Source: Legionella tucsonensis (GTDB taxonomy: Bacteria > Pseudomonadota > Gammaproteobacteria > Legionellales > Legionellaceae). Taken from it: DNA of 64,000 bases. The DNA lies in the NCBI RefSeq assembly GCF_001468035.1, contig NZ_LNZA01000001.1, forward strand, positions 1,013,020 through 1,077,019, given 5' to 3'. Below the pieces are notes generated by a model. The model saw nothing but the letters and a program-made list of their open reading frames with translations, was not told the DNA's origin and ran no database searches. Position 1 is the stretch's first letter. Every line of letters begins with the position of its first letter. A program made the position numbers and the translations under genes. Of the stretch, positions 1 through 64,000 are shown in pieces.

Positions 1-890
1 GCTATCCAATATTCATGTCCTTTAGCAGTTACCAGCTCAATCAATGCGGCACGGGAAGGATGATTATGTGCTGCAGTTACAGGTTTAACTCCATGTGCAA
101 TTAATTGCGAATAGTAATAATTTGCTCTTTTAGGATTGACCTGAATGCGTTTGTAGTGAGTACCTATTAGTTTAGCGTATTGGGCAACTCCATCATCGGG
201 TTTCCAGCCATGATGGTAGAAATAATTAGCAATACTTCCTATGGAGTCAGCATTGTTAGACACGAGATCGCGTTTGCCTGTATGATTAAAATCAACAGCG
301 AAATTACGGTAACTGCTTGGCATAAATTGTGGTTGACCAATGGCACCAGCATAAGAACCCTTGTATTGGGTTGCAGGTACTCCATGCTCACGACAAAGAA
401 GCAGGTATTCTTTTAATTCTTTAGTGAAATAAGGTGCGCGTTTGGGGTAGTTGAACGCTAATGTTGCCAAGGCATCAAGAACTCTATGTTCTCCTTGTCG
501 TTCTCCGTATAAAGTTTCCACACCTAGAATCGCAATAATAATTTCTGGGGGAACACCATATTTTTTTTGTGCTTTTTCTAATGCATTTCTGTTAGCAATC
601 CAATAGTCTAATCCTCCCTTTACGCGCATAGGGGTCAGAAACAAATCTTTATAAACATCCCAATTTTTCTTTTCATAAGGCTTTTCCATGGATTCGATGA
701 TATCGGGTCGAATGACAACTTGATTCATTATATGTGTAAGCTCTTTAGCATTAAAATGATACTCTTTGACCATGTTTTTGATGAAAAGTTGAACATCTTT
801 TCTTTGAGTAAATGCTGTATTTGAATAAGTTGAGAATGAAAGAAGTAGCAGTATCATTGCAATAAACCCCAAGCATGGTATTTGTCGCAT
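1..890 (-). CDS. mltB: Lytic murein transglycosylase B, partial (3' end beyond window)
   Basis: The minus-strand frame opens at ATG 890-888 behind a strong AGGAGG ribosome binding site and stays open to base 1, so the C-terminus is missing. The first 25 or so residues form a hydrophobic signal segment (CLGFIAMILLLLLSF). About 296 residues are visible. The block GVETLYGERQG holds the expected catalytic Glu of GH103 enzymes, and AIGQPQFMPSSYRNFAVDF is the family's substrate-groove block. MltB enzymes cleave the MurNAc-GlcNAc bond of peptidoglycan and leave 1,6-anhydro-MurNAc ends, usually on the periplasmic face. No lipobox Cys is obvious in the leader, so it may be soluble rather than a lipoprotein. 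It is divergent from lepA. Confidence 0.9.
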   Translation of the reverse strand, partial: MRQIPCLGFIAMILLLLSFSTYSNTAFTQRKDVQLFIKNMVKEYHFNAKELTHIMNQVVIRPDIIESMEKPYEKKNWDVYKDLFLTPMRVKGGLDYWIANRNALEKAQKKYGVPPEIIIAILGVETLYGERQGEHRVLDALATLAFNYPKRAPYFTKELKEYLLLCREHGVPATQYKGSYAGAIGQPQFMPSSYRNFAVDFNHTGKRDLVSNNADSIGSIANYFYHHGWKPDDGVAQYAKLIGTHYKRIQVNPKRANYYYSQLIAHGVKPVTAAHNHPSRAALIELVTAKGHEYWI

Positions 891-1012
891 AGCCCCTCCT
901 AATAATATGAACCTAAATTCTAAATCTTATTAAAAATGCGGTGTATTAGCAAATACTTTAAGGCTACGCATATTTAAGCTAAAATGCGCTATTTACAAAA
1001 AGGTTATTTCAG

Positions 1013-2818
1013 TTGAGTGATTTAAAGCGAATTCGTAATTTTTCAATTATTGCCCACATCGATCATGGTAAATCAACCTTGGCAGATCGATTTATCCAAA
1101 TTTGTGGTGGATTAACTGAGCGTGAAATGAGTGCTCAAGTACTTGATTCTATGGATATAGAGCGAGAGCGGGGCATCACGATTAAAGCTCAGTGTGTTTC
1201 GTTAAATTATACAGCAAAAGATGGTAAAGCCTATCTCTTGAATTTTATTGATACGCCAGGACACGTAGATTTCAGCTATGAGGTATCTCGTTCTCTAGCG
1301 GCTTGTGAAGGAGCTATTCTTGTTGTTGATGCAGCTCAAGGAGTGGAAGCACAAACGGTAGCTGTTTGTTACACTGCCATAGATCAATCATTATCTGTTT
1401 TACCTGTACTCAACAAAATTGATTTACCACAAGCTGAACCAGAACGTGTTATCTCAGAAATTGAAGATATTATTGGTCTTGATGCACATGATGCAATAAG
1501 AGTCAGTGCCAAAAGCGGTTTGGGTGTGGAGGATGTGCTTGAAGCTTTAGTGACTCATATTCCACCGCCAGAAGGTAATATCAATGAACCTTTGCAAGCA
1601 TTGATTATTGATTCATGGTTTGATAGTTATCTTGGCGTGGTTTCATTAGTTCGTATTGTAAATGGTTCAATACGTAAAGGTGATAAAATGAGGGTGATGT
1701 CTACCGGCCGTTCTTATGAAGTCGATCAAGTAGGCATATTTACTCCCAAACGTACTAAGCTCGATGTATTAAATGCTGGTGAAGTAGGTTATTTGGTAGC
1801 TGGAATTAAAGAAATTCAAGGTGCTCCGGTAGGTGATACACTTACTCTGGAAAAAAATTCTGCAGATAAGCCACTTCCTGGGTTTCAGCGTGTAAAACCA
1901 CAAGTTTATGCCGGTTTATTTCCTATAAGTTCAGATGATTTTGAAGCATTTCGCGAAGCTTTAGCTAAATTAAGTTTAAATGATGCCTCATTATTTTATG
2001 AGCCTGAATCTTCCGAAGCGTTAGGTTTTGGTTTTCGATGTGGTTTCTTGGGCATGTTGCACATGGAAATAGTGCAGGAACGTCTGGAGAGGGAATATAA
2101 TCTTGATTTAATATCTACTGCGCCTACTGTGGTTTATCAAATCTTGACCCAAAAAGGCGAGACGCTGTTGATTGATAATCCATCTCTTCTACCACCGCTT
2201 CCACAAATTAAAGAGATGTATGAACCGATTGTGAGAGCAAATATACTGGTGCCACAAGATTTTCTTGGGGCAATTATTACTTTGTGTATTGAACGCCGTG
2301 GTGTTCAGGTTAATATGACCTACAGTGGTCGCCAGGTTTCTGTAACCTATGATATTCCGATGAGTGAAGTGGTTTCTGACTTTTTTGACCGCTTAAAATC
2401 TGTGAGTCGTGGTTATGCTTCACTGGATTATAATTTTTTACGTTTTCAAGAAGCTGATTTGGTGAAAATGGATATCTTGATAAATAGTGAACGAGTGGAC
2501 GCGCTTTCAGTTATTGTTCATCGCTCTTCAGCACATAGCCGTGGAAAACTAATTGCCGATAAAATGCGTGATTTGATTCCACGGCAGATGTTTGATGTAG
2601 CAATTCAAGCGGCCTTAGGCAGTCATATTATTGCCAGACAAACGGTAAAGGCTTTACGTAAAAACGTTACGGCAAAATGTTACGGTGGCGATGTGACCCG
2701 AAAACGAAAATTATTGGAAAAGCAAAAAGCCGGGAAGAAACGCATGAAGCAAGTGGGGCATGTGGAGATACCTCAAGAAGCTTTTATGGCTGTTTTTCAA
2801 ACGGATAAAAAGAAATAG
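1013..2818 (+). CDS. lepA: Elongation factor 4 (LepA), back-translocating GTPase
   Basis: LepA is a cytosolic ribosome-associated GTPase that acts on stalled or mistranslocated ribosomes and in 30S biogenesis. The protein has 601 residues, the family length. G1 is AHIDHGKST (about residues 14-22), DTPGHVDF is the G3 block and NKIDLP is G4. The EF-G-like domains follow, with the LepA-specific basic C-terminus [20 protein letters not shown]. The start is a TTG at 1013, chosen because the conserved N-terminus [20 protein letters not shown] begins exactly there. An AAGG lies about 10 bases upstream. It precedes lepB but is separated from it by a palindromic repeat element. Confidence 0.97.
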
Positions 2819-2957
2819 GTCTATATACATTTCGCCAGCTTGAGCCAAAATGGCCTGATTTTTGAGTACCGAAACGCAGCACATACGGAGTATAAGATCA
2901 TCAGAACGCGGAAAAGCAGTGCAGTTTGGCAAAGATAGTGGAAATGGAAACAGACCC
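2819..2957. repeat. Imperfect palindromic intergenic repeat, copy A
   Basis: The element fills most of the lepA-lepB gap. Its ends are related in inverted orientation: it begins with GGTCTATATACATTTCG and ends with GGAAATGGAAACAGACC. The internal block TGAGTACCGAAACGCAGCAC recurs, inverted, in copy B at 3820-3957 on the other side of lepB. The terminal pattern matches copy C near 35850. It carries no credible ORF. It looks like a non-autonomous MITE or REP-type repeat that can form a long stem in RNA. Confidence 0.6.
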
Positions 2958-3028
2958 TAATATAAGGGCGGCATATTAATGCTAATACGTCTCATTATAA
3001 AATTTAAGTTTGATTAGGATATAAATTT

Positions 3029-3784
3029 ATGAATTTTGCTTTAATATTGGTTGTCCTGTCTTTTGTCAGTGGGTTTATTTACCTTTTAGACATAATATTC
3101 TGGTCAAAAAAACGGACTGAGGATCAAAAGCCCAATCGTATTATTGAATATTCACGATCCTTTTTTCCTGTGTTTTTTATTGTCTTAATTTTACGCTCAT
3201 TCCTCATTGAACCTTTTCGTATTCCTTCGGGATCATTGGAACCCACATTGCTTGTTGGTGATTTCGTAGCGGTAAACAAATTTATTTATGGGTTAAGGCT
3301 TCCTGTTTGGGAAAAGAAAGTTGTTTCAATCTCAGATCCTAAAACAGGCGAGGTCGCTGTATTTCGATGGCCACCTGACCCTTCCTATGATTATATTAAA
3401 AGGGTAATAGGAGTTCCCGGAGATAAAATTAGTTATCACAATAAGGTATTAACAATTAATGGAAAGGAAGCAAAGCAGACTTTTCTTGGGTACACTATTG
3501 ATGAAAGTTCTGGAAAGCCTGTTGCTAAATATCAAGAAAATTTAAATGGTACTGTGCATAATATTTTCATGCGAATGGATGTTCCTGCTGTGGACTTTGA
3601 TATTGTAGTACCCGAAGGAAATTATTTCATGATGGGTGATAATCGAGATGACAGTGCTGACAGCAGATTTTGGGGATTTGTACCTGAGCCCTATTTGCGA
3701 GGTAAAGCATTTTTGGTTTGGATGAGTTGGAATGGTAAGACTGATAACGTTCGTTGGTCAAGAATAGGAAAGTTAATCCCTTAA
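3029..3784 (+). CDS. lepB: Signal peptidase I
   Basis: This membrane-bound serine protease removes Sec and Tat signal peptides on the periplasmic side. It has 251 residues. Two N-terminal membrane segments lie near residues 3-24 and 46-62. Box B is IPSGSLEPTL, with nucleophile Ser69. The general-base Lys124 is in DYIKRVIGVPGD, and box E is MMGDNRDDSADSRFWG. In the usual PSGSM motif the residue after the nucleophile is Met, but here it is Leu70. The start is ATG 3029 after TTAGGATATAAATTT. The gene lies between two inverted copies of the same palindromic repeat, so it may be transcribed somewhat apart from lepA. Confidence 0.96.
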   Translation: MNFALILVVLSFVSGFIYLLDIIFWSKKRTEDQKPNRIIEYSRSFFPVFFIVLILRSFLIEPFRIPSGSLEPTLLVGDFVAVNKFIYGLRLPVWEKKVVSISDPKTGEVAVFRWPPDPSYDYIKRVIGVPGDKISYHNKVLTINGKEAKQTFLGYTIDESSGKPVAKYQENLNGTVHNIFMRMDVPAVDFDIVVPEGNYFMMGDNRDDSADSRFWGFVPEPYLRGKAFLVWMSWNGKTDNVRWSRIGKLIP

Positions 3785-3819
3785 GTATTTGGTATTTATT
3801 TTCAGAGTAAAATGCTTCG

Positions 3820-3957
3820 ATTAGGATCTATTTTCAATTCTACTATCTTAGTCAAAATGGTATGATTTTATGTGCCCAGATACTCACATGCTTCATGTAT
3901 GCTGCGTTTCGGTGTTCTAAAATCACACCATTTTGCCTCAATAGTAAATTGGAATAG
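3820..3957. repeat. Imperfect palindromic intergenic repeat, copy B (inverted relative to copy A)
   Basis: The ends GATCTATTTTCAATTCTACT and AGTAAATTGGAATAGCC are near-reverse complements, and inner blocks CAAAATGGTATGATTTT and AAAATCACACCATTTTG also pair. The central ATGCTGCGTTTCGGTGTTC is the reverse complement, with a few changes, of the core of copy A. The pair therefore brackets lepB in opposite orientation. There is no ORF. Confidence 0.6.
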
Positions 3958-3980
3958 CCCCCAGTAAAAAGGAATAACGA

Positions 3981-4373
3981 ATGTACAAACAAAAGGGAAT
4001 GACATTTATAGGGATGTTATTTACAGTAGTAGTTATTATTATGGCAGCAACGATCGTAATGCGTGTTGTTCCAGTTTATTTGCAGTATTATTCCATTATC
4101 AAGTCGATAAAAGGATTAAATGAGGTATCTCCATCTTCATTAACCGGCGACCCCATGGTTGATGTTAATGCTCTAAAGAGTAGTTTGGATAAACGTCTGG
4201 ATATTAATGGGGTAGAAAGTTTAAAGGGAAATCAGTTAATGATTGAGCCCATTGGAGCTAATAAATTTAGAGTGAAATTGAAATATCAGGTAATTAAGCC
4301 TTTAGTATACAATGTAAGCTTATTATTTGATTTTGATCATACTGAAGAGGTTATAACAGGCAGTGAAAGTTGA
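3981..4373 (+). CDS. DUF4845 membrane-anchored protein
   Basis: This is a 130-residue protein with one N-terminal membrane helix (about residues 7-29, MTFIGMLFTVVVIIMAATIV) and an extracytoplasmic remainder with an alternating beta-like C-terminal half. Short proteins of this kind sit between lepB and rnc in many gammaproteobacteria and carry the DUF4845 label. The N-terminus resembles a type IV pilin-like leader (KQKGMTFIGML), which I note but do not press. No biochemical function is known to me. It overlaps rnc by 11 bases, which suggests translational coupling. Confidence 0.85.
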   Translation: MYKQKGMTFIGMLFTVVVIIMAATIVMRVVPVYLQYYSIIKSIKGLNEVSPSSLTGDPMVDVNALKSSLDKRLDINGVESLKGNQLMIEPIGANKFRVKLKYQVIKPLVYNVSLLFDFDHTEEVITGSES

Positions 4374-5043
4374 TTTAGAAAGGTTATGCAGACGATTAAA
4401 TTATCAATTCAATAATATTGCTTATCTCAAGCAAGCTTTAACGCATTGTAGTGTAGGCAGTGAAAACTATGAGCGCTTCGAGTTCCTTGGAGATTCAATT
4501 TTGAGTTTTATAATTGCCAATGAACTGTTTCATCGATTTCCTTTCCAAAGTGAAGGTCAATTAAGTCGCTTGCGTTCCTTTTTGGTTCGAGGCGAGATGT
4601 TGGTTGAGCTGGCAAAAGAAATTGATCTGGGAGATTTTCTTTTTTTAGGGCAGGGAGAACTGAAGAGTGGTGGTTTTCGTCGTGCTTCAATCCTTTCAGA
4701 TGCGATGGAAGCTGTTTTTGCAGCAATTTTTCTTGATGGTGGAATAGAGCCTGTAAAAAAGGTCATTCTGGGACTATATCGTTCCAGACTCGAAGATTCT
4801 AATTTAAATGATTGCTTAAAAGATGCCAAAACTCGGCTGCAGGAATATTTGCAAGCTGAAAAAATTGCTCTTCCTGAGTACACTTTGACCAAGATTGAAG
4901 GGGATGAACACAATCAAATTTTTTATATTACTTGTATTGTTAATGGGGCAAAGCAAAAGACTTTTGGTCAAGGATCTAATCGACGAAAAGCTGAGCAATT
5001 GGCTGCAAAGTCGATGTTAGAACTGTTGCGTTCTGGTAAGTAG
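4363..5043 (+). CDS. rnc: Ribonuclease III
   Basis: RNase III is a double-strand-specific endonuclease that processes rRNA precursors and structured mRNAs in the cytosol. The protein has 226 residues. The signature ERFEFLGDSIL spans residues 37-47 and includes metal-binding Glu40 and Asp44. The second acidic pair is in SDAMEAVFAA (Asp113, Glu116). A double-stranded RNA-binding domain follows from about residue 152 (DAKTRLQEYLQAEKIALPEY through SNRRKAEQLAAKSML). The start is GTG 4363, inside the end of the DUF4845 gene. An era gene, often next in such operons, is not present here. Instead an inverted repeat (GATGTTGAG at 5068 and CTCAACATC at 5111) follows the stop. Confidence 0.96.
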   Translation: MKVDLERLCRRLNYQFNNIAYLKQALTHCSVGSENYERFEFLGDSILSFIIANELFHRFPFQSEGQLSRLRSFLVRGEMLVELAKEIDLGDFLFLGQGELKSGGFRRASILSDAMEAVFAAIFLDGGIEPVKKVILGLYRSRLEDSNLNDCLKDAKTRLQEYLQAEKIALPEYTLTKIEGDEHNQIFYITCIVNGAKQKTFGQGSNRRKAEQLAAKSMLELLRSGK

Positions 5044-5184
5044 AAAGTTTTATCTATTGATAACCCGGATGTTGAGAAGACTCACTTTCATACTCAGGTC
5101 AGGGACCGTACTCAACATCTGCTTGAGTTAAGACACATATTGAGACATTGACCTTATCCCTAAAATCAAAATTAACGCCTCCAT

Positions 5185-5470
5185 TTAAATAATTGATTTT
5201 CGTAACCTCATCCAACCTTGAACATTTTGAAGAAAACCCTCTTTTTCATCTAAATCAAAAAAAAATTGCTTGTCAGGATCAATAAGGTAGGGTTCTCCAT
5301 CTTCATCTACATCTAATGTAAGCATGATCCAAATCTTCACATTCCAGACTGACTAACATCAAGTCAACCTTGTTTGGTTTTGTATCATCTCAAAGAAATC
5401 TTCTGGATTTTTGATCCTAACGTCTTCACTATAATGTCTGGGATAAATTCGTTCCTCTATAGGATCATTA
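5185..5470 (-). pseudogene. Decayed small gene (frameshifted remnant)
   Basis: This covers most of the 433-base gap between rnc and the ABC-F gene. On the minus strand one frame near 5463-5344 reads CSRGNDPIEERIYPRHYSED and continues VRIKNPEDFFEMIQNQT before a stop. A second frame from ATG 5325 to the stop at 5185 reads 46 residues starting MLTLDVDEDGEPYLIDPDKQ, acidic and protein-like. The two look like parts of one ancestral protein split by frameshifts, with a third short stretch (LVSLECEDLDHAYI) between them. I do not recognise the family. An alternative is that the 46-codon ORF alone is a functional gene, but it has no clear ribosome binding site. Confidence 0.4.
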
Positions 5471-5476
5471 CCTCGG

Positions 5477-7327
5477 CTACACCAAATCTTCCAAGCTGCT
5501 GCTAATTTCTAACCATTCTTCTTCAGCTTGATTTAAAGATGAGTGAGTGGATGTGCGTTTTTGTACCAATTGATTGAGTTTATTTTGCTGAGCATCGTCC
5601 TCATACAGAGTGGAATCACCCAGTTGGGTATCCAGCCTGGAAATTTCATTTTGATATTGTTCAATTAATTGTTCCAATTTTTTCAGACGATTTTGTAATG
5701 TTTTCTTCTCTTTATAATCATTTACCGCTGAGGCAATAGTATTTTCTTTAACGGCATCTTTAGTTTGTAACCAAGAATAATAATCATCCAAGTCACCATC
5801 AAAAGCTTGTACTTTCTGTTGGTATATTAGATAAAAATTATCCACGCTGGTTCTGAGCATATGACGGTCATGAGAAATCAGGATTAACGCACCTTCATAA
5901 CTTTGTAGTGCAAGCTCAATGGCTGATCGCATCCCAAGATCTAAATGGTTTGTTGGTTCATCAAGCAGGAGCAGATTGGGTTTAAGCCAAACAAGTTTCG
6001 CTAAAGCCAAGCGTGCTTTTTCACCGCCGGAAAAGTGATTTATAGGTTGTACTGCCATATCACCAGTAAAATTAAAGCCGCCTAAAAAATCACGAATTGT
6101 CTGTTCACGTACTTCAGGCGACAAAACTTGAATTGTTTCTACTGGACTTAAATTACAGTCTAATTGTTCTAATTGATGTTGTGCATAATAGCCAATTTTT
6201 AAATGTGCTGAACGGTGAATCGTACCATTCAAAGGAGCTAAAAACCCGGTTAATGTTTTAATTAAAGTTGACTTTCCTTCACCATTTGGACCGAGTAGGG
6301 CTACTCGGTCGCCAGGGTTGAGTGAAAGATTAATTCTTTTTAGTATAGATTTTTCGGTTTGATACCCTGCATCAACCATATTACATTGAATTAATGGATT
6401 TCCTGCCCGCGGACAGGGGAAGAAATCAAAAGAAAAAGGTGAGTCAACTTGCGCTGCAGCAATAATTTCCATTCTCTCTATGGCTTTAAGACGTCCTTGC
6501 GCCTGTTTTGCCTTAGTTGCTTTTGCTCTAAAACGATTTACAAAAGACATCATATGATTGATTTTTGTTTGTTGTTTTTCATACATAGCTTGTTGTAAAG
6601 CCAATTGTTGTGCATGTGTTTTTTCAAAAAAACTGTAATTACCACTATAAAGAGTTAGCTTTTGTTTCTCAATATGCAAAATATGAGTAACAAAAGCATC
6701 AAGAAATTCTCGGTCATGAGAAATAAGAATAATCGTGCTGGGACTTTGCTTCAAAAAACGTTCGAGCCAAAAAATTGCTTCCATGTCCAAATGGTTCGTA
6801 GGTTCATCCAGTAAAAGTAAATCAGCTGGTTTCATTAAACAACGAGCAAGGCTTAAACGCATTCGCCAGCCTCCGGAAAAACTATTTACTGAGGCGTGTT
6901 GTTGTTCACCTCTAAAACCAAGTCCAGACATGATCGTAGCTGCTTGGGCTGGTTTACTGTAGCCTGCTGTATGACTTAATTCTTCATGACATGCGAGTAC
7001 TTCAGCATCATTACCCATAGTTTCTGCTTCGTGCAAGCGATGGAGTAACTTCATATAACTATCATCGCCGCCTAAGACAAAATCTAACGCTTTTTCATCG
7101 CTGTCAGGTAATTGCTGAGATAAATGACTGATCGTGAGTTGAGGATTAATTAAAAACTCACCAAAATCCGGAGTTAATTTTCCTAGTAAAAAATCAAATA
7201 ATGTTGATTTACCGCAACCATTATGACCGATAAGACCTATTTTTTGCTTTTCATATAAAGTGGTATTGACTTTGTCCAATAAAATTTTAGTGCCACGACT
7301 AAGAGTAATTTGACGAAGAGTAAGCAT
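5477..7327 (-). CDS. ABC-F family ATPase, YheS-like
   Basis: This is a soluble twin-ATPase protein of 616 residues without membrane segments, so it is a ribosome-associated ABC-F factor rather than a transporter. Walker A 1 is GHNGCGKST (34-42), signature 1 is SFSGGWRMR (about 149-157) and Walker B 1 is LLLLDEPTNHLD. The second set is GPNGEGKST near residue 350, HFSGGEKAR and LLLLDEPTNHLD. A charged linker (KQQTKINHMMSFVNRFRAKA) separates the halves, and a coiled C-terminal tail (LQNRLKKLEQLIEQYQNEIS) ends the protein. Length and tail match YheS more than Uup or EttA. ABC-F factors of this type relieve ribosome stalling, and the exact role of this one is inferred. The start ATG 7327 follows an integrase gene on the same strand. 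Confidence 0.9.
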   Translation of the reverse strand: MLTLRQITLSRGTKILLDKVNTTLYEKQKIGLIGHNGCGKSTLFDFLLGKLTPDFGEFLINPQLTISHLSQQLPDSDEKALDFVLGGDDSYMKLLHRLHEAETMGNDAEVLACHEELSHTAGYSKPAQAATIMSGLGFRGEQQHASVNSFSGGWRMRLSLARCLMKPADLLLLDEPTNHLDMEAIFWLERFLKQSPSTIILISHDREFLDAFVTHILHIEKQKLTLYSGNYSFFEKTHAQQLALQQAMYEKQQTKINHMMSFVNRFRAKATKAKQAQGRLKAIERMEIIAAAQVDSPFSFDFFPCPRAGNPLIQCNMVDAGYQTEKSILKRINLSLNPGDRVALLGPNGEGKSTLIKTLTGFLAPLNGTIHRSAHLKIGYYAQHQLEQLDCNLSPVETIQVLSPEVREQTIRDFLGGFNFTGDMAVQPINHFSGGEKARLALAKLVWLKPNLLLLDEPTNHLDLGMRSAIELALQSYEGALILISHDRHMLRTSVDNFYLIYQQKVQAFDGDLDDYYSWLQTKDAVKENTIASAVNDYKEKKTLQNRLKKLEQLIEQYQNEISRLDTQLGDSTLYEDDAQQNKLNQLVQKRTSTHSSLNQAEEEWLEISSSLEDLV

Positions 7328-7372
7328 GATAAATCTTTAGCTGCAAATGAATTAATTTTAACACAAAAATAT

Positions 7373-8605
7373 CTAGCTTGGTTCGGGCTCTATCGTTTTT
7401 TTCCTGGCTGATTTGTAGCGGGCCTGTTTCTCAATATCAATGTAGCGATCAGTTGTTGCACTGGAGCTATGGCCAGCATCATCTCGTACATGTTCACGAG
7501 GGCGAATTTTAACGTCCTCAGAAATTCCGGTATGTCTTAACCAGTGGACAGTGGCTGCTGCCAAATTATCTGCTTCCTCAATATGACCTTTTATTCTTAG
7601 TTGTTCACCAGCTAAGTCAAAACAGCGCTGAATGATTCTTCTTAGTGGTGCAGTATCACTCATGGGACCATTACCACGAATCTTGGGGATAAGTGGTGTA
7701 TTATCAGCTGGAGAGGGAAGAGGGGACAAGCCTAGGAAACAACGCCATCGCATTAAACTCTCTAACATGGCATCACTCACTGCGATTTGTCGTTCTTTAT
7801 TTCCTTTACCGACGGTAGTAAACCACCAGTGGCCGTTACTGTCCTTAGAAAAATCATTCATACTCGGAATCCACCGTTTACTTGCTGCCAGTTCAGATAT
7901 GCGTAAATACATACCAAACAACAGGCTCAGCATGAACCGCGTTCGCTCATGCTTCAAGGGGGATTCTTCTGCAAGAGATTCGGCTGCTTCCAATACTGCT
8001 CCCCATTGAACCAAGCTAAGTCTGCGTATGGGAGCATTATGTTGTTTCTTTCGAATAAATTTACTTTTTTGACGAATTAGAGTGACCGGATTAGAGGCCA
8101 AATACTCTTCAGCAATTAAAAAATTAAACAAAGTACTTAAAATAGCAAATATTTCTTGAATAGCCCCTTGAGATAAATTGAATTGATCAATTTCAGGCTT
8201 AAGTCCATTTTTTATTGCAGATTTACTTAAGGTAACTACAAAAGGTTTCCATTCTTCATTAGGAATACGTTTTCCTTCTTTTTCAATAAAACGGGGCACC
8301 TTTTTTAAACTGATCCATGATTTAGGTGGATTTTGGCAAAAATGAATGTATTGCTCTATATCATCACGTTTCAATTCGTTTATTGCAGCTTGCTTAATTA
8401 ACCAGCACCATTGCAATAAACGCTCCGTTTCTCTACGGTAGCTGTTAAATGTGCCTTGACTACCGGTATAACTTTTCAGAAAACTTAAAGCGTAATTAAA
8501 ATCATTTTGAAAGCGCATATCTGGCAATACGACATGTTCGTGATTTTTATGTAAGTAATTCATATTGTCGAAGATAGGAAGTAGTTTAAATTTCATAATA
8601 TTCAT
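7373..8605 (-). CDS. Tyrosine-type site-specific recombinase (integrase)
   Basis: The protein has 410 residues. An N-terminal SAM-like DNA-binding part (FLKSYTGSQGTFNSYRRETE) is followed by the catalytic domain. Visible catalytic residues are the first Arg in GMYLRISELA, Lys in TVGKGNKERQI, the box HWLRHTG (His354, Arg357), His379 in DAGHSSS and the nucleophile Tyr388 in TTDRYIDIEK. The set is complete, so the enzyme could be active in DNA breakage and joining. It lies 238 bases from a cluster of four tRNA genes, which are common integration targets, but no other mobile-element gene and no duplicated tRNA end is visible. It may be a fixed chromosomal gene. Several Met codons compete at the start, and none has a good ribosome binding site. 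Confidence 0.88.
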   Translation of the reverse strand: MNIMKFKLLPIFDNMNYLHKNHEHVVLPDMRFQNDFNYALSFLKSYTGSQGTFNSYRRETERLLQWCWLIKQAAINELKRDDIEQYIHFCQNPPKSWISLKKVPRFIEKEGKRIPNEEWKPFVVTLSKSAIKNGLKPEIDQFNLSQGAIQEIFAILSTLFNFLIAEEYLASNPVTLIRQKSKFIRKKQHNAPIRRLSLVQWGAVLEAAESLAEESPLKHERTRFMLSLLFGMYLRISELAASKRWIPSMNDFSKDSNGHWWFTTVGKGNKERQIAVSDAMLESLMRWRCFLGLSPLPSPADNTPLIPKIRGNGPMSDTAPLRRIIQRCFDLAGEQLRIKGHIEEADNLAAATVHWLRHTGISEDVKIRPREHVRDDAGHSSSATTDRYIDIEKQARYKSARKKTIEPEPS

Positions 8606-8843
8606 TGGGAATTAATTATAATCACTAATGCTAGCTGAAAAGTGATGAATATACGAGTAGGAGTAGGAGTCTAAATATTTGTATGTACATTCAGCTATAT
8701 GGTTCAAAAAAATATCGATTTGTTTAAGCTAAATAAGTATCTTCACACATTAAATAAAATTAATGAAAATTAAATGATTTAAGATATTGACCTTGATGAA
8801 AGCACCTAGTATTATCTGCGCTCTGTCCTTGGGACGGGTTTTA

Positions 8844-8920
8844 CGGGGTGTAGCGCAGTCTGGTAGCGCGCCTGCTTTGGGAGCAGGATGTCGGGGGTTC
8901 GAATCCCTCCACCCCGACCA
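8844..8920 (+). tRNA. tRNA-Pro (TGG)
   Basis: The acceptor stem CGGGGTG pairs with CACCCCG, and CCA is encoded. The anticodon stem CCTGC/GCAGG holds the loop TTTGGGA with anticodon TGG. The T arm is GGGGGTTCGAATCCCTC. It is the first of four closely spaced tRNA genes. Confidence 0.97.
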
Positions 8921-8924
8921 AGAT

Positions 8925-9001
8925 GCGCCCGTAGCTCATCTGGATAGAGCATCGGCCTTCTAAGCCGAGGGTAGCAGGTTCGAATCCTGCCGGGCGTGCC
9001 A
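8925..9001 (+). tRNA. tRNA-Arg (TCT)
   Basis: The acceptor GCGCCCG pairs with CGGGCGT (one G-T pair), followed by G and CCA. The anticodon arm TCGGC-CTTCTAA-GCCGA gives anticodon TCT. Only four bases separate it from tRNA-Pro, so the two are cut from one transcript. Confidence 0.97.
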
Positions 9002-9044
9002 GCCCAGATCTTGTTCATAAGAATTTCTGGTAAAAAGTTTTTAT

Positions 9045-9121
9045 GGTGAGCGTAGCTCAGTTGGTAGAGCCCCGGGTTGTGATCCCGGTTGTCGTGGGTT
9101 CGAGTCCCATCGTTCACCCCA
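9045..9121 (+). tRNA. tRNA-His (GTG)
   Basis: The acceptor GGTGAGCG includes the extra G at position -1 that pairs with C73, the identity mark of tRNA-His. The 3' side is CGTTCACC followed by CCA. The anticodon arm CCGGG-TTGTGAT-CCCGG gives GTG. Confidence 0.97.
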
Positions 9122-9204
9122 TTTGAGAAAAAATGGTTTATCGCTAAAGATTTTATCTGAGTCTTTACAAGACCGAATTACTGATTGATAATCCAACCTG
9201 ATTT

Positions 9205-9289
9205 GCGAAAGTGGCGGAATTGGTAGACGCACTGGATTTAGGTTCCAGCGGGGCGACCCGTGAGAGTTCGAGTCTCTCCTTTCGCACCA
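9205..9289 (+). tRNA. tRNA-Leu (TAG)
   Basis: This is an 85-base class II tRNA. GCGAAAG pairs with CTTTCGC, then A and CCA. The anticodon arm CTGGA-TTTAGGT-TCCAG gives TAG, and the variable arm is CGGGGCGACCCG. It ends 30 bases before the tig start codon, with no terminator between them. Confidence 0.97.
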
Positions 9290-9319
9290 TTACATTATAA
9301 ATTCCAAGAGGTGAAATTG

Positions 9320-10660
9320 ATGCAAGTTTCTGTTGAGACCCTAAAAGGTTTGGAACGTAAGGTAACAGTTTCTGTACCTTCAGAGAAAGTTGAGGAAGAA
9401 GTGAGCTTACGTCTCAAGAATCTTGCTCGCAAAGTTAAAGTTGATGGTTTTCGTCCTGGTAAAGTACCCATGCATGTTGTCGTCGGCCGTTACTCTCAAA
9501 GTGTTCGCGAAGAGGTTACGCGCGAGATGGTTCAATCCACATTATATGAAGCATTGCAAAAAAATGAATTGATTCCTGCAGGTTATCCCTTTGTAGAACC
9601 TGAACAAGTAGAGAAAGGGAAGGATTTTAAATATACTGCGACGTTTGAAGTGATGCCGGTATTTGAGATTGCTGAATTAAATCAAGCAGTAGTTGAACTA
9701 GCTCATTCAGAAGTAACTGATAAAGATGTTGAAAGCATGTTGGATAAACTTCGCGAGCAAAATAAAGAATGGCATGATGTATCTCGAACTGTCAAAAAAG
9801 ATGACAAAGTCGTTATCGATTTTGAAGGCTACCTCGATGAGAAGCCTTTTGATGGAGGCAGTGCTAAAGGTCATGAATTAATTCTAGGCTCCGGATCAAT
9901 GATTCCTGGCTTTGAAGATGGAATTATTGGTAATAAAAAAGAGAAACCTTTTGATATCAAAGTAACTTTTCCTGAGGATTATGGTCATAAAGAATTAGCA
10001 GGTAAAGAAGCTGTTTTCAAAATTACGATTCATAATGTAATGGAAGGAAAACTTCCTGAGCTTAATGATGAATTTGCAGCGAAGTTTAATATCAAAGAAG
10101 GCGGTATGGACGCGCTGAAAAAAGACATTAAAGAAAATATGACTCGTGAATTAGAGCGTCGCGTGAGCATGATGAACAGGGAAAAGTTGTTTGATAAATT
10201 AATGGAAGTAAATACTATTGAATTGCCAATGGCTTTAATTGACAAAGAAATCGAACATTTAAAACATGATATGTATCATCGTCTTTTTGGGCATGAACAT
10301 CATGAAAATGAAAAAATCCCTGATTTCCCACGAGAGCTTTTCGAAGATCAAGCAAAACGACGTGTTCATCTTGGTTTACTCTTTTCAGAGTATGTTAAAA
10401 AGCACCAAATTGTTGCTAATAAAGATAAAGTCAATGCAATGATTGAACGATTTGCTAGTGCTTATGAAAATCCTGATGAACTTCGTGCCTGGTATCAAAA
10501 TAGCAAAGAGAATATGGCTGAAATCGAAGCACTTGTTATGGAAGAAATGGTTGCAGATAAAATCGCTGAGGATGCAAAAGTTAAATATAAAAACAAAGAT
10601 TATGATTCAGTAATGAATCCTAAACCAGCCACTGAAGCGGAAGAGAAAAAAGGAGAGTAA
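9320..10660 (+). CDS. tig: Trigger factor, ribosome-bound chaperone and peptidyl-prolyl isomerase
   Basis: Trigger factor binds ribosomal protein L23 at the exit tunnel and shields nascent chains. The start ATG 9320 has AGAGGTGA just upstream and gives 446 residues. The frame is open 20 codons further upstream, but that part lies inside the tRNA-Leu gene. The ribosome-binding signature GFRPGKVP is at residues 43-50. The FKBP-type isomerase domain covers about 160-245 ([37 protein letters not shown]). The helical C-terminal chaperone arms follow. The gene ends 4 bases before clpP and is the first protein gene of a folding and proteolysis block. Confidence 0.97.
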
Positions 10661-10664
10661 TTAT

Positions 10665-11303
10665 ATGTCGGGCTATTCAGAGAACATAATTCGCAATGCC
10701 AGTGGATTAGTCCCAATGGTTATTGAACAAACCTCACGAGGTGAGCGTTCGTATGATATTTACTCGAGATTATTGAAAGAACGTATTATCTTTCTTTTGG
10801 GTGAAGTTGAAGATCATATGGCTAACTTGGTGGTTGCTCAGTTGTTGTTTCTTGAGTCTGAAAACCCTGAGAAAGATATTTCTCTCTATATTAATTCACC
10901 AGGAGGAGTCGTAACTGCTGGCTTGGCAATTTACGATACCATTCAGTTTATTAAACCCGATGTAAGTACTTTATGTATAGGACAAGCAGCAAGTGCTGCT
11001 GCCTTGTTACTTTGTGCTGGAACTGACGGTAAGAGATTCTGTTTACCAAACTCACGAGTAATGATTCACCAGCCTTTAGGTGGTTATCGAGGTCAAGCAA
11101 CAGACATCGAAATTCATGCTCGCGAGACTTTAGCTGTAAGAGAGCGGTTAAATACTATTATGGCAAAGCATACTAAAAAGACACCAGATCAAATTATGCT
11201 TGATACTGAGCGTGATAATTTTATGAGCGCCACACAAGCTGTTGAGTACGGCTTGGTTGATAAAGTGCTTTATGATCGAGAGTCAGCAAGTAAATCAGAG
11301 TAA
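10665..11303 (+). CDS. clpP: ATP-dependent Clp protease proteolytic subunit
   Basis: ClpP forms the 14-mer serine-protease chamber fed by ClpX or ClpA. The protein has 212 residues. The nucleophile Ser is in [11 protein letters not shown] (the E. coli block is GQAASMGAFLL), His is in [21 protein letters not shown], and the Asp lies in the TERDNFMSA region. The ribosome binding site AAAAGGAGAG lies at the end of tig, and ATG 10665 follows the tig stop by 4 bases, so the two are cotranscribed. A 62-base stem-loop repeat lies between this gene and clpX. Confidence 0.97.
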
Positions 11304-11353
11304 TTATTTTTTCATTAAATTTAAAGAACTGAACTATAATGTATTGTCGCTTA

Positions 11354-11415
11354 GGTGCAGTGAAGCGGAACCTGGGTTTGTGGTTCAGATTTATCGGGTT
11401 CCGCTTCACTGCACC
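11354..11415. repeat. CCTGGGT-family inverted repeat between clpP and clpX
   Basis: A perfect 19-bp inverted repeat (GGTGCAGTGAAGCGGAACC at 11354-11372 and its reverse complement at 11397-11415) surrounds a 24-base loop. It carries the CCTGGGT/ACCCAGG signature seen at six other intergenic sites in the window. In RNA it would form a stable stem that could stabilise or separate the clpP and clpX messages. No T-run follows, so it is not a standard terminator. Confidence 0.8.
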
Positions 11416-11592
11416 CAGGGTGAGGAGTGCGATAGTGGGTTCCTTTATGTTGATTCATTATTACTTCTTCGTATTTTGCTTTATTTTTAAAAATAATTGT
11501 ACTGAATAACGGTGGCATATCTTTTTCTGATTGACTAATATTTTACATATATTATCTATTTTCCGATAATCGTTGTAAGAAGGGGTTTGGTT

Positions 11593-12867
11593 ATGAGTAA
11601 ATCCGGTAACGGAAGTGGTGATAAAATTTTGTATTGTTCTTTTTGTGGCAAGAGCCAACATGAAGTAAAAAAGTTGATTGCTGGTCCTTCTGTATTTGTA
11701 TGTGATGAGTGTGTTGAACTGTGTAACGATATTATTCGTGAAGAAACCCATGAATCACATGAAGAGGCAGACGTACGCTTACCATCACCTAAAGAAATTT
11801 CAAATTTCTTAGATGAGTACGTCATTGGACAATCACATGCAAAAAAAGTCTTGTCCGTAGCTGTGTATAATCATTACAAGCGATTACAACATAAAAGTGA
11901 AGAGGGGGTTGAACTTGGGAAAAGTAATATTTTGCTTATTGGTCCAACTGGAAGCGGAAAAACACTTTTAGCTCAAACATTAGCTCGTATCCTCAATGTT
12001 CCATTTGCTATGGCTGATGCAACCACACTTACTGAAGCAGGTTATGTAGGTGAAGATGTAGAGAATATTATCCAGAAGCTTCTACAGAAGTGTGATTACG
12101 ATGTAGATAAGGCGCAACATGGTATTGTTTACATTGATGAAATTGATAAGATATCACGTAAATCTGATAATCCTTCGATTACCCGAGATGTTTCTGGCGA
12201 AGGAGTTCAACAAGCACTTTTAAAACTGATAGAAGGTACAATTGCTTCAGTTCCCCCACAAGGTGGCCGCAAACATCCACAACAAGAGTTCTTACAAGTA
12301 GATACTTCAAATATTTTATTTATTTGTGGTGGAGCTTTTGCTGGATTGGAAAAAGTGATTAGAGAGCGAAGTGATAAGTCAGGTATTGGATTTTCTGCCC
12401 AATTAAAAAATAAAAAGGAAACCAGTGATGAAGTATCCAGGGTATTGAGTCAATTGGAATCTGACGACTTGATTAAATACGGATTAATACCCGAGTTTGT
12501 TGGACGGCTGCCTGTGGTTGCTACGTTACAGGAGTTGGATGAATCAGCTCTGATTGATATTTTAACTAATCCAAAAAATGCTTTAACCAAACAATTCCAG
12601 TCTTTATTCAAAATGGAAGGAGTGGAGCTTGAGTTTAGAGAAGAAGCATTGACAGCCATTGCTAAAAGAGCTCTAGAAAGAAAAATGGGTGCACGAGGCT
12701 TACGTGCAATACTTGAAAATATTCTTTTAGACACCATGTATGAATTACCTTCTCTTGAAGGAGTAATTAAGGTTGTGGTTGATGAGAATGCTGTAAATAA
12801 TTCATCTAAACCCATTCTTATTTATGAACAGGATGGGATAAAGAGTGCAGCAGGTGGCCAAGAGTAG
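11593..12867 (+). CDS. clpX: ATP-dependent Clp protease ATP-binding subunit ClpX
   Basis: ClpX is a hexameric AAA+ unfoldase that delivers tagged substrates to ClpP. The start ATG 11593 follows AAGGGGTTTGGTT. A TTG two codons upstream is also in frame but is less likely. The product has 424 residues. The N-terminal zinc domain has four Cys in CSFCGKSQ and [11 protein letters not shown]. Walker A is GPTGSGKT, Walker B is [10 protein letters not shown], and the ClpP-docking IGF loop is in [10 protein letters not shown]. Sensor 2 lies in [10 protein letters not shown]. The gene has its own 289-base upstream region with an inverted repeat, so it may have a separate promoter. Confidence 0.97.
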
Positions 12868-12886
12868 AATTTCTGCTCTTTATCTT

Positions 12887-12905
12887 TCCTACACTAAGTG
12901 TAGGA
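12887..12905. terminator. Hairpin after clpX
   Basis: The sequence TCCTACACTAAGTGTAGGA is a perfect palindrome around one base. A second imperfect stem (AGAGTAGAA with TTCTGCTCT) overlaps the clpX stop region. Only a short T-run follows, so transcription stop is plausible but weak. A palindromic operator for lon is the alternative. Confidence 0.35.
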
Positions 12906-13033
12906 GAGATTCTTTAAGGAACTTTCTTAATTATAACGCTTTGATTTCTTGCAATAACTCTCCCTTCCTTTTAAATTATAATTTGGTAGTCACGTGAATA
13001 AAAATAAGCTTTCCGTTTGAATAAGGGTTCATT

Positions 13034-15475
13034 ATGTCCACTGAAATTAAAGAGACTTCGAATGAGACAGAAAATCTGTCTAACATACCTGTATTACCAT
13101 TAAGAGACGTAGTGGTCTACCCTCATATGGTTATTCCTTTGTTTGTTGGGCGAGGAAAATCAATTAAAGCCTTAGAGGCGGCAATGGTTGATAGTAAACA
13201 AATCTTTTTAGTAGCACAGAAAAAACCGTCGAATGATGATCCAACTGCTGCTGATATTTTCCAAATAGGTACATTATCTAGTGTCCTTCAGTTACTGAAA
13301 CTGCCTGATGGAACTGTAAAAGTCTTAGTTGAAGGTGAAAAGCGTGCTAGAGCAAAAGAATACAATCAGGCTAAAGGCCATCTAGAAGCTGATCTTGAGA
13401 TAATTGAAGATGAAAATAGAGCGGTACAAGAACCCGACATTGGCATTTTGATGCGCTCCTTAATGTCGCAGTTTGAGCAATACATTAAGCTGAATAAAAA
13501 AATTCCACCTGAAGTTTTATCTCCTCTTGCTGGTATAGAAGAACCTGGACGTTTAGCAGATACCATTGCTGCCCATTTAACATTGAAGGTAGATGATAAA
13601 CAAGAATTACTTGAAACAAAGGATGTGGGAACTCGGCTTGAGCGTTTAATGTCAGCTATAGAGAATGAAATTGACTTGTTGCACGTAGAAAAACGCGTGC
13701 GAGGACGTGTTAAGCGGCAAATGGAAAAAAGTCAGAGAGAGTATTATCTCAATGAACAAATGAAAGCAATTCAAAAAGAATTGGGCGAGTTAGGCGAAGA
13801 AGGAAATGAAATTGAACAACTGGAAAATTCGATTAATAAAGCCGGTATGCCTAAAGAAGCAAAAGAAAAGTCGCATGCAGAGCTTCATAAGTTGAAAATG
13901 ATGTCGCCTATGTCTGCTGAAGCGACTGTTATCCGTAATTATCTTGATTGGATGCTTTCAGTACCCTGGAAAAAGAGAACCAAAATTCAATTTGATTTGC
14001 TTAAGGCAGAAAAATTATTGGATAAAGAACATTATGGTCTAGAACGGGTTAAAGAACGCATTATTGAGTATCTGGCTGTTCAGCAACGTGTAAAACGCTT
14101 AAAGGGACCTATACTTTGTCTTGTTGGACCTCCAGGAGTAGGTAAAACTTCATTAGGACAATCTATTGCAAATGCTACTGGCCGTACGTTTATCCGTATT
14201 GCTCTGGGTGGTGTTAGAGATGAAGCAGAAATTCGCGGCCATAGAAGAACATATATCGGGTCAATGCCAGGAAAGATTATTCAGAAACTGTGTAAGGCTG
14301 GTGTAAAAAATCCGCTAATTATGCTGGATGAGGTGGATAAAATGGCTATGGATTTCCGAGGAGACCCAGCTGCAGCTTTGCTCGAGGTCTTAGACCCCGA
14401 GCAGAACCATACGTTTAATGATCATTATCTTGAAGTAGATTATGACTTGAGTGACGTTATGTTTATTGCAACAGCAAACTCCCTGGAAATTCCTGCTCCA
14501 TTATTAGATAGAATGGAAGTGATTCGACTTGCAGGATATACAGAAGATGAAAAAGTAAACATTGCTGAGAAATATCTTGTACCGAAACAAGTCGTCTTGA
14601 ACGGCCTGAGTAACAATGAAATACATATTAGTGAGGGTGCGATTCGAGATGTCATTCGTCACTATACTCGTGAGGCTGGTGTACGTAATTTAGAACGCGA
14701 TATTGCTAGTGTTTGCAGAAAAGTCGTAAAAGAAATTTTATCGAACAAAAAAGTAAAAAAAATGACTGTAACTACAAGCAATGTTGAAAAATATTTGGGT
14801 GTAAAAAAATTCCGATATGGTTTGGCTGAAGAGTTTGACCAAGTGGGACAAGTTACAGGTTTGGCTTGGACAAGTGTTGGCGGCGAATTATTAACAATTG
14901 AGGCATCAATGATGCCTGGTAAAGGCAAGGTGACTCACACAGGTCAACTGGGTGAAGTCATGCAAGAGTCCATTCATGCAGCGATGACGGTTGTGCGAAG
15001 CCGAGCTAAAAAATTTGGTTTAGCCGATGATTTTTATGATAAGAATGATTTTCACGTCCACGTACCCGAAGGGGCTACACCAAAAGATGGTCCAAGCGCA
15101 GGGATAGGTATGTGTACCGTATTGGTTTCTGTAGTGACCCAGATTCCTGTGAAAGCGGATGTGGCAATGACAGGCGAAATAACGCTAAGAGGGCAGGTGT
15201 TGCCAATTGGTGGTCTTAAAGAGAAGTTATTGGCAGCTCATCGAGGTGGAATTAAGCATGTTATTATCCCTGAGGAAAATGTAAAGGACTTGGAAGAGAT
15301 TCCGGATAACGTTTTGCGTAAGCTAACAATTCACCCTGTTAAGACTATAGAACAGGTGTTGGAGCTGGCTTTACAACGCTGTCCTTGGGTAGAAAAGCCA
15401 ACAAATGTACAATCTGAGACTATAGTGGGTAAAAGATCAAAAAAAATTAAAAATAATGATTTACATACCCATTAA
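13034..15475 (+). CDS. lon: ATP-dependent protease Lon (La)
   Basis: Lon is a cytosolic homohexamer that degrades misfolded and short-lived regulatory proteins. The protein has 813 residues. The N-terminal substrate domain runs from [15 protein letters not shown]. Walker A is [11 protein letters not shown] near residue 365, and Walker B is [12 protein letters not shown]. The C-terminal serine-lysine protease has Ser in [11 protein letters not shown] and Lys in [14 protein letters not shown]. The start ATG 13034 follows ATAAGGGTTCATT. A possible sigma-70 promoter (TTGCAA at 12949, 17 bases, TAAATT at 12972) lies upstream, and I see no clear heat-shock sigma-32 box. lon is followed by hupB, as in many proteobacteria. 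Confidence 0.97.
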
Positions 15476-15498
15476 TTAGAGGTATATTTCGTTTCGTA

Positions 15499-15515
15499 GC
15501 CCGCTACTAGCGGGC
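15499..15515 (+). terminator. Short GC-rich hairpin after lon
   Basis: The stem GCCCGC/GCGGGC has a 5-base loop (TACTA) and lies 23 bases after the lon stop. It is followed only by ATTTC, so termination would be partial. It may allow some read-through into hupB. Confidence 0.45.
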
Positions 15516-15606
15516 ATTTCAAGGAAGTAACTACTCGACCGGTTAGTTTAATGAGTTCGATTAAATTAACTTAGAAGTATGGAAGATTAACAGTATAGGG
15601 GAAGCA

Positions 15607-15885
15607 ATGAATAAGAGCGAATTAGTTGATGCTATAGCAAGTGGTTCGGGTTTAACTAAAGCTGACGCAAGCAGAGTTCTCGAAACTTTTACTAGTACTA
15701 TTACTGATGCTTTAAAAAGTGGTGATCAAGTAGTAATACCTGGTTTCGGTTCTTTTTCAACAGGCAATCGTTCAGCAAGAACAGGTAGAAACCCACAAAC
15801 TGGTAAAATTATTCAAATTAAAGCGTCACGAGTAGCCAAGTTTAAAGCGGGTAAAAACCTGAAAGAAGCAGTGCAAGAAGCATAA
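15607..15885 (+). CDS. hupB: DNA-binding protein HU
   Basis: HU is a dimeric histone-like protein that bends DNA and organises the nucleoid. The 92 residues include the beta-arm signature GFGSFSTGNRSARTGRNPQTG at about 46-66. The sequence fits HU beta rather than IHF (MNKSELVDAIA start, no IHF-type extensions). The start ATG 15607 follows AGGGGAAGCA. The stop codon lies only 7 bases before tRNA-Val, with the terminator placed after tRNA-Asp, so hupB and two tRNAs appear to share a transcript. Confidence 0.96.
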   Translation: MNKSELVDAIASGSGLTKADASRVLETFTSTITDALKSGDQVVIPGFGSFSTGNRSARTGRNPQTGKIIQIKASRVAKFKAGKNLKEAVQEA

Positions 15886-15892
15886 GTTTTCA

Positions 15893-15968
15893 GGGTGCTT
15901 AGCTCAGCTGGGAGAGCATCGCCCTTACAAGGCGAGGGTCGTAGGTTCGATCCCTACAGCACCCACCA
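15893..15968 (+). tRNA. tRNA-Val (TAC)
   Basis: GGGTGCT pairs with AGCACCC, then A and CCA. The anticodon arm TCGCC-CTTACAA-GGCGA gives TAC. It begins 7 bases after the hupB stop codon. Confidence 0.97.
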
Positions 15969-15974
15969 AGAAAT

Positions 15975-16051
15975 GGAGTGGTAGTTCAGTTGGTCAGAAT
16001 ACCGGCCTGTCACGCCGGGGGTCGCGGGTTCGAGCCCCGTCCACTCCGCCA
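15975..16051 (+). tRNA. tRNA-Asp (GTC)
   Basis: GGAGTGG pairs with CCACTCC, then G and CCA. The anticodon arm CCGGC-CTGTCAC-GCCGG gives GTC. It lies 6 bases after tRNA-Val and directly before a strong terminator. Confidence 0.97.
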
Positions 16052-16055
16052 GATT

Positions 16056-16081
16056 AACGCGCTGAAAGGCGCGTTTTTTTT
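16056..16081 (+). terminator. Rho-independent terminator after tRNA-Asp
   Basis: The stem AACGCGC/GCGCGTT (7 bp) has a 6-base loop TGAAAG and is followed by an uninterrupted T-run. It is the clearest intrinsic terminator in the window and ends the hupB-tRNA unit. The rest of the spacer to 16323 is AT-rich with no gene visible. Confidence 0.92.
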
Positions 16082-16323
16082 ATCTGGATGAATGCTTACT
16101 TCAAAATTTTATTTCCTTCTCATTTTTACTTGTTTTTAAGAGAAAGATTGGATGATGAAAAAGGTAACATACTCACTTCACTCTAATTTCTGGCTAATTC
16201 AGGAAAGAAAAGTTTTGCTGAATAGGTGAACGTTTTTTTGTTTTGATTTTTTTCAGTCTGGGTTATAATCAGCCCTCGCTAAATCAAAAATGCTATATTT
16301 ATTAATACTATGGATCTCGTGAC

Positions 16324-18198
16324 ATGTTACAAAAGTTAAATGAACGCATACAGGGTGTTGTAGCTTGGTTGGTGGTTATCTTAATCGGTATTACGTTTAC
16401 ACTTTTTGGTGTAGATTATTATCTGCAATCACATCAAACAACTAACTCCAAGGTGCTCGTCAATGGAACTCCTTTAACAATACAATCATTTGAAAACAAT
16501 TACAGACGTGCCCGCTCCATGCAAGATATTGAACAAATGACTGCTGCTGATGAAAAAAAGTTGCAAAATCAAGTCTTAGATCAAATGATTACTAACGAGG
16601 TTTTAGTACAAGCAGCTCTTAATAATGGGTTTGATGTGAGCTTGAACCAAGCCGATGCAGCAATTTTGAGTATTCCTCAATTTCAGGAAGATGGCCATTT
16701 CTCGGCTCAAAAATATCAGCAAGCACTAAGTGCCGCTTTATTCACTCAATCAAGTTTTCAAAATGAAGTGAAACAGGGAATGCTACTAAATCAGCAGCGA
16801 TTTGTTTTTATGGGTAGTTCTTTTGCTTTACCCGATGAAATTGATCGCTTTGTGAGTTTGTACATGCAAAGTAGAGACTATGATTATTTAACTATTCCTG
16901 TAACGCACTTCGAAAAAGATATTCATGTTTCTCCAAAGGAAATTGCAAATTATTATAAGATGCATAAAAAAGAATTTATGGCGCCAGAAAAAGTCAGTTT
17001 AGATTATGTCACTTTATCGATGCATGATATTAAAAATAAGATAAAAATATCTGATGATGATGTAAAACGGTATTATGAAGACAATCAAAATAGCTATTTA
17101 ATCCCCGCAAGTTGGCAAGTGGCACATATTTTATTCGCTGTTCCAGAGAATGCGAGTCAATCTGATTTGGAAAAGATTCAGCAAAAAGCAAACGATGCAT
17201 ATCAAACATTACAGAAAAATCCAGAGCAATTTGAACATCTTGTTTCACAGATGTCAGATGACAAGCTTTCAGTAATAGATAAAGGCGTGCTTCCCTGGAT
17301 TACTGCGGGGCAAAATAATTACAATCAAATTTTATCTCATTTAACTAAGCCAGGACAGATTTCTCCTCCTGAAAAAACAAAACATGGATATGAAATTTTT
17401 AAATTAATCGCATATAAGCCTGTTTCAGTAAAACCTTTTCCCGAAGTGGCCTCATCGATTAAAGAGCAACTGATTGCTGAAGCGGCCCAAACAAAGTATA
17501 CGCAAGCGATGGAACAATTGTCTGATTTAAGCTATCAATCTCCAGATTCTCTCCAGCCTGTAGCAGAAGCTTTGAATTTAAAAATTGAAAAAACCCAGCC
17601 TTTTTCAAGATTAGGTGGCACAGATAATATTACAAAAAACACACAGGTAATCAATGCTGCATTCAGTCATGATGTTCTTGATTTAAACAATAACAGCGAA
17701 CCAATACAAATTGATAATGATTCGCTGGTAGTTGTAAGGGTCAATCAACATTGGGATGAAATGGAGCAGTCTTTAGAAGCTGTTCACGATCAAATTAACA
17801 AAATTTTGATTAAAAAAATTGCTGAAGCTAAAGCAAAAGAAATTGGAAAGAATTTATTAAATCCAGTTGAGGATAAGCAACAACAAGAATTGATTGACAA
17901 TAACCATTTATCATGGAAATTAGTAGCTAGGTCTACTCGTGACAATGATAAGGTAGATACGAATATAAATGATATGGCATTCAATTTATTACGGCCAGAA
18001 AGCCGTGATGGCCTTGTCATGCCAAATGGTGATTATGTTGTTGTAAGATTGAAACAAATTTATGATGGGAAATTAAGTACATTAGACAGGGAGCAGCAAG
18101 ATAGCTTAATTCAACAAATAGAAGCAAGCTATGGCATGATGGATTATGACTTGTATGTAAAAAGTTTAATTAATCGCGCACAAATTGTGAGGCACTAG
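16324..18198 (+). CDS. ppiD: Periplasmic folding factor PpiD, SurA-N and parvulin domains
   Basis: PpiD is an inner-membrane-anchored periplasmic chaperone near the Sec translocon. The protein has 624 residues, the usual length. A single N-terminal membrane helix lies at about 13-32 (VVAWLVVILIGITFTLFGVDY). A SurA-like N-terminal domain follows (VNGTPLTIQSFENNYRRA, QMITNEVLVQAA). A parvulin-like domain lies at about 262-365 (WQVAHILFAVPENASQ to KTKHGYEIFKL). The parvulin part lacks several active-site residues of active parvulins as far as I can judge, as is common in PpiD, so isomerase activity is uncertain. It follows the lon-hupB block, the same order as in E. coli. Confidence 0.93.
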   Translation: MLQKLNERIQGVVAWLVVILIGITFTLFGVDYYLQSHQTTNSKVLVNGTPLTIQSFENNYRRARSMQDIEQMTAADEKKLQNQVLDQMITNEVLVQAALNNGFDVSLNQADAAILSIPQFQEDGHFSAQKYQQALSAALFTQSSFQNEVKQGMLLNQQRFVFMGSSFALPDEIDRFVSLYMQSRDYDYLTIPVTHFEKDIHVSPKEIANYYKMHKKEFMAPEKVSLDYVTLSMHDIKNKIKISDDDVKRYYEDNQNSYLIPASWQVAHILFAVPENASQSDLEKIQQKANDAYQTLQKNPEQFEHLVSQMSDDKLSVIDKGVLPWITAGQNNYNQILSHLTKPGQISPPEKTKHGYEIFKLIAYKPVSVKPFPEVASSIKEQLIAEAAQTKYTQAMEQLSDLSYQSPDSLQPVAEALNLKIEKTQPFSRLGGTDNITKNTQVINAAFSHDVLDLNNNSEPIQIDNDSLVVVRVNQHWDEMEQSLEAVHDQINKILIKKIAEAKAKEIGKNLLNPVEDKQQQELIDNNHLSWKLVARSTRDNDKVDTNINDMAFNLLRPESRDGLVMPNGDYVVVRLKQIYDGKLSTLDREQQDSLIQQIEASYGMMDYDLYVKSLINRAQIVRH

Positions 18199-18301
18199 GT
18201 TTATAGACAAATGTGCTAACTTATTTATTTTTTTAAAATTAATATAATAAGGCTGGGATAGCAAAGTTTGTCTACGTAACCTAATATATAGGAGTATCGC
18301 T

Positions 18302-19576
18302 ATGCCTGATTTAAGCAAGAAGTTTACTGATCTTAAATTAAAGCAATTATATGGTCATGTACTAAGTCATTATCAAAATTGTGTTAATCGCGGCTTAGAT
18401 GTTAATGCTACGTACAATGAAATGTTTCTCGCGGTGCAATATTCTCTAGAATCACCATGGAGTCAAAGCCCACTCGCTAAATTGGCCCCAGCAGAGAAAT
18501 TAAAAGTATATGCCGCTTTTAATGCACTATTTAACGCGTTACCTTTGTATCAAGGAATGCAGCCTTCTCAGCAAAGTACATTTAATCCGTTAACGCCTCA
18601 GTTTAATCCAAAGGCTAAGTATGTGATTAATAGTTATAATTATTATGGTTATCAAGATCCAACGCTTCTTGATTGGTTAATTCTAAGTTCCATAATCAAC
18701 TCCCACAATCATTCATATCATCACCATGCGGGCACTGATTCCTGCTGCTGGCCTTCTAACCACCATGGCCATGATTCATCTTCAAGTGACGATTTGGCTA
18801 AATTGATGGCAGCCTTGCTTCTGATCCTTATGGCTTTGATTGCTGTCGTTTTAGCTTTTATTGCTTTGTATTATATGCTTAATGAATTTGCAAACAGCAT
18901 TGAGCGTTTTTGCTATGGTGAAGGCTGGCTAAAGGGCGCATTAATGTTCGCTACTTCTATTGGATTTGGTGCAGGTTCAGCTTTTTTAACGCTTAATTTT
19001 GGAGCTGCACCATTAATTGCTCTTGCGGTAGCAGCAGGGATTAACCCTGTTGGTGTAGTGATTGCTGGAGCTGTACTGCTTACTATCATTGGAGCAGGTA
19101 TTGGATGTTTTGCGATGAGTATGTTGTATGATACGCTTAATAAGTCAGTGAATAATGAGTCTATGGATCCATCAGACCCGGAACGATTTAGATTAACTGC
19201 CTCAGAAGAAGCTTTTTTGAGAGATGAGAAAGGTCTGGATCCCATAATCGTAAGATGCGCGATGGTTGCCTTGCGTGCGGAAATGGCAAAATTGTTAGGG
19301 AACGAGAAACCAATACCTTCCTTTTTCTCGCGTTATTTTAGTAAAGAGAATGAAAAGGTCCAGGAGCTATTAGAAAAATTACGACATTTACGTAAAGGGG
19401 ATATCAATATGGTTCAAGTAGGGGAGCTGAATTTTGATTGCAGACTCCCTCAAAGGGTATATATCCCAAGTTACTATAATCCGATTAATGATACACCATC
19501 TACATATTCTGACATTCCACCTCCATATTCTGGATCGTATACAAGAGTTTATCCTTCCGCCCCTGAATATGCGTAG
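18302..19576 (+). CDS. Legionella-type membrane protein with PPPY and PSAP tail motifs, function unknown
   Basis: I do not recognise a named family. The 424 residues divide into a soluble N-terminal third, a His/Ser-rich stretch (SHNHSYHHHAG, NHHGHDSSSSDD, about 134-164), a long hydrophobic helix (166-193), a Gly/Ala-rich hydrophobic region (211-277, probably two helices, with LAVAAGINPVGVVIAGAV) and a cytosolic-type C-terminus. The tail is rich in Pro and Tyr and contains PPPY at 406-409 and PSAP at 418-421. In eukaryotes these motifs bind NEDD4-type WW domains and Tsg101. The start ATG 18302 follows TATAGGAGTATCGCT. The gene stands alone and ends in a 20-bp hairpin. A secreted host-directed role is inference only. 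Confidence 0.8.
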   Translation: MPDLSKKFTDLKLKQLYGHVLSHYQNCVNRGLDVNATYNEMFLAVQYSLESPWSQSPLAKLAPAEKLKVYAAFNALFNALPLYQGMQPSQQSTFNPLTPQFNPKAKYVINSYNYYGYQDPTLLDWLILSSIINSHNHSYHHHAGTDSCCWPSNHHGHDSSSSDDLAKLMAALLLILMALIAVVLAFIALYYMLNEFANSIERFCYGEGWLKGALMFATSIGFGAGSAFLTLNFGAAPLIALAVAAGINPVGVVIAGAVLLTIIGAGIGCFAMSMLYDTLNKSVNNESMDPSDPERFRLTASEEAFLRDEKGLDPIIVRCAMVALRAEMAKLLGNEKPIPSFFSRYFSKENEKVQELLEKLRHLRKGDINMVQVGELNFDCRLPQRVYIPSYYNPINDTPSTYSDIPPPYSGSYTRVYPSAPEYA

Positions 19577-19623
19577 ATGATTTAAACCGAGTAAAGTATA
19601 ATTCTTTACTCGGTTTAAATCAT
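19577..19623. terminator. Bidirectional hairpin terminator between convergent genes
   Basis: This is a perfect 20-bp inverted repeat (19577-19596 and 19604-19623, arm ATGATTTAAACCGAGTAAAG) with a 7-base loop. It lies directly after the stop of the membrane protein and 26 bases before the stop of the convergent cytochrome gene. TGGTTTT follows on the plus side. Confidence 0.8.
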
Positions 19624-19649
19624 TGGTTTTCATAGCATTAGTGTTCAAA

Positions 19650-20195
19650 CTATTCAATAGAAGTAAAAGGAAACATGCGTTTTAATACATTATCTTTGCA
19701 AATGAAATGATGATATAAAGCTGCAAGGAAATGAATTCCTACCAGAATGAGGATTAAATAGGCAATCGCTTGATGCGTTGAAAACATAATACTACCTAAA
19801 TAATCATTCTTTGAGATAAGGCAAGGGAGAGTAAACCAACCAAAAAAGTTAATAGGTTTTCCACCAGCACATGTTAAAAGGTAGCCAACTATGGGCATGA
19901 GTATTATAAGAATAAAAAGAGTATGATGGACTGCTTTTGAAGTAATGTATTGCCATCGTGGCTGAGTTATTGATGGAAGTGGTTTGATACTTATAATATG
20001 CCAAATAAAAAATAAAATTCCGAGTAATAAAATAGTAAATCCTACTGATTTGTGCAGCATTATATAGAGTGCTGTGAGTGGTGAGTTATCGCTAAGAGAC
20101 CAGACAAAATAAAATTGGGCGATAATTAAAATAAAGATTAACCAATGCAATAATTTTGTCACACTGCCAAAACGCTTTAGTGTATTCCTCATCAT
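19650..20195 (-). CDS. Cytochrome b561 family protein
   Basis: This is a four-helix inner-membrane di-heme b protein of 181 residues. Hydrophobic segments lie near 14-32, 45-67, 88-110 and 139-162. Candidate heme ligands are His17 (KLLHWLIF), His48 (MLHKSVGF), His139 (STHQAIAY) and His153 (GIHFLAALYHH). The family moves electrons from quinol to acceptors such as superoxide in CybB. The direct role here is not known. The start is ATG 20195, with GGAGAAAG 5-12 bases upstream. ATG 20192 is an in-frame alternative. It is convergent with the upstream membrane protein gene. Confidence 0.9.
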   Translation of the reverse strand: MMRNTLKRFGSVTKLLHWLIFILIIAQFYFVWSLSDNSPLTALYIMLHKSVGFTILLLGILFFIWHIISIKPLPSITQPRWQYITSKAVHHTLFILIILMPIVGYLLTCAGGKPINFFGWFTLPCLISKNDYLGSIMFSTHQAIAYLILILVGIHFLAALYHHFICKDNVLKRMFPFTSIE

Positions 20196-20316
20196 AGAGC
20201 TTTCTCCATTAATTCCTATATAATGCTACTATATCAATGAGTTAAATAATATCAATAATGAAATTATTTGCTTTGATATTGAATTAAGAAGGTGATAAAG
20301 AGGTGGAGCAAGATTT

Positions 20317-20404
20317 TGGCGGAGAGACAGGGATTCGAACCCTGGGAAGGTTGCCCTTCAACGGTTTTCAAGACCGCCGCATTCGACCGCTCTGCCATCT
20401 CTCC
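20317..20404 (-). tRNA. tRNA-Ser (TGA)
   Basis: This is an 88-base class II tRNA on the minus strand. GGAGAGA pairs with TCTCTCC, followed by G and CCA. The anticodon loop CTTGAAA gives TGA, and there is a long variable arm (TTGAAGGGCAACCTTCC). Confidence 0.96.
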
Positions 20405-20621
20405 AGGCGAGAATACTATCCTAACAACCTTGGTTTTGCAAATATTTTTTTAATGTTCTAGACAATTACAAGTAATTTTTTTGATATTGTTTTTATTCTT
20501 TCCATTTTTCAAAAAAAGCAGAAGAATGTTCGCAAAATAAATAGTCCTAGGTATAATGTTCCAAATTTTTGTGGCTGTTGTTGCGGATACAACAGATATA
20601 TATATTAGATAGGTGTAGTTT

Positions 20622-21401
20622 ATGAAACGAATTCAAATGTTGTTCCTAGTAGGTCTTATCGTCTCTTTATCTGCATGTAAGACATGGTGGGGTAAAGACG
20701 ATGAAGATATTAATCCTTACAAAGGAATGACTGCCGAGCAACTTTATACGGAAGCTCAGAAAGATTTACGTAAAAAAGAATATGCAACAGCAATAAAACA
20801 TCTTGAAGCAATCGAAACAATGTATCCATTTAGTGATTATACTGAGCATTCACAGATGCAATTAATTTATGCTTATTATAAAAATGAAGACTATCCTTCG
20901 GCTGCCGCTTCTGCGGAACGATTTATCCATCTTTACCCAAGGGCTAAGAATGTTGATTATGCTTATTACATGCGTGGTATGGCTAATTTCCAACAAAGTC
21001 GCGGGGTTTTTGCAAAATTTTTACCTCTAGATGAATCATGGAGAGATCCTGGTACACAAACTCAGGCTTATTCTGATTTCGGTGTTCTGATTCAAAAGTT
21101 CCCTGAGAGTAAATATAAAGCAAATGCGCTACAGCGTATGGTGTATTTGCGAAATATGTTTGCCCAACATGAATTGAATGTTGCGACATTCTATTTTAAA
21201 CGCAAGATGTATGTTGCAGCAATTAATAGAGCGAGTTATGTAGTGAAAAACTACCCACAAGCTCCAAGCGCAAAACAGGCTTTAGTGGTTATGTATGATG
21301 CGAATATGGCGTTGGGTTTTAACCAAGCTGCTGAGGAAGCATTAGTGGTTTACAAAGCAACTTATCATACCTCTAAAATGCAACATATAGTATCTAACTA
21401 A
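20622..21401 (+). CDS. bamD: Outer membrane assembly lipoprotein BamD
   Basis: BamD is the essential lipoprotein of the BAM complex that folds beta-barrel proteins into the outer membrane. The protein has 259 residues. The lipobox is LSAC, with the lipidated Cys19. TPR-like helical repeats follow (AEQLYTEAQKDLRKKEYATA, YPFSDYTEHSQMQLIYAYYK, YAYYMRGMANFQQSRG). Length and repeats match the BamD/ComL family. The start ATG 20622 lies after GATAGGTGTAGTTT. The gene is monocistronic here and convergent with rdgC. Confidence 0.95.
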   Translation: MKRIQMLFLVGLIVSLSACKTWWGKDDEDINPYKGMTAEQLYTEAQKDLRKKEYATAIKHLEAIETMYPFSDYTEHSQMQLIYAYYKNEDYPSAAASAERFIHLYPRAKNVDYAYYMRGMANFQQSRGVFAKFLPLDESWRDPGTQTQAYSDFGVLIQKFPESKYKANALQRMVYLRNMFAQHELNVATFYFKRKMYVAAINRASYVVKNYPQAPSAKQALVVMYDANMALGFNQAAEEALVVYKATYHTSKMQHIVSN

Positions 21402-21618
21402 TCGGCCTAGAAGAATGCGTAACAGGTTATGGTGGATTTTTTACATTATTTGGATGTGCATTGCCTGGATGGAGTTCCGTAGGACCTGAACAGGGGTTTC
21501 ACGGCCTTACACCTAGGCTACAGGTGGCTCTGTGATTGGAGCGATTTTCCTCCAAAATGCACCCAATACAAACCTTCCTTGGTAGATGGTGACTTATTAC
21601 GAATAAAGCTTGAACGTC

Positions 21619-21648
21619 AACCTGGATAGAACTTATAATACCCAGGTT
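21619..21648. terminator. CCTGGGT-family hairpin between convergent bamD and rdgC
   Basis: The arms AACCTGG and CCAGGTT enclose 16 bases and are followed by TTATTGT. The position between convergent genes supports a bidirectional terminator role. The rest of 21402-21618 holds degraded pieces of similar palindromes (CCTGGATGGAGTTCC, ACACCTAGGCTACAGG) and no gene. Confidence 0.55.
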
Positions 21649-21665
21649 TTATTGTGTATAACCCT

Positions 21666-22583
21666 TTATATAACCTCCACTAACTTAGGTTCTTTTTCTT
21701 TTATTGCGAGTGCCGCTAAAAGATCATGAGTCAATTCGCGTAATTCTCCGGATAATAAAGTAAATGCTGCGTCGCGTTGTTGATATTCTTCATCAAGTTG
21801 TTTAATTTCGTTAAAGTCATCAAGAAGATAATCAAGACTTTTGAGCTTTTTGAATGCAAAGTCATGAGTTAGAGTAAGCTGAATTCTTTCTTTCCAGATT
21901 AAAGAAATTTCTGCGGTTGCCATACCTTGCGATAATAAAGTTAAAATTTCCTCTGCTGGTAGCTCATAACCTTTACAGTGCACTCGTTTTTTTTCATCAT
22001 CAAGAGAAAAAAGCAAACAATCAGACGCTAATTGAAAATGATTGGGGAGGGTATTGGGTGAATGAATCCACTCCGCAAAGCGTAAAGCCAGATTTTCTGT
22101 ATGTGTTAATGGTTCAATCGAAATACCTGCTACGGACTTACGCAAAAGAGAGGTGAGTTGTGATGCTTGATTATTACTGGAAGCATTAACGATAATTCTT
22201 TTGCTGGCACTATCAAGGATAGCGAGCATCCTTTTTTGGATACAAAATGATTTTGGCAATAATTCAAACTCAATATCTTCGGCCATTTGCGCTTTTTCTG
22301 CTCGTTTAACTGAGCGACCTTGTTGGGTTTCAAGTATTTGTACTTTTTCGGCAAGTATTTTGTTAACCACGCCCCGTGGGAGCAAACGCTCTTCCTTGCC
22401 CATACAAATCAGCGAGCTTCCTGCAACCTCCTGAACCATTTCATCTGCAAAAGCAGGAAGCCAGCCATAAACAAAGCGAGCATGAGGAGGACAAGGTTTT
22501 AGAATATTTTCAGCTAGAGATGCTGTTAAATCACAAGATTCATCCAGCTCATATTGATAGATCAGTGCATTGTTAAACCACAT
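21666..22583 (-). CDS. rdgC: Recombination-associated protein RdgC
   Basis: RdgC is a ring-shaped DNA-binding protein that restrains RecA-driven recombination on the nucleoid. The protein has 305 residues, the family length. It begins with the typical MWFNNALIYQYELDES and includes FVYGWLPAF, LLPRGVVNKILAEKV and the C-terminal GMATAEISLIWKERI. An AGGAG lies 8 bases upstream of ATG 22583. The gene follows kup after 15 bases on the same strand, so the two may share a transcript. Confidence 0.95.
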   Translation of the reverse strand: MWFNNALIYQYELDESCDLTASLAENILKPCPPHARFVYGWLPAFADEMVQEVAGSSLICMGKEERLLPRGVVNKILAEKVQILETQQGRSVKRAEKAQMAEDIEFELLPKSFCIQKRMLAILDSASKRIIVNASSNNQASQLTSLLRKSVAGISIEPLTHTENLALRFAEWIHSPNTLPNHFQLASDCLLFSLDDEKKRVHCKGYELPAEEILTLLSQGMATAEISLIWKERIQLTLTHDFAFKKLKSLDYLLDDFNEIKQLDEEYQQRDAAFTLLSGELRELTHDLLAALAIKEKEPKLVEVI

Positions 22584-22598
22584 AAAGAACTCCTGAGA

Positions 22599-24476
22599 TT
22601 ACATAATATAATAGGTACCGATTGCCATTGTTCTGTTGTACGGTAGTTTATAAAATTCGATATTTAAATTGGCGGAATAATTGCGTATCAGAAAGGAAAA
22701 CAACTTCTCTTGCCAATAAAAAGTTAATGTTTTTTTTGATTTTGACGCGGTAATATTAGGAATTTCTACCATATATGTAATGCGATCAACATTTAATTTA
22801 AAAGGAAAAAGATTTTTGTTAGAGGCTCGCTCCAAAGCTCTGGGTATAGAAATAGTTTCCATAAAACCATAATGCAGGGTGAGGTTGAACACTTTTTCAT
22901 GCAAACATGTAATTTCATAACGCTGGCTGTAATGTATGTGTGGGGTATTATCTACAACATAATTAAGAATAAGTACGCGTTCAGGAACTGCCCGACTTAA
23001 TTTAAGAAAATGCAGGAAACTGCCTCCGCTTTTATCATATACATCGGTGATAAAAACTGCTGTCAAATCGGTGAGTTGATTTAAACTTTTATATTCTAAT
23101 TGCTTGAGAATCTTAGAAATATCATCCTTATTCATATAATAATTTTCACGTAAGTATTCCAGGCCAAATCTCCAGGTATACATAATGGTAGCAATGAGTA
23201 AAGCAAAAATAACCGGAACCCAACCACCAGTCAAAAATTTATGTAAATTTGAACCAAGAAATGCTAAGTCTACGATAAGAAAAAAGCCAAATATAAACAT
23301 GACCGTATATTTTGACCATCTCCAAATTGATATTGCAGCATAGGCAACCATCACATCAATGAGAAGCATGTCTGCATTCACAGCAATTCCGTATGCGTGA
23401 GCAAGTCTATCTGAAGTTTGGAAGGCAATACAAAAAGTTAATGTACCAATAAACAAGATAAAGTTAATTTGCGGTACATAAATTTGCCCGGAAAACTCCT
23501 TGGATGTTTGTACTATAGGTATACGAGGACATAAGCTGAGCAAAACCGCTTGCTTTGTCAAAGAAAACGTAGCTGTAATTACAGCTTGTGAGGCAATTAT
23601 CGTGGCAATCGTAGCAAGAGCAATCAAAGGAATATAAAACCATTCAGGTGCAATCATGTAAAAGGGATTGCTGATTGCATCGGGATTTAAAAGTAAGTTC
23701 GCTCCTTGACCAAAATAATTTAATATCAGACAAGGAAGAACAACTGCAAACCAACCAGCACGTATAGGATTTTTCCCAAAATGTCCTATATCTGCATAAA
23801 GTGCTTCACCTCCGGTGACAACAAGAAAAATGCCGCCTAATAACAAATATCCTTTTAATCCTGTATCACGCATCAGATCGAATGCGTAATAAGGATTGAC
23901 TGCAGTAAGCACGATAGGGTTTTTAGCAATTTGTATGATGCCAAGAATTGCAATAGTAAGGAACCAAATCAATATAATTGGTCCAAATAGATTTCCTATG
24001 CTTCCAGTTCCACTTGCTTGTAATGTGAAAAGAAGAAGCAGAATAATTACAGCTATAGGCAGAATAAAGGGCGTAAATGCATGCGAAAGAGTACTAAGAC
24101 CTTCTACGGCACTGATTACAGATATAGCTGGCGTCAGCATTCCGTCACCTAAGAGTAATCCAGCTCCAAAAATTGCAATGATATAAAATAAAGGCGTGTA
24201 TTTAGTACTTTTATACTTCATTAGTGCCAAAAGAGCGAGAATTCCTCCTTCACCATCGTTATCTGCCCGCAAAATCAAAATTAAGTATTTGAGTGAAATA
24301 ATAAGAATCAAACACCAGAAAATAAGTGACAGTACCCCTAAAATATGTAATTGAGTAATAGGGATATTATCCAATGTTACTTTTAAGGCGTATAGGGGGC
24401 TTGTACCAATATCCCCAAATACAACGCCTAATGCTCCTAAAGTGAGGCCATAAGAGAACTTTTGTGTATTTTCCAT
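22599..24476 (-). CDS. kup: Low-affinity potassium uptake protein Kup
   Basis: Kup (TrkD) is a proton-coupled potassium importer in the inner membrane, useful at low pH. The protein has 625 residues with about 12 hydrophobic segments in the first 430. The signature GVVFGDIGTSPLYALK lies near residue 17, and GEGGILALLAL and GDGMLTPAISVISAVEG follow. The soluble C-terminal domain ends with MAIGTYYIM. The start ATG 24476 is divergent from the rRNA methyltransferase gene across 206 bases. Legionella genomes often carry several kup copies, and no second one is in this window. Confidence 0.96.
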   Translation of the reverse strand: MENTQKFSYGLTLGALGVVFGDIGTSPLYALKVTLDNIPITQLHILGVLSLIFWCLILIISLKYLILILRADNDGEGGILALLALMKYKSTKYTPLFYIIAIFGAGLLLGDGMLTPAISVISAVEGLSTLSHAFTPFILPIAVIILLLLFTLQASGTGSIGNLFGPIILIWFLTIAILGIIQIAKNPIVLTAVNPYYAFDLMRDTGLKGYLLLGGIFLVVTGGEALYADIGHFGKNPIRAGWFAVVLPCLILNYFGQGANLLLNPDAISNPFYMIAPEWFYIPLIALATIATIIASQAVITATFSLTKQAVLLSLCPRIPIVQTSKEFSGQIYVPQINFILFIGTLTFCIAFQTSDRLAHAYGIAVNADMLLIDVMVAYAAISIWRWSKYTVMFIFGFFLIVDLAFLGSNLHKFLTGGWVPVIFALLIATIMYTWRFGLEYLRENYYMNKDDISKILKQLEYKSLNQLTDLTAVFITDVYDKSGGSFLHFLKLSRAVPERVLILNYVVDNTPHIHYSQRYEITCLHEKVFNLTLHYGFMETISIPRALERASNKNLFPFKLNVDRITYMVEIPNITASKSKKTLTFYWQEKLFSFLIRNYSANLNIEFYKLPYNRTMAIGTYYIM

Positions 24477-24682
24477 ATCTATTACCAGAATACGTTGCTA
24501 AATGTAATAGCAAAAAGGGAGATAAAGAGTTTTTTCATATTTGTTATACTGTTCCTAACTTTTATTTTTCCACCAGTTTATTGGGGGGAACTGCTTTCTT
24601 AGGTTTTACAAAATTATGAACTATTGCAGGTCTAGCGTTCTTTGTGTAGATTAGCCGATTTTTGTTCTTTGGGAAATAGAAA

Positions 24683-25855
24683 ATGAATGCAAAAGTTATT
24701 TTGCTTGCAGCAAAACAAAATACTGTACTACGTGGTCATCCGTGGATATTCCCTAAGGCTATTGCAAAAACTCATGGAAAATTAGTTACAGGATATTTGA
24801 TTGATATTTATAATGCAGACGAAGAGCTTATTGGTGTAGGTGTTTATAATGAGCACTCTCTTTATAGAGTTAGGGTCTTGGCTCTTGCTAATGAATCCAT
24901 CGATATCAGTAACTTACATACCTTGATTACACATCGATTATTCCAAGCAAAGCAAGTAAGGGAATGTTTAAATCTGCCTAATGAGGAAACTACTGCTTAT
25001 CGATTGTTTAATAGCGAAGCAGATGGACTTTCTGGTTTAACAATTGATCGGTTTAATCAAACTTGCGTTGTTGCAAGCTCCGCTTATTGGGTTGAGCTCA
25101 ATCGAAAAATTATCATCCAAATATTACAAAATTTATTTCCTCAAGATCAAATTCTATGGATATCGCAAAGTAAACCCTTGAGTCAAGATGGCTGGAAACA
25201 TATTATCCTACAAGAGCAACATTATAAAACTCAGGCTCTTGAGGCAGGGGTTATTTACGAGGTTGAATTTGCTCAGGCACAGAAAACAGGCTTGTTTCTT
25301 GACCAACGAGAGAACCACCAACGTATTGCCCAGTTATCCAAAGGAAAGAGCGTATTAGATCTTTATTGTTATAGTGGTGGCTTTGCATTACATGCTGCTA
25401 AAGCAGGGGCCTTAAAGGTGACAGCGGTGGACAGCTCTACTCAAGCAATAACTCAAGCTAAAAAAAATGCGGCATTAAATGATGTGCATCAAATTGAATT
25501 TATCGAGGCTGATGCACGTGAATATTTAAGAAAAGCAGGGAATTATGAGCTCGTTGTCCTCGATCCTCCTAAGTTGGTTCCATCAAAGCAACATGTTGAG
25601 CGTGCTAAAAACTATTATCGGTTTTTACACCGCGAGGTATTTAAGTACATGAAATCAGGTTCCTTATTAATGACGTGTAATTGTTCTTCAGCGCTTTCAT
25701 CTCAGGAGTTTTGTTCTTTGGTTAGTCTTCAAGCTGGAGCAGTAGGGAAACAAGCACGTATTTTAGGTATTTATGGCCCAGCAAGTTGTCATCCTACATT
25801 AACCGCTTTTCCAGAAGGAAATTATCTTACTGCGATTTTATTGGCAGTTGTATAA
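24683..25855 (+). CDS. rlmI: Class I SAM-dependent 23S rRNA (cytosine-5) methyltransferase, RlmI-like
   Basis: The 390 residues match the RlmI/YccW family: an N-terminal PUA domain (about 3-75, GHPWIFPKAIAKTHGKLVTG), a middle EEHEH-type domain, and a Rossmann methyltransferase domain. The SAM motif is VLDLYCYSGGFALHAAKAGA, the acidic motif is VTAVDSS, motif IV is ELVVLDPPKLV, and the probable catalytic Cys is in MTCNCSSAL. RlmI methylates C1962 of 23S rRNA in E. coli. The same target here is inferred from family, and RlmK or RlmL relatives cannot be excluded. ATG 24683 follows GGGAAATAGAAA. Confidence 0.85.
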   Translation: MNAKVILLAAKQNTVLRGHPWIFPKAIAKTHGKLVTGYLIDIYNADEELIGVGVYNEHSLYRVRVLALANESIDISNLHTLITHRLFQAKQVRECLNLPNEETTAYRLFNSEADGLSGLTIDRFNQTCVVASSAYWVELNRKIIIQILQNLFPQDQILWISQSKPLSQDGWKHIILQEQHYKTQALEAGVIYEVEFAQAQKTGLFLDQRENHQRIAQLSKGKSVLDLYCYSGGFALHAAKAGALKVTAVDSSTQAITQAKKNAALNDVHQIEFIEADAREYLRKAGNYELVVLDPPKLVPSKQHVERAKNYYRFLHREVFKYMKSGSLLMTCNCSSALSSQEFCSLVSLQAGAVGKQARILGIYGPASCHPTLTAFPEGNYLTAILLAVV

Positions 25856-25867
25856 TAGATTTCAATG

Positions 25868-25900
25868 TAGCCTGGGCGTGCTGTGCTGCACCCAGGGCTA
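25868..25900. repeat. CCTGGGT-family inverted repeat between convergent rlmI and hisIE
   Basis: TAGCCTGGG at 25868-25876 faces CCCAGGGCTA at 25891-25900 (one bulged G). The loop is CGTGCTGTGCTGCA. It may act as a bidirectional stop between the two convergent genes. Confidence 0.6.
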
Positions 25901-25929
25901 AACTGAATAACCGTTTTGTTATTTTATAT

Positions 25930-26553
25930 TTAGGTATGAACCGATCTATCTCTGTCTTGTAAGCATTGCAATACATCATAAAAACTCAGCCCACATGCTT
26001 TTAATAAAACAAACAGGTGAAAGACCAAATCCGCGCACTCATTGACTAATTCTTCACGGTTGTTATTTACTGCAGCAATTACTGCTTCAATGGCTTCTTC
26101 ACCTACTTTTTGAGCGCAGCGAGAGAGCCCGGATTCGAATAGTTGTGCTGTATAACTGTTTTCATTTTTTGATTCTGCACGCTCATGAATCAGTTCGATC
26201 AATTCATGTATAAAACCAAGATTTGTATTATGTTCAGGCTGAAAGCAACTCGTGTATCCTAAATGACAAGCGGGTCCTTTAGGCAAAACCTGAATTAAAA
26301 GGCTGTCGCTGTCACAATCTACACTGATATGCTGTACGGACATGCTGTTACCAGAGCTTTCTCCTTTACGCCATAAGCGCTTTCGATTTCGACTGTAGAG
26401 ATTCAATTGACCTGTAGTAAGTGTTGCGATCAATGACTCCTGGTTCATATAACCTAACATGAGGACATTACCATTTTCAGCATTTTGGATAATGGCTGGT
26501 AATAAACCATTCATTTTTTTCCAATCCAAAGAATTAATTTCCATATGAATCAT
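25930..26553 (-). CDS. hisI: Bifunctional phosphoribosyl-AMP cyclohydrolase / phosphoribosyl-ATP pyrophosphatase
   Basis: This enzyme (HisIE) carries out steps 2 and 3 of histidine synthesis. It has 207 residues. The N-terminal cyclohydrolase half (1-115) has [16 protein letters not shown] and the metal-site block [22 protein letters not shown]. The C-terminal pyrophosphatase half has the MazG-like block [20 protein letters not shown] and [13 protein letters not shown]. It overlaps hisF by 4 bases (ATGA), so it is translationally coupled. It is the last gene of the operon. Confidence 0.97.
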
Positions 26554-27317
26554 AATCGTACCTCAATTTTTTGTTTTTTAAGTGCTAATTTAATTTCGTG
26601 TATCGACAAAATTTTGTTATGAAAAATGCTGGCAGCTAAAGCTCCATCTACTTGAGATTCAAGGAATACTTTAGTAAAGTCATCCAGCGACCCGGCGCCT
26701 CCTGACGCAATTAATGGCACCTGACATAAAGGCCGCACCTGCTTCAATTGATACAAATCATACCCTGTACGTACGCCATCTGATTGCATACAGTTTAGTA
26801 CAATTTCTCCTGCACCTCTGTCTTGTACTTCTCTGATCCATTCTCTAGTTTTACGTTTGGAGTTAAGGACTTTCTTTTCATCTCCGGTGTATTGATAGAC
26901 ATAATAATCATTATCTATCCATTGACTATCTATTCCTATTACAATACATTGACTTCCAAAATTCCGGCTTAGTTCATTAATCAAGTTAGGATCTTCTAAT
27001 GCCGGGCTATTAATGGATAGTTTATCGGCTCCAGAATTTAAAATAGATTTTGCCTGAGCAAGTGAGCGAATTCCACCGGCTACAGTGAAAGGAATATTAA
27101 TTATTTCTGCAACTTGACGGATCCAATCTGGGCAAACGGAACGCTGTTCAGAACTTGCGGTAATATCATAAAATACTAACTCATCTGCACCTGCTGCAGA
27201 ATAATCTGCGGCAAGTCCGAGAATGTTGCCAACAACACGATGATTACGAAATTTAACGCCTTTGACTACTTGATTATCGCGTACATCAAGACATGGAATA
27301 ATTCGTTTGGTTAACAT
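26550..27317 (-). CDS. hisF: Imidazole glycerol phosphate synthase, cyclase subunit
   Basis: HisF takes ammonia from HisH and converts PRFAR to imidazole glycerol phosphate and AICAR. It has 255 residues with a TIM barrel. The catalytic aspartates are visible in [15 protein letters not shown] (Asp11) and IVIGIDSQW. The C-terminal phosphate loops are [12 protein letters not shown] and [13 protein letters not shown] 36-base gap separates it from hisA upstream. Confidence 0.97.
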
Positions 27318-27353
27318 AATTTATACTCAAATTAATAAGATAGACCACGCAAA

Positions 27354-28073
27354 CTATGATAACATTGTGCTTAGGTCAAAAGTACCTTGGTAAAGGGTTA
27401 ATCCCAAGATTGCTGCAGTAACTCCCAAGGTGTCCAGTCGATTAATATCATCCGCATTACGGATACCTCCTGAAGCTTGCCATTCAATTTGAGGAAAACG
27501 TTCTATTGCTTCCTCATAAAGTTCAAAATTTGGTCCTTGCATCATTCCATCACAAGCAATATCAGTACAAAGTATTTGTTTAATTCCTAATTGCAGATAA
27601 TGAGAAACAACATTCCATAAATTATTATTTGTTGTTGTTTGCCAACCATGAATAGCAGGGATAGGTATCTTGTTTTTCATGCGAATATCTAAAGCCAGGA
27701 TAATGTGTTGTGGATTGATTTCCTTAATAATGAGCGCAGTCAGTTCTGGGTTGGTAATGGCAATACTACCTAAAACCAGATTGGATATCCCTGCTGAACA
27801 ACATAGCATTGCCTGCTCTAAAGAGCGAATTCCTCCGCCAGCTTGCACCGAGATCCCGGTGTTTTGCATGGAACAGATTAAGGACAGTTGTTGCATTGCT
27901 CCTGTTTGAGCACCATCTAAATCAACTACATGCAAACGCTTTGCTCCTAATTGGGCGAAGTAGCCTGCACGTTCTACTGGTAACGTATCGAATTGAGTGA
28001 CTTGGTCAAATTGTCCTTGCCGTAAACGCACACAACGACCTGCTTGAATATCAATTGCAGGGATAATGATCAT
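27354..28073 (-). CDS. hisA: Phosphoribosylformimino-5-aminoimidazole carboxamide ribotide isomerase
   Basis: HisA opens the ribose of ProFAR to give PRFAR. It has 239 residues and a TIM barrel. The catalytic Asp is in IIPAIDIQAGRCVRLRQG, and the second Asp is in IILALDIRMKN. Phosphate loops are VQAGGGIRSLEQA and EWQASGGIRNADD. It is separated from hisH by a 162-base gap that holds a long palindromic element, the only break in an otherwise tight operon. Confidence 0.96.
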   Translation of the reverse strand: MIIIPAIDIQAGRCVRLRQGQFDQVTQFDTLPVERAGYFAQLGAKRLHVVDLDGAQTGAMQQLSLICSMQNTGISVQAGGGIRSLEQAMLCCSAGISNLVLGSIAITNPELTALIIKEINPQHIILALDIRMKNKIPIPAIHGWQTTTNNNLWNVVSHYLQLGIKQILCTDIACDGMMQGPNFELYEEAIERFPQIEWQASGGIRNADDINRLDTLGVTAAILGLTLYQGTFDLSTMLS

Positions 28074-28086
28074 ACAGCCTCCACAT

Positions 28087-28235
28087 TTTAAATCAGTTAA
28101 CGACTTTTCGGATATTCGCTACAGAGGGGGATTGCTTTGTCGAGACGGTGCTCGAATCCTTATGTACTTGTTGTACACTCTGATTCTGCCCGCGTCTCCT
28201 TGCACTTCCTCTCTGTAGCGAATTTCCGATAAAGT
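28087..28235. repeat. Long imperfect palindrome inside the his operon
   Basis: The arms CGGATATTCGCTACAGAGG (from 28109) and CCTCTCTGTAGCGAATTTCCG (to 28228) are near-perfect reverse complements. Inner blocks GAGACGGTGCTCGAATCC and GATTCTGCCCGCGTCTC also pair imperfectly, so almost the whole 120-base core can fold into one stem. No ORF is present. It sits between hisH and hisA and differs in sequence from the other two repeat families in the window. Confidence 0.75.
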
Positions 28236-28823
28236 TTAATAGCTACAAAAATTTTTTAATAAAGTCATTCCCGTTTCCGCAGATTTTTCTGGATGGAATT
28301 GCATACCCCAAATGTTATTTTTTTGAATGATTGCTGTAAAAAGTTCATTGTATTCACAATATGCTAAAGCATACTTACTCTCACCAAGCGCATAACTGTG
28401 AACGAAATAAACATAATCTTCTTTATTTAATTCTCGCAGCAAGAGTGTTTCTTTGCACCAGTGCAATTGATTCCAACCCATATGAGGCACTGGATAACCT
28501 TCTTGCTGGCGTATGCGTTGTGCTCTTCCAGGAAGCATACCAAGACAATGAACATCACCTTCTTCACTGCTTTCGAGTAATAATTGCATGCCAAGACAAA
28601 TACCCAGTAGGGGTTGCTCTAGCGAAGTAATGACGTCAATCAACTCATACTGGCGTAGTGCATTCATACCATAGGCTGCAGTGCCTACTCCAGGCAAAAT
28701 CACATGGCTTGCTTTTTCAATTTCTTTTGCGTCGTGCGTTAATTGATAATTAAAACCTAGTCTTTTTAATGCATTTACTAAAGAGGTTAGATTGGTGCCG
28801 CTGACATCAATAATGGCAATCAT
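28236..28823 (-). CDS. hisH: Imidazole glycerol phosphate synthase, glutamine amidotransferase subunit
   Basis: HisH hydrolyses glutamine and channels ammonia to HisF. It has 195 residues of class I glutamine amidotransferase type. The nucleophile Cys is in [13 protein letters not shown], and the His-Glu pair is in [13 protein letters not shown]. The oxyanion strand region is [13 protein letters not shown]. It overlaps hisB by 4 bases. Confidence 0.96.
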
Positions 28824-29878
28824 AAAACTCCCTTGGTAGATGGTAGAGTATGGTTTGTTTTCATACAGGCTTGGCTTAGTGCTCGTCCTAGTGATTTGAA
28901 ACAGGCTTCAATCATGTGATGATGATTTTGGCCTTTCACTTCAATGTGAATGGTTGCACCAAGGGCAGTGGCAAATGAATTAAAGAAATGGGGAACCATT
29001 TCAGTTGCCAGGCCTCCAACAAATTCTCGGGTAAATTGGCCTTTAAAATCGCAAAAACCTCTACCACTAATATCTATGGCGATAGAGGCTAAAGATTCAT
29101 CCATAGGTAAAGTAAAGCCATATCGGTTAATACCCCATTTGTCGCCAAGTGCCTTTTTTAGCCCTTCCCCTAAAGCGATCGCGGTATCTTCAATTAAATG
29201 ATGATCATCAACTTCTACATCACCGGTTGCATATAATTCAAGATTGAATCCACTATGTTTGGCTACTTGCTCCAGCATATGATTAAAGAATGGAAATGGC
29301 GTATTTATGGAGCTGCTCTGGTCCGTATCCAAAATCAGGATTAACTTTATCTCGGTCTCTTTTGTCTTTCTTTGCACTACTGCAGTTCGTTTTTGATTCA
29401 GTAGTGTTTGAGTAATTTGTTCCCAACCATGCTCTTTGGAGACGGGCAAAAATTTGATCCCCAGATTGTCGGCAAATTGTCGGTCAGTTTTTCTGTCCCC
29501 AATAACCCAGGTACATGAATTATTAATTGCTCTTTCTTTTAGGAATTGATTCACCAAGCCCGTATTAGGTTTTCGGCACAAACAATTGTCTTCGGGCATG
29601 TGCGGGCAAATAAAAACTTCATCAAAAAATATTCCTTGTGACGAGAAAATATCTAAGATAAATTCATGGCAAATCATAAAATCATCTTCGGGAAAAGCAG
29701 CGGTACCTATACCGTTTTGATTACTCACCATAACAAAGCGAAAGCCTTCCTTTTGTAATTGCAGTAATGCGGGAATAACACGAGGTGTGAGCTTAATTTT
29801 ATCTAAAGAATCTACTTGATAATCAAAAGGTTCTTCAATTAAGGTTCCGTCACGATCGATAAATAAGATTTTTTGCAT
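28820..29878 (-). CDS. hisB: Bifunctional histidinol-phosphatase / imidazoleglycerol-phosphate dehydratase
   Basis: HisB carries out two steps of histidine synthesis. The start is ATG 29878, placed by the HAD motif [10 protein letters not shown] at residues 4-13 (Asp8, Asp10) and by an AGGA before it. An open frame extends 23 codons upstream into hisC. The product has 352 residues. The phosphatase half has the zinc-binding [14 protein letters not shown]. The dehydratase half has the metal-binding [14 protein letters not shown] and the C-terminal [16 protein letters not shown] gap of one base separates it from hisC. Confidence 0.96.
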
Positions 29879-29879
29879 T

Positions 29880-30947
29880 TTAATATCCTGAAACATTATT
29901 TTGAAAAGAAGATAAAGCGCGCAGCAAAAGTTGATTTTGTGGCTCATCGCCTACGGTAATTCGTAAATGATTATGTAACGATGAATTAGGTGAAAAACTT
30001 TTGATTACTATGCCTTGATGAGCAAGCCAAGAAACCAATTCGGATGTATATTTGGTTTTAACAAGAATAAAATTTGCTTCAGTCGGGTAGACTTTCTTGA
30101 TAACAGGACATAATTGCAATTCCTTCATTAACTTTGCTCGAGACTCTTTAATTGTATTGATTGCCTGAAAAAACCACTCATTTTTTTCTAATGCTCGTAG
30201 TGCTAAATCAATCACTACGCTGGAAAGAGGGAAGGGTGGCATAATTTTGTTCAAGGCATGAATTACATTTGCTTGAGCTAAAATGATTCCTAAACGAAGA
30301 TTAGCTAAGCCATAAGCTTTAGACAGAGTACGCAGAACAATTAAATTATCGAATTGAGAAATGAGGCGCGTTGCACTTTGAGTTTGAGCAAATTCGATAT
30401 AAGCCTCATCGACAACGATAACAGAGCGATTTTTATACTCATTACAAAGTGTTGCAATAAAGTTTATATCGATTAAGTTACCTGTAGGATTATTGGGATT
30501 ACACAAGAAAATAATCTTACAGTTATTTTGCCAATTACCACGAATGTCTTGTAGAGAAAGTTGAAAGTTGTTTTGAGAATCTAAAGGACATTCAATAAGT
30601 TGTGCATGTTGTAAATAGATATAAAAAGAATACATAGAAAAAGTAGGCGGAAATTGCAGGCATGCATCTTTTCCTGCACTGAGAAATAAACGTGTAATTA
30701 AATCAATTCCATCATCTGAACCCCGAGTGAGTACAATTTGCTTTTCTTCAACTTGATAGTGTTTCGCCAATTGTTCTTGCAGTTTGTTCTGCAGGTGTTT
30801 TTCTGGATAAAAATTTAAATTAATATTCGTACTTAATGCAGACCAAGGAAGCTCATTTGCATGCAATCGATGTCTCATGGGAGCACTACCAACACTATAG
30901 GGTTGATTGTCTAATAATTCAGGGCGTATTAAGTTAAGTACTGACAT
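29880..30947 (-). CDS. hisC: Histidinol-phosphate aminotransferase
   Basis: HisC is a PLP-dependent enzyme (fold type I) of 355 residues. The PLP-binding Lys is in [16 protein letters not shown], the substrate block is CNPNNPTGN, and [10 protein letters not shown] carries the conserved Asp. The C-terminal [13 protein letters not shown] contains the phosphate-binding Arg. The start ATG 30947 directly abuts the hisD stop, with GGAG inside the end of hisD. Confidence 0.96.
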
Positions 30948-32246
30948 TTAAATCTCCAGTGAGTTTAACCTGATTTCTACAGCGTGCGCATGAGCATCTA
31001 ATCCTTCAATTTGAGCTAGGGCAATTGCTGCAGGCCCTAACGCTTTGACTCCTTCTTTGCTAATTGATTGAACATTAAAGTGAGTGAGAAAATCGAGTGT
31101 GCTAAGACCGCTATGATTTTTGGCAAAACCATTAGTTGGTAGAACGTGGTTTGATCCAGTTACATAATCACCAAGTGTTTCAGCTGCCCAGGAACCAAGA
31201 AATACGGTACCTACAGCGTGTATCTCATCAACCCAAGAGTCTGCATCCTCGCGGTTTATAATCAAATGCTCGGGAGCATAGGAGTTAATCATATGCAGTT
31301 GCTCTTTTTTTTCTGCACACACAATAATCAAACTGTTTTCCAGTGATTGTTTGATTATTTTTGTTCTTGATAGAGTATTAAATTGTGCATATAGTTGTTG
31401 GTTTACCTGTTCCGCGATTTGCAGTGAATCGCAAATCAGAATGACTTGAGAATCAACTCCATGTTCGGCTTGCGCCAGTAGATCAGCAGCGATAAATGCT
31501 GGATTTGCTTGATTATCAGCAATGACCATGACTTCGGAAGGTCCAGCGGGCATATCAATTGCTGCGCCATAAGGATCTGAAGCAACTAGAGTTTTTGCTT
31601 CCGTAACATAACTGTTTCCCGGCCCAAAAATTTTTTCTACTTTAGTAACGGTTTCAGTACCATAAGCCATAGCCGCAATTGCTTGTGCTCCTCCAAGCGC
31701 ATAAATGGTATCTATGCCGCATAATCTTGCTGCAACCAATAAATGTTCGTTAATTGAACCGGATGCATCAGGAGGGGTACAAAATATTTTTATAGGACAT
31801 CCAGCGACACGGGCAGGGATGGCCTGCATTAATAATGAAGAAATTAGAGGAGTTCTATTGCCACCTGGTACATACAAACCAACTCGTTGAATGGGTTTGT
31901 AGATACTGTAAATAGTTACACCATTGGCTGTACCTATATTTTTATTTTCTGGTAAAAGAGCTTGGTGGTAGGTAGTAATCGTTTTAATTGCTTCAGTAAT
32001 GGCAGCAAGAGACGGTTTACTAATGCACGCATTTTCAATTTTTTGTTTGGGGATTTGCAGACTGTTCAATCGAGCCCCATCAAACTGCTCTGTAAAGGTA
32101 AGTAATGCGTGATCCCCAAGGGTCCGTACCTGTTTGATAATTTCTTGTACCTTGCTTTTTACCGAGGATGTTTGCATGGGACGTGTGAGACAGATTTCTT
32201 TTTCATCTTGGGATAGGGATTGCCAATTTTTAATCGATAACATCAT
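30948..32246 (-). CDS. hisD: Histidinol dehydrogenase
   Basis: HisD performs the two-step NAD-dependent oxidation of histidinol to histidine and needs zinc. The protein has 432 residues. Recognisable blocks are YVPGGNRTPLISSLLMQAIPA, ALGGAQAIAAMAYGTETV, the zinc-site region LAQAEHGVDSQVIL and the C-terminal VLPTNGFAKNHSGLSTLDF. Two consecutive ATG codons (32246, 32243) could start it. It follows hisG after one base. Confidence 0.96.
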   Translation of the reverse strand: MMLSIKNWQSLSQDEKEICLTRPMQTSSVKSKVQEIIKQVRTLGDHALLTFTEQFDGARLNSLQIPKQKIENACISKPSLAAITEAIKTITTYHQALLPENKNIGTANGVTIYSIYKPIQRVGLYVPGGNRTPLISSLLMQAIPARVAGCPIKIFCTPPDASGSINEHLLVAARLCGIDTIYALGGAQAIAAMAYGTETVTKVEKIFGPGNSYVTEAKTLVASDPYGAAIDMPAGPSEVMVIADNQANPAFIAADLLAQAEHGVDSQVILICDSLQIAEQVNQQLYAQFNTLSRTKIIKQSLENSLIIVCAEKKEQLHMINSYAPEHLIINREDADSWVDEIHAVGTVFLGSWAAETLGDYVTGSNHVLPTNGFAKNHSGLSTLDFLTHFNVQSISKEGVKALGPAAIALAQIEGLDAHAHAVEIRLNSLEI

Positions 32247-32247
32247 A

Positions 32248-33129
32248 CTACTCCAACATTTTTTCTATAGGTAAAACCAATATAGAACTGGCTCCGAGGG
32301 TTTGAATGGTTTCTAAAGTGTTCCAAAATACACGCTCACTGGAGACAACTTGAACCGCTACTTTATTCGTATTTCCGGGTAAAGGAAGGATTGTAGGTGA
32401 CTCAGCTCCAGGCAATTTTTCTGCAATTGCATTAAGAGCTGATTTCGGAGCGTGAAAAACAATGTATTTTCTTTCCTGCGCTTGTTGTACTGCCTGAATT
32501 CTTCGTGCGAGCATGTCAAATAACTCCTGAAACATGTAAGAAAAGCTCCGATCGCTTTGGATCAATACGGCTTGACTGAACAGTACGGTATCTACTTCAA
32601 AGAGTTTGTTCTCTTCCAAAGTTTGACCACTTGAAACGAGGTCACAAATTGCATCCGCCATACCCATTCGTGGTGCAACTTCAATTGATCCGGATAATAC
32701 AAGACTTTCCGCACATATTTTTTTGTCACGTAAATATTGGTTTAGTAAATTAGGATAACTGGTAGCAATTCGTTTGCCATCCAAGCTTCCTGGACCTTGA
32801 TACTCTGTGGACTCAGGAATAGCTATGGATAAACGGCAAGTGCAAGTGCCTAATGATGCTGTTGTTTTATATAATTTTTGTGGATTGGCAAGAGAAGCTT
32901 CCAGTAAGACATTTTCACCAACGATTCCGCCATCACATAAGCCATCAAATACCAGAGTAGGTATGTCATCATCACGGACAAAAAGTAAATCAATAGGAAA
33001 GTTATCAACATGAGCAAGTAAGCTATTTGTCTTAATACGAAATTTCAAACCACATTGCTGCAAAAGTCTCAAAGATTCTTCAGATAAACGCCCCTTTTTT
33101 TGTAAGGCCAAACGTAAACGATTTTTCAC
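32248..33129 (-). CDS. hisG: ATP phosphoribosyltransferase, long form
   Basis: HisG is the first and feedback-controlled enzyme of histidine synthesis. It has 293 residues, so it is the long hexameric form with its own regulatory domain, and no hisZ partner is needed. The N-terminus is RLRLALQKKGRLSEES, and the PRPP loop region is ICDLVSSGQTLEEN. The C-terminal ACT-like domain covers about 225-290 (IVFHAPKSALNAIAEKLPG, VAVQVVSSERVFWNTLE). Its ATG overlaps the preceding regulator gene by 4 bases. Confidence 0.96.
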   Translation of the reverse strand: MKNRLRLALQKKGRLSEESLRLLQQCGLKFRIKTNSLLAHVDNFPIDLLFVRDDDIPTLVFDGLCDGGIVGENVLLEASLANPQKLYKTTASLGTCTCRLSIAIPESTEYQGPGSLDGKRIATSYPNLLNQYLRDKKICAESLVLSGSIEVAPRMGMADAICDLVSSGQTLEENKLFEVDTVLFSQAVLIQSDRSFSYMFQELFDMLARRIQAVQQAQERKYIVFHAPKSALNAIAEKLPGAESPTILPLPGNTNKVAVQVVSSERVFWNTLETIQTLGASSILVLPIEKMLE

Positions 33130-33422
33130 GACATCTCCAATCTCTTCGCGATTAGCTCATAACCGCCAGTACCAAAACTTAAACAGCGTGCCACACGAGT
33201 TATTGTAGTTACGCTGACCTCAGTTTGTTCATGAATAGTGCGATAGGGAATACCTTGTCGTAATAAAGGAACAACCTGCCAACGATCTGCCATTGCTTCG
33301 AGTTCTGCTGGGGTGCATAAATCGGTAAAAAATTGCAAGGCTTCTTCTTTATTTTTAAGCAAACTAATGGCGTGCATTAAATCAGGAAGAGCAGAATGTT
33401 TTACTGTTGTATGTGTTTTCAT
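33126..33422 (-). CDS. TrpR-family (YerC/YecD) transcriptional regulator, probable his operon repressor
   Basis: This 98-residue all-helical protein is of the TrpR/YerC type. The core CTPAELEAMADRWQVVPLLRQG is followed by a helix-turn-helix (IPYRTIHEQTEVSVTTITRVARCL) and a Gly-rich end (SFGTGGYELI). Relatives in Firmicutes have been proposed as histidine regulators. Here it is the first gene of the complete his operon and is translationally coupled to hisG, which supports that role. The ligand and operator are not shown by the sequence. The start ATG 33422 is only about 26 bases from the inferred transcription start. Confidence 0.88.
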   Translation of the reverse strand: MKTHTTVKHSALPDLMHAISLLKNKEEALQFFTDLCTPAELEAMADRWQVVPLLRQGIPYRTIHEQTEVSVTTITRVARCLSFGTGGYELIAKRLEMS

Positions 33423-33425
33423 ATT

Positions 33426-33483
33426 AATGTATTAGCGTATTATAACATTAGACAAATATACTGGCTGTTTTTAATTCTGTCAA
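33426..33483 (-). promoter_or_regulatory. his operon promoter with overlapping candidate operator
   Basis: On the minus strand TTGACA (33483-33478) and TATATT (33460-33455) are exactly 17 bases apart, a near-consensus sigma-70 promoter. Just downstream, at 33451-33426, TAATGT and ACATTA form the ends of an imperfect palindrome that would overlap the transcription start. The untranslated leader is about 26 bases, too short for a his leader peptide and attenuator. Repressor binding by the first gene product is the inferred control. Confidence 0.65.
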
Positions 33484-33529
33484 TGAAATAAAAATAAACG
33501 CTTGCTTTATTGAAGAAATAACCTGGTAT

Positions 33530-33560
33530 AACCTGGGTTCCGCTACGCTGTACCCAGGTT
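33530..33560. repeat. CCTGGGT-family inverted repeat between pyrE and the his promoter
   Basis: The perfect 9-bp arms AACCTGGGT (33530-33538) and ACCCAGGTT (33552-33560) enclose 13 bases. It lies 21 bases beyond the pyrE stop on the minus strand and may act as its terminator. Confidence 0.7.
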
Positions 33561-33581
33561 AGAGTTTAGAGTGTTGTGGGA

Positions 33582-34214
33582 TCAACACCCATATGCGGTT
33601 TGATACGCTTCGAGTTTTTTTACTTGCTCGTTTTGATTTGTACTTCTTAAATAATCGATTAAATCAAATAAAGTGATAATTGAATATACATTGATACCTT
33701 GGGCTTTAATTTCGGCCAGTGCAGATTCCTGAGTTAGTCCTCGCTCACATCGATCGAGAGCGATAATAACTCCAGTTAATTGACCACCATTTTCCTTAAT
33801 TAGAATTTGTGACTCTCTAAAAGCTGTACCTGCGGTAATGACATCATCAATGATAATTGTTTTCCCAATTAATGGCGCACCAATTAATTGGCCGCCTTCA
33901 CCATGATTTTTTATTTCTTTACGATTAAAAGTAACGGTGGTTTCTTGTCCTAATTCAGCTAAGGCAATAGCTGTGGCTGTAGCAAGAGGCAAGCCTTTGT
34001 AAGCTGGGCCAAATAAGTGGTCGAATTCAGCTTGGTACTCTAGTAATGTTTTGGCATAAAATTGACCTAATTGCCGTAAAGCATTGCCCTGATAAAATAA
34101 TCCTGCATTAAAAAAATAGGGACTGATACGGCCAGATTTTAAAGTAAACTCACCAAATTTTAATACTTGGCAATCAAGTGCTAATTTTATAAAAGCTGAT
34201 TTCATCTGATTCAT
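33582..34214 (-). CDS. pyrE: Orotate phosphoribosyltransferase
   Basis: PyrE joins orotate and PRPP to give OMP in pyrimidine synthesis. It has 210 residues, the length of the proteobacterial form. The PRPP motif is [17 protein letters not shown]. The orotate and phosphate loops include [16 protein letters not shown] and [15 protein letters not shown], and the flexible catalytic loop is [15 protein letters not shown] 34214 has GGAA about 8 bases upstream, and the ATG three codons later is an alternative. It is divergent from the cold-shock gene. Confidence 0.95.
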
Positions 34215-34434
34215 TATGTATTTCCAATAGAAAAAAAATTATAAAGATGTCGATTTTTTTAAAAAATCCTTAACAATCAATAAAAAACTGCTATGCTTAT
34301 CTGTATGTAAGGAATTATTTCCTGCATAAGTGTATGTTTATTATTACTCAGTGCGTTAATAGTAAATATTTTTGTGCTGAAAATAAACGTCTGTACTTGT
34401 TGGATAGTAAAGCTTAAGACAAAGGGGATAGCTA

Positions 34435-34650
34435 ATGTCGCAAAGAGAAACGGGCCATGTAAAGTGGTTCAATGAGAAAAAAGGATTTGGATTTATCATT
34501 AATGAAACTGGTGACGATATTTTTGTTCATTATAAAGATATCCAAGGTGTTGGATTTAAAACCCTTCACGAGAATGATCCAGTATCCTTTGTGCTTGATA
34601 AAGGACCTAAAGGACTAAAAGCACAAGACGTTACAATTATTGCTGAATAA
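34435..34650 (+). CDS. Cold-shock domain protein (CspA family)
   Basis: This is a 71-residue single-stranded nucleic-acid-binding OB-fold protein. RNP1 is KGFGFI and RNP2 is DIFVHY. It acts as an RNA chaperone or, in some family members, as a constitutive regulator. A 220-base upstream region separates it from divergent pyrE, leaving room for the long structured leader usual for cold-induced csp genes, but I cannot show such a leader from sequence alone. AAAGGGGATAGCTA precedes the ATG. Confidence 0.93.
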   Translation: MSQRETGHVKWFNEKKGFGFIINETGDDIFVHYKDIQGVGFKTLHENDPVSFVLDKGPKGLKAQDVTIIAE

Positions 34651-34960
34651 GTAAGGTAACGAATCAATATATTCTCAGCTATCGCTGCGTGTTAAGTTTA
34701 GCCTGGGTTAGAAATTTGTTTTAACCTGGGTTCACTTCTCATGCAATGGACTTTTGGTTATGGTTGCAATATGGATTTTGTTTCCGTATGCTCTTTGCTG
34801 AGCGCGAGAAAACTTAAATCATATGGATGTGACAATTAATCAATGATTTTTTTTGTCTAAAAAATCCCCCAAAAAACATTTCAAGCCTCTTGAATTTTTC
34901 TTAAAGTATCTTCATATATTTTCTTCTTGTTTATTTATTTTTTACTTTAAGGGGTGTGGT
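34651..34960. other. Gene-free spacer with a degenerate CCTGGGT repeat
   Basis: Two direct copies of the repeat core lie at 34700-34710 (AGCCTGGGTTA) and 34723-34732 (AACCTGGGTT). The remainder is AT-rich and contains the promoter region of the PhzF-like gene. An open frame from 34853 leads into that gene but has no start signal. I see no other feature. Confidence 0.5.
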
Positions 34961-35749
34961 ATGAAAAGGTTATCTATGTATCAGGTGGATGCATTTGCAT
35001 CTGCTCTTTTTGAAGGTAATCCCGCGGCAGTCTGCCCTTTAGAACATTGGCTAACTGATAAAGAAATGCAGCATATTGCTAGAGAAAACAATTTATCAGA
35101 AACAGCTTTTTTTGTTCCTGAAGGAGACGGATTTTATATAAGATGGTTCACACCAAATGAAGAAGTCGCTTTATGTGGTCATGCAACACTTGCAAGTGCG
35201 TATATTATTTTTGAAAAATTAGGATTTAAGGATAAAAAAATAAAATTTAACTCCAAAAGCGGGCTGCTTATTGTTTACAACAATGAGAATGGTTTAATGG
35301 TGGATTTTCCAGAATTACCTTGTCACCCAATTGAACTATCATCCAAATTACAACAGTTAAATTTAAAAAAACCTCAGAACATCTTAAAAAGTCAGTTTGA
35401 TTTAATGTTTGTTTATGAAAATGAAAACGACGTGAGGACAGCAGATCCAGATTTAGATGCAGTAGCACGTTTGGAATATAGAGGTCTTATCTTAACTGCT
35501 CCAGGTAAAAATACTGATGTTTATTCACGATGTTTTTATCCAGGTTGCAATGTTCCAGAAGATCCAGTGACTGGTTCAGCTCATTGTGTGATTGCACCTT
35601 ACTGGTGTGAACAATTTGGTAAATCACGCATTGATGCGATGCAAGGGGGTAACCGTAAGGGTAAATTGCAATGCGAGGTAAAAGAGGGACGAGTTTTTCT
35701 TTATGGAACGAGTCATCTTTATTTAGAAGGCACAATTTACTTGCCATAA
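34961..35749 (+). CDS. PhzF-family isomerase-like protein
   Basis: This is a 262-residue protein of the PhzF/diaminopimelate-epimerase fold. ATG 34961 is preceded by AAGGGGTGTGGT, and this start aligns with the family N-terminus (MYQVDAFASALFEGNPAAVC). The active-site Glu47 lies in NNLSETAFF. The second-half motifs CGHATLASAYI and EDPVTGSAHC are intact. Members include the phenazine enzyme PhzF and many isomerases of unknown substrate. No phenazine genes are nearby, so the substrate is unknown. Confidence 0.9.
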   Translation: MKRLSMYQVDAFASALFEGNPAAVCPLEHWLTDKEMQHIARENNLSETAFFVPEGDGFYIRWFTPNEEVALCGHATLASAYIIFEKLGFKDKKIKFNSKSGLLIVYNNENGLMVDFPELPCHPIELSSKLQQLNLKKPQNILKSQFDLMFVYENENDVRTADPDLDAVARLEYRGLILTAPGKNTDVYSRCFYPGCNVPEDPVTGSAHCVIAPYWCEQFGKSRIDAMQGGNRKGKLQCEVKEGRVFLYGTSHLYLEGTIYLP

Positions 35750-35847
35750 AACTCTTTAGAGTTTCCAAATTTTTATTACATTTCTTGGAGTGGTGATGAT
35801 ATCGCTCTATTTTTAATAATTGGCCTGTCAATTCCTTGGCGAATATT

Positions 35848-35956
35848 AGAGCCCTGTTTACATTTCGCTTGTGTCAAAATAGCACTAATTTGCGAGTAGC
35901 AAAGCACAGAAAAACAGGGACAGTTTGTCCAAGAGAGTAGAAATGTAAACAGGCCT
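35848..35956. repeat. Palindromic intergenic repeat, copy C
   Basis: The terminal inverted repeat is CCTGTTTACATTTC at the left and GAAATGTAAACAGG at the right, perfect over 14 bases. Internal blocks GTGTCAAAATAGC and TAGCAAAGCAC resemble parts of copies A and B around lepB. It fills the middle of the gap 35750-36084, which has no gene. Confidence 0.7.
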
Positions 35957-36084
35957 TATTTTAAAACAAGAAATAGTTAGATTCATCACGACACATACTG
36001 CATTCAATTTATTAGATGACATTAATCATGGTTCTATTTATTATGAGTGGTATTTGGAATGATGCATTAGAAAAGGAAAATCTT

Positions 36085-36915
36085 ATGACTATTTATATGT
36101 TTCCCGGACAAGGATCTCAGATAAAAGGTATGGGAATTGAATTATTTTCACATTTCCCTGAGCAAATAAAACAAGCTGATGAAATTTTAGGGTATTCCAT
36201 TAAAGAATTATGCTTAGATGATCCAAAACAGCAATTGAGTAATACTGAATATACGCAACCTGCATTGTACGTTATTGAAGCGCTTTCTTTTTTAGCTAGG
36301 ACTGCTGAAGAACCCTCACCCCAATATCTCATAGGGCACAGTTTAGGGGAGTATGCTGCTTTATTTGCAGCAGGTGCTTTTGACTTTGTTACAGGCTTAA
36401 AGCTAGTGCAAAAACGTGGTGAATTGATGGCTCAAGCAAGTGGCGGGGGAATGCTGGCAGTAATTAATTTACCTGAAGAGCGAATTAAATTTATACTGAG
36501 AGTCAATGGATTGGATTCTGTAGATTTTGCCAACTTTAATTCGCCTAAACAAATTGTTCTTTCTGGACTCGCTGCAGATATTGCCAAAGCTAATGAGTTA
36601 CTTGCCAATGAAGCGTTGATGTGTGTACCTTTAAAAGTTAGTGGTGCATTTCATTCCCGTTATATGCAAGCAGCTGCTGATGAGTTTGCAAAATTTATTA
36701 CTCCATTTGAATTCTCCCCACTCAAGACTAAAGTGATTGCCAATGTTACGGCAGGGTTTTATTGCGACAACATGATTAAGGAAAATTTGGTAAAGCAAAT
36801 TTCTCATCCTGTTCGTTGGACTGAAACAATTCGTTATTTAAAAAACCAAGGGGAAACAGTTTTTATAGAAGTAGGACCGGGTAATGTACTAACCCGTTTA
36901 GTTGCGCAAATTTAA
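36085..36915 (+). CDS. Stand-alone acyltransferase, FabD / trans-AT type malonyltransferase
   Basis: The 276 residues start at ATG 36085, which follows AAAAGGAAAATCTT. An open frame extends 23 codons upstream without a start signal. MFPGQGSQIKGMG is the family N-terminus. The nucleophile is Ser86 in GHSLGEY, the catalytic His190 is in GAFHSRYM, and VEVGPGNVL closes the domain. FabD enzymes load malonate from CoA onto acyl carrier protein. Here no fatty-acid gene (fabH, fabG, acpP) is adjacent, and GAFHSRYM resembles stand-alone trans-AT polyketide acyltransferases as I remember them. It is therefore probably a second, specialised enzyme. The target carrier protein is not in the window. Confidence 0.85.
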   Translation: MTIYMFPGQGSQIKGMGIELFSHFPEQIKQADEILGYSIKELCLDDPKQQLSNTEYTQPALYVIEALSFLARTAEEPSPQYLIGHSLGEYAALFAAGAFDFVTGLKLVQKRGELMAQASGGGMLAVINLPEERIKFILRVNGLDSVDFANFNSPKQIVLSGLAADIAKANELLANEALMCVPLKVSGAFHSRYMQAAADEFAKFITPFEFSPLKTKVIANVTAGFYCDNMIKENLVKQISHPVRWTETIRYLKNQGETVFIEVGPGNVLTRLVAQI

Positions 36916-37069
36916 TTATTTGAAGAGTGGATATTCTGTAAAAAATTTCGTGTATTTATGGGATATCCAATCAAGAGAAACATCTTCATTAAAATTTTAC
37001 AAGTCATTACATCCAAAAGAAAAATATCATCTACACTTAAATAGTGATTCAATTTACAGAGGGTGCGAT

Positions 37070-37948
37070 ATGACAGTTCGACTGAAACATGACCATGGAA
37101 AGTTAGAAGAAATAGAACTTTTTCAGTTACAACACCACTTGGCGCTTCCCCACCTTAAGAAGTATTTACAATCAAAGGGTTCAAAGCAATGTAAATCAAT
37201 AAAAAAAATTAGTGTTGATCATTCCAGGTTGGATGACAAAGATTATCATGCATTACATGACATCCTTAAATTATTATCAAAAGTTAATGAAATTTCATTT
37301 TACTCAAATCATATTGATACCGATCACATTACTTATTTATTTGAATCTCTATCCAGTAAAAAGCTGGATAAAATCAAATTAGTAGATAATTGGATAGGAG
37401 AAAAAATTCCTTCTGATTTTTTCTTCTTTTTACAAAAGAAAAAGCTGAGGGTTTTGGATTTATCATTAAATTGGTTGCGTGATGCCGGAGTGCAGCATTT
37501 GTTAGAAGCGATAGAAGCAAATACTGAATTGAATGAGTTGGCTCTAAGCTGTAATGATTTTGGTTTGGGCGGAATGAAGGCATTGCATCATTTTGTGTCG
37601 CAGCATTCAACATTAGAAATTTTGGATATATCCTACAATAATTTGGATGAAAAATGTGCCAAGGAAATTTCCACCATGATTACTGAATCAAATTCCTTGA
37701 CTCATCTTAATCTTAGAAGTAACAAAATAGGAGATACTGGAGCTGAGTTTATTGCTCAAGCATTAAAATCAAATAAAAATTTAAAATACGTCGATTTATC
37801 GGATAATAGAATTTCAGAAACTGGCTTGTCTCAACTCGTACGCGAGGCAGTGGCACATGATAAACTTGCAGGATTGGTTTTAAAGCATAATCATCTTCTT
37901 CCTTCAACATTAAAGTTGAATCAATCAGATTTACATGTTTTTTATTGA
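37070..37948 (+). CDS. Leucine-rich repeat protein, ribonuclease-inhibitor type
   Basis: This is a 292-residue protein built of RNI-type repeats of 28 residues. Five clear units begin at LRVLDLSLNWL, LNELALSCNDF, LEILDISYNNL, LTHLNLRSNKI and LKYVDLSDNRI, with a degenerate one before (LDKIKLVDNWI) and one after (LAGLVLKHNHL). No signal peptide is present. ATG 37070 has GAGGGTG nearby. The frame is open upstream to 36902 without a good start. Such eukaryote-like LRR proteins are common among Legionella Dot/Icm substrates. Effector status is an inference, and the C-terminus (LHVFY) is hydrophobic. Confidence 0.85.
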   Translation: MTVRLKHDHGKLEEIELFQLQHHLALPHLKKYLQSKGSKQCKSIKKISVDHSRLDDKDYHALHDILKLLSKVNEISFYSNHIDTDHITYLFESLSSKKLDKIKLVDNWIGEKIPSDFFFFLQKKKLRVLDLSLNWLRDAGVQHLLEAIEANTELNELALSCNDFGLGGMKALHHFVSQHSTLEILDISYNNLDEKCAKEISTMITESNSLTHLNLRSNKIGDTGAEFIAQALKSNKNLKYVDLSDNRISETGLSQLVREAVAHDKLAGLVLKHNHLLPSTLKLNQSDLHVFY

Positions 37949-38040
37949 TAGCAAGTGCAGAATTATATAGCCGTTCAGTGTAGTATTCATCTTTTAGTGA
38001 ATACATATGAACGGTTATATTAATCAATGGAGTTTTTCCA

Positions 38041-39333
38041 ATGGGCACAGGTGCTTTTTACCTTTTAAAAGAACGTAGATTTTTGCCTTTTTTCCTTACT
38101 CAATTTTTTGGTGCTTTCAACGATAATGCATTCAAATTAGCGATGCTCACCTTAATTAGTTACCATTTAACACATGACCAATCTCAATCTGAATTTTACC
38201 AAGCAATAGCGGGTGCTTTATTTATAACGCCTTTTTTTCTTTTTTCAGCAACTGCAGGGCAATTAGCAGATAAATACGATAAAGCTTTAATGACTCGGCT
38301 GATTAAGATATTAGAATTACTTTTAATGATTATTGGTAGTTTTTCCCTGTATTGGGGTAATATTTTTCTGATGATGCTTACTTTGACTGGTTTAGGAGTA
38401 CATTCAACTTTTTTTGGGCCGATAAAATATGCCATTTTACCTGATCATTTGCCTAAGAAAGATTTACTGGGTGCAACAGGTTTGATTGATGGAAGTACTT
38501 TTATTGCCATATTACTGGGAACTACTATGGGTACTTTATCTATTGGCATGAATAATCCTAAACCTTATATGGCGATTTTCTTGACAGTGGTAATTGCACT
38601 TGCCGGTTTAACTTCAAGTCTATTTATCCCCAAAGCCCCATCTACCTCCGAAAAGATAAAAGTCGATATTCAGATTTTGCGAGTGACGTATAAGATGTTA
38701 AAGCAGGTTACAGAGCATTTCGGTATTTTATTATCTATTTTGATTTTATCTTGGTTTTGGTTGCTAGGAGCGGTAATCCTGACAAAACTACCTGATTATA
38801 CAAATTATGTTTTAGGAGCAAATAATACAGTTTTTGCATTATTTCTTGCTTTGTTTTCCATAGGAATTGCATGCGGTTCAGTGGCAGTGAATTTTATTTT
38901 TCAAGGACGAATTAGTTTCCCTATGATTCCTTGGGCCATGTTTGCTTTTTCCTGTTTTACTATGGATTTATATTGGGCTACTCCTTTGACAGAGCAAGGT
39001 TCATTACTTACTTTAAATACCTTTTTCACACGGTTTACCTACTGGCGTATTGCTTTTGATTTATTTATGTTAGCTTTTAGCTCAGGTTTATTTGTAGTTC
39101 CTTTATATACCTACTTACAGGTTGCCAGCCCCCCTCATTCTAGAGCTAGGATTATTGCGACCAATAATATTTATAACGCCTTATTCATGGTTACAGGGAC
39201 GTTTATGGTTATTGTTTTATTACACTTTAGCGCAGCAATCCCGAAAATTTTTTTAATTTTGAGCCTATTAAATGCTGTTGTTGCATTGCTGGCTAAGATC
39301 AATTTCAAAAAGGTGGTTTTGCCAGAAAAATAA
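38041..39333 (+). CDS. MFS transporter, lysophospholipid transporter LplT-like
   Basis: This is a 430-residue inner-membrane protein with about 12 hydrophobic segments. The N-terminal block FLPFFLTQFFGAFNDNAFKLAM is typical of the LplT branch of the major facilitator superfamily. The loop between helices 2 and 3 carries GQLADKYDKALMTR, the MFS motif A equivalent. LplT flips lysophospholipids inward for reacylation by Aas. The fused acyltransferase domains found in some relatives are missing, and no aas gene is adjacent. The precise substrate is inferred. ATG 38041 follows AATGGAGTTTTTCCA. Confidence 0.85.
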   Translation: MGTGAFYLLKERRFLPFFLTQFFGAFNDNAFKLAMLTLISYHLTHDQSQSEFYQAIAGALFITPFFLFSATAGQLADKYDKALMTRLIKILELLLMIIGSFSLYWGNIFLMMLTLTGLGVHSTFFGPIKYAILPDHLPKKDLLGATGLIDGSTFIAILLGTTMGTLSIGMNNPKPYMAIFLTVVIALAGLTSSLFIPKAPSTSEKIKVDIQILRVTYKMLKQVTEHFGILLSILILSWFWLLGAVILTKLPDYTNYVLGANNTVFALFLALFSIGIACGSVAVNFIFQGRISFPMIPWAMFAFSCFTMDLYWATPLTEQGSLLTLNTFFTRFTYWRIAFDLFMLAFSSGLFVVPLYTYLQVASPPHSRARIIATNNIYNALFMVTGTFMVIVLLHFSAAIPKIFLILSLLNAVVALLAKINFKKVVLPEK

Positions 39334-39346
39334 TAGTGCATGTGCA

Positions 39347-39380
39347 ACCTGGGTGCAGCTGCACTGATCAGGCTACATTA
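39347..39380. repeat. CCTGGGT-family repeat between convergent genes
   Basis: ACCTGGGTGCAGCTGCAC includes the 12-base palindrome GTGCAGCTGCAC (39353-39364), and GGCTAC closes the element. It lies between the convergent LplT-like gene and hemF and may serve as their shared terminator. Confidence 0.5.
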
Positions 39381-39386
39381 TTGGTA

Positions 39387-40391
<1,005 letters not shown>

Positions 40392-40416
40392 TTATATATA
40401 CTTTAAGGGGGAAAAT

Positions 40417-40809
40417 ATGGCGTTAGATCTGGATTCATATTTTGGAGTGCATGCTAAAGCTTTGGTAGCTCGTGATCACAGGGCATCACAAATAGCGAAC
40501 AACTTAGCCAATGTCAACACACCCAATTATAAAGCTCAAGATATCGATTTCAATGAATTTTTAGCAGCCAGTATGGCTGGTGGTGCGCAAAAGATGGAGA
40601 TTACGTCACCTAATCATATTAATGCAAATGCCGATTTTTCAGCGAATTTGAAATATCGAGTGACATCGCAAATGTCTTTAGACGGAAACACAGTGGATAA
40701 AGATTTGGAAACCACAGAATTTGCACACAATTCTCTTAACTATCAAGCCAGCCTGAGTTTTCTTGATAGTAAAATCAAATCCATGATGCTTGCGCTGAAA
40801 GGAGAATAA
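40417..40809 (+). CDS. flgB: Flagellar basal-body rod protein FlgB
   Basis: This is a proximal rod subunit, 130 residues. The flagellar rod and hook N-terminal motif ASQIANNLANVNTPNYKAQD lies at about 25-44. Residues near the C-terminus (EFAHNSLNYQASLSFLDSK) form the second helix of the rod coiled coil. ATG 40417 follows TTAAGGGGGAAAAT. It is the first gene of the operon, directly behind the sigma-54 promoter. Confidence 0.96.
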   Translation: MALDLDSYFGVHAKALVARDHRASQIANNLANVNTPNYKAQDIDFNEFLAASMAGGAQKMEITSPNHINANADFSANLKYRVTSQMSLDGNTVDKDLETTEFAHNSLNYQASLSFLDSKIKSMMLALKGE

Positions 40810-40811
40810 GA

Positions 40812-41234
40812 ATGACATTAAATGCAATTTTTAATATTGCAGGCTCAGCATTAACTGCTGAAACAGCACGCTTGACCACTAGCGCCGAGAATATGAGTAA
40901 TGCTAATGTAGAGTCAGGGAGTGCTGGTGAGACCTACAAAGCAAAGTATCCGATATTTAAAGCAGTGCAGGAGCATGCAAATCAATGGATAGGGGAACAA
41001 GTATCAGGAGGGGTTCAGCTTAAAGGAACTTATGAGAGTACCTTAGATCCTCGAAAGCGTTATGCACCTGATAACCCTTTGGCAGATAAAGATGGATTTG
41101 TTTATACACCGAATGTGAACTATGTTGAAGAAATGGCAAACGTGATTTCTGCTTCAAGGTCATATCAAATGGATGTTGAATTGCTTAATACAACAAAACA
41201 ACTATTACTACGGACTTTAAAATTGGGTGAATAA
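40812..41234 (+). CDS. flgC: Flagellar basal-body rod protein FlgC
   Basis: This is a proximal rod subunit, 140 residues. It has the rod-type N-terminus (FNIAGSALTAETARLTTSAE) with a less typical ENMSNANVESG motif, and the conserved C-terminus DGFVYTPNVNYVEEMANVIS...RSYQMDVELLN. It begins 2 bases after flgB, with GGAG in the flgB tail (AAAGGAGAATAAG). Confidence 0.96.
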   Translation: MTLNAIFNIAGSALTAETARLTTSAENMSNANVESGSAGETYKAKYPIFKAVQEHANQWIGEQVSGGVQLKGTYESTLDPRKRYAPDNPLADKDGFVYTPNVNYVEEMANVISASRSYQMDVELLNTTKQLLLRTLKLGE

Positions 41235-41247
41235 GGGAGAAAAGTGA

Positions 41248-41925
41248 ATGGCGACAAATTCAGTTAATGGAACTAACGCATCGAACCCATCATTTAATAA
41301 TCAAATCGATTCCGCAACGAAGAACAGTTTAGGACAACAGGATTTTCTACGTTTAATGGTTGCTCAAATCCAAAATCAGGATCCGATGCAACCTCAGGTA
41401 AACGGTGAGTTTTTATCGCAATTAGCACAGTTTAGTACTAATGATGGGGTTGCCAAAATGCAAGAGTCATTACAACAAATGGCAACTTCTCTACAATCTA
41501 ATCAGGCTTTGCAAGCTTCGGCTTTAGTGGGTCGTAAAGTTTTGGTCAATAGCCAGACCCTCCAACTGGGTACTGAGGGTGATGTAAAGGCAGCAGTTGA
41601 TATTCCGCCTGGTCTTAGTAATTTAAGTGCCTCAATTTATTCAGAATCTGGTGAACTGATAAAAACGATTCCTTTAGGACAGCCTGCTCCTGGATTTTTT
41701 CAATTTAGTTGGGATGGTACCGACGGTGACAATAATCGGACGAAAGAGGGAAAGTATAAAATTGAAGTGCATGCTGTTTATGGAGGGAAAGAAGTATCAT
41801 TAAAAACGATGACTTCTGCTAATGTTGATAGTGTAAGCCTTGGTCAAAATGGAGAAGGCTTAAAATTGAATGTAGCAGGGATTGGACCAATATCATTGGA
41901 TCAGGTAAGACAAATATCAGTTTAA
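41248..41925 (+). CDS. flgD: Flagellar hook capping protein FlgD
   Basis: This is the scaffold that caps the growing hook and is later replaced. It has 225 residues. The N-terminal signature is LGQQDFLRLMVAQIQNQDPM, with FLSQLAQFST after it. The C-terminal part holds the Ig-like FlgD domain (FQFSWDGTDGDNNRTKEGKY). AAGGGAGAAAAGTG precedes ATG 41248. Confidence 0.95.
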   Translation: MATNSVNGTNASNPSFNNQIDSATKNSLGQQDFLRLMVAQIQNQDPMQPQVNGEFLSQLAQFSTNDGVAKMQESLQQMATSLQSNQALQASALVGRKVLVNSQTLQLGTEGDVKAAVDIPPGLSNLSASIYSESGELIKTIPLGQPAPGFFQFSWDGTDGDNNRTKEGKYKIEVHAVYGGKEVSLKTMTSANVDSVSLGQNGEGLKLNVAGIGPISLDQVRQISV

Positions 41926-41940
41926 AAGCAGGAGGCTAAA

Positions 41941-43266
41941 ATGATTTTTGACGCAGCACTAAGTGGACTACAAGCGGCAACAAGTAATTTGGATGTTATA
42001 GGTAATAATATTGCAAACTCTTCAACTGTAGGGTTTAAGGGTTCTCGTGCTAACTTTGGTGATATTTATGCTTTTGGCGGTTACGGCAGTTTTGGTGCAG
42101 GCAGTACTTCTATAGGTAGCGGGGTGATGCTGACTCAAGTTCAGCAATCGTTCGCATCGGGAAATTTATCCAGTAGTACAAACAGTCTGGATCTTGCAGT
42201 CAATGGTTCTGGTTTTTTTATTTTAAATAATCCAGGTGGCGGGGCGGTGTACACACGCGCAGGCCAGTTTAATTTGAATAACCAGAATTATATTACCAAT
42301 GCGAATGGGCAATATCTTACTGGACTCCTTTCTGATGGAAAAGGAAATATTACAGGAACCTCTGGAAAATTACAGATAAATACAGAGAATATAACTCCAC
42401 AGGCAAGTACCACAGTGACAACTGGCGTCAATTTGAATTCACAGAGTACTCCCCCCGCCATTGATTGGGTTGGTGGAGCTGCACCGCTTAGCAGTTCTTA
42501 TAATAATCCAACATCATTAACTATTTATGATAGTTTAGGAAATTCGCATGTGCTGAGCATGTATTTTATCAAGGCGGATTCTGCTGCGGCAGCAGGACAA
42601 CCAAACGCATCAACTCCTCCAGGTACAGAGAATCAATGGTATGTTGCTTTTCAAATTGATAACCAAAATGTTCCAGCTAATGCTGGAACAGATAATACAA
42701 CGAATCTATTCGAAGTGAATTTTAATTCGGATGGATCATTTGTGGGGGTTGCTAGTCCAGGCGGGGCACCTATAGGTGATAATCTGATCCCACTGTCACT
42801 TAATTTGAATAATGGTGCCAATCCTTTAAACTTAAATATTGATTTATCAAACAGTACGCAGTTTGGTAGTCCCTTTGGTGTTCAATCTACTTCCTCAAAT
42901 GGTTATACAACAGGAAGCTTGGCTAGCTTAAGCATTGATGATACCGGACTTATTTTGGGAATTTATACCAATGGCCAGTCCATGGCTATGGGACAAATTC
43001 AATTAGCTAATTTTGCTGATCCTACAGGTCTACAAAACATGGGGAATGTTTCTTGGGCTGAAACTTCTGCTTCAGGACAACCTTTAATTGGTACTGCTGC
43101 GTCAGGAGGGTTTGGTGCCATTAAATCAGGTATGTTGGAGCAATCTAATGTTGATTTAACCAGTGAATTAGTTGATTTGATTAGTGCACAACGCGATTTT
43201 CAAGCCAATGCGCAGTCAATTCGTGCCGGTGATACAATCACACAAACAATTATTAATATGCGTTAG
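41941..43266 (+). CDS. flgE: Flagellar hook protein FlgE
   Basis: This is the main hook subunit, 441 residues. The N-terminus FDAALSGLQAATSNLDVIGN continues NIANSSTVGFKGSRANF, the rod/hook motif. The central FlgE domain is long and Gly/Asn-rich. The C-terminus DLTSELVDLISAQRDFQANA continues QSIRAGDTITQTIINMR. It starts after AGCAGGAGGCTAAA, a strong ribosome binding site that fits the high copy number of the subunit. Confidence 0.96.
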   Translation: MIFDAALSGLQAATSNLDVIGNNIANSSTVGFKGSRANFGDIYAFGGYGSFGAGSTSIGSGVMLTQVQQSFASGNLSSSTNSLDLAVNGSGFFILNNPGGGAVYTRAGQFNLNNQNYITNANGQYLTGLLSDGKGNITGTSGKLQINTENITPQASTTVTTGVNLNSQSTPPAIDWVGGAAPLSSSYNNPTSLTIYDSLGNSHVLSMYFIKADSAAAAGQPNASTPPGTENQWYVAFQIDNQNVPANAGTDNTTNLFEVNFNSDGSFVGVASPGGAPIGDNLIPLSLNLNNGANPLNLNIDLSNSTQFGSPFGVQSTSSNGYTTGSLASLSIDDTGLILGIYTNGQSMAMGQIQLANFADPTGLQNMGNVSWAETSASGQPLIGTAASGGFGAIKSGMLEQSNVDLTSELVDLISAQRDFQANAQSIRAGDTITQTIINMR

Positions 43267-43276
43267 GAGGTAACTC

Positions 43277-44020
43277 ATGGATCCTATCTTGTATAATGCC
43301 GCTGGTGGTGGGAGGATCGGCTTTAAGCGCCAGGAGATAATCGCCAATAATTTGGCGAATGTGAGTACCCCAGGTTTTAAAGCGGATATGTATCAAGCCC
43401 AAACCATGTATGCAAATACAGATGGATCCGGCAAAGGACCATCTTTTTCTATACAAAACCCAAGCGCAATTGATTTGAGCCCTGGTGAGATTGTGACAAC
43501 AGGGCGCAATTTAGATATAGCAATTGAAGGTAATGGTTGGTTTGCGGTAGGTAATAGTCAAGGCAAAGAAGCTTACACTAAGGCTGGAAACTTACGTTTG
43601 GATATCAATGGTTTGTTAACAACTGCCTCTGGACATCCGGTTTTAGGGAATGGCGGTCCAATTTCGATTCCTCCAGCCCAATCCGTTAACATAGGAGTTG
43701 ATGGCACAATTACAGTTGTTCCACTGGGTGGTGATCCTAAAAGTGCGGCTGTATTGGACAGAATTAAGTTGGTTACACTGGATAAAAATAATATTGTTAA
43801 AAATTCAGAAGGTTTATTCCAATTAAAAAATGGTGGAATTCCGGCCGCTGCTGATGGTAATGTTAAGGTTAAAAGCGGGGCTATTGAAGGTTCTAATGTG
43901 AATGCTGTTGATCAGATGGTCGAAATGATTACCTCTGGGCGTGAATATGATGCACATATGAAGGTGATATCTACAGTCGAAGAAAATTTCCGAAAATTGG
44001 CACAAGTATTGCAGGAATGA
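43277..44020 (+). CDS. flgF: Flagellar proximal/distal rod protein FlgF
   Basis: This is a rod subunit of 247 residues. The N-terminal motif IIANNLANVSTPGFKADMYQ is clear, with a FlgF-type opening (MDPILYNAAGGGRIGFKRQE). The C-terminus EGSNVNAVDQMVEMITSGRE is the rod coiled-coil segment. It starts 10 bases after flgE behind TAGGAGGTAACTC. Confidence 0.95.
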   Translation: MDPILYNAAGGGRIGFKRQEIIANNLANVSTPGFKADMYQAQTMYANTDGSGKGPSFSIQNPSAIDLSPGEIVTTGRNLDIAIEGNGWFAVGNSQGKEAYTKAGNLRLDINGLLTTASGHPVLGNGGPISIPPAQSVNIGVDGTITVVPLGGDPKSAAVLDRIKLVTLDKNNIVKNSEGLFQLKNGGIPAAADGNVKVKSGAIEGSNVNAVDQMVEMITSGREYDAHMKVISTVEENFRKLAQVLQE

Positions 44021-44059
44021 TAACCAATTTAGTTGAAGAATAATTGCGGAGGGATCCCC

Positions 44060-44845
44060 ATGGAGCCAGCATTATGGGTAAGTAAATCAGGCTTGGAAGC
44101 ACAAGAAAAAAATATCGCTACGATTGCTAATAATTTGGCAAACGTTAATACAACTGGATTTAAAAAAGATAGAGCAATATTTCAAGATTTGTTGTATCAA
44201 AATACAAGCCAAGCTGGGGCCCAATCTTCAGAGAATTCTTTAATTCCAACGGGAATAAACTCAGGTGCTGGTGTCCATTTAGTTGCTACAGAAAAAATAT
44301 TTGAACAGGGAAGTGTACAAAATACACGCAATCCTTATGATTTAATGATTCAGGGGCAAGGATTTTTTACAATTTTAATGCCAGATGGCACTCAAGCTTA
44401 TACGCGTGATGGTACTTTTACAGTGGACAACACAGGTCAGCTTGTTGATATGAATGGGTATGCATTGCAACCTGCAATAAATATTCCTGCTCAAACATTA
44501 GGAGTAACAATTAGCACGGAGGGAGTGGTGAGTGCTACTGTAGTGGGAAGCAATACGCCTACTGTACTTGGCACCATTCAACTCGCTAATTTTACTAATC
44601 CGACAGGGCTTCAACCTATAGGACAAAACCTTTTTATTGAAACTGCTTCGAGTGGAGCGTCAACACTGAATAACCCAGGAAATTCAGGCGTAGGTACTTT
44701 ATTGCAAGGCTCTTTGGAAGCTTCGAACGTGAATGTGGTTGAAGAATTAGTCAATATGATTCAAGCACAAAGAAGCTATGAAATTACCGCAAAGGGCATC
44801 CAGACAGTGGATAACATGTTGCAATACTTGAATCAAACTGTTTAA
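44060..44845 (+). CDS. flgG: Flagellar distal rod protein FlgG
   Basis: This is the distal rod subunit, 261 residues from ATG 44060, which is preceded by GGAGGGATCCCC. The TTG nine codons upstream is in frame but unlikely. Motifs are ATIANNLANVNTTGFKKDRA and, near the C-terminus, EASNVNVVEELVNMIQAQRS. The length matches the canonical 260-residue protein. Confidence 0.96.
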   Translation: MEPALWVSKSGLEAQEKNIATIANNLANVNTTGFKKDRAIFQDLLYQNTSQAGAQSSENSLIPTGINSGAGVHLVATEKIFEQGSVQNTRNPYDLMIQGQGFFTILMPDGTQAYTRDGTFTVDNTGQLVDMNGYALQPAINIPAQTLGVTISTEGVVSATVVGSNTPTVLGTIQLANFTNPTGLQPIGQNLFIETASSGASTLNNPGNSGVGTLLQGSLEASNVNVVEELVNMIQAQRSYEITAKGIQTVDNMLQYLNQTV

Positions 44846-44858
44846 GAAGATTTCATTA

Positions 44859-45551
44859 ATGAAATTATTTAATCTACTTTTTGTAAGCTCAGTTGTCATG
44901 CTTATGAGTGGGTGCGAACTTTTAAATCCTCCCCAGCGGGGAAAGGATCCTGAGTATGCGCCTACCTATCCTACAACTCCTGATCCAAAGGAGTTGAGGA
45001 AAGAGTCTGGAGCTATTTATAGCGCTGAAACGGCATTGCCTCTTTTTGAAACACCAAGGGCTAGGCACGCTGGTGATATAATCACCGTATTTTTGGTTGA
45101 AAGCACCAATGCATCAAAAAATGCGACACTGCAACAGATGAAAACAGATACGAATGTAGTCAAAAACAACCTCTTTTTGGGGCGACCAATATCTTTTGGT
45201 AGCGGTTACAGTATGGATTTTGATTTGAACAATCGGCGACAGTTCAATGGTTCTGCGCAGGCGGTACAGAATAATAAGTTAGCGGGAAGCATTTCCGTTA
45301 CTGTAGCTCAAGTTTTGGCTAATGGCAACATGGTAGTCCAGGGAGAAAAGTGGGTTAAAATCGACCAAGGTGAGGAGTATGTGCGTGTTTCTGGCATTAT
45401 TCGTCCTCAGGATGTTCGAGCTGATAATTCGATCACCTCGGATCGTCTGGCTAATGCTCGTATTGCCTATGGCGGTACTGGACAAGTGAATAATACGAAT
45501 GCTCAGGGATGGTTAGCGCGAATTATGTGGGGACCATTATTCCCAACATAA
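44859..45551 (+). CDS. flgH: Flagellar L-ring lipoprotein FlgH
   Basis: FlgH forms the outer-membrane L ring around the rod. The 230 residues start with a lipoprotein signal, lipobox MSGC with Cys19. The conserved core includes RARHAGDIITVFLVESTNAS and, at the end, GIIRPQDVRADNSITSDRLA. A 102-base gap to flgI follows, larger than elsewhere in the operon, with a weak GGAG...CTCC hairpin near 45585. Confidence 0.95.
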   Translation: MKLFNLLFVSSVVMLMSGCELLNPPQRGKDPEYAPTYPTTPDPKELRKESGAIYSAETALPLFETPRARHAGDIITVFLVESTNASKNATLQQMKTDTNVVKNNLFLGRPISFGSGYSMDFDLNNRRQFNGSAQAVQNNKLAGSISVTVAQVLANGNMVVQGEKWVKIDQGEEYVRVSGIIRPQDVRADNSITSDRLANARIAYGGTGQVNNTNAQGWLARIMWGPLFPT

Positions 45552-45653
45552 TCTAACCTGCGATCTAAGAATATGATTTGAAATGGAGTATTTTCTGGCT
45601 CCTTAGTTAGAAAGGGATTGGTATTTAGAAGAATGCTTAATTAAGGAATTGTA

Positions 45654-46757
45654 ATGCGGCGATTGCTGATAATTACATGGATGTTTGCGATAAACTTGAT
45701 CACAAATCATGTTTATGCCGAACGCATTAAAGACATTGCTACTTTGGCTGGCGTTCGCACCAACCAGTTAGTTGGTTATGGTTTGGTTGTTGGTTTAAAT
45801 GGTACTGGAGATAAAAACGGAACTCGATATACCGAAGATACCTTTGCAAACATGCTCACTCAATTAGGTGTTAACATACAACCCGGAACCAAGCTTAATT
45901 CAAAAAATATGGCTGCAGTCATGGTGACAGCAAGTTTGTCTTCTTTTATGAAAAAAGGTCAGTCCCTCGATGTCAATATTTCGTCGATTGGCGACTCAAA
46001 AAGTTTATTAGGTGGTACATTAGTAATGACTCCATTAAAAGGAGCGGACGGGCGTGTTTATGCAATGGCTCAGGGAAATGTGATTGTTTCAGGTGTAAGT
46101 GCTGCAGGAAGTGATGGTACAAGTGTTACGGTAAATGTTCCCAGCGGAGGGCGAATTCCGAATGGTGCTACCATTGAAGCAGATATACCTAATCCTTTTT
46201 ATTTTACAAAGGATTTGACCTTTAATTTACATACCCCTGATTTTACAACAGCGAAGCGAATGAGCGATGCTATTAATGAAATGATGGGGCCAGAAACTGC
46301 CAGAGCATTGGATGCTGCTTCAGTAGTCGTTACGGCGCCTAAAAAAATGTCTCAACGTGTGGATTATGTTTCAGTGTTGGAAAATATAGAATTTAAACCC
46401 GCTGAGGCAATGGCTAAAATTATTATTAACGCACGTACTGGAACAGTAGTTATTTCTTCTAATGTCATTGTTAAATCTGCTGCAGTTTCGCATGGTAATT
46501 TGGTAGTCAGTGTGACTGAGACTCCAGTGATAAGCCAACCTAATGCATTTGCAGATGGACGAACAGTTTCAACACAGCAGTCACAAGTATCTATTGACCA
46601 AAAAAATAACCATGCTTTTGTCTTGCCGCGTGGTGTGACTTTAAAAGATATTGTTCGAGGTATTAATGCTGTTGGTGCAACTCCAGCTGATGTGATTGCG
46701 ATTCTTGAAGCATTACAACAAGCAGGTGCATTAAATGCCACATTAATTGTGATATAG
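45654..46757 (+). CDS. flgI: Flagellar P-ring protein FlgI
   Basis: FlgI assembles the periplasmic P ring in the peptidoglycan layer. The 367 residues start with a Sec signal peptide (1-22, cleavage after VYA). The core begins [20 protein letters not shown], and [14 protein letters not shown] follows. The C-terminus [20 protein letters not shown] is typical. AAGGAATTGTA precedes ATG 45654. Confidence 0.96.
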
Positions 46758-46811
46758 GTGTGTATTTTGCTTAAAAATGTGAAGCATCATCGATTAAGAT
46801 AAAGGATTAAT

Positions 46812-47711
46812 ATGACCGTACATGGAATTGCAACGAGTGATTTTAATGCATTAAATGAACTAAAAGTTCAAGCTCAAAACAATGCAAAAGAAGCGCTACC
46901 TGATGCAGCGAAGCAATTTGAAGGGATATTCTTACAATCCATGTTGAAAAGTATGCGTATGGGGCAGCACTTTCTTGATGAGTCCAGCCCATTTAGAGGT
47001 AAAGATAGGGAAACTTTTCAGGATATGTTAGATGCTCAATATGCGAGTACTATTGCAAATTCCAAGAGTATCGGTTTGGCTGACATGCTTGTAAAACAAA
47101 TGGAACGTAATCTGCCTAATGTGGATAATCAACCAGCACAGAGTACACCTGCTAAGACGGAGATTTCTTCGCCGGCTATTCCAGTTAAATCAGCAAAACA
47201 GGATATACCAGAAGCTGCTACAATTGATGAGTTCGTCAACTCAATTTGGCCTCAGGCCAAAAAAGCTGCATCGCTCATTGGTTTGGATCCTAAAATTCTG
47301 ATGGCGCAAGCAGCATTGGAAACAGGATGGGGAAAATTTGTCACGAAGGATATTGATGGGAACAGCAGCAATAATTTGTTCAATATCAAGTCGAGTAATG
47401 GTAGCGAACTTGACTCAGTAAATATAAAAACAACAGAGTATTTTGCAGATACTCCAATTAAAGTAAATGCATCATTCAGAAAATACTCATCTATTGAACA
47501 TAGCTTTAATGATTATATTTCTTTAATTAAAGGTAGTGAACGATATCAAAATGCTTTAGCCAGTGCAGAAGATCCAGAGCTTTATGTCAATGAATTACAT
47601 AAGGCAGGATATGCGACTGATCCTGAGTATGGTACAAAAATTTTATCAATTTATCATGGTGAAGAATTAAAGCAGGCAATTGAACGATGTGAGCTATTAG
47701 AGCAAGTTTGA
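46812..47711 (+). CDS. flgJ: Flagellar rod cap and peptidoglycan hydrolase FlgJ
   Basis: This is a bifunctional protein of 299 residues. The N-terminal rod-binding domain (about 25-100, AAKQFEGIFLQSMLKSMRMG) caps the growing rod. After a Pro/Ser-rich linker (105-135) comes a glucosaminidase/muramidase domain with catalytic Glu170 in AQAALETGWGKFV. The N-terminal part alone is found in some bacteria, but this one keeps the dual form, as in Salmonella. Confidence 0.95.
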   Translation: MTVHGIATSDFNALNELKVQAQNNAKEALPDAAKQFEGIFLQSMLKSMRMGQHFLDESSPFRGKDRETFQDMLDAQYASTIANSKSIGLADMLVKQMERNLPNVDNQPAQSTPAKTEISSPAIPVKSAKQDIPEAATIDEFVNSIWPQAKKAASLIGLDPKILMAQAALETGWGKFVTKDIDGNSSNNLFNIKSSNGSELDSVNIKTTEYFADTPIKVNASFRKYSSIEHSFNDYISLIKGSERYQNALASAEDPELYVNELHKAGYATDPEYGTKILSIYHGEELKQAIERCELLEQV

Positions 47712-47747
47712 TGGACATTTGAATGTTAGGTCAGGGAGTGAGTAATT

Positions 47748-49694
47748 ATGTCAATACTAAGTATTGCTTATTCGGGAATGAATGCTTTTCAAAACGCATT
47801 GAGTGTTACTGGAAATAATATTGCAAATATCAAAACTCGAGGTTATTCAAGACAAAGTATTCAATTTACTGCAACTCCATCACGCAAGTTTGCGGGCTCT
47901 TTTATTGGTACTGGAGTAGCAGTTAATAATGTTTCCCGTAACGTGGATCAATTTGCTAATGCTCAAGTGAGAAGTACCCAAAGCATTAAATTTCAATATG
48001 ACACTTTTTACCAGCAAGCCCTACAAATTAATAAATTACTTTCTCAGGATGGCAGTAGTCTTTCCTCATCTTTGCAATCCTTTTTTGATTCGTTAGGTCA
48101 ACTAAACAATGCACCAGACAGCGTTGCGTCGCGAAATGTTGTGATGAGTCAAAGTCAATTATTAGCAAGTCAATTTTTATTTTTACAGAAAAATCTCGAT
48201 CAATATCAAGAAAATTCCACCGCGCAGATAAAGGAAATAGCAAATAAAATTAATCAATTAACATCAGATCTTGCTGCTGTGAACGGACAAATAATGAACT
48301 CTCCTAATTCACCTGAGTTGTTGGATCAGCGAGATGAGTTGCTCAAGCAACTGTCTGAATACTCCGATTTAACTATTGTGGAACAGGATAATGGGATGGT
48401 AAATGTGGGTATTGGTAGCGGTCAAATGCTGGTGATTGGAGCAACGCAACGTGCTATGACGGTGAGTTATGATCAATTAACAGCACAAGGGACTCATATT
48501 TCATTGGATACAGGCGCAGGAAAAACAGATATTACAAATCAAATAGCAAGCGGAACATTAGGTGGTTTACTGGATTATGAAAGAAACATTTTATCTAAAA
48601 CGAGTCAAATAATAGGCCAAATGGCGATTGGTTTAGCACAGACATTCAATGTTCAAAATCGTTTGGGTATGGATTTGAACAATCAACTAGGACAGAACAT
48701 TTTTACTGATTATAACAGTCAAGCGTTGCAATTGAATCGCTCGATTGAAGCAGCTACAAATGCAGGGTCTGGAGTATTGTCTGTGAATATTTCTGATATT
48801 TCACAAACTAAAATAACTGATTACCAATTAGTTGTTACCAATGCAGGAGCAAATCAGGTAACACTCATTCGCGATTCTGATGGCTCTGCTGTAACTTTAA
48901 ATTGGAGTAGCAATCCACCAGCTCCTCCTGCAGGACAAATTGTAGTTGATGGGATGACTATTACTGTAGATAACATAGCTAATTTGGTAGATAATGATTC
49001 TTTTACAATTATGCCTACGCGTGGGGCTGCATCGAACTTTGCTTTATTGATGAGTGATGCTCGTCAATTGGCACTTGCTTCACCTGTGCAAACAAGTGCT
49101 TCCCTAAACAATACAGGGCAAGGAAAAATTGACTTGGGGGCTGTTTTAAATACCACGGAGGTTACAAAACAATATACTATTGATTTTATCTCCCCAACTC
49201 AATTCAATTTAATTAACGTTACTGATGGTATTACCACTGGACCAATTGCGTTTGTTCCCAATGCAGACAATGTGATTCAGATTCCGGATAATATCAATCC
49301 GTCTTATTCTATTACTTTATCCGGAGCTCCAAATACAGGTGATCAGTTTACTGCCCAGTACAACCAAGGGGGATATGGTGATAATCGTAATGGATTACTT
49401 TTAGCTGGAATTCAACAACAAGATATTTTTTCTAACGGTACAGAAACCCTTTTTGACGTTTATTCTGATTTACTTTCTGATTCAGGCAGCCTGACTAACG
49501 AGGCTAAAAATCGCAGTGATGCATTTCAGGTTTTATATAAGCAATCTGTAGATTATCAGGAAAGTATTAGTGGGGTTAATCTGGATGAAGAAGCGGAAAA
49601 TTTACTGCAATTCAAGCAAGCATATGAAGCTGCGGGAAAGCTAATGGAAATAGCCAATCAAATGATGGAAATTCTTTTTCAAATAATGAGGTGA
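47748..49694 (+). CDS. flgK: Flagellar hook-filament junction protein FlgK (HAP1)
   Basis: This is the first junction protein between hook and filament, 648 residues. The N-terminus SGMNAFQNALSVTGNNIANI continues KTRGYSRQSI. The C-terminus SGVNLDEEAENLLQFKQAYE continues AAGKLMEIANQMME, the D0 coiled coil. The central part is long and Asn/Ser-rich, as usual for surface domains. GGGAGTGAGTAATT precedes the ATG. Confidence 0.95.
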   Translation: MSILSIAYSGMNAFQNALSVTGNNIANIKTRGYSRQSIQFTATPSRKFAGSFIGTGVAVNNVSRNVDQFANAQVRSTQSIKFQYDTFYQQALQINKLLSQDGSSLSSSLQSFFDSLGQLNNAPDSVASRNVVMSQSQLLASQFLFLQKNLDQYQENSTAQIKEIANKINQLTSDLAAVNGQIMNSPNSPELLDQRDELLKQLSEYSDLTIVEQDNGMVNVGIGSGQMLVIGATQRAMTVSYDQLTAQGTHISLDTGAGKTDITNQIASGTLGGLLDYERNILSKTSQIIGQMAIGLAQTFNVQNRLGMDLNNQLGQNIFTDYNSQALQLNRSIEAATNAGSGVLSVNISDISQTKITDYQLVVTNAGANQVTLIRDSDGSAVTLNWSSNPPAPPAGQIVVDGMTITVDNIANLVDNDSFTIMPTRGAASNFALLMSDARQLALASPVQTSASLNNTGQGKIDLGAVLNTTEVTKQYTIDFISPTQFNLINVTDGITTGPIAFVPNADNVIQIPDNINPSYSITLSGAPNTGDQFTAQYNQGGYGDNRNGLLLAGIQQQDIFSNGTETLFDVYSDLLSDSGSLTNEAKNRSDAFQVLYKQSVDYQESISGVNLDEEAENLLQFKQAYEAAGKLMEIANQMMEILFQIMR

Positions 49695-49697
49695 TAA

Positions 49698-50936
49698 ATG
49701 CGTATTTCAACAAATCAAATTTATCAGAACAGTTTGAGCAGTTTATTACTTAAGCAAGAACGCGTAGCAAAACTGCAAGAGCAACTAAGCGAAAATTTTT
49801 TAAAGGTACGTTATTCGTCTGATGATCCTATCGCTTTTGCGCAGATAGAACTAATGAACCAACGTATAAGCACCACGGAGCTTCTTCAAAAAAATCGTGA
49901 AAGTGCTGATAGTGCGCTGAGTATGGAAGAATCCATTTTGAATGATTGTACAACCAGTTTACAACGCTTGCGGGAGATTCAGGTTAAGGCGGGTAATGCA
50001 ACATTGTCTGAACAGGATCGTAAGGCATTAGCAATCGAGGCGAACATCATTTTGAATGAGCTGCTTGATTTTGCCAATACAAAAGATATTAATGGTGATT
50101 ATATGTTCAGTGGTGGACAAACATCGACTGTACCTTTTTCAATTAATTCCTCGGGACAATATGTATACAATGGCGACAGTACACAGCGGTTTCAGCTGGT
50201 CGCAAGTAGTTTACAAATGGCTATCAATGATCCGGGTGATGCTCTTTTTATGCGTATACCCAATGGAAATGGTAGCTTTACTATTAAACAAACAGGTACC
50301 CCTAATACGGGAACTGCGTCATTAAATACGGGTTCGATAACTACCCCTTCAGCCTATGTGCCTGATGATTACACCATGGGTTTTGCATTAAATTCACAGG
50401 GGCAGTTGGTCGTCATGGTTAGTGGAGCAGTAAGCGGGAATGTAATCCCTCCTACAGGTTTACCTGATGATGCCCCTTTATACGAGGAGGGGATGGCTGT
50501 CAGTTTTAATGGTATGGAAATTAAAGTCTCAGGAATGCCAAATCCTGGTGATGCCTTTTTAATTAACCCCTCGCAGAATGAGTCGGTTTTTGCAACGATC
50601 CAGAATATGATTAATAATTTGAATCAACCCTATTCAACTGCTACGGAAAAGGCAGCAGCAACAACCGTAAATAATCAAATATTGGCTCAAATAGATAGTG
50701 CTTTAACTACTATTTTGGATGCTAGGGCTAACCTGGGGGCTCGCCTAAATCAGCTAGAACATGCTGAAACAGCAAATGCTGATTTAATTGAACAAAGCAA
50801 AATTATTTTAAAGCGGCTACAAGAAGTTGACCCATTAGCTGCTGCAACTGAATTCAAGCAGGAGCTGTATAATTTAGAAGTTGCGCAGCAAAGTTTTGTA
50901 CTGATTCAGGGATTATCTGTTTTCAATTTCATTTAA
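49698..50936 (+). CDS. flgL: Flagellar hook-filament junction protein FlgL (HAP3)
   Basis: This is the second junction protein, 412 residues, flagellin-like at both ends. The N-terminus is MRISTNQIYQNSLSSLLLKQ. The coiled-coil core includes SADSALSMEESILNDCTTSL, and near the C-terminus DARANLGARLNQLEHAETAN is typical. It starts 3 bases after flgK and ends the operon, 4 bases from the stop of a convergent gene. The flagellin gene itself is not in this window. Confidence 0.94.
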   Translation: MRISTNQIYQNSLSSLLLKQERVAKLQEQLSENFLKVRYSSDDPIAFAQIELMNQRISTTELLQKNRESADSALSMEESILNDCTTSLQRLREIQVKAGNATLSEQDRKALAIEANIILNELLDFANTKDINGDYMFSGGQTSTVPFSINSSGQYVYNGDSTQRFQLVASSLQMAINDPGDALFMRIPNGNGSFTIKQTGTPNTGTASLNTGSITTPSAYVPDDYTMGFALNSQGQLVVMVSGAVSGNVIPPTGLPDDAPLYEEGMAVSFNGMEIKVSGMPNPGDAFLINPSQNESVFATIQNMINNLNQPYSTATEKAAATTVNNQILAQIDSALTTILDARANLGARLNQLEHAETANADLIEQSKIILKRLQEVDPLAAATEFKQELYNLEVAQQSFVLIQGLSVFNFI

Positions 50937-50940
50937 TTAT

Positions 50941-51813
50941 TCAGGGGGTGATTTTTTCCAACCAAAATTGAGCTATATCAATTCGTCTTGCTATCCAGAT
51001 ATCCTGATACTGCATTATATGCTCTAAAAACTGTTTTAACATAAGACAACGATCGGGTTTTCCACTCAGACGTGGATGCAAACCTATAGTTATTAATGTG
51101 AGGCGTTTTTCTTGATAAAGATAATGAAACGTATTCATTAATTGCTCATAAAATGCTTTGTTGTCGGCAAAGCCTGGTGTAGTCGTAAATCTGAAGTCAT
51201 TGCAGTCAAGAGAGTAGGGGATTATTAAATGGTTCTCACTATAATAAGGCAATTCATCCGCATAGCTGTCTGAATCATAGAGAAACCCCCCGATCTCAAG
51301 CAATAATTCTCGAGTGTTTTTACTTCGTCGCCCAGTGTACCATCCTCTGGGTTTATGTCCGGTTAGTTTTTTTAGGGTTTCAATACACAAAAGAATATGT
51401 TTCTTTTCAACGTTCCGCGGGATATTGGTGTAATTTATCCAGCGCCATCCATGTCCTGCTATTTCATGGTTCTGTCGTGCCAGGTAATCGGCAAATAAAG
51501 GGTTCAGTATCAACGCTTGTCCGGTAACAAAAAAAGTAAGCGGTATTTTATAATGGTCAAATAAGCGCAGCAGCCGCCATATACCTACGCGGCTCCCATA
51601 TTCATAAAACGATTCCATACTCAGATTTCGTTGCCCTTTGGCTTTGGGTATAAAAGGAAAATCTGCACCACTGTTTTCTGCTTGTGAATCACCATTGATA
51701 GGGCTTAATTCTGCTCCTTCTTCATAGTTAATCACAAAATTAATGGCAATTTTTGCTTTATTGGGCCAAAAAAAATTTTTTTCTTCTGAGCCATAACCCA
51801 CTAAATCACGCAT
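50941..51813 (-). CDS. Polysaccharide deacetylase fold protein, allantoinase PuuE-like
   Basis: The 290 residues belong to the NodB-type carbohydrate esterase 4 fold, in the branch that contains PuuE allantoinases (WPNKAKIAINFVINYEEGAE, RNLSMESFYEYGSRVGIWR). Candidate metal or active residues lie in EIAGHGWRWINY and TIGLHPRLSGKPDR. PuuE opens the ring of allantoin without metal help, whereas other relatives deacetylate sugars. The substrate here is uncertain. ATG 51813 overlaps the tail region of the GNAT gene (gap 2 bases, AGGATAAAT as ribosome binding site), so the two are coupled. Confidence 0.85.
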   Translation of the reverse strand: MRDLVGYGSEEKNFFWPNKAKIAINFVINYEEGAELSPINGDSQAENSGADFPFIPKAKGQRNLSMESFYEYGSRVGIWRLLRLFDHYKIPLTFFVTGQALILNPLFADYLARQNHEIAGHGWRWINYTNIPRNVEKKHILLCIETLKKLTGHKPRGWYTGRRSKNTRELLLEIGGFLYDSDSYADELPYYSENHLIIPYSLDCNDFRFTTTPGFADNKAFYEQLMNTFHYLYQEKRLTLITIGLHPRLSGKPDRCLMLKQFLEHIMQYQDIWIARRIDIAQFWLEKITP

Positions 51814-51815
51814 AT

Positions 51816-52661
51816 TTATCCTAGTTCAAAGGTGGTAATACCATAAATGCCTTCAATAGATAGTTTAGGTGCTCCTTTTAAATACATTCGAGCAGTTGCA
51901 AATACTTTAGACATTTTATATTTACTTACTAGATTAACAGCTAGGGGATTATTTTCAGGAATATCCAGATAAACTGTTTCTCCTTGAGCATATTCGACCA
52001 ATTGCTCGAACAGTTTTTCAGCGATGAAAGAGGTATCTGCGAATAGGGGGCCTATTTTATATCCTTCGAAACATTTTCTGATTACTCCATAACCTTTTAA
52101 TTGTTTTTCTTGCACATACCCAAGAGCTAAGGCGGTATTTTGTTTTATCCACTCCGAGAGAAATTTAGGTCTTGGTGCAGGAAAATAGTGACGATCATAT
52201 TGAGTTAATTGCTCAAAAGGAACCGTCTTTAATTCAACCAAATTAGGATCAGGCTTTGGAGTCAGTCGAGTATATTCTAAAGCATAGCGTGCGTTACTGT
52301 GTGCAAACTGATAACCAATATGAGCATAGTTATCGATCATATCAAGCACCCCATCGATTCCCGCATTGCGATCACCAACATACAGCAGGCGAGCACGAGT
52401 TAATTGCATCCCATAGCCTTGGGATCGATATTTTTTATCTACTATATAAAATCCACAAAAAGCAAAACATGGGTCATATACTACAGCGGAACCGACAGCA
52501 ATAATTTGGCCATTTAATTTGCCAGCAAAGAAACCTTGCGGATCAGTATGATAAAAACATTCCGCATCATTTAGCCCTGGATTCCAACCTTCTTTTCGTG
52601 CCCATTCTACAGCAATTGAAACTTCTTCCTGTGTCATGTGTTCGATACGGTATTGGGACAT
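51816..52661 (-). CDS. GNAT-family N-acetyltransferase with C-terminal second domain
   Basis: The 281 residues hold a GNAT domain in about the first 140. The acetyl-CoA loop is KKYRSQGYGMQLTRARL, preceded by the strand CFAFCGFYIVD. The second half (GYGVIRKCFEGYKIGPLFAD, VYLDIPENNPLAVNLVSKY) matches the extra acetyltransferase-like domain seen in YitH-type proteins. ATG 52661 is chosen over GTG 52670, although neither has a good ribosome binding site. It is the first gene of a two-gene unit with the PuuE-like enzyme. The acetyl acceptor is unknown. Confidence 0.85.
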   Translation of the reverse strand: MSQYRIEHMTQEEVSIAVEWARKEGWNPGLNDAECFYHTDPQGFFAGKLNGQIIAVGSAVVYDPCFAFCGFYIVDKKYRSQGYGMQLTRARLLYVGDRNAGIDGVLDMIDNYAHIGYQFAHSNARYALEYTRLTPKPDPNLVELKTVPFEQLTQYDRHYFPAPRPKFLSEWIKQNTALALGYVQEKQLKGYGVIRKCFEGYKIGPLFADTSFIAEKLFEQLVEYAQGETVYLDIPENNPLAVNLVSKYKMSKVFATARMYLKGAPKLSIEGIYGITTFELG

Positions 52662-52842
52662 GATATTCACTTTTTTGCGAGTGTATACAATAAATTAAAT
52701 ATTAAAGTAGCAACTAAAGCAAATACGCACTCTATTCTGGTTTTAGCTTGTCACTTTATCAACTCATTAAAAGGATACTAAATGATAAAAATTCCTGTAT
52801 TATAATCCTCTCCAGGTTTTTTAAAAATGTAAGGAAGCATTT

Positions 52843-54138
52843 ATGAATTTCACTATTAGGAATACCTTAGGCCCCTTATTTCTTATCCTTTCATGCCCTG
52901 TTTTTGTGATGTTGATGTGGTATACCAATACTCAACTTCAAGGGTCTTTGTCTGTTCTATGGGATTTAATAACCCAAAACGGTTTTTTGCAAACAATAGC
53001 GACAGTATGGAGTCCTCACTTTTGGGGATCTTCTATTGCTTGGAAAATGATTTTAATTTTTGTTGTATTTGAGTTGGCCTTAATGCGTATTCTTCCAGGA
53101 AAACCATTTAATGGTCCTATTACGCCTAAAGGGAACGTTCCGGTTTATAAAGATAATGGTGTTTTGGCATTTATTGTCACGATGGCAACTTTTTGTATTG
53201 CATCGTTTGGCTTCAATTTATTCTCGGCCTCTATTCTTTATGACAATCTGGGAGCACTTTTCGGTGCATTGAATTTGTTGAGTTTTATCTTCTGTATATT
53301 TTTGTATCTTAAAGGACGTTTTTTTCCTTCAACAACCGATTCGGGAATAACCAAGAATATATTATTTGATTACTATTGGGGAACAGAACTCTATCCTCAA
53401 GTTTGGGGATGGAGTATTAAAAAATTTATTACTTGCCGTTTTGGTATGATGAGCTGGGGGTTATTTCTTATTTCTTATTGTGCCAAACAAGCAGAATTAG
53501 GCGGTCTATCCAACTCAATGTTCATTTCTGTTTTCTTGCAATTTGTTTATCTGAGTAAATTTTACATGTGGGAAAAGGGTTATTTACGATCCCTAGACAT
53601 CATGCATGATCGCGCCGGTTTTTATATTTGCTGGGGGTGCATGGTATGGGTTCCTTGTGTTTATACTTCGCCAAGTATGTATCTTGTGCTTCATCCGATT
53701 CATTTATCTTTTATATGGGCAATCCTCATTTTAGGCTTAGGGTTAACGAGCATTATTGTTAATTATCTTGCTGACAAACAAAGACTTGTTACACGAGCGA
53801 CCCAAGGCGAATGTAAAATCTGGGGTAAAAAACCGATCACTGTGTTGGCACGTTATGAGACTACGGAAGGAGATAAAAAACAAACCATATTACTTGCTTC
53901 TGGATGGTGGGGAATCGCTAGGCATTTCCACTATATTCCAGAGCTTGCAGGTACATTTTTTTGGTCTGTTCCTGCTTTGTTTGATAATTTTGCACCGTAT
54001 TTTTACCTTTGCTTTTTGACTGTTCTATTATTTGACAGAGCATTTCGTGATGATAAACGATGTTCCGCTAAGTATGGCCATGATTGGAAAAAATATTGTG
54101 AACTGGTTCCCTATAAAATTGTCCCCCTTGTGGTTTGA
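52843..54138 (+). CDS. Eukaryote-like sterol reductase, ERG4/ERG24 family
   Basis: This is a 431-residue multi-pass membrane protein (about 8-10 helices). The C-terminal third carries the ERG4/ERG24 signature: SGWWGIARHFHYIPELAGTF, WSVPALF, PYFYLCFLTVLLFDRAFRDD and CSAKYGHDWKKYCELVPYKI. An earlier block GTELYPQVWGWSIKKFITCR is also conserved. Eukaryotic members reduce the C14, C7 or C24 double bonds of sterols with NADPH in the endoplasmic reticulum. Bacterial homologues are known in Coxiella and some Chlamydiae-related organisms. Legionella does not make cholesterol, so it probably acts on host sterols. Which double bond it reduces cannot be told. ATG 52843 follows GTAAGGAAGCATTT. Confidence 0.9.
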   Translation: MNFTIRNTLGPLFLILSCPVFVMLMWYTNTQLQGSLSVLWDLITQNGFLQTIATVWSPHFWGSSIAWKMILIFVVFELALMRILPGKPFNGPITPKGNVPVYKDNGVLAFIVTMATFCIASFGFNLFSASILYDNLGALFGALNLLSFIFCIFLYLKGRFFPSTTDSGITKNILFDYYWGTELYPQVWGWSIKKFITCRFGMMSWGLFLISYCAKQAELGGLSNSMFISVFLQFVYLSKFYMWEKGYLRSLDIMHDRAGFYICWGCMVWVPCVYTSPSMYLVLHPIHLSFIWAILILGLGLTSIIVNYLADKQRLVTRATQGECKIWGKKPITVLARYETTEGDKKQTILLASGWWGIARHFHYIPELAGTFFWSVPALFDNFAPYFYLCFLTVLLFDRAFRDDKRCSAKYGHDWKKYCELVPYKIVPLVV

Positions 54139-54162
54139 CATGTGAATTAAATTTTATCGTAG

Positions 54163-54189
54163 CCTGGGTGAAACATACAAAAGCCCAGG
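54163..54189. repeat. CCTGGGT-family inverted repeat after the sterol reductase gene
   Basis: CCTGGG (54163-54168) and CCCAGG (54184-54189) enclose 15 bases. It lies 25 bases after the stop codon and may terminate the message. Confidence 0.6.
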
Positions 54190-54287
54190 TAACGAATCCT
54201 TAACTCCCGTTTTTCCAGCTTCATCCAAGCCATATAAAAAAATAGGAACAGTGGCCTTAGGAAAGGAAGAGGTTGGGAAATTACTCA

Positions 54288-54725
54288 CTAAAAATTGGGA
54301 ATTGATGCATAGCACGCGAATAAAATACCCCATAGATGAATATAATCCCCGACTAATATATTTTTAAGATACCATTCGGGAATGCGTTCATTTCTAATGT
54401 CGCTTTGTAAGTATTTGATTATGGGTACAAATGCGACAACAAAAAAAACCATGAACACATGATAGAGAAAAATCAGTTCTTGAGTATTACTGTATAAATA
54501 GGTTTTATATCGCATTTGCCAAGGTGTAATACAGATAACGATGAATGAAAAGGAAAATACTTTAATGATACTGTTTAAATCAGTCATAAAAGGAAGTTTT
54601 TTTCGCTTCGATACAGTTTCTCGTTCCGATGCGTTAAGCGCATTAAAGGACATCGATTCAATCAAGGCACTTATTAAAAAAAATACGCAATAAATGAAAA
54701 TACTAGTTGTTGTTAACGAGGGCAT
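54288..54725 (-). CDS. Small multi-pass membrane protein, unknown
   Basis: I do not recognise the 145-residue product. Four hydrophobic segments are visible (SIFIYCVFFLISALI, VFSFSFIVICI, LIFLYHVFMVFFVVAFVPII, YIHLWGILFACYA). The charged loop ASERETVSKRKKLPF lies between the first two. ATG 54725 is used because the upstream in-frame start is a TTG. No neighbour gives a hint of function. It is convergent with the sterol reductase gene. Confidence 0.5.
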   Translation of the reverse strand: MPSLTTTSIFIYCVFFLISALIESMSFNALNASERETVSKRKKLPFMTDLNSIIKVFSFSFIVICITPWQMRYKTYLYSNTQELIFLYHVFMVFFVVAFVPIIKYLQSDIRNERIPEWYLKNILVGDYIHLWGILFACYASIPNF

Positions 54726-55402
54726 GTGCAAGTACGTATATAAGACGTCTAAAAGCCAAAAAGTGTATAAAATTATATCATAATTCCCAATGGGCGTCGA
54801 TCAAACTCTTTGAAATTTTGTCTAAGAACGTTATACGTATAAAGTTATTATTAGTGCGAAATTAGACCATCAAAATCTAAATAAAAAGAAAATTTATGTG
54901 AGCCAATAGTGTTTTTTTTATTTTTTAAGATAACTAAGTCTTTTTTAAATATCCAAGTTTCTGCGGCGAAACGACCAAAAGTGCTGGCTATGCTGCCGTG
55001 TTTGGATTCAATCTAAGGCAGCTTACTCGCTATACGTCAGGAGAGGTAGTCCAACAAATAATAAAGCAGTGGAGAAATCTGCAAATGAGCCACAGATTGA
55101 TAGAAAACTGACCGAGGTGCCACGATTGGGGTAATGGAAATCACTGGCCCTGATTTTATACGAGTTTGTACGGTAAAAAAATTGCCGCTGAGCAATTACC
55201 ATACAAATCATTATGCGACAGCGACCATGTTACTCACATTTTCTGTGGATAAGTCTGTTTATAGCCTGTCAAACCTTTGTAAGCTAAAGTGACGCTACAT
55301 TTTATTCAATGTGTTTTTTTAGTGTTTTTAATAAGGATATAATAAGCAAGCACCAGCAGATTATAAAGAAATTATTTTCTTAACTTAGGTGTATTTTACT
55401 CT
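54726..55402. other. Long spacer without a convincing gene
   Basis: The first part is very AT-rich. A patch of higher GC at about 54960-55230 contains a 62-codon minus-strand frame (55211-55023) that ends in FADFSTALLFVGLPLLTYSE but has no ribosome binding site and no family I can name. It may be a remnant of a mobile or decayed gene. The remainder to 55402 shows nothing. Confidence 0.4.
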
Positions 55403-55726
55403 TTATAAGCTTCCAATATTTGTTGAAAAGAGACAAGTAAAAACAACAAAATTTAAATCTTCCCCTGTACAGGTAAATAAAACCCCTGTTGGTTCATTTG
55501 AATATTCTGATATTAAGATTTTATGCATTAATTTCATCCCGCCAGCAGAATGACAGGTAGTTGATAAGGTGCTAAAAACATTGTTTATGGTTTTAATCTG
55601 TCCAGAACTCTCATAAGCTTGTTCGCATTGAGGCGATTGTCCACTTGGTGGGGAAAGTGGTTTTTCAGCATAAGCGCTTTGATAAATTAAAGAAGAGAGC
55701 AGCAGTAATCCATGAAGAATTTTCAT
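55403..55726 (-). CDS. Small exported Cys-containing protein, unknown
   Basis: The 107 residues start with a clear Sec signal peptide (MKILHGLLLLSSLIYQSAYA, cleavage after AYA at 20). The mature part has four Cys (QCEQAY, TTCHSAGG, FTCTGED, FTCLFS), which suggests two disulfides in the periplasm or outside. AGGGACGACTCTT is a good ribosome binding site. No homologous family comes to mind. It stands alone on the minus strand, 145 bases downstream of a large effector-like gene. Confidence 0.65.
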   Translation of the reverse strand: MKILHGLLLLSSLIYQSAYAEKPLSPPSGQSPQCEQAYESSGQIKTINNVFSTLSTTCHSAGGMKLMHKILISEYSNEPTGVLFTCTGEDLNFVVFTCLFSTNIGSL

Positions 55727-55870
55727 AAGAGTCGTCCCTGTAATATTAATTTCTTTTTATTATAGGTTTGAATTTAAAAAATGAGAAATACGGCTTTCTA
55801 ATTGAGATGGATTTAGAAACATTAAGGGGGAAAGCCCATATTTCGCCATGCAAATACGGGCTACGTTTCG

Positions 55871-57919
55871 TTATAACATTTGACTTCCAAGATAAACACT
55901 TGCAGCGCATACTCCTGTTGTAACGACTGCTTTCGTAAAGAAACCACACCATGAACCTGTGGTTTGTTCTTTTTTTACCTCATGTTCTTTTTGCATATGA
56001 GGATTTTCAGCGGAATTACATCCTAACTTACCACTAAGGAAAGGACAGGCATCCATTGCTTCCAAATCACTACGCGCTTTTTCTCCAGGTATAGTTTGCA
56101 ATACAGGAACAGGAGGAGTTGTATCGGAAAGTTCATTATATAGCAATGGGGCAAAATTTAGGATTACTAAACTTAATCCTCCATTAATTCCTCTAGAGTA
56201 TGCTTTGATGCCTGAAGTTCCTTCGAGTTGTTGTAGGGTTTCACCTACACCAAATAATGTCCTAAGAGCAGTAATGGTATTCGGATTAATCACCATTGGC
56301 TCATCATTTTCTAATTGACGTATCACCTCAATGAGATGATTAGTACCGAATTTTTCTCTGATTTGAGCAATGATTTCTTCGCAATAAGCAAATTGCAGTC
56401 CTAAAATTGGTCCGTTTTCATTAGTTGGTAAATGCAAAGATTCTTCTCTCAGCTTTAAAAACAGCTCATCATCATTTAATATCGCTTTGAGTGCTTGTGC
56501 ATTAGGATGTTCTTCTCCGTAATGAGCTGTATCTCGCAGCAATTGTTCAATGATCATTTGTTCTGAAACAAGAACCGCAATGGATAATAATGCAGCTGCA
56601 TTTTTAGGGTTCGATAAGTTGGGGGTAGCCAATTCTCCATTAATTCGAACATCAATTAATCCTTCATCTGTTGAAATTGGCGTTTCCTTGTCTAAATAGA
56701 GAGCAGGACTACCATTTTTTTTCTGTAGATCAAAAGCATAGATAATTGCTTTGAGCGTATTTTGATTTACTGTATAGGAGTTAGTTAATTGTTTTAGTAA
56801 AGGATGTCTTGTACTTTGGGTCAGGCTGGTTTTTAATGGCTGAATCATTTCAAGTGCAAGATTTATTGTTAATAAATCATCAACAATATCTTTTTCTTTC
56901 GCATCTTTTTGCATCTGAGCAAATACACGTTTCGTTACGGTAGAATCCATTAATTTTGAAGGTTCAAAATCATATTCTTTTTCCAGAATTTCAAGAAGAA
57001 TATCCATTGCGTTGAATGAGCGATTTTGTGTATGTAGAATATGTTCGTTACCTGTCATTAAACCAAGCATTAATAACTTTCCTTGATCTTCCGGTAAGCG
57101 TCGAAAACCACTTTTGGAAAGTCGTATTACACGCATTACATCGTCTGCATATTCTGGCTTGACGAATTTTCTAGTGCTCTCTTTGATAATCCAACCCATT
57201 GGTGCTGGCCGATCATTTACATTAACTACAAAGCCATTGTCTTGATAAGTCTGAGTGTGCTCAGGATCAAGATCAATTTTGGTATTTGAGGGAATAGCAG
57301 ATGTTTCTATCACCATACCAGAGCGAGTTTTAACAATTTTTTTATCCTGTTCTGTGATAATTTCAAATTTGCCTTTATCTAACTCCTCTGTAATGCGTTG
57401 ATATTGTTCTGCATTTACTCCTTTGGGATGGCAAAGATAGAGAAAACCTTGTTTTGATAGTTGGCTACTGAGACAGATTCCTGTTTGCCAAACCGAAAAA
57501 TGAATGGTATCCCAAATTGATTCCCCACCACGTAGACCTTCTGTATTGGGGTATTTAAGAGCTTGGTTACGCTCATTTAATATTTTTCCTTTTCCAACAA
57601 TATAATGACTGGATTTTTCCAATAATTTTGTACCTTGTGAAACTGGTGAACTTTCCTTGGAAAGACCAAATAAATCAAGTTGGTTTTTTCCTTCGGCAGT
57701 ATGTTCAGTAGAGTTTTCTTCATAGTTTTCTTCACAAACTGGTTCAATCAAGGCAGAAAACTGGGCTAAACTTAATTGTAATCGAATGGCTAAAGCGCCC
57801 ATTTCGGAAAAATTCTTTCTTAATGCTTCCATTCCATGAACAGAGTCATCGTTGTCTTTAAATTTAGTGCCTGTATATTTAAGCGTAAAACCTTTTATGG
57901 AGTCTTTTTTTTGGAACAT
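55871..57919 (-). CDS. Large hypothetical protein with C-terminal hydrophobic segment, effector-like
   Basis: I do not recognise a domain in these 682 residues. The protein is mostly hydrophilic and helical, with a Leu-rich central part (LTINLALEMIQPLKTSLTQS, AALLSIAVLVSEQMIIEQLL). The C-terminus has a charged, Glu/Lys-rich stretch (HMQKEHEVKKEQTTG) before a hydrophobic segment (FFTKAVVTTGVCAASVYLGS) that ends the protein. No signal peptide is visible. A late Glu-rich block is a weak mark of Dot/Icm substrates, so effector status is possible but unproven. GGTGAAAA precedes ATG 57919. It lies downstream of another effector-like gene. Confidence 0.7.
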   Translation of the reverse strand: MFQKKDSIKGFTLKYTGTKFKDNDDSVHGMEALRKNFSEMGALAIRLQLSLAQFSALIEPVCEENYEENSTEHTAEGKNQLDLFGLSKESSPVSQGTKLLEKSSHYIVGKGKILNERNQALKYPNTEGLRGGESIWDTIHFSVWQTGICLSSQLSKQGFLYLCHPKGVNAEQYQRITEELDKGKFEIITEQDKKIVKTRSGMVIETSAIPSNTKIDLDPEHTQTYQDNGFVVNVNDRPAPMGWIIKESTRKFVKPEYADDVMRVIRLSKSGFRRLPEDQGKLLMLGLMTGNEHILHTQNRSFNAMDILLEILEKEYDFEPSKLMDSTVTKRVFAQMQKDAKEKDIVDDLLTINLALEMIQPLKTSLTQSTRHPLLKQLTNSYTVNQNTLKAIIYAFDLQKKNGSPALYLDKETPISTDEGLIDVRINGELATPNLSNPKNAAALLSIAVLVSEQMIIEQLLRDTAHYGEEHPNAQALKAILNDDELFLKLREESLHLPTNENGPILGLQFAYCEEIIAQIREKFGTNHLIEVIRQLENDEPMVINPNTITALRTLFGVGETLQQLEGTSGIKAYSRGINGGLSLVILNFAPLLYNELSDTTPPVPVLQTIPGEKARSDLEAMDACPFLSGKLGCNSAENPHMQKEHEVKKEQTTGSWCGFFTKAVVTTGVCAASVYLGSQML

Positions 57920-58031
57920 TTTTCACCAGTTATTAATTTGATCTAAAAGTAGATAAATTGTATATATTGATTCTTAACAAATTATTAAGTGTTTATTAAG
58001 AACACAACTAAAAATTCTTTGGAGTAGATAA

Positions 58032-59402
58032 TTAGATTTGGAATTCTCCTGATCTTTTTGAAAAGTGTTCTGGAGATTCCAGTGAATTTGTAGATTTTAT
58101 AGAGGGTGACTCTAAATCATTTGCTGCTATATTTTGAGACTCACTGGGAGTGATTGTTACTTGTGAATAGAGGATGGGACGCATTGCTTTTGAGTAAGTG
58201 CATCCATGCTCATACTGATCTAATGCTTCTTCGAGTATTATTCCCTCATTCTCCTCTTCACGTTCTTGCATGAATTTCTCATCTTTGCTCGTCTCATAAA
58301 GTTCTATTCCCCACTTGACGACCCCAAATATTGCCATACCAATACCAAATCCGACTAAAATAGGTCCTATAATAGGAGGAACGGCTACTGCACTTAGAAG
58401 AATCATTAAACCCATTATTGAAAAAACCACACCGGCTCCGCCTAAAGCAAAATTAGTAAGAGATTTTGGTATGCCTTCATTCGCTAAAAGATCATTTTGT
58501 TTTAACTCATGCAATGGTTCCGTTATGTTTTCAATATCTTCATCAATTTGGGCAATTTGTTGTTGAAGATCGTTTATGAGCTTAATCAGAGTTGAAGTAT
58601 CCTCGGTGTTTTTCTCATTAGCTATTGAATTGTTCTTCTTTTCTTTTTGATCGACTAATTGTGTGATTCTCCCCAAATAAGATATCAAATCTTTACGATC
58701 TTTATATAATTTCGAAAGTTTAGATACAGGACTGTCATCAGGGAAATCGGATAAATCTATTTTATTGGAAATTGTTTTGATGAATTCAAACTCTTTTTTA
58801 TGTAATTCATTAGTCGATTTTTCAAGTAGATGTTCTAGTTCTAAAGCTCTAATTGCTAATCGCGCACGATACTTATCATTCTTTAATGAATCAATATTTT
58901 GGTTTTTCAGTAAGTCAATAAACTCTTTTTTTTCTTTATAAGCTTTACTTGTTTGATATTTATTAACAATAGCGCCTATAAATGTTATTCCTTCAATAAG
59001 AGTGGCAAGAGAAGCCAAAGCTAATCCAATTTTCGCAGCGACTATTCCCCCTAGAGTAAATGCGGTGATACCCAAGGCTGTTAGGGCTAAAAGCAAGCCT
59101 ACCGCTAAAATTTTACTTCCTATCGAGCTGTTTTTATCCGTTATTGTGGTAATCGCATTAGGAATAACGGAGATCATTTGAAACACAAATCCAACGATGG
59201 GGAGTTCTTTGCTGGACGAAAAAAAAGAGGCTATGAGGTCAAAAAATTTTTGTGTACCTTCAAGTAGACGTTGGGATAATTTTCCCTTTTTATGGGTAAT
59301 CTCAATCAATGACTTCTGTTCTTTCTTCTTTTGGATTATTCTTTTTTTTAAATCATCCATTTTTTCTGACAGAATGACATGTTGTTTGTGTGGATACACC
59401 AT
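58032..59402 (-). CDS. Coiled-coil protein with two hydrophobic hairpins, effector-like
   Basis: The 456 residues have no domain I can name. Order: a basic coiled N-terminus (EKMDDLKKRIIQKKKEQKSL), a first hydrophobic region (about 85-150, ILAVGLLLALTALGITAFTL), long charged helices (155-310), a second hydrophobic region (about 315-365, GGAGVVFSIMGLMILLSAVA then VPPIIGPILVGFGIGMAIFG), an acidic block (FMQEREEENEGIILEEALDQ) and a Ser-rich tail. Two membrane hairpins with coiled coils and an acidic, Ser-rich C-terminus recur in Legionella Dot/Icm substrates. Function is unknown. AAAAGGTAATT precedes ATG 59402. Confidence 0.7.
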   Translation of the reverse strand: MVYPHKQHVILSEKMDDLKKRIIQKKKEQKSLIEITHKKGKLSQRLLEGTQKFFDLIASFFSSSKELPIVGFVFQMISVIPNAITTITDKNSSIGSKILAVGLLLALTALGITAFTLGGIVAAKIGLALASLATLIEGITFIGAIVNKYQTSKAYKEKKEFIDLLKNQNIDSLKNDKYRARLAIRALELEHLLEKSTNELHKKEFEFIKTISNKIDLSDFPDDSPVSKLSKLYKDRKDLISYLGRITQLVDQKEKKNNSIANEKNTEDTSTLIKLINDLQQQIAQIDEDIENITEPLHELKQNDLLANEGIPKSLTNFALGGAGVVFSIMGLMILLSAVAVPPIIGPILVGFGIGMAIFGVVKWGIELYETSKDEKFMQEREEENEGIILEEALDQYEHGCTYSKAMRPILYSQVTITPSESQNIAANDLESPSIKSTNSLESPEHFSKRSGEFQI

Positions 59403-59910
59403 AATTACCTTTTAAAAATGATCTAAGTATAGATCTGTATTAATTGTGTATATATTCGAATCAATAAGATATTTATTATCCACGTTGTTTTAATTAAAAG
59501 CAATAAAATAATGAAAATTACATAAGTAGGAAGAAAATTGATGACAAGGGAATTTATTCATGGTGATTCTATATCCGTGACTGTATCAAGAGACATGTAT
59601 TTTCATATAGGTAAGTAAAAATACATTTGATAAAAAGGCTGTCTCATCTTCGCTGTTGGACAAGTGAATGCTTAGTTGAACAACTAGAAACAAGCAATAG
59701 CTACTTAATAGAATTAAATTTAATAAAAACAATAGGTTGATTGCTTTATGAGTGTATATATTTCTTTCTGTTTTTGGTCAAATTTTTTTTCATTATCTTT
59801 TTAGATGGATTTGGTATTTCAATGCCCTATTGACGCTGACTTAAAAATATGCAAAATCTATATTTTATTTTCACTTTTGTAGAATGTGTATCTTTTTAAG
59901 GTAATTTATT
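59403..59910. other. AT-rich spacer of 508 bases
   Basis: It separates two divergent units. The only coding hint is a 25-codon frame (59541-59618, plus) with GTAGGAAGAAAATTG before its ATG and no similarity I know. TAAGGTAATTT at 59898 is the ribosome binding site of the downstream transporter. Nothing else is visible. Confidence 0.4.
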
Positions 59911-61431
59911 ATGGGTTCAAGATCTAGGCATGCCAAAATTTCATTATTTAGCGCAACAGCACTTTCTGCTACAGCTATGATTGGTTCTGGATGGCTCTTT
60001 AGTGCTCAGTTAAACGCTAAAATTGCAGGAAATTACTCTTTTCTTGCATGGGTTCTGGCAGCATTATTGGTAATGGCGGTTGGGCTGTGTCTTGCGCAAG
60101 TCGCATCAATCTACCCAGTGCGTGGGGCAACTGCTCGGTCCAGTGCGTTGTCACACAATAGCATTTTTGGCATGCCTTTTGCTTTTGCCAATTGGTTTGG
60201 ATTAATGGTAACGATCGGTACCGAAGCTCAAGCGACTACACAATATTTAGCTGCCGCAATTAAAAGTAATGTTTTAATCGCGGATAATGTCCTGACGATT
60301 TACGGTAAATTATTTGCATTGAGTATCTTGGTCATTTATTTATTTATTAATTATTTTGGTGTTAAGTTATTAACCAAAGTTAATAATACAGTTACGGTAA
60401 TAAAAATTATTAGCCCAATTTTTACTATTGCTATTTTCTTGATTATGCGCTTTGACACCAGCAATTTTACCTTGGGTACAAATTTTCAATACGGAATTGG
60501 CTCAGCAATTACTTCAATTATTTCCGCTGGATTAATTTATTCTTACAACGGATTTCAATTAGCAGTAGCTTTTGCCAGTGAGATAGAAAATCCAAAACGA
60601 AATATTCCTCTCTCAATCATTCTTTCAATTGTAATTGTGATGTTGGTTTACATGCTGTTGCAATTGTCTTTTATGGGTGCTGTGCCCCATAGTATGTTAG
60701 CGAGTGGTTGGAGTAGCCTTAATTTTCATTCGCCTTTAATTAATTTAGCAATGTTGCTCGGAGTAAATTTCTTAGCAATGATCTTGATTACTGATAGTAT
60801 CGTTAGCCCATCAGGTACAGGGTACTCTTATTTAGGTGGTGCTTCACGAATGTTCTACGCGATGGCTAAAGAGGGCCAAATGCCAAAGAAAACCATTGGT
60901 AAATTACATCCTGAATATAATCTATGTCGCCGCTCCTTGCTTATCAACTTTACGCTCACTGCACTATTTCTCTGGAATTCCGATAGTTGGGCCTCATTAA
61001 TGGTGATTGTAACCGGCTATCATTTAATTGGATATATGGCAGCTCCGATCAGCATGGGGGCGATTAGACCGAGTACCAGATTATTTGGATTAATAGTCTT
61101 TTGTATCCTTGGGCTCATGATGAGTACATTACCTGCCAATGATTTTCTAAAGATGAACTTGTCGATTTCAATTTTGATGGTAATTTACGGAGCAATACAG
61201 ATTGCGCGTCGAATGAAGGCAACAACATTATTAGTATTATCAGCGCCGTTTCTAACTTATTTGTGGTTAATTTATTTTTATCAAAATATTTATTATATTC
61301 TGCTCGTATCAGCTCTTTTTTATGCATTAATTACACATAAAGAATACGTCAAATTATGTAAAGAAACTCAATTGATTGCTGATGATGCAGCTGATATTGC
61401 AGTAAATGTCAATCAAGCTCAGCGAGCATGA
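59911..61431 (+). CDS. APC-superfamily amino acid / polyamine permease
   Basis: This is a 506-residue inner-membrane protein with 12 or more helices. The first-helix motif ATALSATAMIGSGWLFSAQL is the unwound substrate-binding segment of APC transporters. The helix 6 region (TSIISAGLIYSYNGFQLAVA) is followed by the conserved loop ASEIENPKRNIPLSIILSI, another family mark. The substrate cannot be told. Legionella, which feeds on amino acids, has many such permeases. The gene stands alone, and its stop lies 42 bases from that of the convergent methyltransferase. Confidence 0.9.
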   Translation: MGSRSRHAKISLFSATALSATAMIGSGWLFSAQLNAKIAGNYSFLAWVLAALLVMAVGLCLAQVASIYPVRGATARSSALSHNSIFGMPFAFANWFGLMVTIGTEAQATTQYLAAAIKSNVLIADNVLTIYGKLFALSILVIYLFINYFGVKLLTKVNNTVTVIKIISPIFTIAIFLIMRFDTSNFTLGTNFQYGIGSAITSIISAGLIYSYNGFQLAVAFASEIENPKRNIPLSIILSIVIVMLVYMLLQLSFMGAVPHSMLASGWSSLNFHSPLINLAMLLGVNFLAMILITDSIVSPSGTGYSYLGGASRMFYAMAKEGQMPKKTIGKLHPEYNLCRRSLLINFTLTALFLWNSDSWASLMVIVTGYHLIGYMAAPISMGAIRPSTRLFGLIVFCILGLMMSTLPANDFLKMNLSISILMVIYGAIQIARRMKATTLLVLSAPFLTYLWLIYFYQNIYYILLVSALFYALITHKEYVKLCKETQLIADDAADIAVNVNQAQRA

Positions 61432-61473
61432 TATGTGTCGTTCGTATTAACGTAGTTTAATACGGACGGTAGG

Positions 61474-62091
61474 CTAACATTTTTCAGCTACAATAAAGTA
61501 TTTATGCCAATGTTTCATAGAGTAGCCTAATGCATCTGCTTCATCACGTTCTTCCTCCTCAAGCAATTCGATTTTAAACTGAAGAAATAACTGATGTAAT
61601 TCTTTGTAACTCAAAAATGTCATATCGGGTCTTTTATTTTTACTCCAATCATCATTTATTCCAAAAAAGGTCCCAGAAAATAGTCCGCCTGGGCGTAATG
61701 TTTTTAAAATCAATTTCCAAAGCTTATAAAAAAATTCTGGTTTTAAAAAGGGGAGACTATAACTTGCGTTAATTAATTGGGACATCGGAAGAGAAGTTAA
61801 TGACTCAAATGAAGCAATCTTTGTCTTGAGTTTATTTTTTAATGATTGAGGGCAGGAAGATAATAAAATGGATATTGCATCAGTTTGAGAATCAATAGCT
61901 AGAACTGACCAGTCATTTCTTAAAAGCTCAAGAGAATCTGAACCAGAGCCGCATCCAAGATCAATCGCTAATTTTGGAAGGTCAAATTTATTCCTACAAT
62001 GAAACAATTCAATTGCTTTCATTAAAGTTTTTCTAGGAAGAGTCTTTTGCTTTGTAATTTTATAATAATTAATCCAATTTTTATTATCCAT
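61474..62091 (-). CDS. Class I SAM-dependent methyltransferase of the peptide cassette
   Basis: The 205 residues form a Rossmann methyltransferase. The SAM-binding motif I is LAIDLGCGSGSDSLELL (about 41-57), the acidic loop is VLAIDSQTDAI, and the later strand is LRPGGLFSGTFFGI. The fold resembles TehB-type small-molecule methyltransferases, but the substrate is unknown. ATG 62091 has AGGGA 8 bases upstream. It is divergent from a 29-codon peptide gene across 101 bases that contain a perfect palindrome, so both may be controlled together. The protein could modify the peptide, or could serve in detoxification. Confidence 0.85.
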   Translation of the reverse strand: MDNKNWINYYKITKQKTLPRKTLMKAIELFHCRNKFDLPKLAIDLGCGSGSDSLELLRNDWSVLAIDSQTDAISILLSSCPQSLKNKLKTKIASFESLTSLPMSQLINASYSLPFLKPEFFYKLWKLILKTLRPGGLFSGTFFGINDDWSKNKRPDMTFLSYKELHQLFLQFKIELLEEEERDEADALGYSMKHWHKYFIVAEKC

Positions 62092-62107
62092 ATTATGCTT
62101 CCCTGGC

Positions 62108-62127
62108 TAGTTACCAATTGGTAACTA
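62108..62127. promoter_or_regulatory. Perfect 20-bp palindromic operator candidate
   Basis: TAGTTACCAATTGGTAACTA reads the same on both strands over all 20 bases. It lies between the divergent methyltransferase and peptide genes. On the plus side a possible -35 TTGACT (62129-62134) begins one base after it, with TATACT at 62150 (15-base spacer). An HxlR-type regulator encoded at the other end of the cassette is the natural candidate ligand. Confidence 0.65.
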
Positions 62128-62192
62128 ATTGACTGATTAATAGTGCTTTTATACTCTTAATAATGAATTTGTAACCCAAAAGGAGAATCATT

Positions 62193-62282
62193 ATGAAAGA
62201 AAAAATTATCAAAAAAATCGTTCGAGGAAAAGTATTAAAAAAAAGCAAGGGATGGTGTGGGCCTGGTACCTGTGTTGGATAA
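62193..62282 (+). CDS. Short peptide gene, 29 residues, Cys/Gly tail (candidate modified-peptide precursor)
   Basis: ATG 62193 has an excellent ribosome binding site (AAAGGAGAATCATT), and the frame ends at TAA 62280-62282. The first 20 residues are strongly basic (MKEKIIKKIVRGKVLKKSKG) and form a likely amphipathic leader. The tail is GWCGPGTCVG, with two Cys four residues apart in a Gly/Pro/Thr setting. Leader-plus-short-core layout, the hairpin after the gene and the neighbouring SAM enzyme and GRDP-like gene suggest a ribosomally made, post-translationally modified peptide. I know no family that matches. An unmodified signalling or antimicrobial peptide is the main alternative. Confidence 0.6.
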   Translation: MKEKIIKKIVRGKVLKKSKGWCGPGTCVG

Positions 62283-62291
62283 TTAAATTGT

Positions 62292-62323
62292 ATGCATCAT
62301 ATTGAACATAAAATATGATGCAT
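62292..62323. terminator. Perfect 12-bp hairpin after the peptide gene
   Basis: ATGCATCATATT (62292-62303) and AATATGATGCAT (62312-62323) form a perfect stem with an 8-base loop. It begins 10 bases after the peptide stop and 27 bases before the next gene. There is no T-run, so it is more likely an attenuator or RNA-stability element that favours the peptide message over the downstream gene. Confidence 0.6.
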
Positions 62324-62349
62324 TGAATTAAACTTATCGGGTCTAAATT

Positions 62350-62787
62350 ATGTACTGTCCTAATCTTGATGAATTAATACATTATAAAAATAACAAAATT
62401 ATTTATCGATACAATAAAGATTATCCTCATGCGACAATGCATGCGGAAGCTGCTTTAAGAGAGCTAATGAAGTTTATTTGGCTCTGTTTAAAGCATAAGT
62501 CAGATAAAAAAAATAATCCTTCGAATGTATTACTCGACTTTGCTTGCACCATTCATCCAGAAATGTGCGATATTGATAACATGTGGCATACTTTTCTTTT
62601 ATTCACGAAAGATTATCATGAGTTTTGCAGTAATTACCTTGGTGGAGTTTTCTTTCATCATGAGCCCATTGTAGATATGAATGACAATCACTTAGATGAA
62701 CGCTATGAACAGGAATTAACCTTATATTTATCCTATATATATGATAATTTGGGCGAGGATACATTGATGAGATGGTTTGAGCAATAA
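62350..62787 (+). CDS. GRDP-like (glycine-rich domain-containing protein-like) small protein
   Basis: The 145 residues match the core of the GRDP-like family (PF07173 as I remember it). The key stretch IHPEMCDIDNMWHTFLLFTK (about 68-87) is followed by DYHEFCSNYLGGVFFHHEP (to 106). His69, Cys73, Asp74, His80, Cys93, His103 and His104 could form a metal site. Bacterial members are small and of unknown function. The gene follows the peptide gene and hairpin on the same strand, so it is a candidate modifying or binding partner. Its stop touches that of the convergent HxlR gene. The ribosome binding site is weak. Confidence 0.7.
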   Translation: MYCPNLDELIHYKNNKIIYRYNKDYPHATMHAEAALRELMKFIWLCLKHKSDKKNNPSNVLLDFACTIHPEMCDIDNMWHTFLLFTKDYHEFCSNYLGGVFFHHEPIVDMNDNHLDERYEQELTLYLSYIYDNLGEDTLMRWFEQ

Positions 62788-63195
62788 TTACAAATTTCGT
62801 GTTTCTGTAAATTTATCTTCAGCACGCATTATCCTATTCATATTTTTCTCGGTCCATGTTGTTAGTGAATTAAGAATAGTACCCAATTCTTTTCCTAATG
62901 GGGTTATTGAATACTCAACTTTCATAGGCAATACTGGAAACGAGCACTTAGTTATAAAACCGAAGCGCTCTAATTTCATTAATGTTTGGGTTAACATTTT
63001 TGGAGAAATTCCACCAATTTTGCGCTTTAGCTCCCCAAAGCGAAACGGTTTATTTAACAATATATTAATGATTAAAATTGACCATTTATCACTAATTTTT
63101 TCTAATATATTATGTGATGGACATTGTTCATTATATACAGAGAAATTTTTATTAGGCATGGGGTAAAGGTCATTAATAGTGGAAATAGTAAGCAT
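62788..63195 (-). CDS. HxlR-family winged-helix transcriptional regulator
   Basis: The 135 residues have the HxlR layout: a conserved Cys (Cys25 in YNEQCPSHNIL), ISDKWSILIINILLNKPFRF, GELKRKIGGISPKMLTQTLM (the recognition helix region) and YSITPLGKELGTIL. Such regulators sense reactive electrophiles or oxidants through the N-terminal Cys, or other signals. It ends directly against the GRDP-like gene, with no intergenic base. The probable target is the palindrome at 62108. The start could be ATG 63195 or the Met 12 codons later, as neither has a strong ribosome binding site. Confidence 0.88.
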   Translation of the reverse strand: MLTISTINDLYPMPNKNFSVYNEQCPSHNILEKISDKWSILIINILLNKPFRFGELKRKIGGISPKMLTQTLMKLERFGFITKCSFPVLPMKVEYSITPLGKELGTILNSLTTWTEKNMNRIMRAEDKFTETRNL

Positions 63196-63337
63196 AACGT
63201 TTATTACACTTTATTTCCTCAAATACTTATTCAAAGTGGATAAGAAAAAACAATAAGGTTATGCACGCAATATATGTAAAAACATCAGTTAGTCGTTTGA
63301 ATTTTTAACGCAAAAAGAGCCAGCAGACGTTTTGAGG

Positions 63338-64000
63338 CTAAGGGGTAAAATTCTCGATCTCTGTTTGCACTTGAGGACTCGTAGGGTTCGCATTTCCCGA
63401 AATGACCTGCTTCTCAAAAAATCTATCTTTTCCTCGTTGTTTCACTGTACTTAAACTGAGGCGCTCCACCTTTTTTTGCTCCAGTAACAGATTAACAACT
63501 TGCGTGAGACGGGAAACCATTTTATGAATATCAATAAATTGCGTATATCCGTAATGTGCAGTAACACGAATATTGTTAGGAGGACGTACATCAATTTCAA
63601 ATTGCCCTAATTTATTTGATTGTTTTAATCCAGTTTCTATCTGCCTGACATCGCTAATTTCTTTAACACGAAAAACCAGCATAGCGCCTCGTCGCTTAGG
63701 ATCCACAGGTGTAATCCACTCAATTTTATCACCTAAAAACTGTTGCAGGAGCGCATACATATAGCGAGTAAGGCATTCTGATTTAGCAATTAATTTATCC
63801 CAACCAATTTGGCTCATTGTTTTCATATAGGTTTTTACTGGAGCAAGGGCAACAGGGGAGGGATTGCTGCATCTGAATGCCCAAGCACCTTTTTGCATCA
63901 TAATTTTTGCATCAAAATCATCGATTAATCCGAAGATTTTCTCTGAAGCTGCTGCTTTCCATCCCTGAATGGGCGGGTATTTTCCCAAATCTGTATTCTT
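63338..64000 (-). CDS. Kynureninase-like PLP enzyme, partial (N-terminus beyond window)
   Basis: The frame is open to base 64000 without a start, so about 220 C-terminal residues are visible. The stretch FRCSNPSPVALAPVKTYMKT resembles the FRISNPP region of kynureninases. RGAMLVFRVKE and the C-terminal RVTAHYGYTQFIDIHKMVSR match their small domain (IRVAPVPLYNSFHDVYKF in human). Kynureninase cleaves kynurenine to anthranilate and alanine. The PLP lysine lies outside the window, and a related aminotransferase of class V cannot be excluded. The tail after about residue 190 (KVERLSLSTVKQRGKDRFFE) is charged and less conserved. Confidence 0.75.
   Translation of the reverse strand, partial: KNTDLGKYPPIQGWKAAASEKIFGLIDDFDAKIMMQKGAWAFRCSNPSPVALAPVKTYMKTMSQIGWDKLIAKSECLTRYMYALLQQFLGDKIEWITPVDPKRRGAMLVFRVKEISDVRQIETGLKQSNKLGQFEIDVRPPNNIRVTAHYGYTQFIDIHKMVSRLTQVVNLLLEQKKVERLSLSTVKQRGKDRFFEKQVISGNANPTSPQVQTEIENFTP

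What the first reader, a model, noticed from the sequence alone, without database searches (positions are those of the whole stretch)
61474..63195. Compact cassette: methyltransferase, operator, Cys peptide, hairpin, GRDP-like protein, HxlR regulator
Within 1.7 kb lie a divergent SAM methyltransferase, a perfect 20-bp palindrome, a 29-codon peptide gene with a strong ribosome binding site and a GWCGPGTCVG tail, a 12-bp hairpin, a GRDP-like gene and a convergent HxlR regulator with zero spacing. The layout resembles that of a modified-peptide (RiPP) locus, but none of the known maturase types (radical SAM, YcaO, lanthionine synthase, DUF692) is present. If the GRDP-like protein is the maturase, this would be an undescribed class. 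The function link is inference. The gene order and sites are seen directly.
Basis: partly seen in the sequence, partly recalled or inferred. Interest (0 to 1): 0.85.

Follow-up and report, generated by a model that had tools for sequence, protein, structure and literature searches.

The report
Cysteine-tail peptide with GRDP-like partner
A tiny gene for a cysteine-tailed peptide is found again and again, in several bacterial phyla, beside one uncharacterised GRDP-like protein, a layout expected of an undescribed class of modified-peptide factory, though no modification has yet been shown.

Summary
The 29-codon ORF is a real gene: pooled pN/pS 0.27 over 16 loci. Its leader is conserved, its Cys tail varies. 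It sits beside the GRDP-like gene in 41 of 57 loci by a fixed rule (51 of 57 with by-eye additions), against 1 of 534 other genes. The pair is the constant unit; HxlR (21 of 61) and the methyltransferase (13 of 61) come and go. In 39 loci outside named Legionella, 29 have such a peptide by eye, some beside C39-peptidase exporters, TonB/DUF4374 genes, P450 or methyltransferase. Other relatives, an E. coli plasmid gene among them, carry the Cys tail fused to the GRDP-like domain. Tail type follows the GRDP tree. MNIO genes are absent from 18 of 88 GRDP-bearing genomes. I read this as a RiPP-like system with an undescribed class-defining protein. That GRDP is the maturase is inferred; structure prediction was off. 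Searches listed no paper describing it.

The parts
61474..62091 (-). SAM-dependent methyltransferase, accessory
   Evidence: Pfam Methyltransf_25 28.9 bits, TehB 24.5 bits; BLAST-clustered relatives in 13 of 61 loci
62108..62127 (.). 20-bp palindromic operator, likely HxlR site
   Evidence: perfect palindrome; arms GTTAC-N6-GTAACTAATTGAC kept in 16 of 16 loci given, centre varies; that HxlR binds it is inferred
62129..62155 (+). promoter-like hexamers TTGACT / TATACT, 15-bp spacer
   Evidence: sequence; consensus resemblance only
62180..62185 (+). ribosome binding site AAGGAG of the peptide gene
62193..62282 (+). precursor-like peptide gene: leader MKEKIIKKIVRGKVLKKSKG, core GWCGPGTCVG (the border is inferred)
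   Evidence: pooled pN/pS 0.27 in 16 loci; such a peptide beside GRDP in 41 of 57 loci by rule, 1 of 534 controls
62292..62323 (+). 12-bp hairpin between peptide and GRDP-like gene
   Evidence: z -4.1; 93% of cells paired, 4 pairs with double changes in 11 of the 16 loci
62350..62787 (+). GRDP-like protein, 145 aa, invariant D76 W79 H80 F82 Y89 F92 H103 H104 in 57 sequences
   Evidence: link to PF07173 through L200
62788..63195 (-). HxlR-type regulator
   Evidence: PF01638 87 bits; in 21 of 61 loci; start codon unsure, relatives 118-167 aa

Best explanation
This is a small biosynthetic unit of the RiPP type. The 29-residue peptide is a precursor: an amphipathic leader helix (about residues 1-19) followed by a Cys core (GWCGPGTCVG). 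The GRDP-like protein is its dedicated, class-defining partner and most likely the enzyme that changes the Cys core, using the invariant D76/W79-H80 and H103-H104 residues, perhaps as a metal site. The leader is the part that the GRDP-like protein recognises; in other relatives the core is fused to the C-terminus of the GRDP-like domain, so that it acts in cis. In the window HxlR, a type of repressor that includes redox and electrophile sensors (recalled), holds the promoter at the palindrome and lets go under thiol stress. The hairpin after the peptide gene keeps the precursor more abundant than the GRDP protein. The divergent methyltransferase is an optional tailoring or protection enzyme. 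The product is probably a thiol-based, metal- or redox-active small peptide. Shown: peptide gene under purifying selection, conserved leader, variable Cys core, recurrent pairing, Cys-tailed fusions, operator and hairpin conservation. Inferred: helix, leader recognition, enzyme role, active site, regulation, product.
For: Recurrent pairing: 41 of 57 against 1 of 534, 51 of 57 with by-eye additions, 29 of 39 loci outside named Legionella by eye. A leader profile trained on 28 Legionellaceae-type peptides ranks GRDP-adjacent peptides 1 to 7 among 3973 short ORFs of those 39 loci. Purifying selection on the peptide. Core type follows the GRDP tree: 6 changes for 7 types, the least possible, in 39 of 58 rows. 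Four paralogous pairs with four different cores in the window's own genome: window, L068, L081, L085. Cys-tailed fusions: 22 of 29 GRDP frames with 3 or more Cys in the last 60 residues, against 21 of 115 control frames, one tail, SCGPGTCG, sharing CGPGTC with the window, and the E. coli plasmid tail SVCGCSGKGCGAGCSCNSR beside an ABC transporter and a JmjC-type protein. RiPP-type neighbours elsewhere: Peptidase_C39 ABC exporters in 3 of 4 F1 proteins tested, HlyD, P450, methyltransferases, CsiD. TonB receptor and DUF4374-type genes after GRDP in five Bacteroidota loci (clustered in four; annotated in the fifth; Pfam run on two). Eight invariant residues in 57 sequences.
Against: No modification, catalysis or metal binding is known to me for any member; no structure could be predicted and none was found by sequence in the PDB. 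MNIO genes lie in 70 of 88 GRDP-bearing genomes, so a maturase in trans is open there; the two best MNIO-free genomes, G125 and G127, have a YcaO gene. Six of 57 loci show no peptide (L083, L084, L091, L096, L097, L104), nor do 10 of 39 distant loci, three of these near a contig start. The leader profile does not recover many distant peptides (Pseudoalteromonas, L160, L161, L167, L175, L181 and others are not in its first 60 rows), so common descent of all the peptides is not shown. In L119 the peptides lie more than 1 kb upstream with another gene between. Some cores have a single Cys (GWCHVPK, ARLCF). In the window locus no exporter or protease was found. Two of four Arabidopsis DUF1399 proteins lack the Gly/Cys domain (PMC4299439, passages). 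The one search rule was written after seeing the family.
Confidence: 0.6

Rival explanations
1. The peptide is a RiPP precursor, but the GRDP-like protein is only a leader-binding or carrier partner; the chemistry is done by an enzyme encoded elsewhere, such as an MNIO.
For: MNIO genes occur in 70 of 88 GRDP-bearing Legionellaceae-type genomes, four in G000. MNIO substrates are Cys-containing, and one GRDP relative, L206, carries the TIGR04222 domain that a 2025 survey links in part to MNIO (PMC12452194, passages).
Against: 18 of 88 GRDP genomes have no MNIO hit, though some of the 18 are incomplete or have weak GRDP hits. G125 and G127 (100% complete) carry the same GWCGPGTC peptide without MNIO, but each has a YcaO hit. 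G123, G090, G105 and G058 have neither MNIO nor YcaO. I saw no such enzyme linked to the pair.
Confidence: 0.14
2. No covalent modification: peptide thiols and GRDP-like His residues form a two-part metal-binding or metal-relay system, like a small metallothionein with its holder.
For: Cys is the residue most constant in the cores; His in the invariant set; fusions to Cys-rich tails; TonB/DUF4374 neighbours in Bacteroidota.
Against: A conserved leader with hypervariable cores, and C39 exporters, P450, methyltransferase and CsiD neighbours, fit a biosynthetic pathway better.
Confidence: 0.15
3. The peptide is a toxin or bacteriocin as it stands and the GRDP-like protein is its antitoxin or immunity protein.
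For: Amphipathic cationic leader, several different pairs in one genome, scattered contexts, a small E. coli plasmid.
Against: Fusion of the Cys tail to the GRDP-like domain, core rather than leader variability, uptake receptors beside it.
Confidence: 0.08
4. The short ORF is a regulatory leader peptide whose translation, with the hairpin, controls the GRDP-like gene.
For: Short ORF and covarying hairpin upstream.
Against: The peptide gene lies downstream in L068, L069 and six Pseudoalteromonas loci, and a Cys tail is fused in cis elsewhere.
Confidence: 0.02

Closest known systems
MNIO (DUF692) RiPPs: methanobactins, bufferins
   Same: Cys-containing precursors, few core genes, metal link, known in Legionella (PMC12452194, passages)
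   Different: no MNIO gene in the window; 18 of 88 GRDP genomes lack an MNIO hit; the leader does not look like a Sec signal peptide (by eye); GRDP and DUF1399 have 0 occurrences in that paper's main text
Borosins (recalled, from no call)
   Same: core peptide fused to the C-terminus of the protein that acts on it in some members and separate in others
   Different: GRDP-like protein matches no methyltransferase family; no known chemistry
PF07173 / DUF1399 GRDP-like proteins of plants
   Same: region of D-x2-WH and H-x-P shared through L200; plant GRDP2 has a C-terminal Gly domain with interspersed Cys, consensus [CG]GGGCGG[GC] (PMC4299439, passages)
   Different: window protein is a stand-alone domain below PF07173 detection; the peptide is a separate gene
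TIGR04222 membrane proteins
   Same: L206 has a GRDP-like region, a TIGR04222 domain (118 bits) and a Gly/Cys tail
   Different: L206 is a large protein with the TIGR04222 membrane domain; the window protein is a small single domain
HxlR / RrpB redox regulators
   Same: HxlR domain 87 bits; RrpB model 74 bits
   Different: below the RrpB cut-off of 175 bits; ligand unknown

Membership tests
RiPP biosynthetic system | genetically encoded short precursor | tested here: met
   pooled pN/pS 0.27 in 16 loci; RBS
RiPP biosynthetic system | conserved leader with a variable core | tested here: met
   (in the 39 distant loci the profile finds part of the peptides only)
RiPP biosynthetic system | post-translational modification of the core | not testable with these tools
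   no experiment
RiPP biosynthetic system | linked exporter or leader peptidase (frequent, not obligatory) | tested here: inconclusive
   none among the six window-locus proteins scanned; Peptidase_C39 ABC in 3 of 4 relatives tested
MNIO (bufferin, methanobactin) RiPP | MNIO enzyme, PF05114, with the precursor | tested here: not met
   no hit in the window stretch of G000; four elsewhere in G000; no hit in 18 of 88 GRDP genomes
YcaO RiPP | YcaO enzyme, PF02624 | tested here: not met
   no hit in G000; hits in 4 of 9 genomes tested
Lanthipeptide or radical-SAM RiPP | Lan synthetase or SPASM enzyme in the locus | tested here: not met
   six window-locus proteins in Pfam, four of them in NCBIfam; not searched genome-wide
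PF07173 GRDP-like | Pfam match above cut-off | tested here: not met
   window protein: 0 families at E up to 10; PF07173 not among the 25 of 29 families shown for the 57 members; not found in G000 (controls silent)
PF07173 GRDP-like | homology through an intermediate | tested here: met
   L200: A1 profile E 3.7e-9, PF07173 27.7 bits over cut-off 22.7
HxlR regulators | HxlR domain | tested here: met
   PF01638 87 bits
Toxin-antitoxin pair | toxicity neutralised by the partner | not testable with these tools
   no experiment

The most novel reading that the evidence does not exclude
The GRDP-like domain, from Legionella and E. coli plasmids to plant GRDPs, is an ancient and undescribed class of enzyme that modifies cysteines in peptide tails, supplied in trans as a tiny leader-core precursor or fused in cis as a Cys-rich C-terminus. 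It would define a new RiPP class whose products are metal- or redox-active, and would give the plant DUF1399 proteins their missing biochemical function.
Probability: 0.3. Interest if true: 0.95.

Novelty: new variant of a known kind. Interest (0 to 1): 0.86.

Why it matters
If the GRDP-like protein is the maturase, a protein family known so far only as a domain of unknown function becomes a new peptide-modifying enzyme class, found in 88 of 143 genomes of the window's family and in several phyla, with a self-contained cis version on a small E. coli plasmid that can be tested at once. The cores have little but Cys in common, so the family is a natural library. It would also make testable what the Gly/Cys tail of plant GRDPs is for, and what the Cys tails of TIGR04222 proteins without MNIO are for.

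Tried and rejected
PF07173 on whole genomes: no hit in G000, controls silent, so uninformative; weak sub-threshold hits in 6 of 19 genomes. Pfam on all 57 members: scattered weak hits, no agreement. PDB by sequence: none. PHROGs and PADLOC were not searched. Phages: no match. Rfam: only tRNAs in the window at gathering threshold. First hairpin count used a wrongly registered structure of mine and was replaced; that count used 11 of the 16 loci (L058, L059, L062, L064, L065 left out, their hairpins differ in sequence), and the number of further pair types did not exceed shuffles. The first Cys-filter scan missed peptides with one Cys or on the other strand; some searches found more. I considered that the ORF is chance (rejected), that the unit is the whole six-part cassette (rejected), and that it is a translational attenuator (rejected). 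Literature: searches were searched for GRDP, DUF1399, PF07173, TIGR04222, UCP032817 or Legionella with RiPP terms; one search listed 20 of 119 papers. I saw listings only, except passages of PMC4299439, PMC12452194 and PMC13142918. None seen links GRDP-like proteins to RiPPs. The library holds open-licence PMC papers only, so an unlisted paper may exist.
Full report
WHAT IS THERE. The window belongs to genome G000 (C1:1013020-1077019), near Legionella anisa, bozemanae and parisiensis by the named loci most like its GRDP-like gene. All parts in the finding are present: a methyltransferase gene on the minus strand, a perfect 20-bp palindrome, a 29-codon ORF with AAGGAG seven bases before its ATG, a 12-bp hairpin, a 145-codon ORF and an HxlR gene whose stop abuts that of the 145-codon ORF. 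Pfam calls the first Methyltransf_25 (28.9 bits, cut-off 27) and the last HxlR (87 bits); the peptide and the 145-aa protein match no Pfam or NCBIfam family at E up to 1.

THE PEPTIDE IS A GENE. In the 16 loci (window included) that were given, all with a C.PGTC tail, the pooled pairs have pN 0.155 and pS 0.584, ratio 0.27. Window against single relatives: for L049 8 silent and 2 replacing changes, for L045 5 and 3, for L048 4 and 3. The leader MKxxxIxKIxxxK is largely kept while the tail changes: GWCGPGTCVG, GYCGGGICRP, GFCGPGTCVH, GWCRPCTSIG, KCKCCRGVG, KSCHPCIGCA, KCAQCKHGCHPVPCAGQCGV, HACGICGMCN, NLCCW and others.

THE PAIR IS THE UNIT. The GRDP-like protein was found in 88 of 143 genomes of the family. 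I fetched 60 loci. With a fixed rule (ATG with Shine-Dalgarno, 20-50 aa, hydrophobic leader pattern, Cys in the last 20 residues, within 400 bases upstream), 41 of 57 GRDP-like genes including the window's have such a peptide, against 1 of 534 other genes in the same loci. The rule was written after seeing the family, and the loci are related, so the printed P value is not to be taken at face value. By eye ten more have one (L067, L068, L069, L075, L076, L078, L079, L092, L093, L095), three of them (L068, L069, L093) on the opposite strand just downstream: 51 of 57. Misses: L083, L084, L091, L096, L097, L104. Four loci (L071, L090, L099, L100) were not in that count. Several divergent copies at about 30% identity have one too, such as MTKEEMICRIVRYVTQ...CCG, ending at or just inside the GRDP start. 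The neighbours change: HxlR in 21 of 61 loci, methyltransferase in 13 of 61, another gene family in 7 of 61 whose one tested member is a LysR regulator. G000 has four GRDP-like genes, each with its own, different peptide (window; L068; L081; L085). On a tree of 58 proteins, 39 rows with seven multi-member tail types need six changes, the minimum, against a shuffled mean of 21.4 (19 rows not counted; near copies help this).

BEYOND THE FAMILY. A scan of one genome for each of 84,980 species found 324 stretches that encode relatives; the best 80 were kept. I took 39 of the 80, the rest being Legionella or Legionellaceae-type records, broken copies or near-duplicate Pseudoalteromonas loci. Of the 39, 29 have a leader-plus-Cys peptide by eye within about 1.3 kb, in records named Babeliales, Bacteriovoracaceae, Oligoflexia, Bdellovibrionaceae, Flavobacterium, Pedobacter, Saprospiraceae, Marivirga, Uabimicrobium, Shewanella and Pseudoalteromonas among others. 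The ten without are L118, L149, L150, L151, L164, L169, L170, L176, L178 and L183; in L118, L150 and L183 the gene lies within 250 bases of the stretch's start. A profile trained only on 28 Legionellaceae-type peptides ranks GRDP-adjacent peptides first to seventh among 3973 short ORFs of these 39 loci, and 13 of the first 15. Against this, most of the Bacteroidota and all Pseudoalteromonas peptides are not among its first 60 rows, with L184, L179, L168 and L172 (rank 37) as exceptions, so the leaders are alike by eye but common descent of all is not shown. Neighbours there are of biosynthetic kind: ABC exporters with Peptidase_C39 in L174, L147 and L155 but not L175; methyltransferase and P450 after the Pseudoalteromonas peptide; HlyD in L174; P450 after L098; CsiD after L067; a leucine carboxyl methyltransferase beside L073. 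In four Bacteroidota loci the GRDP-like gene is followed by three shared genes, in L182 a protein without a Pfam match, a TonB receptor and a protein just below the DUF4374 cut-off (24.7 against 25 bits). An Aureibacter plasmid has the same order, with DUF4374 at 37 bits. DUF4374 proteins such as XusB bind siderophores (PMC13142918, passages). Peptides of Filimonas, Pedobacter and Aureibacter share the core HCSNCGHC.

CIS FORMS. In a sample of 398 genomes of the phylum, own genome included, 24 have a hit. Of 29 hit frames from those stretches (among them one of the window's genome and a Shewanella pair, which have no Cys tail), 22 have three or more Cys in their last 60 residues, against 21 of 115 other frames in the same stretches, some of them spurious. 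Tails include SCGPGTCGASTNCQG, repeats of TAYCAGPHIGK, CHVPSSCACRVPGACK and GGGCGGGD types. The motif D..WH....[TS]..Y...H.P is in 103 of 107 hit frames. The E. coli plasmid protein of 232 aa matches the window protein over 97% of the query at 27.6% identity and ends SVCGCSGKGCGAGCSCNSR, followed by an ABC transporter and a JmjC protein. At least 80% of this 3226-base operon is held in one piece by 29 of 5426 E. coli genomes, and all 100 matching places lie on plasmids; many other matches are a 210-base end piece only. Some records name the protein glycine-rich domain-containing protein or UCP032817. The relative L200 joins the window family to PF07173, and plant GRDP2 has a C-terminal Gly domain with Cys (PMC4299439, passages).

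REGULATION. The arms GTTAC-N6-GTAACTAATTGAC are kept in 16 of 16 loci given, with and without the methyltransferase, while the centre varies, as for a dimer's operator over a -35-like box. The hairpin is kept by paired changes in the 11 loci aligned: 93% of cells paired, four pairs with changes on both sides, against 1.5 in shuffles. A role in keeping precursor above partner is inferred.

HOW IT MOST LIKELY WORKS. The leader helix is recognised by the GRDP-like protein; the Cys core is changed at a site built from the invariant D76, W79, H80, H103 and H104. A Cys at 93 is frequent but not constant (53 of 58), so it is not likely the catalytic residue. An MNIO in trans is the main rival where present (70 of 88 genomes), but 18 of 88 have no hit. 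Two of these, G125 and G127, are complete and carry the same tail as the window, yet each has a YcaO gene; G123, G090, G105 and G058 have neither. The chemistry is not known.

NOVELTY. No Pfam, NCBIfam or PDB entry was found for the window protein, and no paper linking GRDP-like proteins with RiPPs was listed; the MNIO survey's main text has no mention of GRDP or DUF1399. The logic is that of a RiPP system; the class-defining protein would be new.

Noticed in passing
L225:4896-8121 (E. coli plasmid pAVS0947-D): Cis GRDP-Cys-tail gene with ABC transporter and JmjC protein; 29 of 5426 E. coli genomes hold at least 80% of the operon in one piece, all matches on plasmids.
   Followed up: partly
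L171, L172, L176, L182, L224: Shared gene order after GRDP: unknown ~310 aa protein, TonB receptor, DUF4374-type protein (Pfam run on L182 and L224 only); points to uptake of a metallophore-like product. Aureibacter (L224) adds CobN, ExbB and DUF2149 genes upstream.
   Followed up: partly
L199 and L213 (G454): GRDP-like proteins with many repeats of TAYCAGPHIGK or TAFCAGPHA at the C-terminus, like a multi-core precursor in cis.
   Followed up: no
L206, L208: GRDP-like region in long proteins with Gly/Cys tails; L206 has a TIGR04222 domain after it (L208 not tested).
   Followed up: no
L174:5286-6558 (Shewanella): Two tandem GRDP-like genes preceded by three similar peptides with ISGG motifs, and followed by HlyD and a C39-peptidase ABC exporter.
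   Followed up: partly
L119, L145, L154, L070: Two similar peptides in tandem near one GRDP-like gene.
   Followed up: no
G016:C44 (L100), G012:C36 (L096): Broken or truncated GRDP-like copies; L100 keeps a peptide-like ORF with a Cys tail upstream.
   Followed up: no
G000:C1 594141, 1924940, 1932944, 2202128: Four MNIO (PF05114) genes elsewhere in the window's genome.
   Followed up: no
window 59911-61431: Amino acid permease (PF13520 110 bits) conserved upstream of the methyltransferase in six loci, the window included.
   Followed up: no
window 63338-63988: C-terminal part of a kynureninase-like gene (KYNU_C 43 bits), cut by the window end; its family is conserved downstream in the same six loci.
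   Followed up: no
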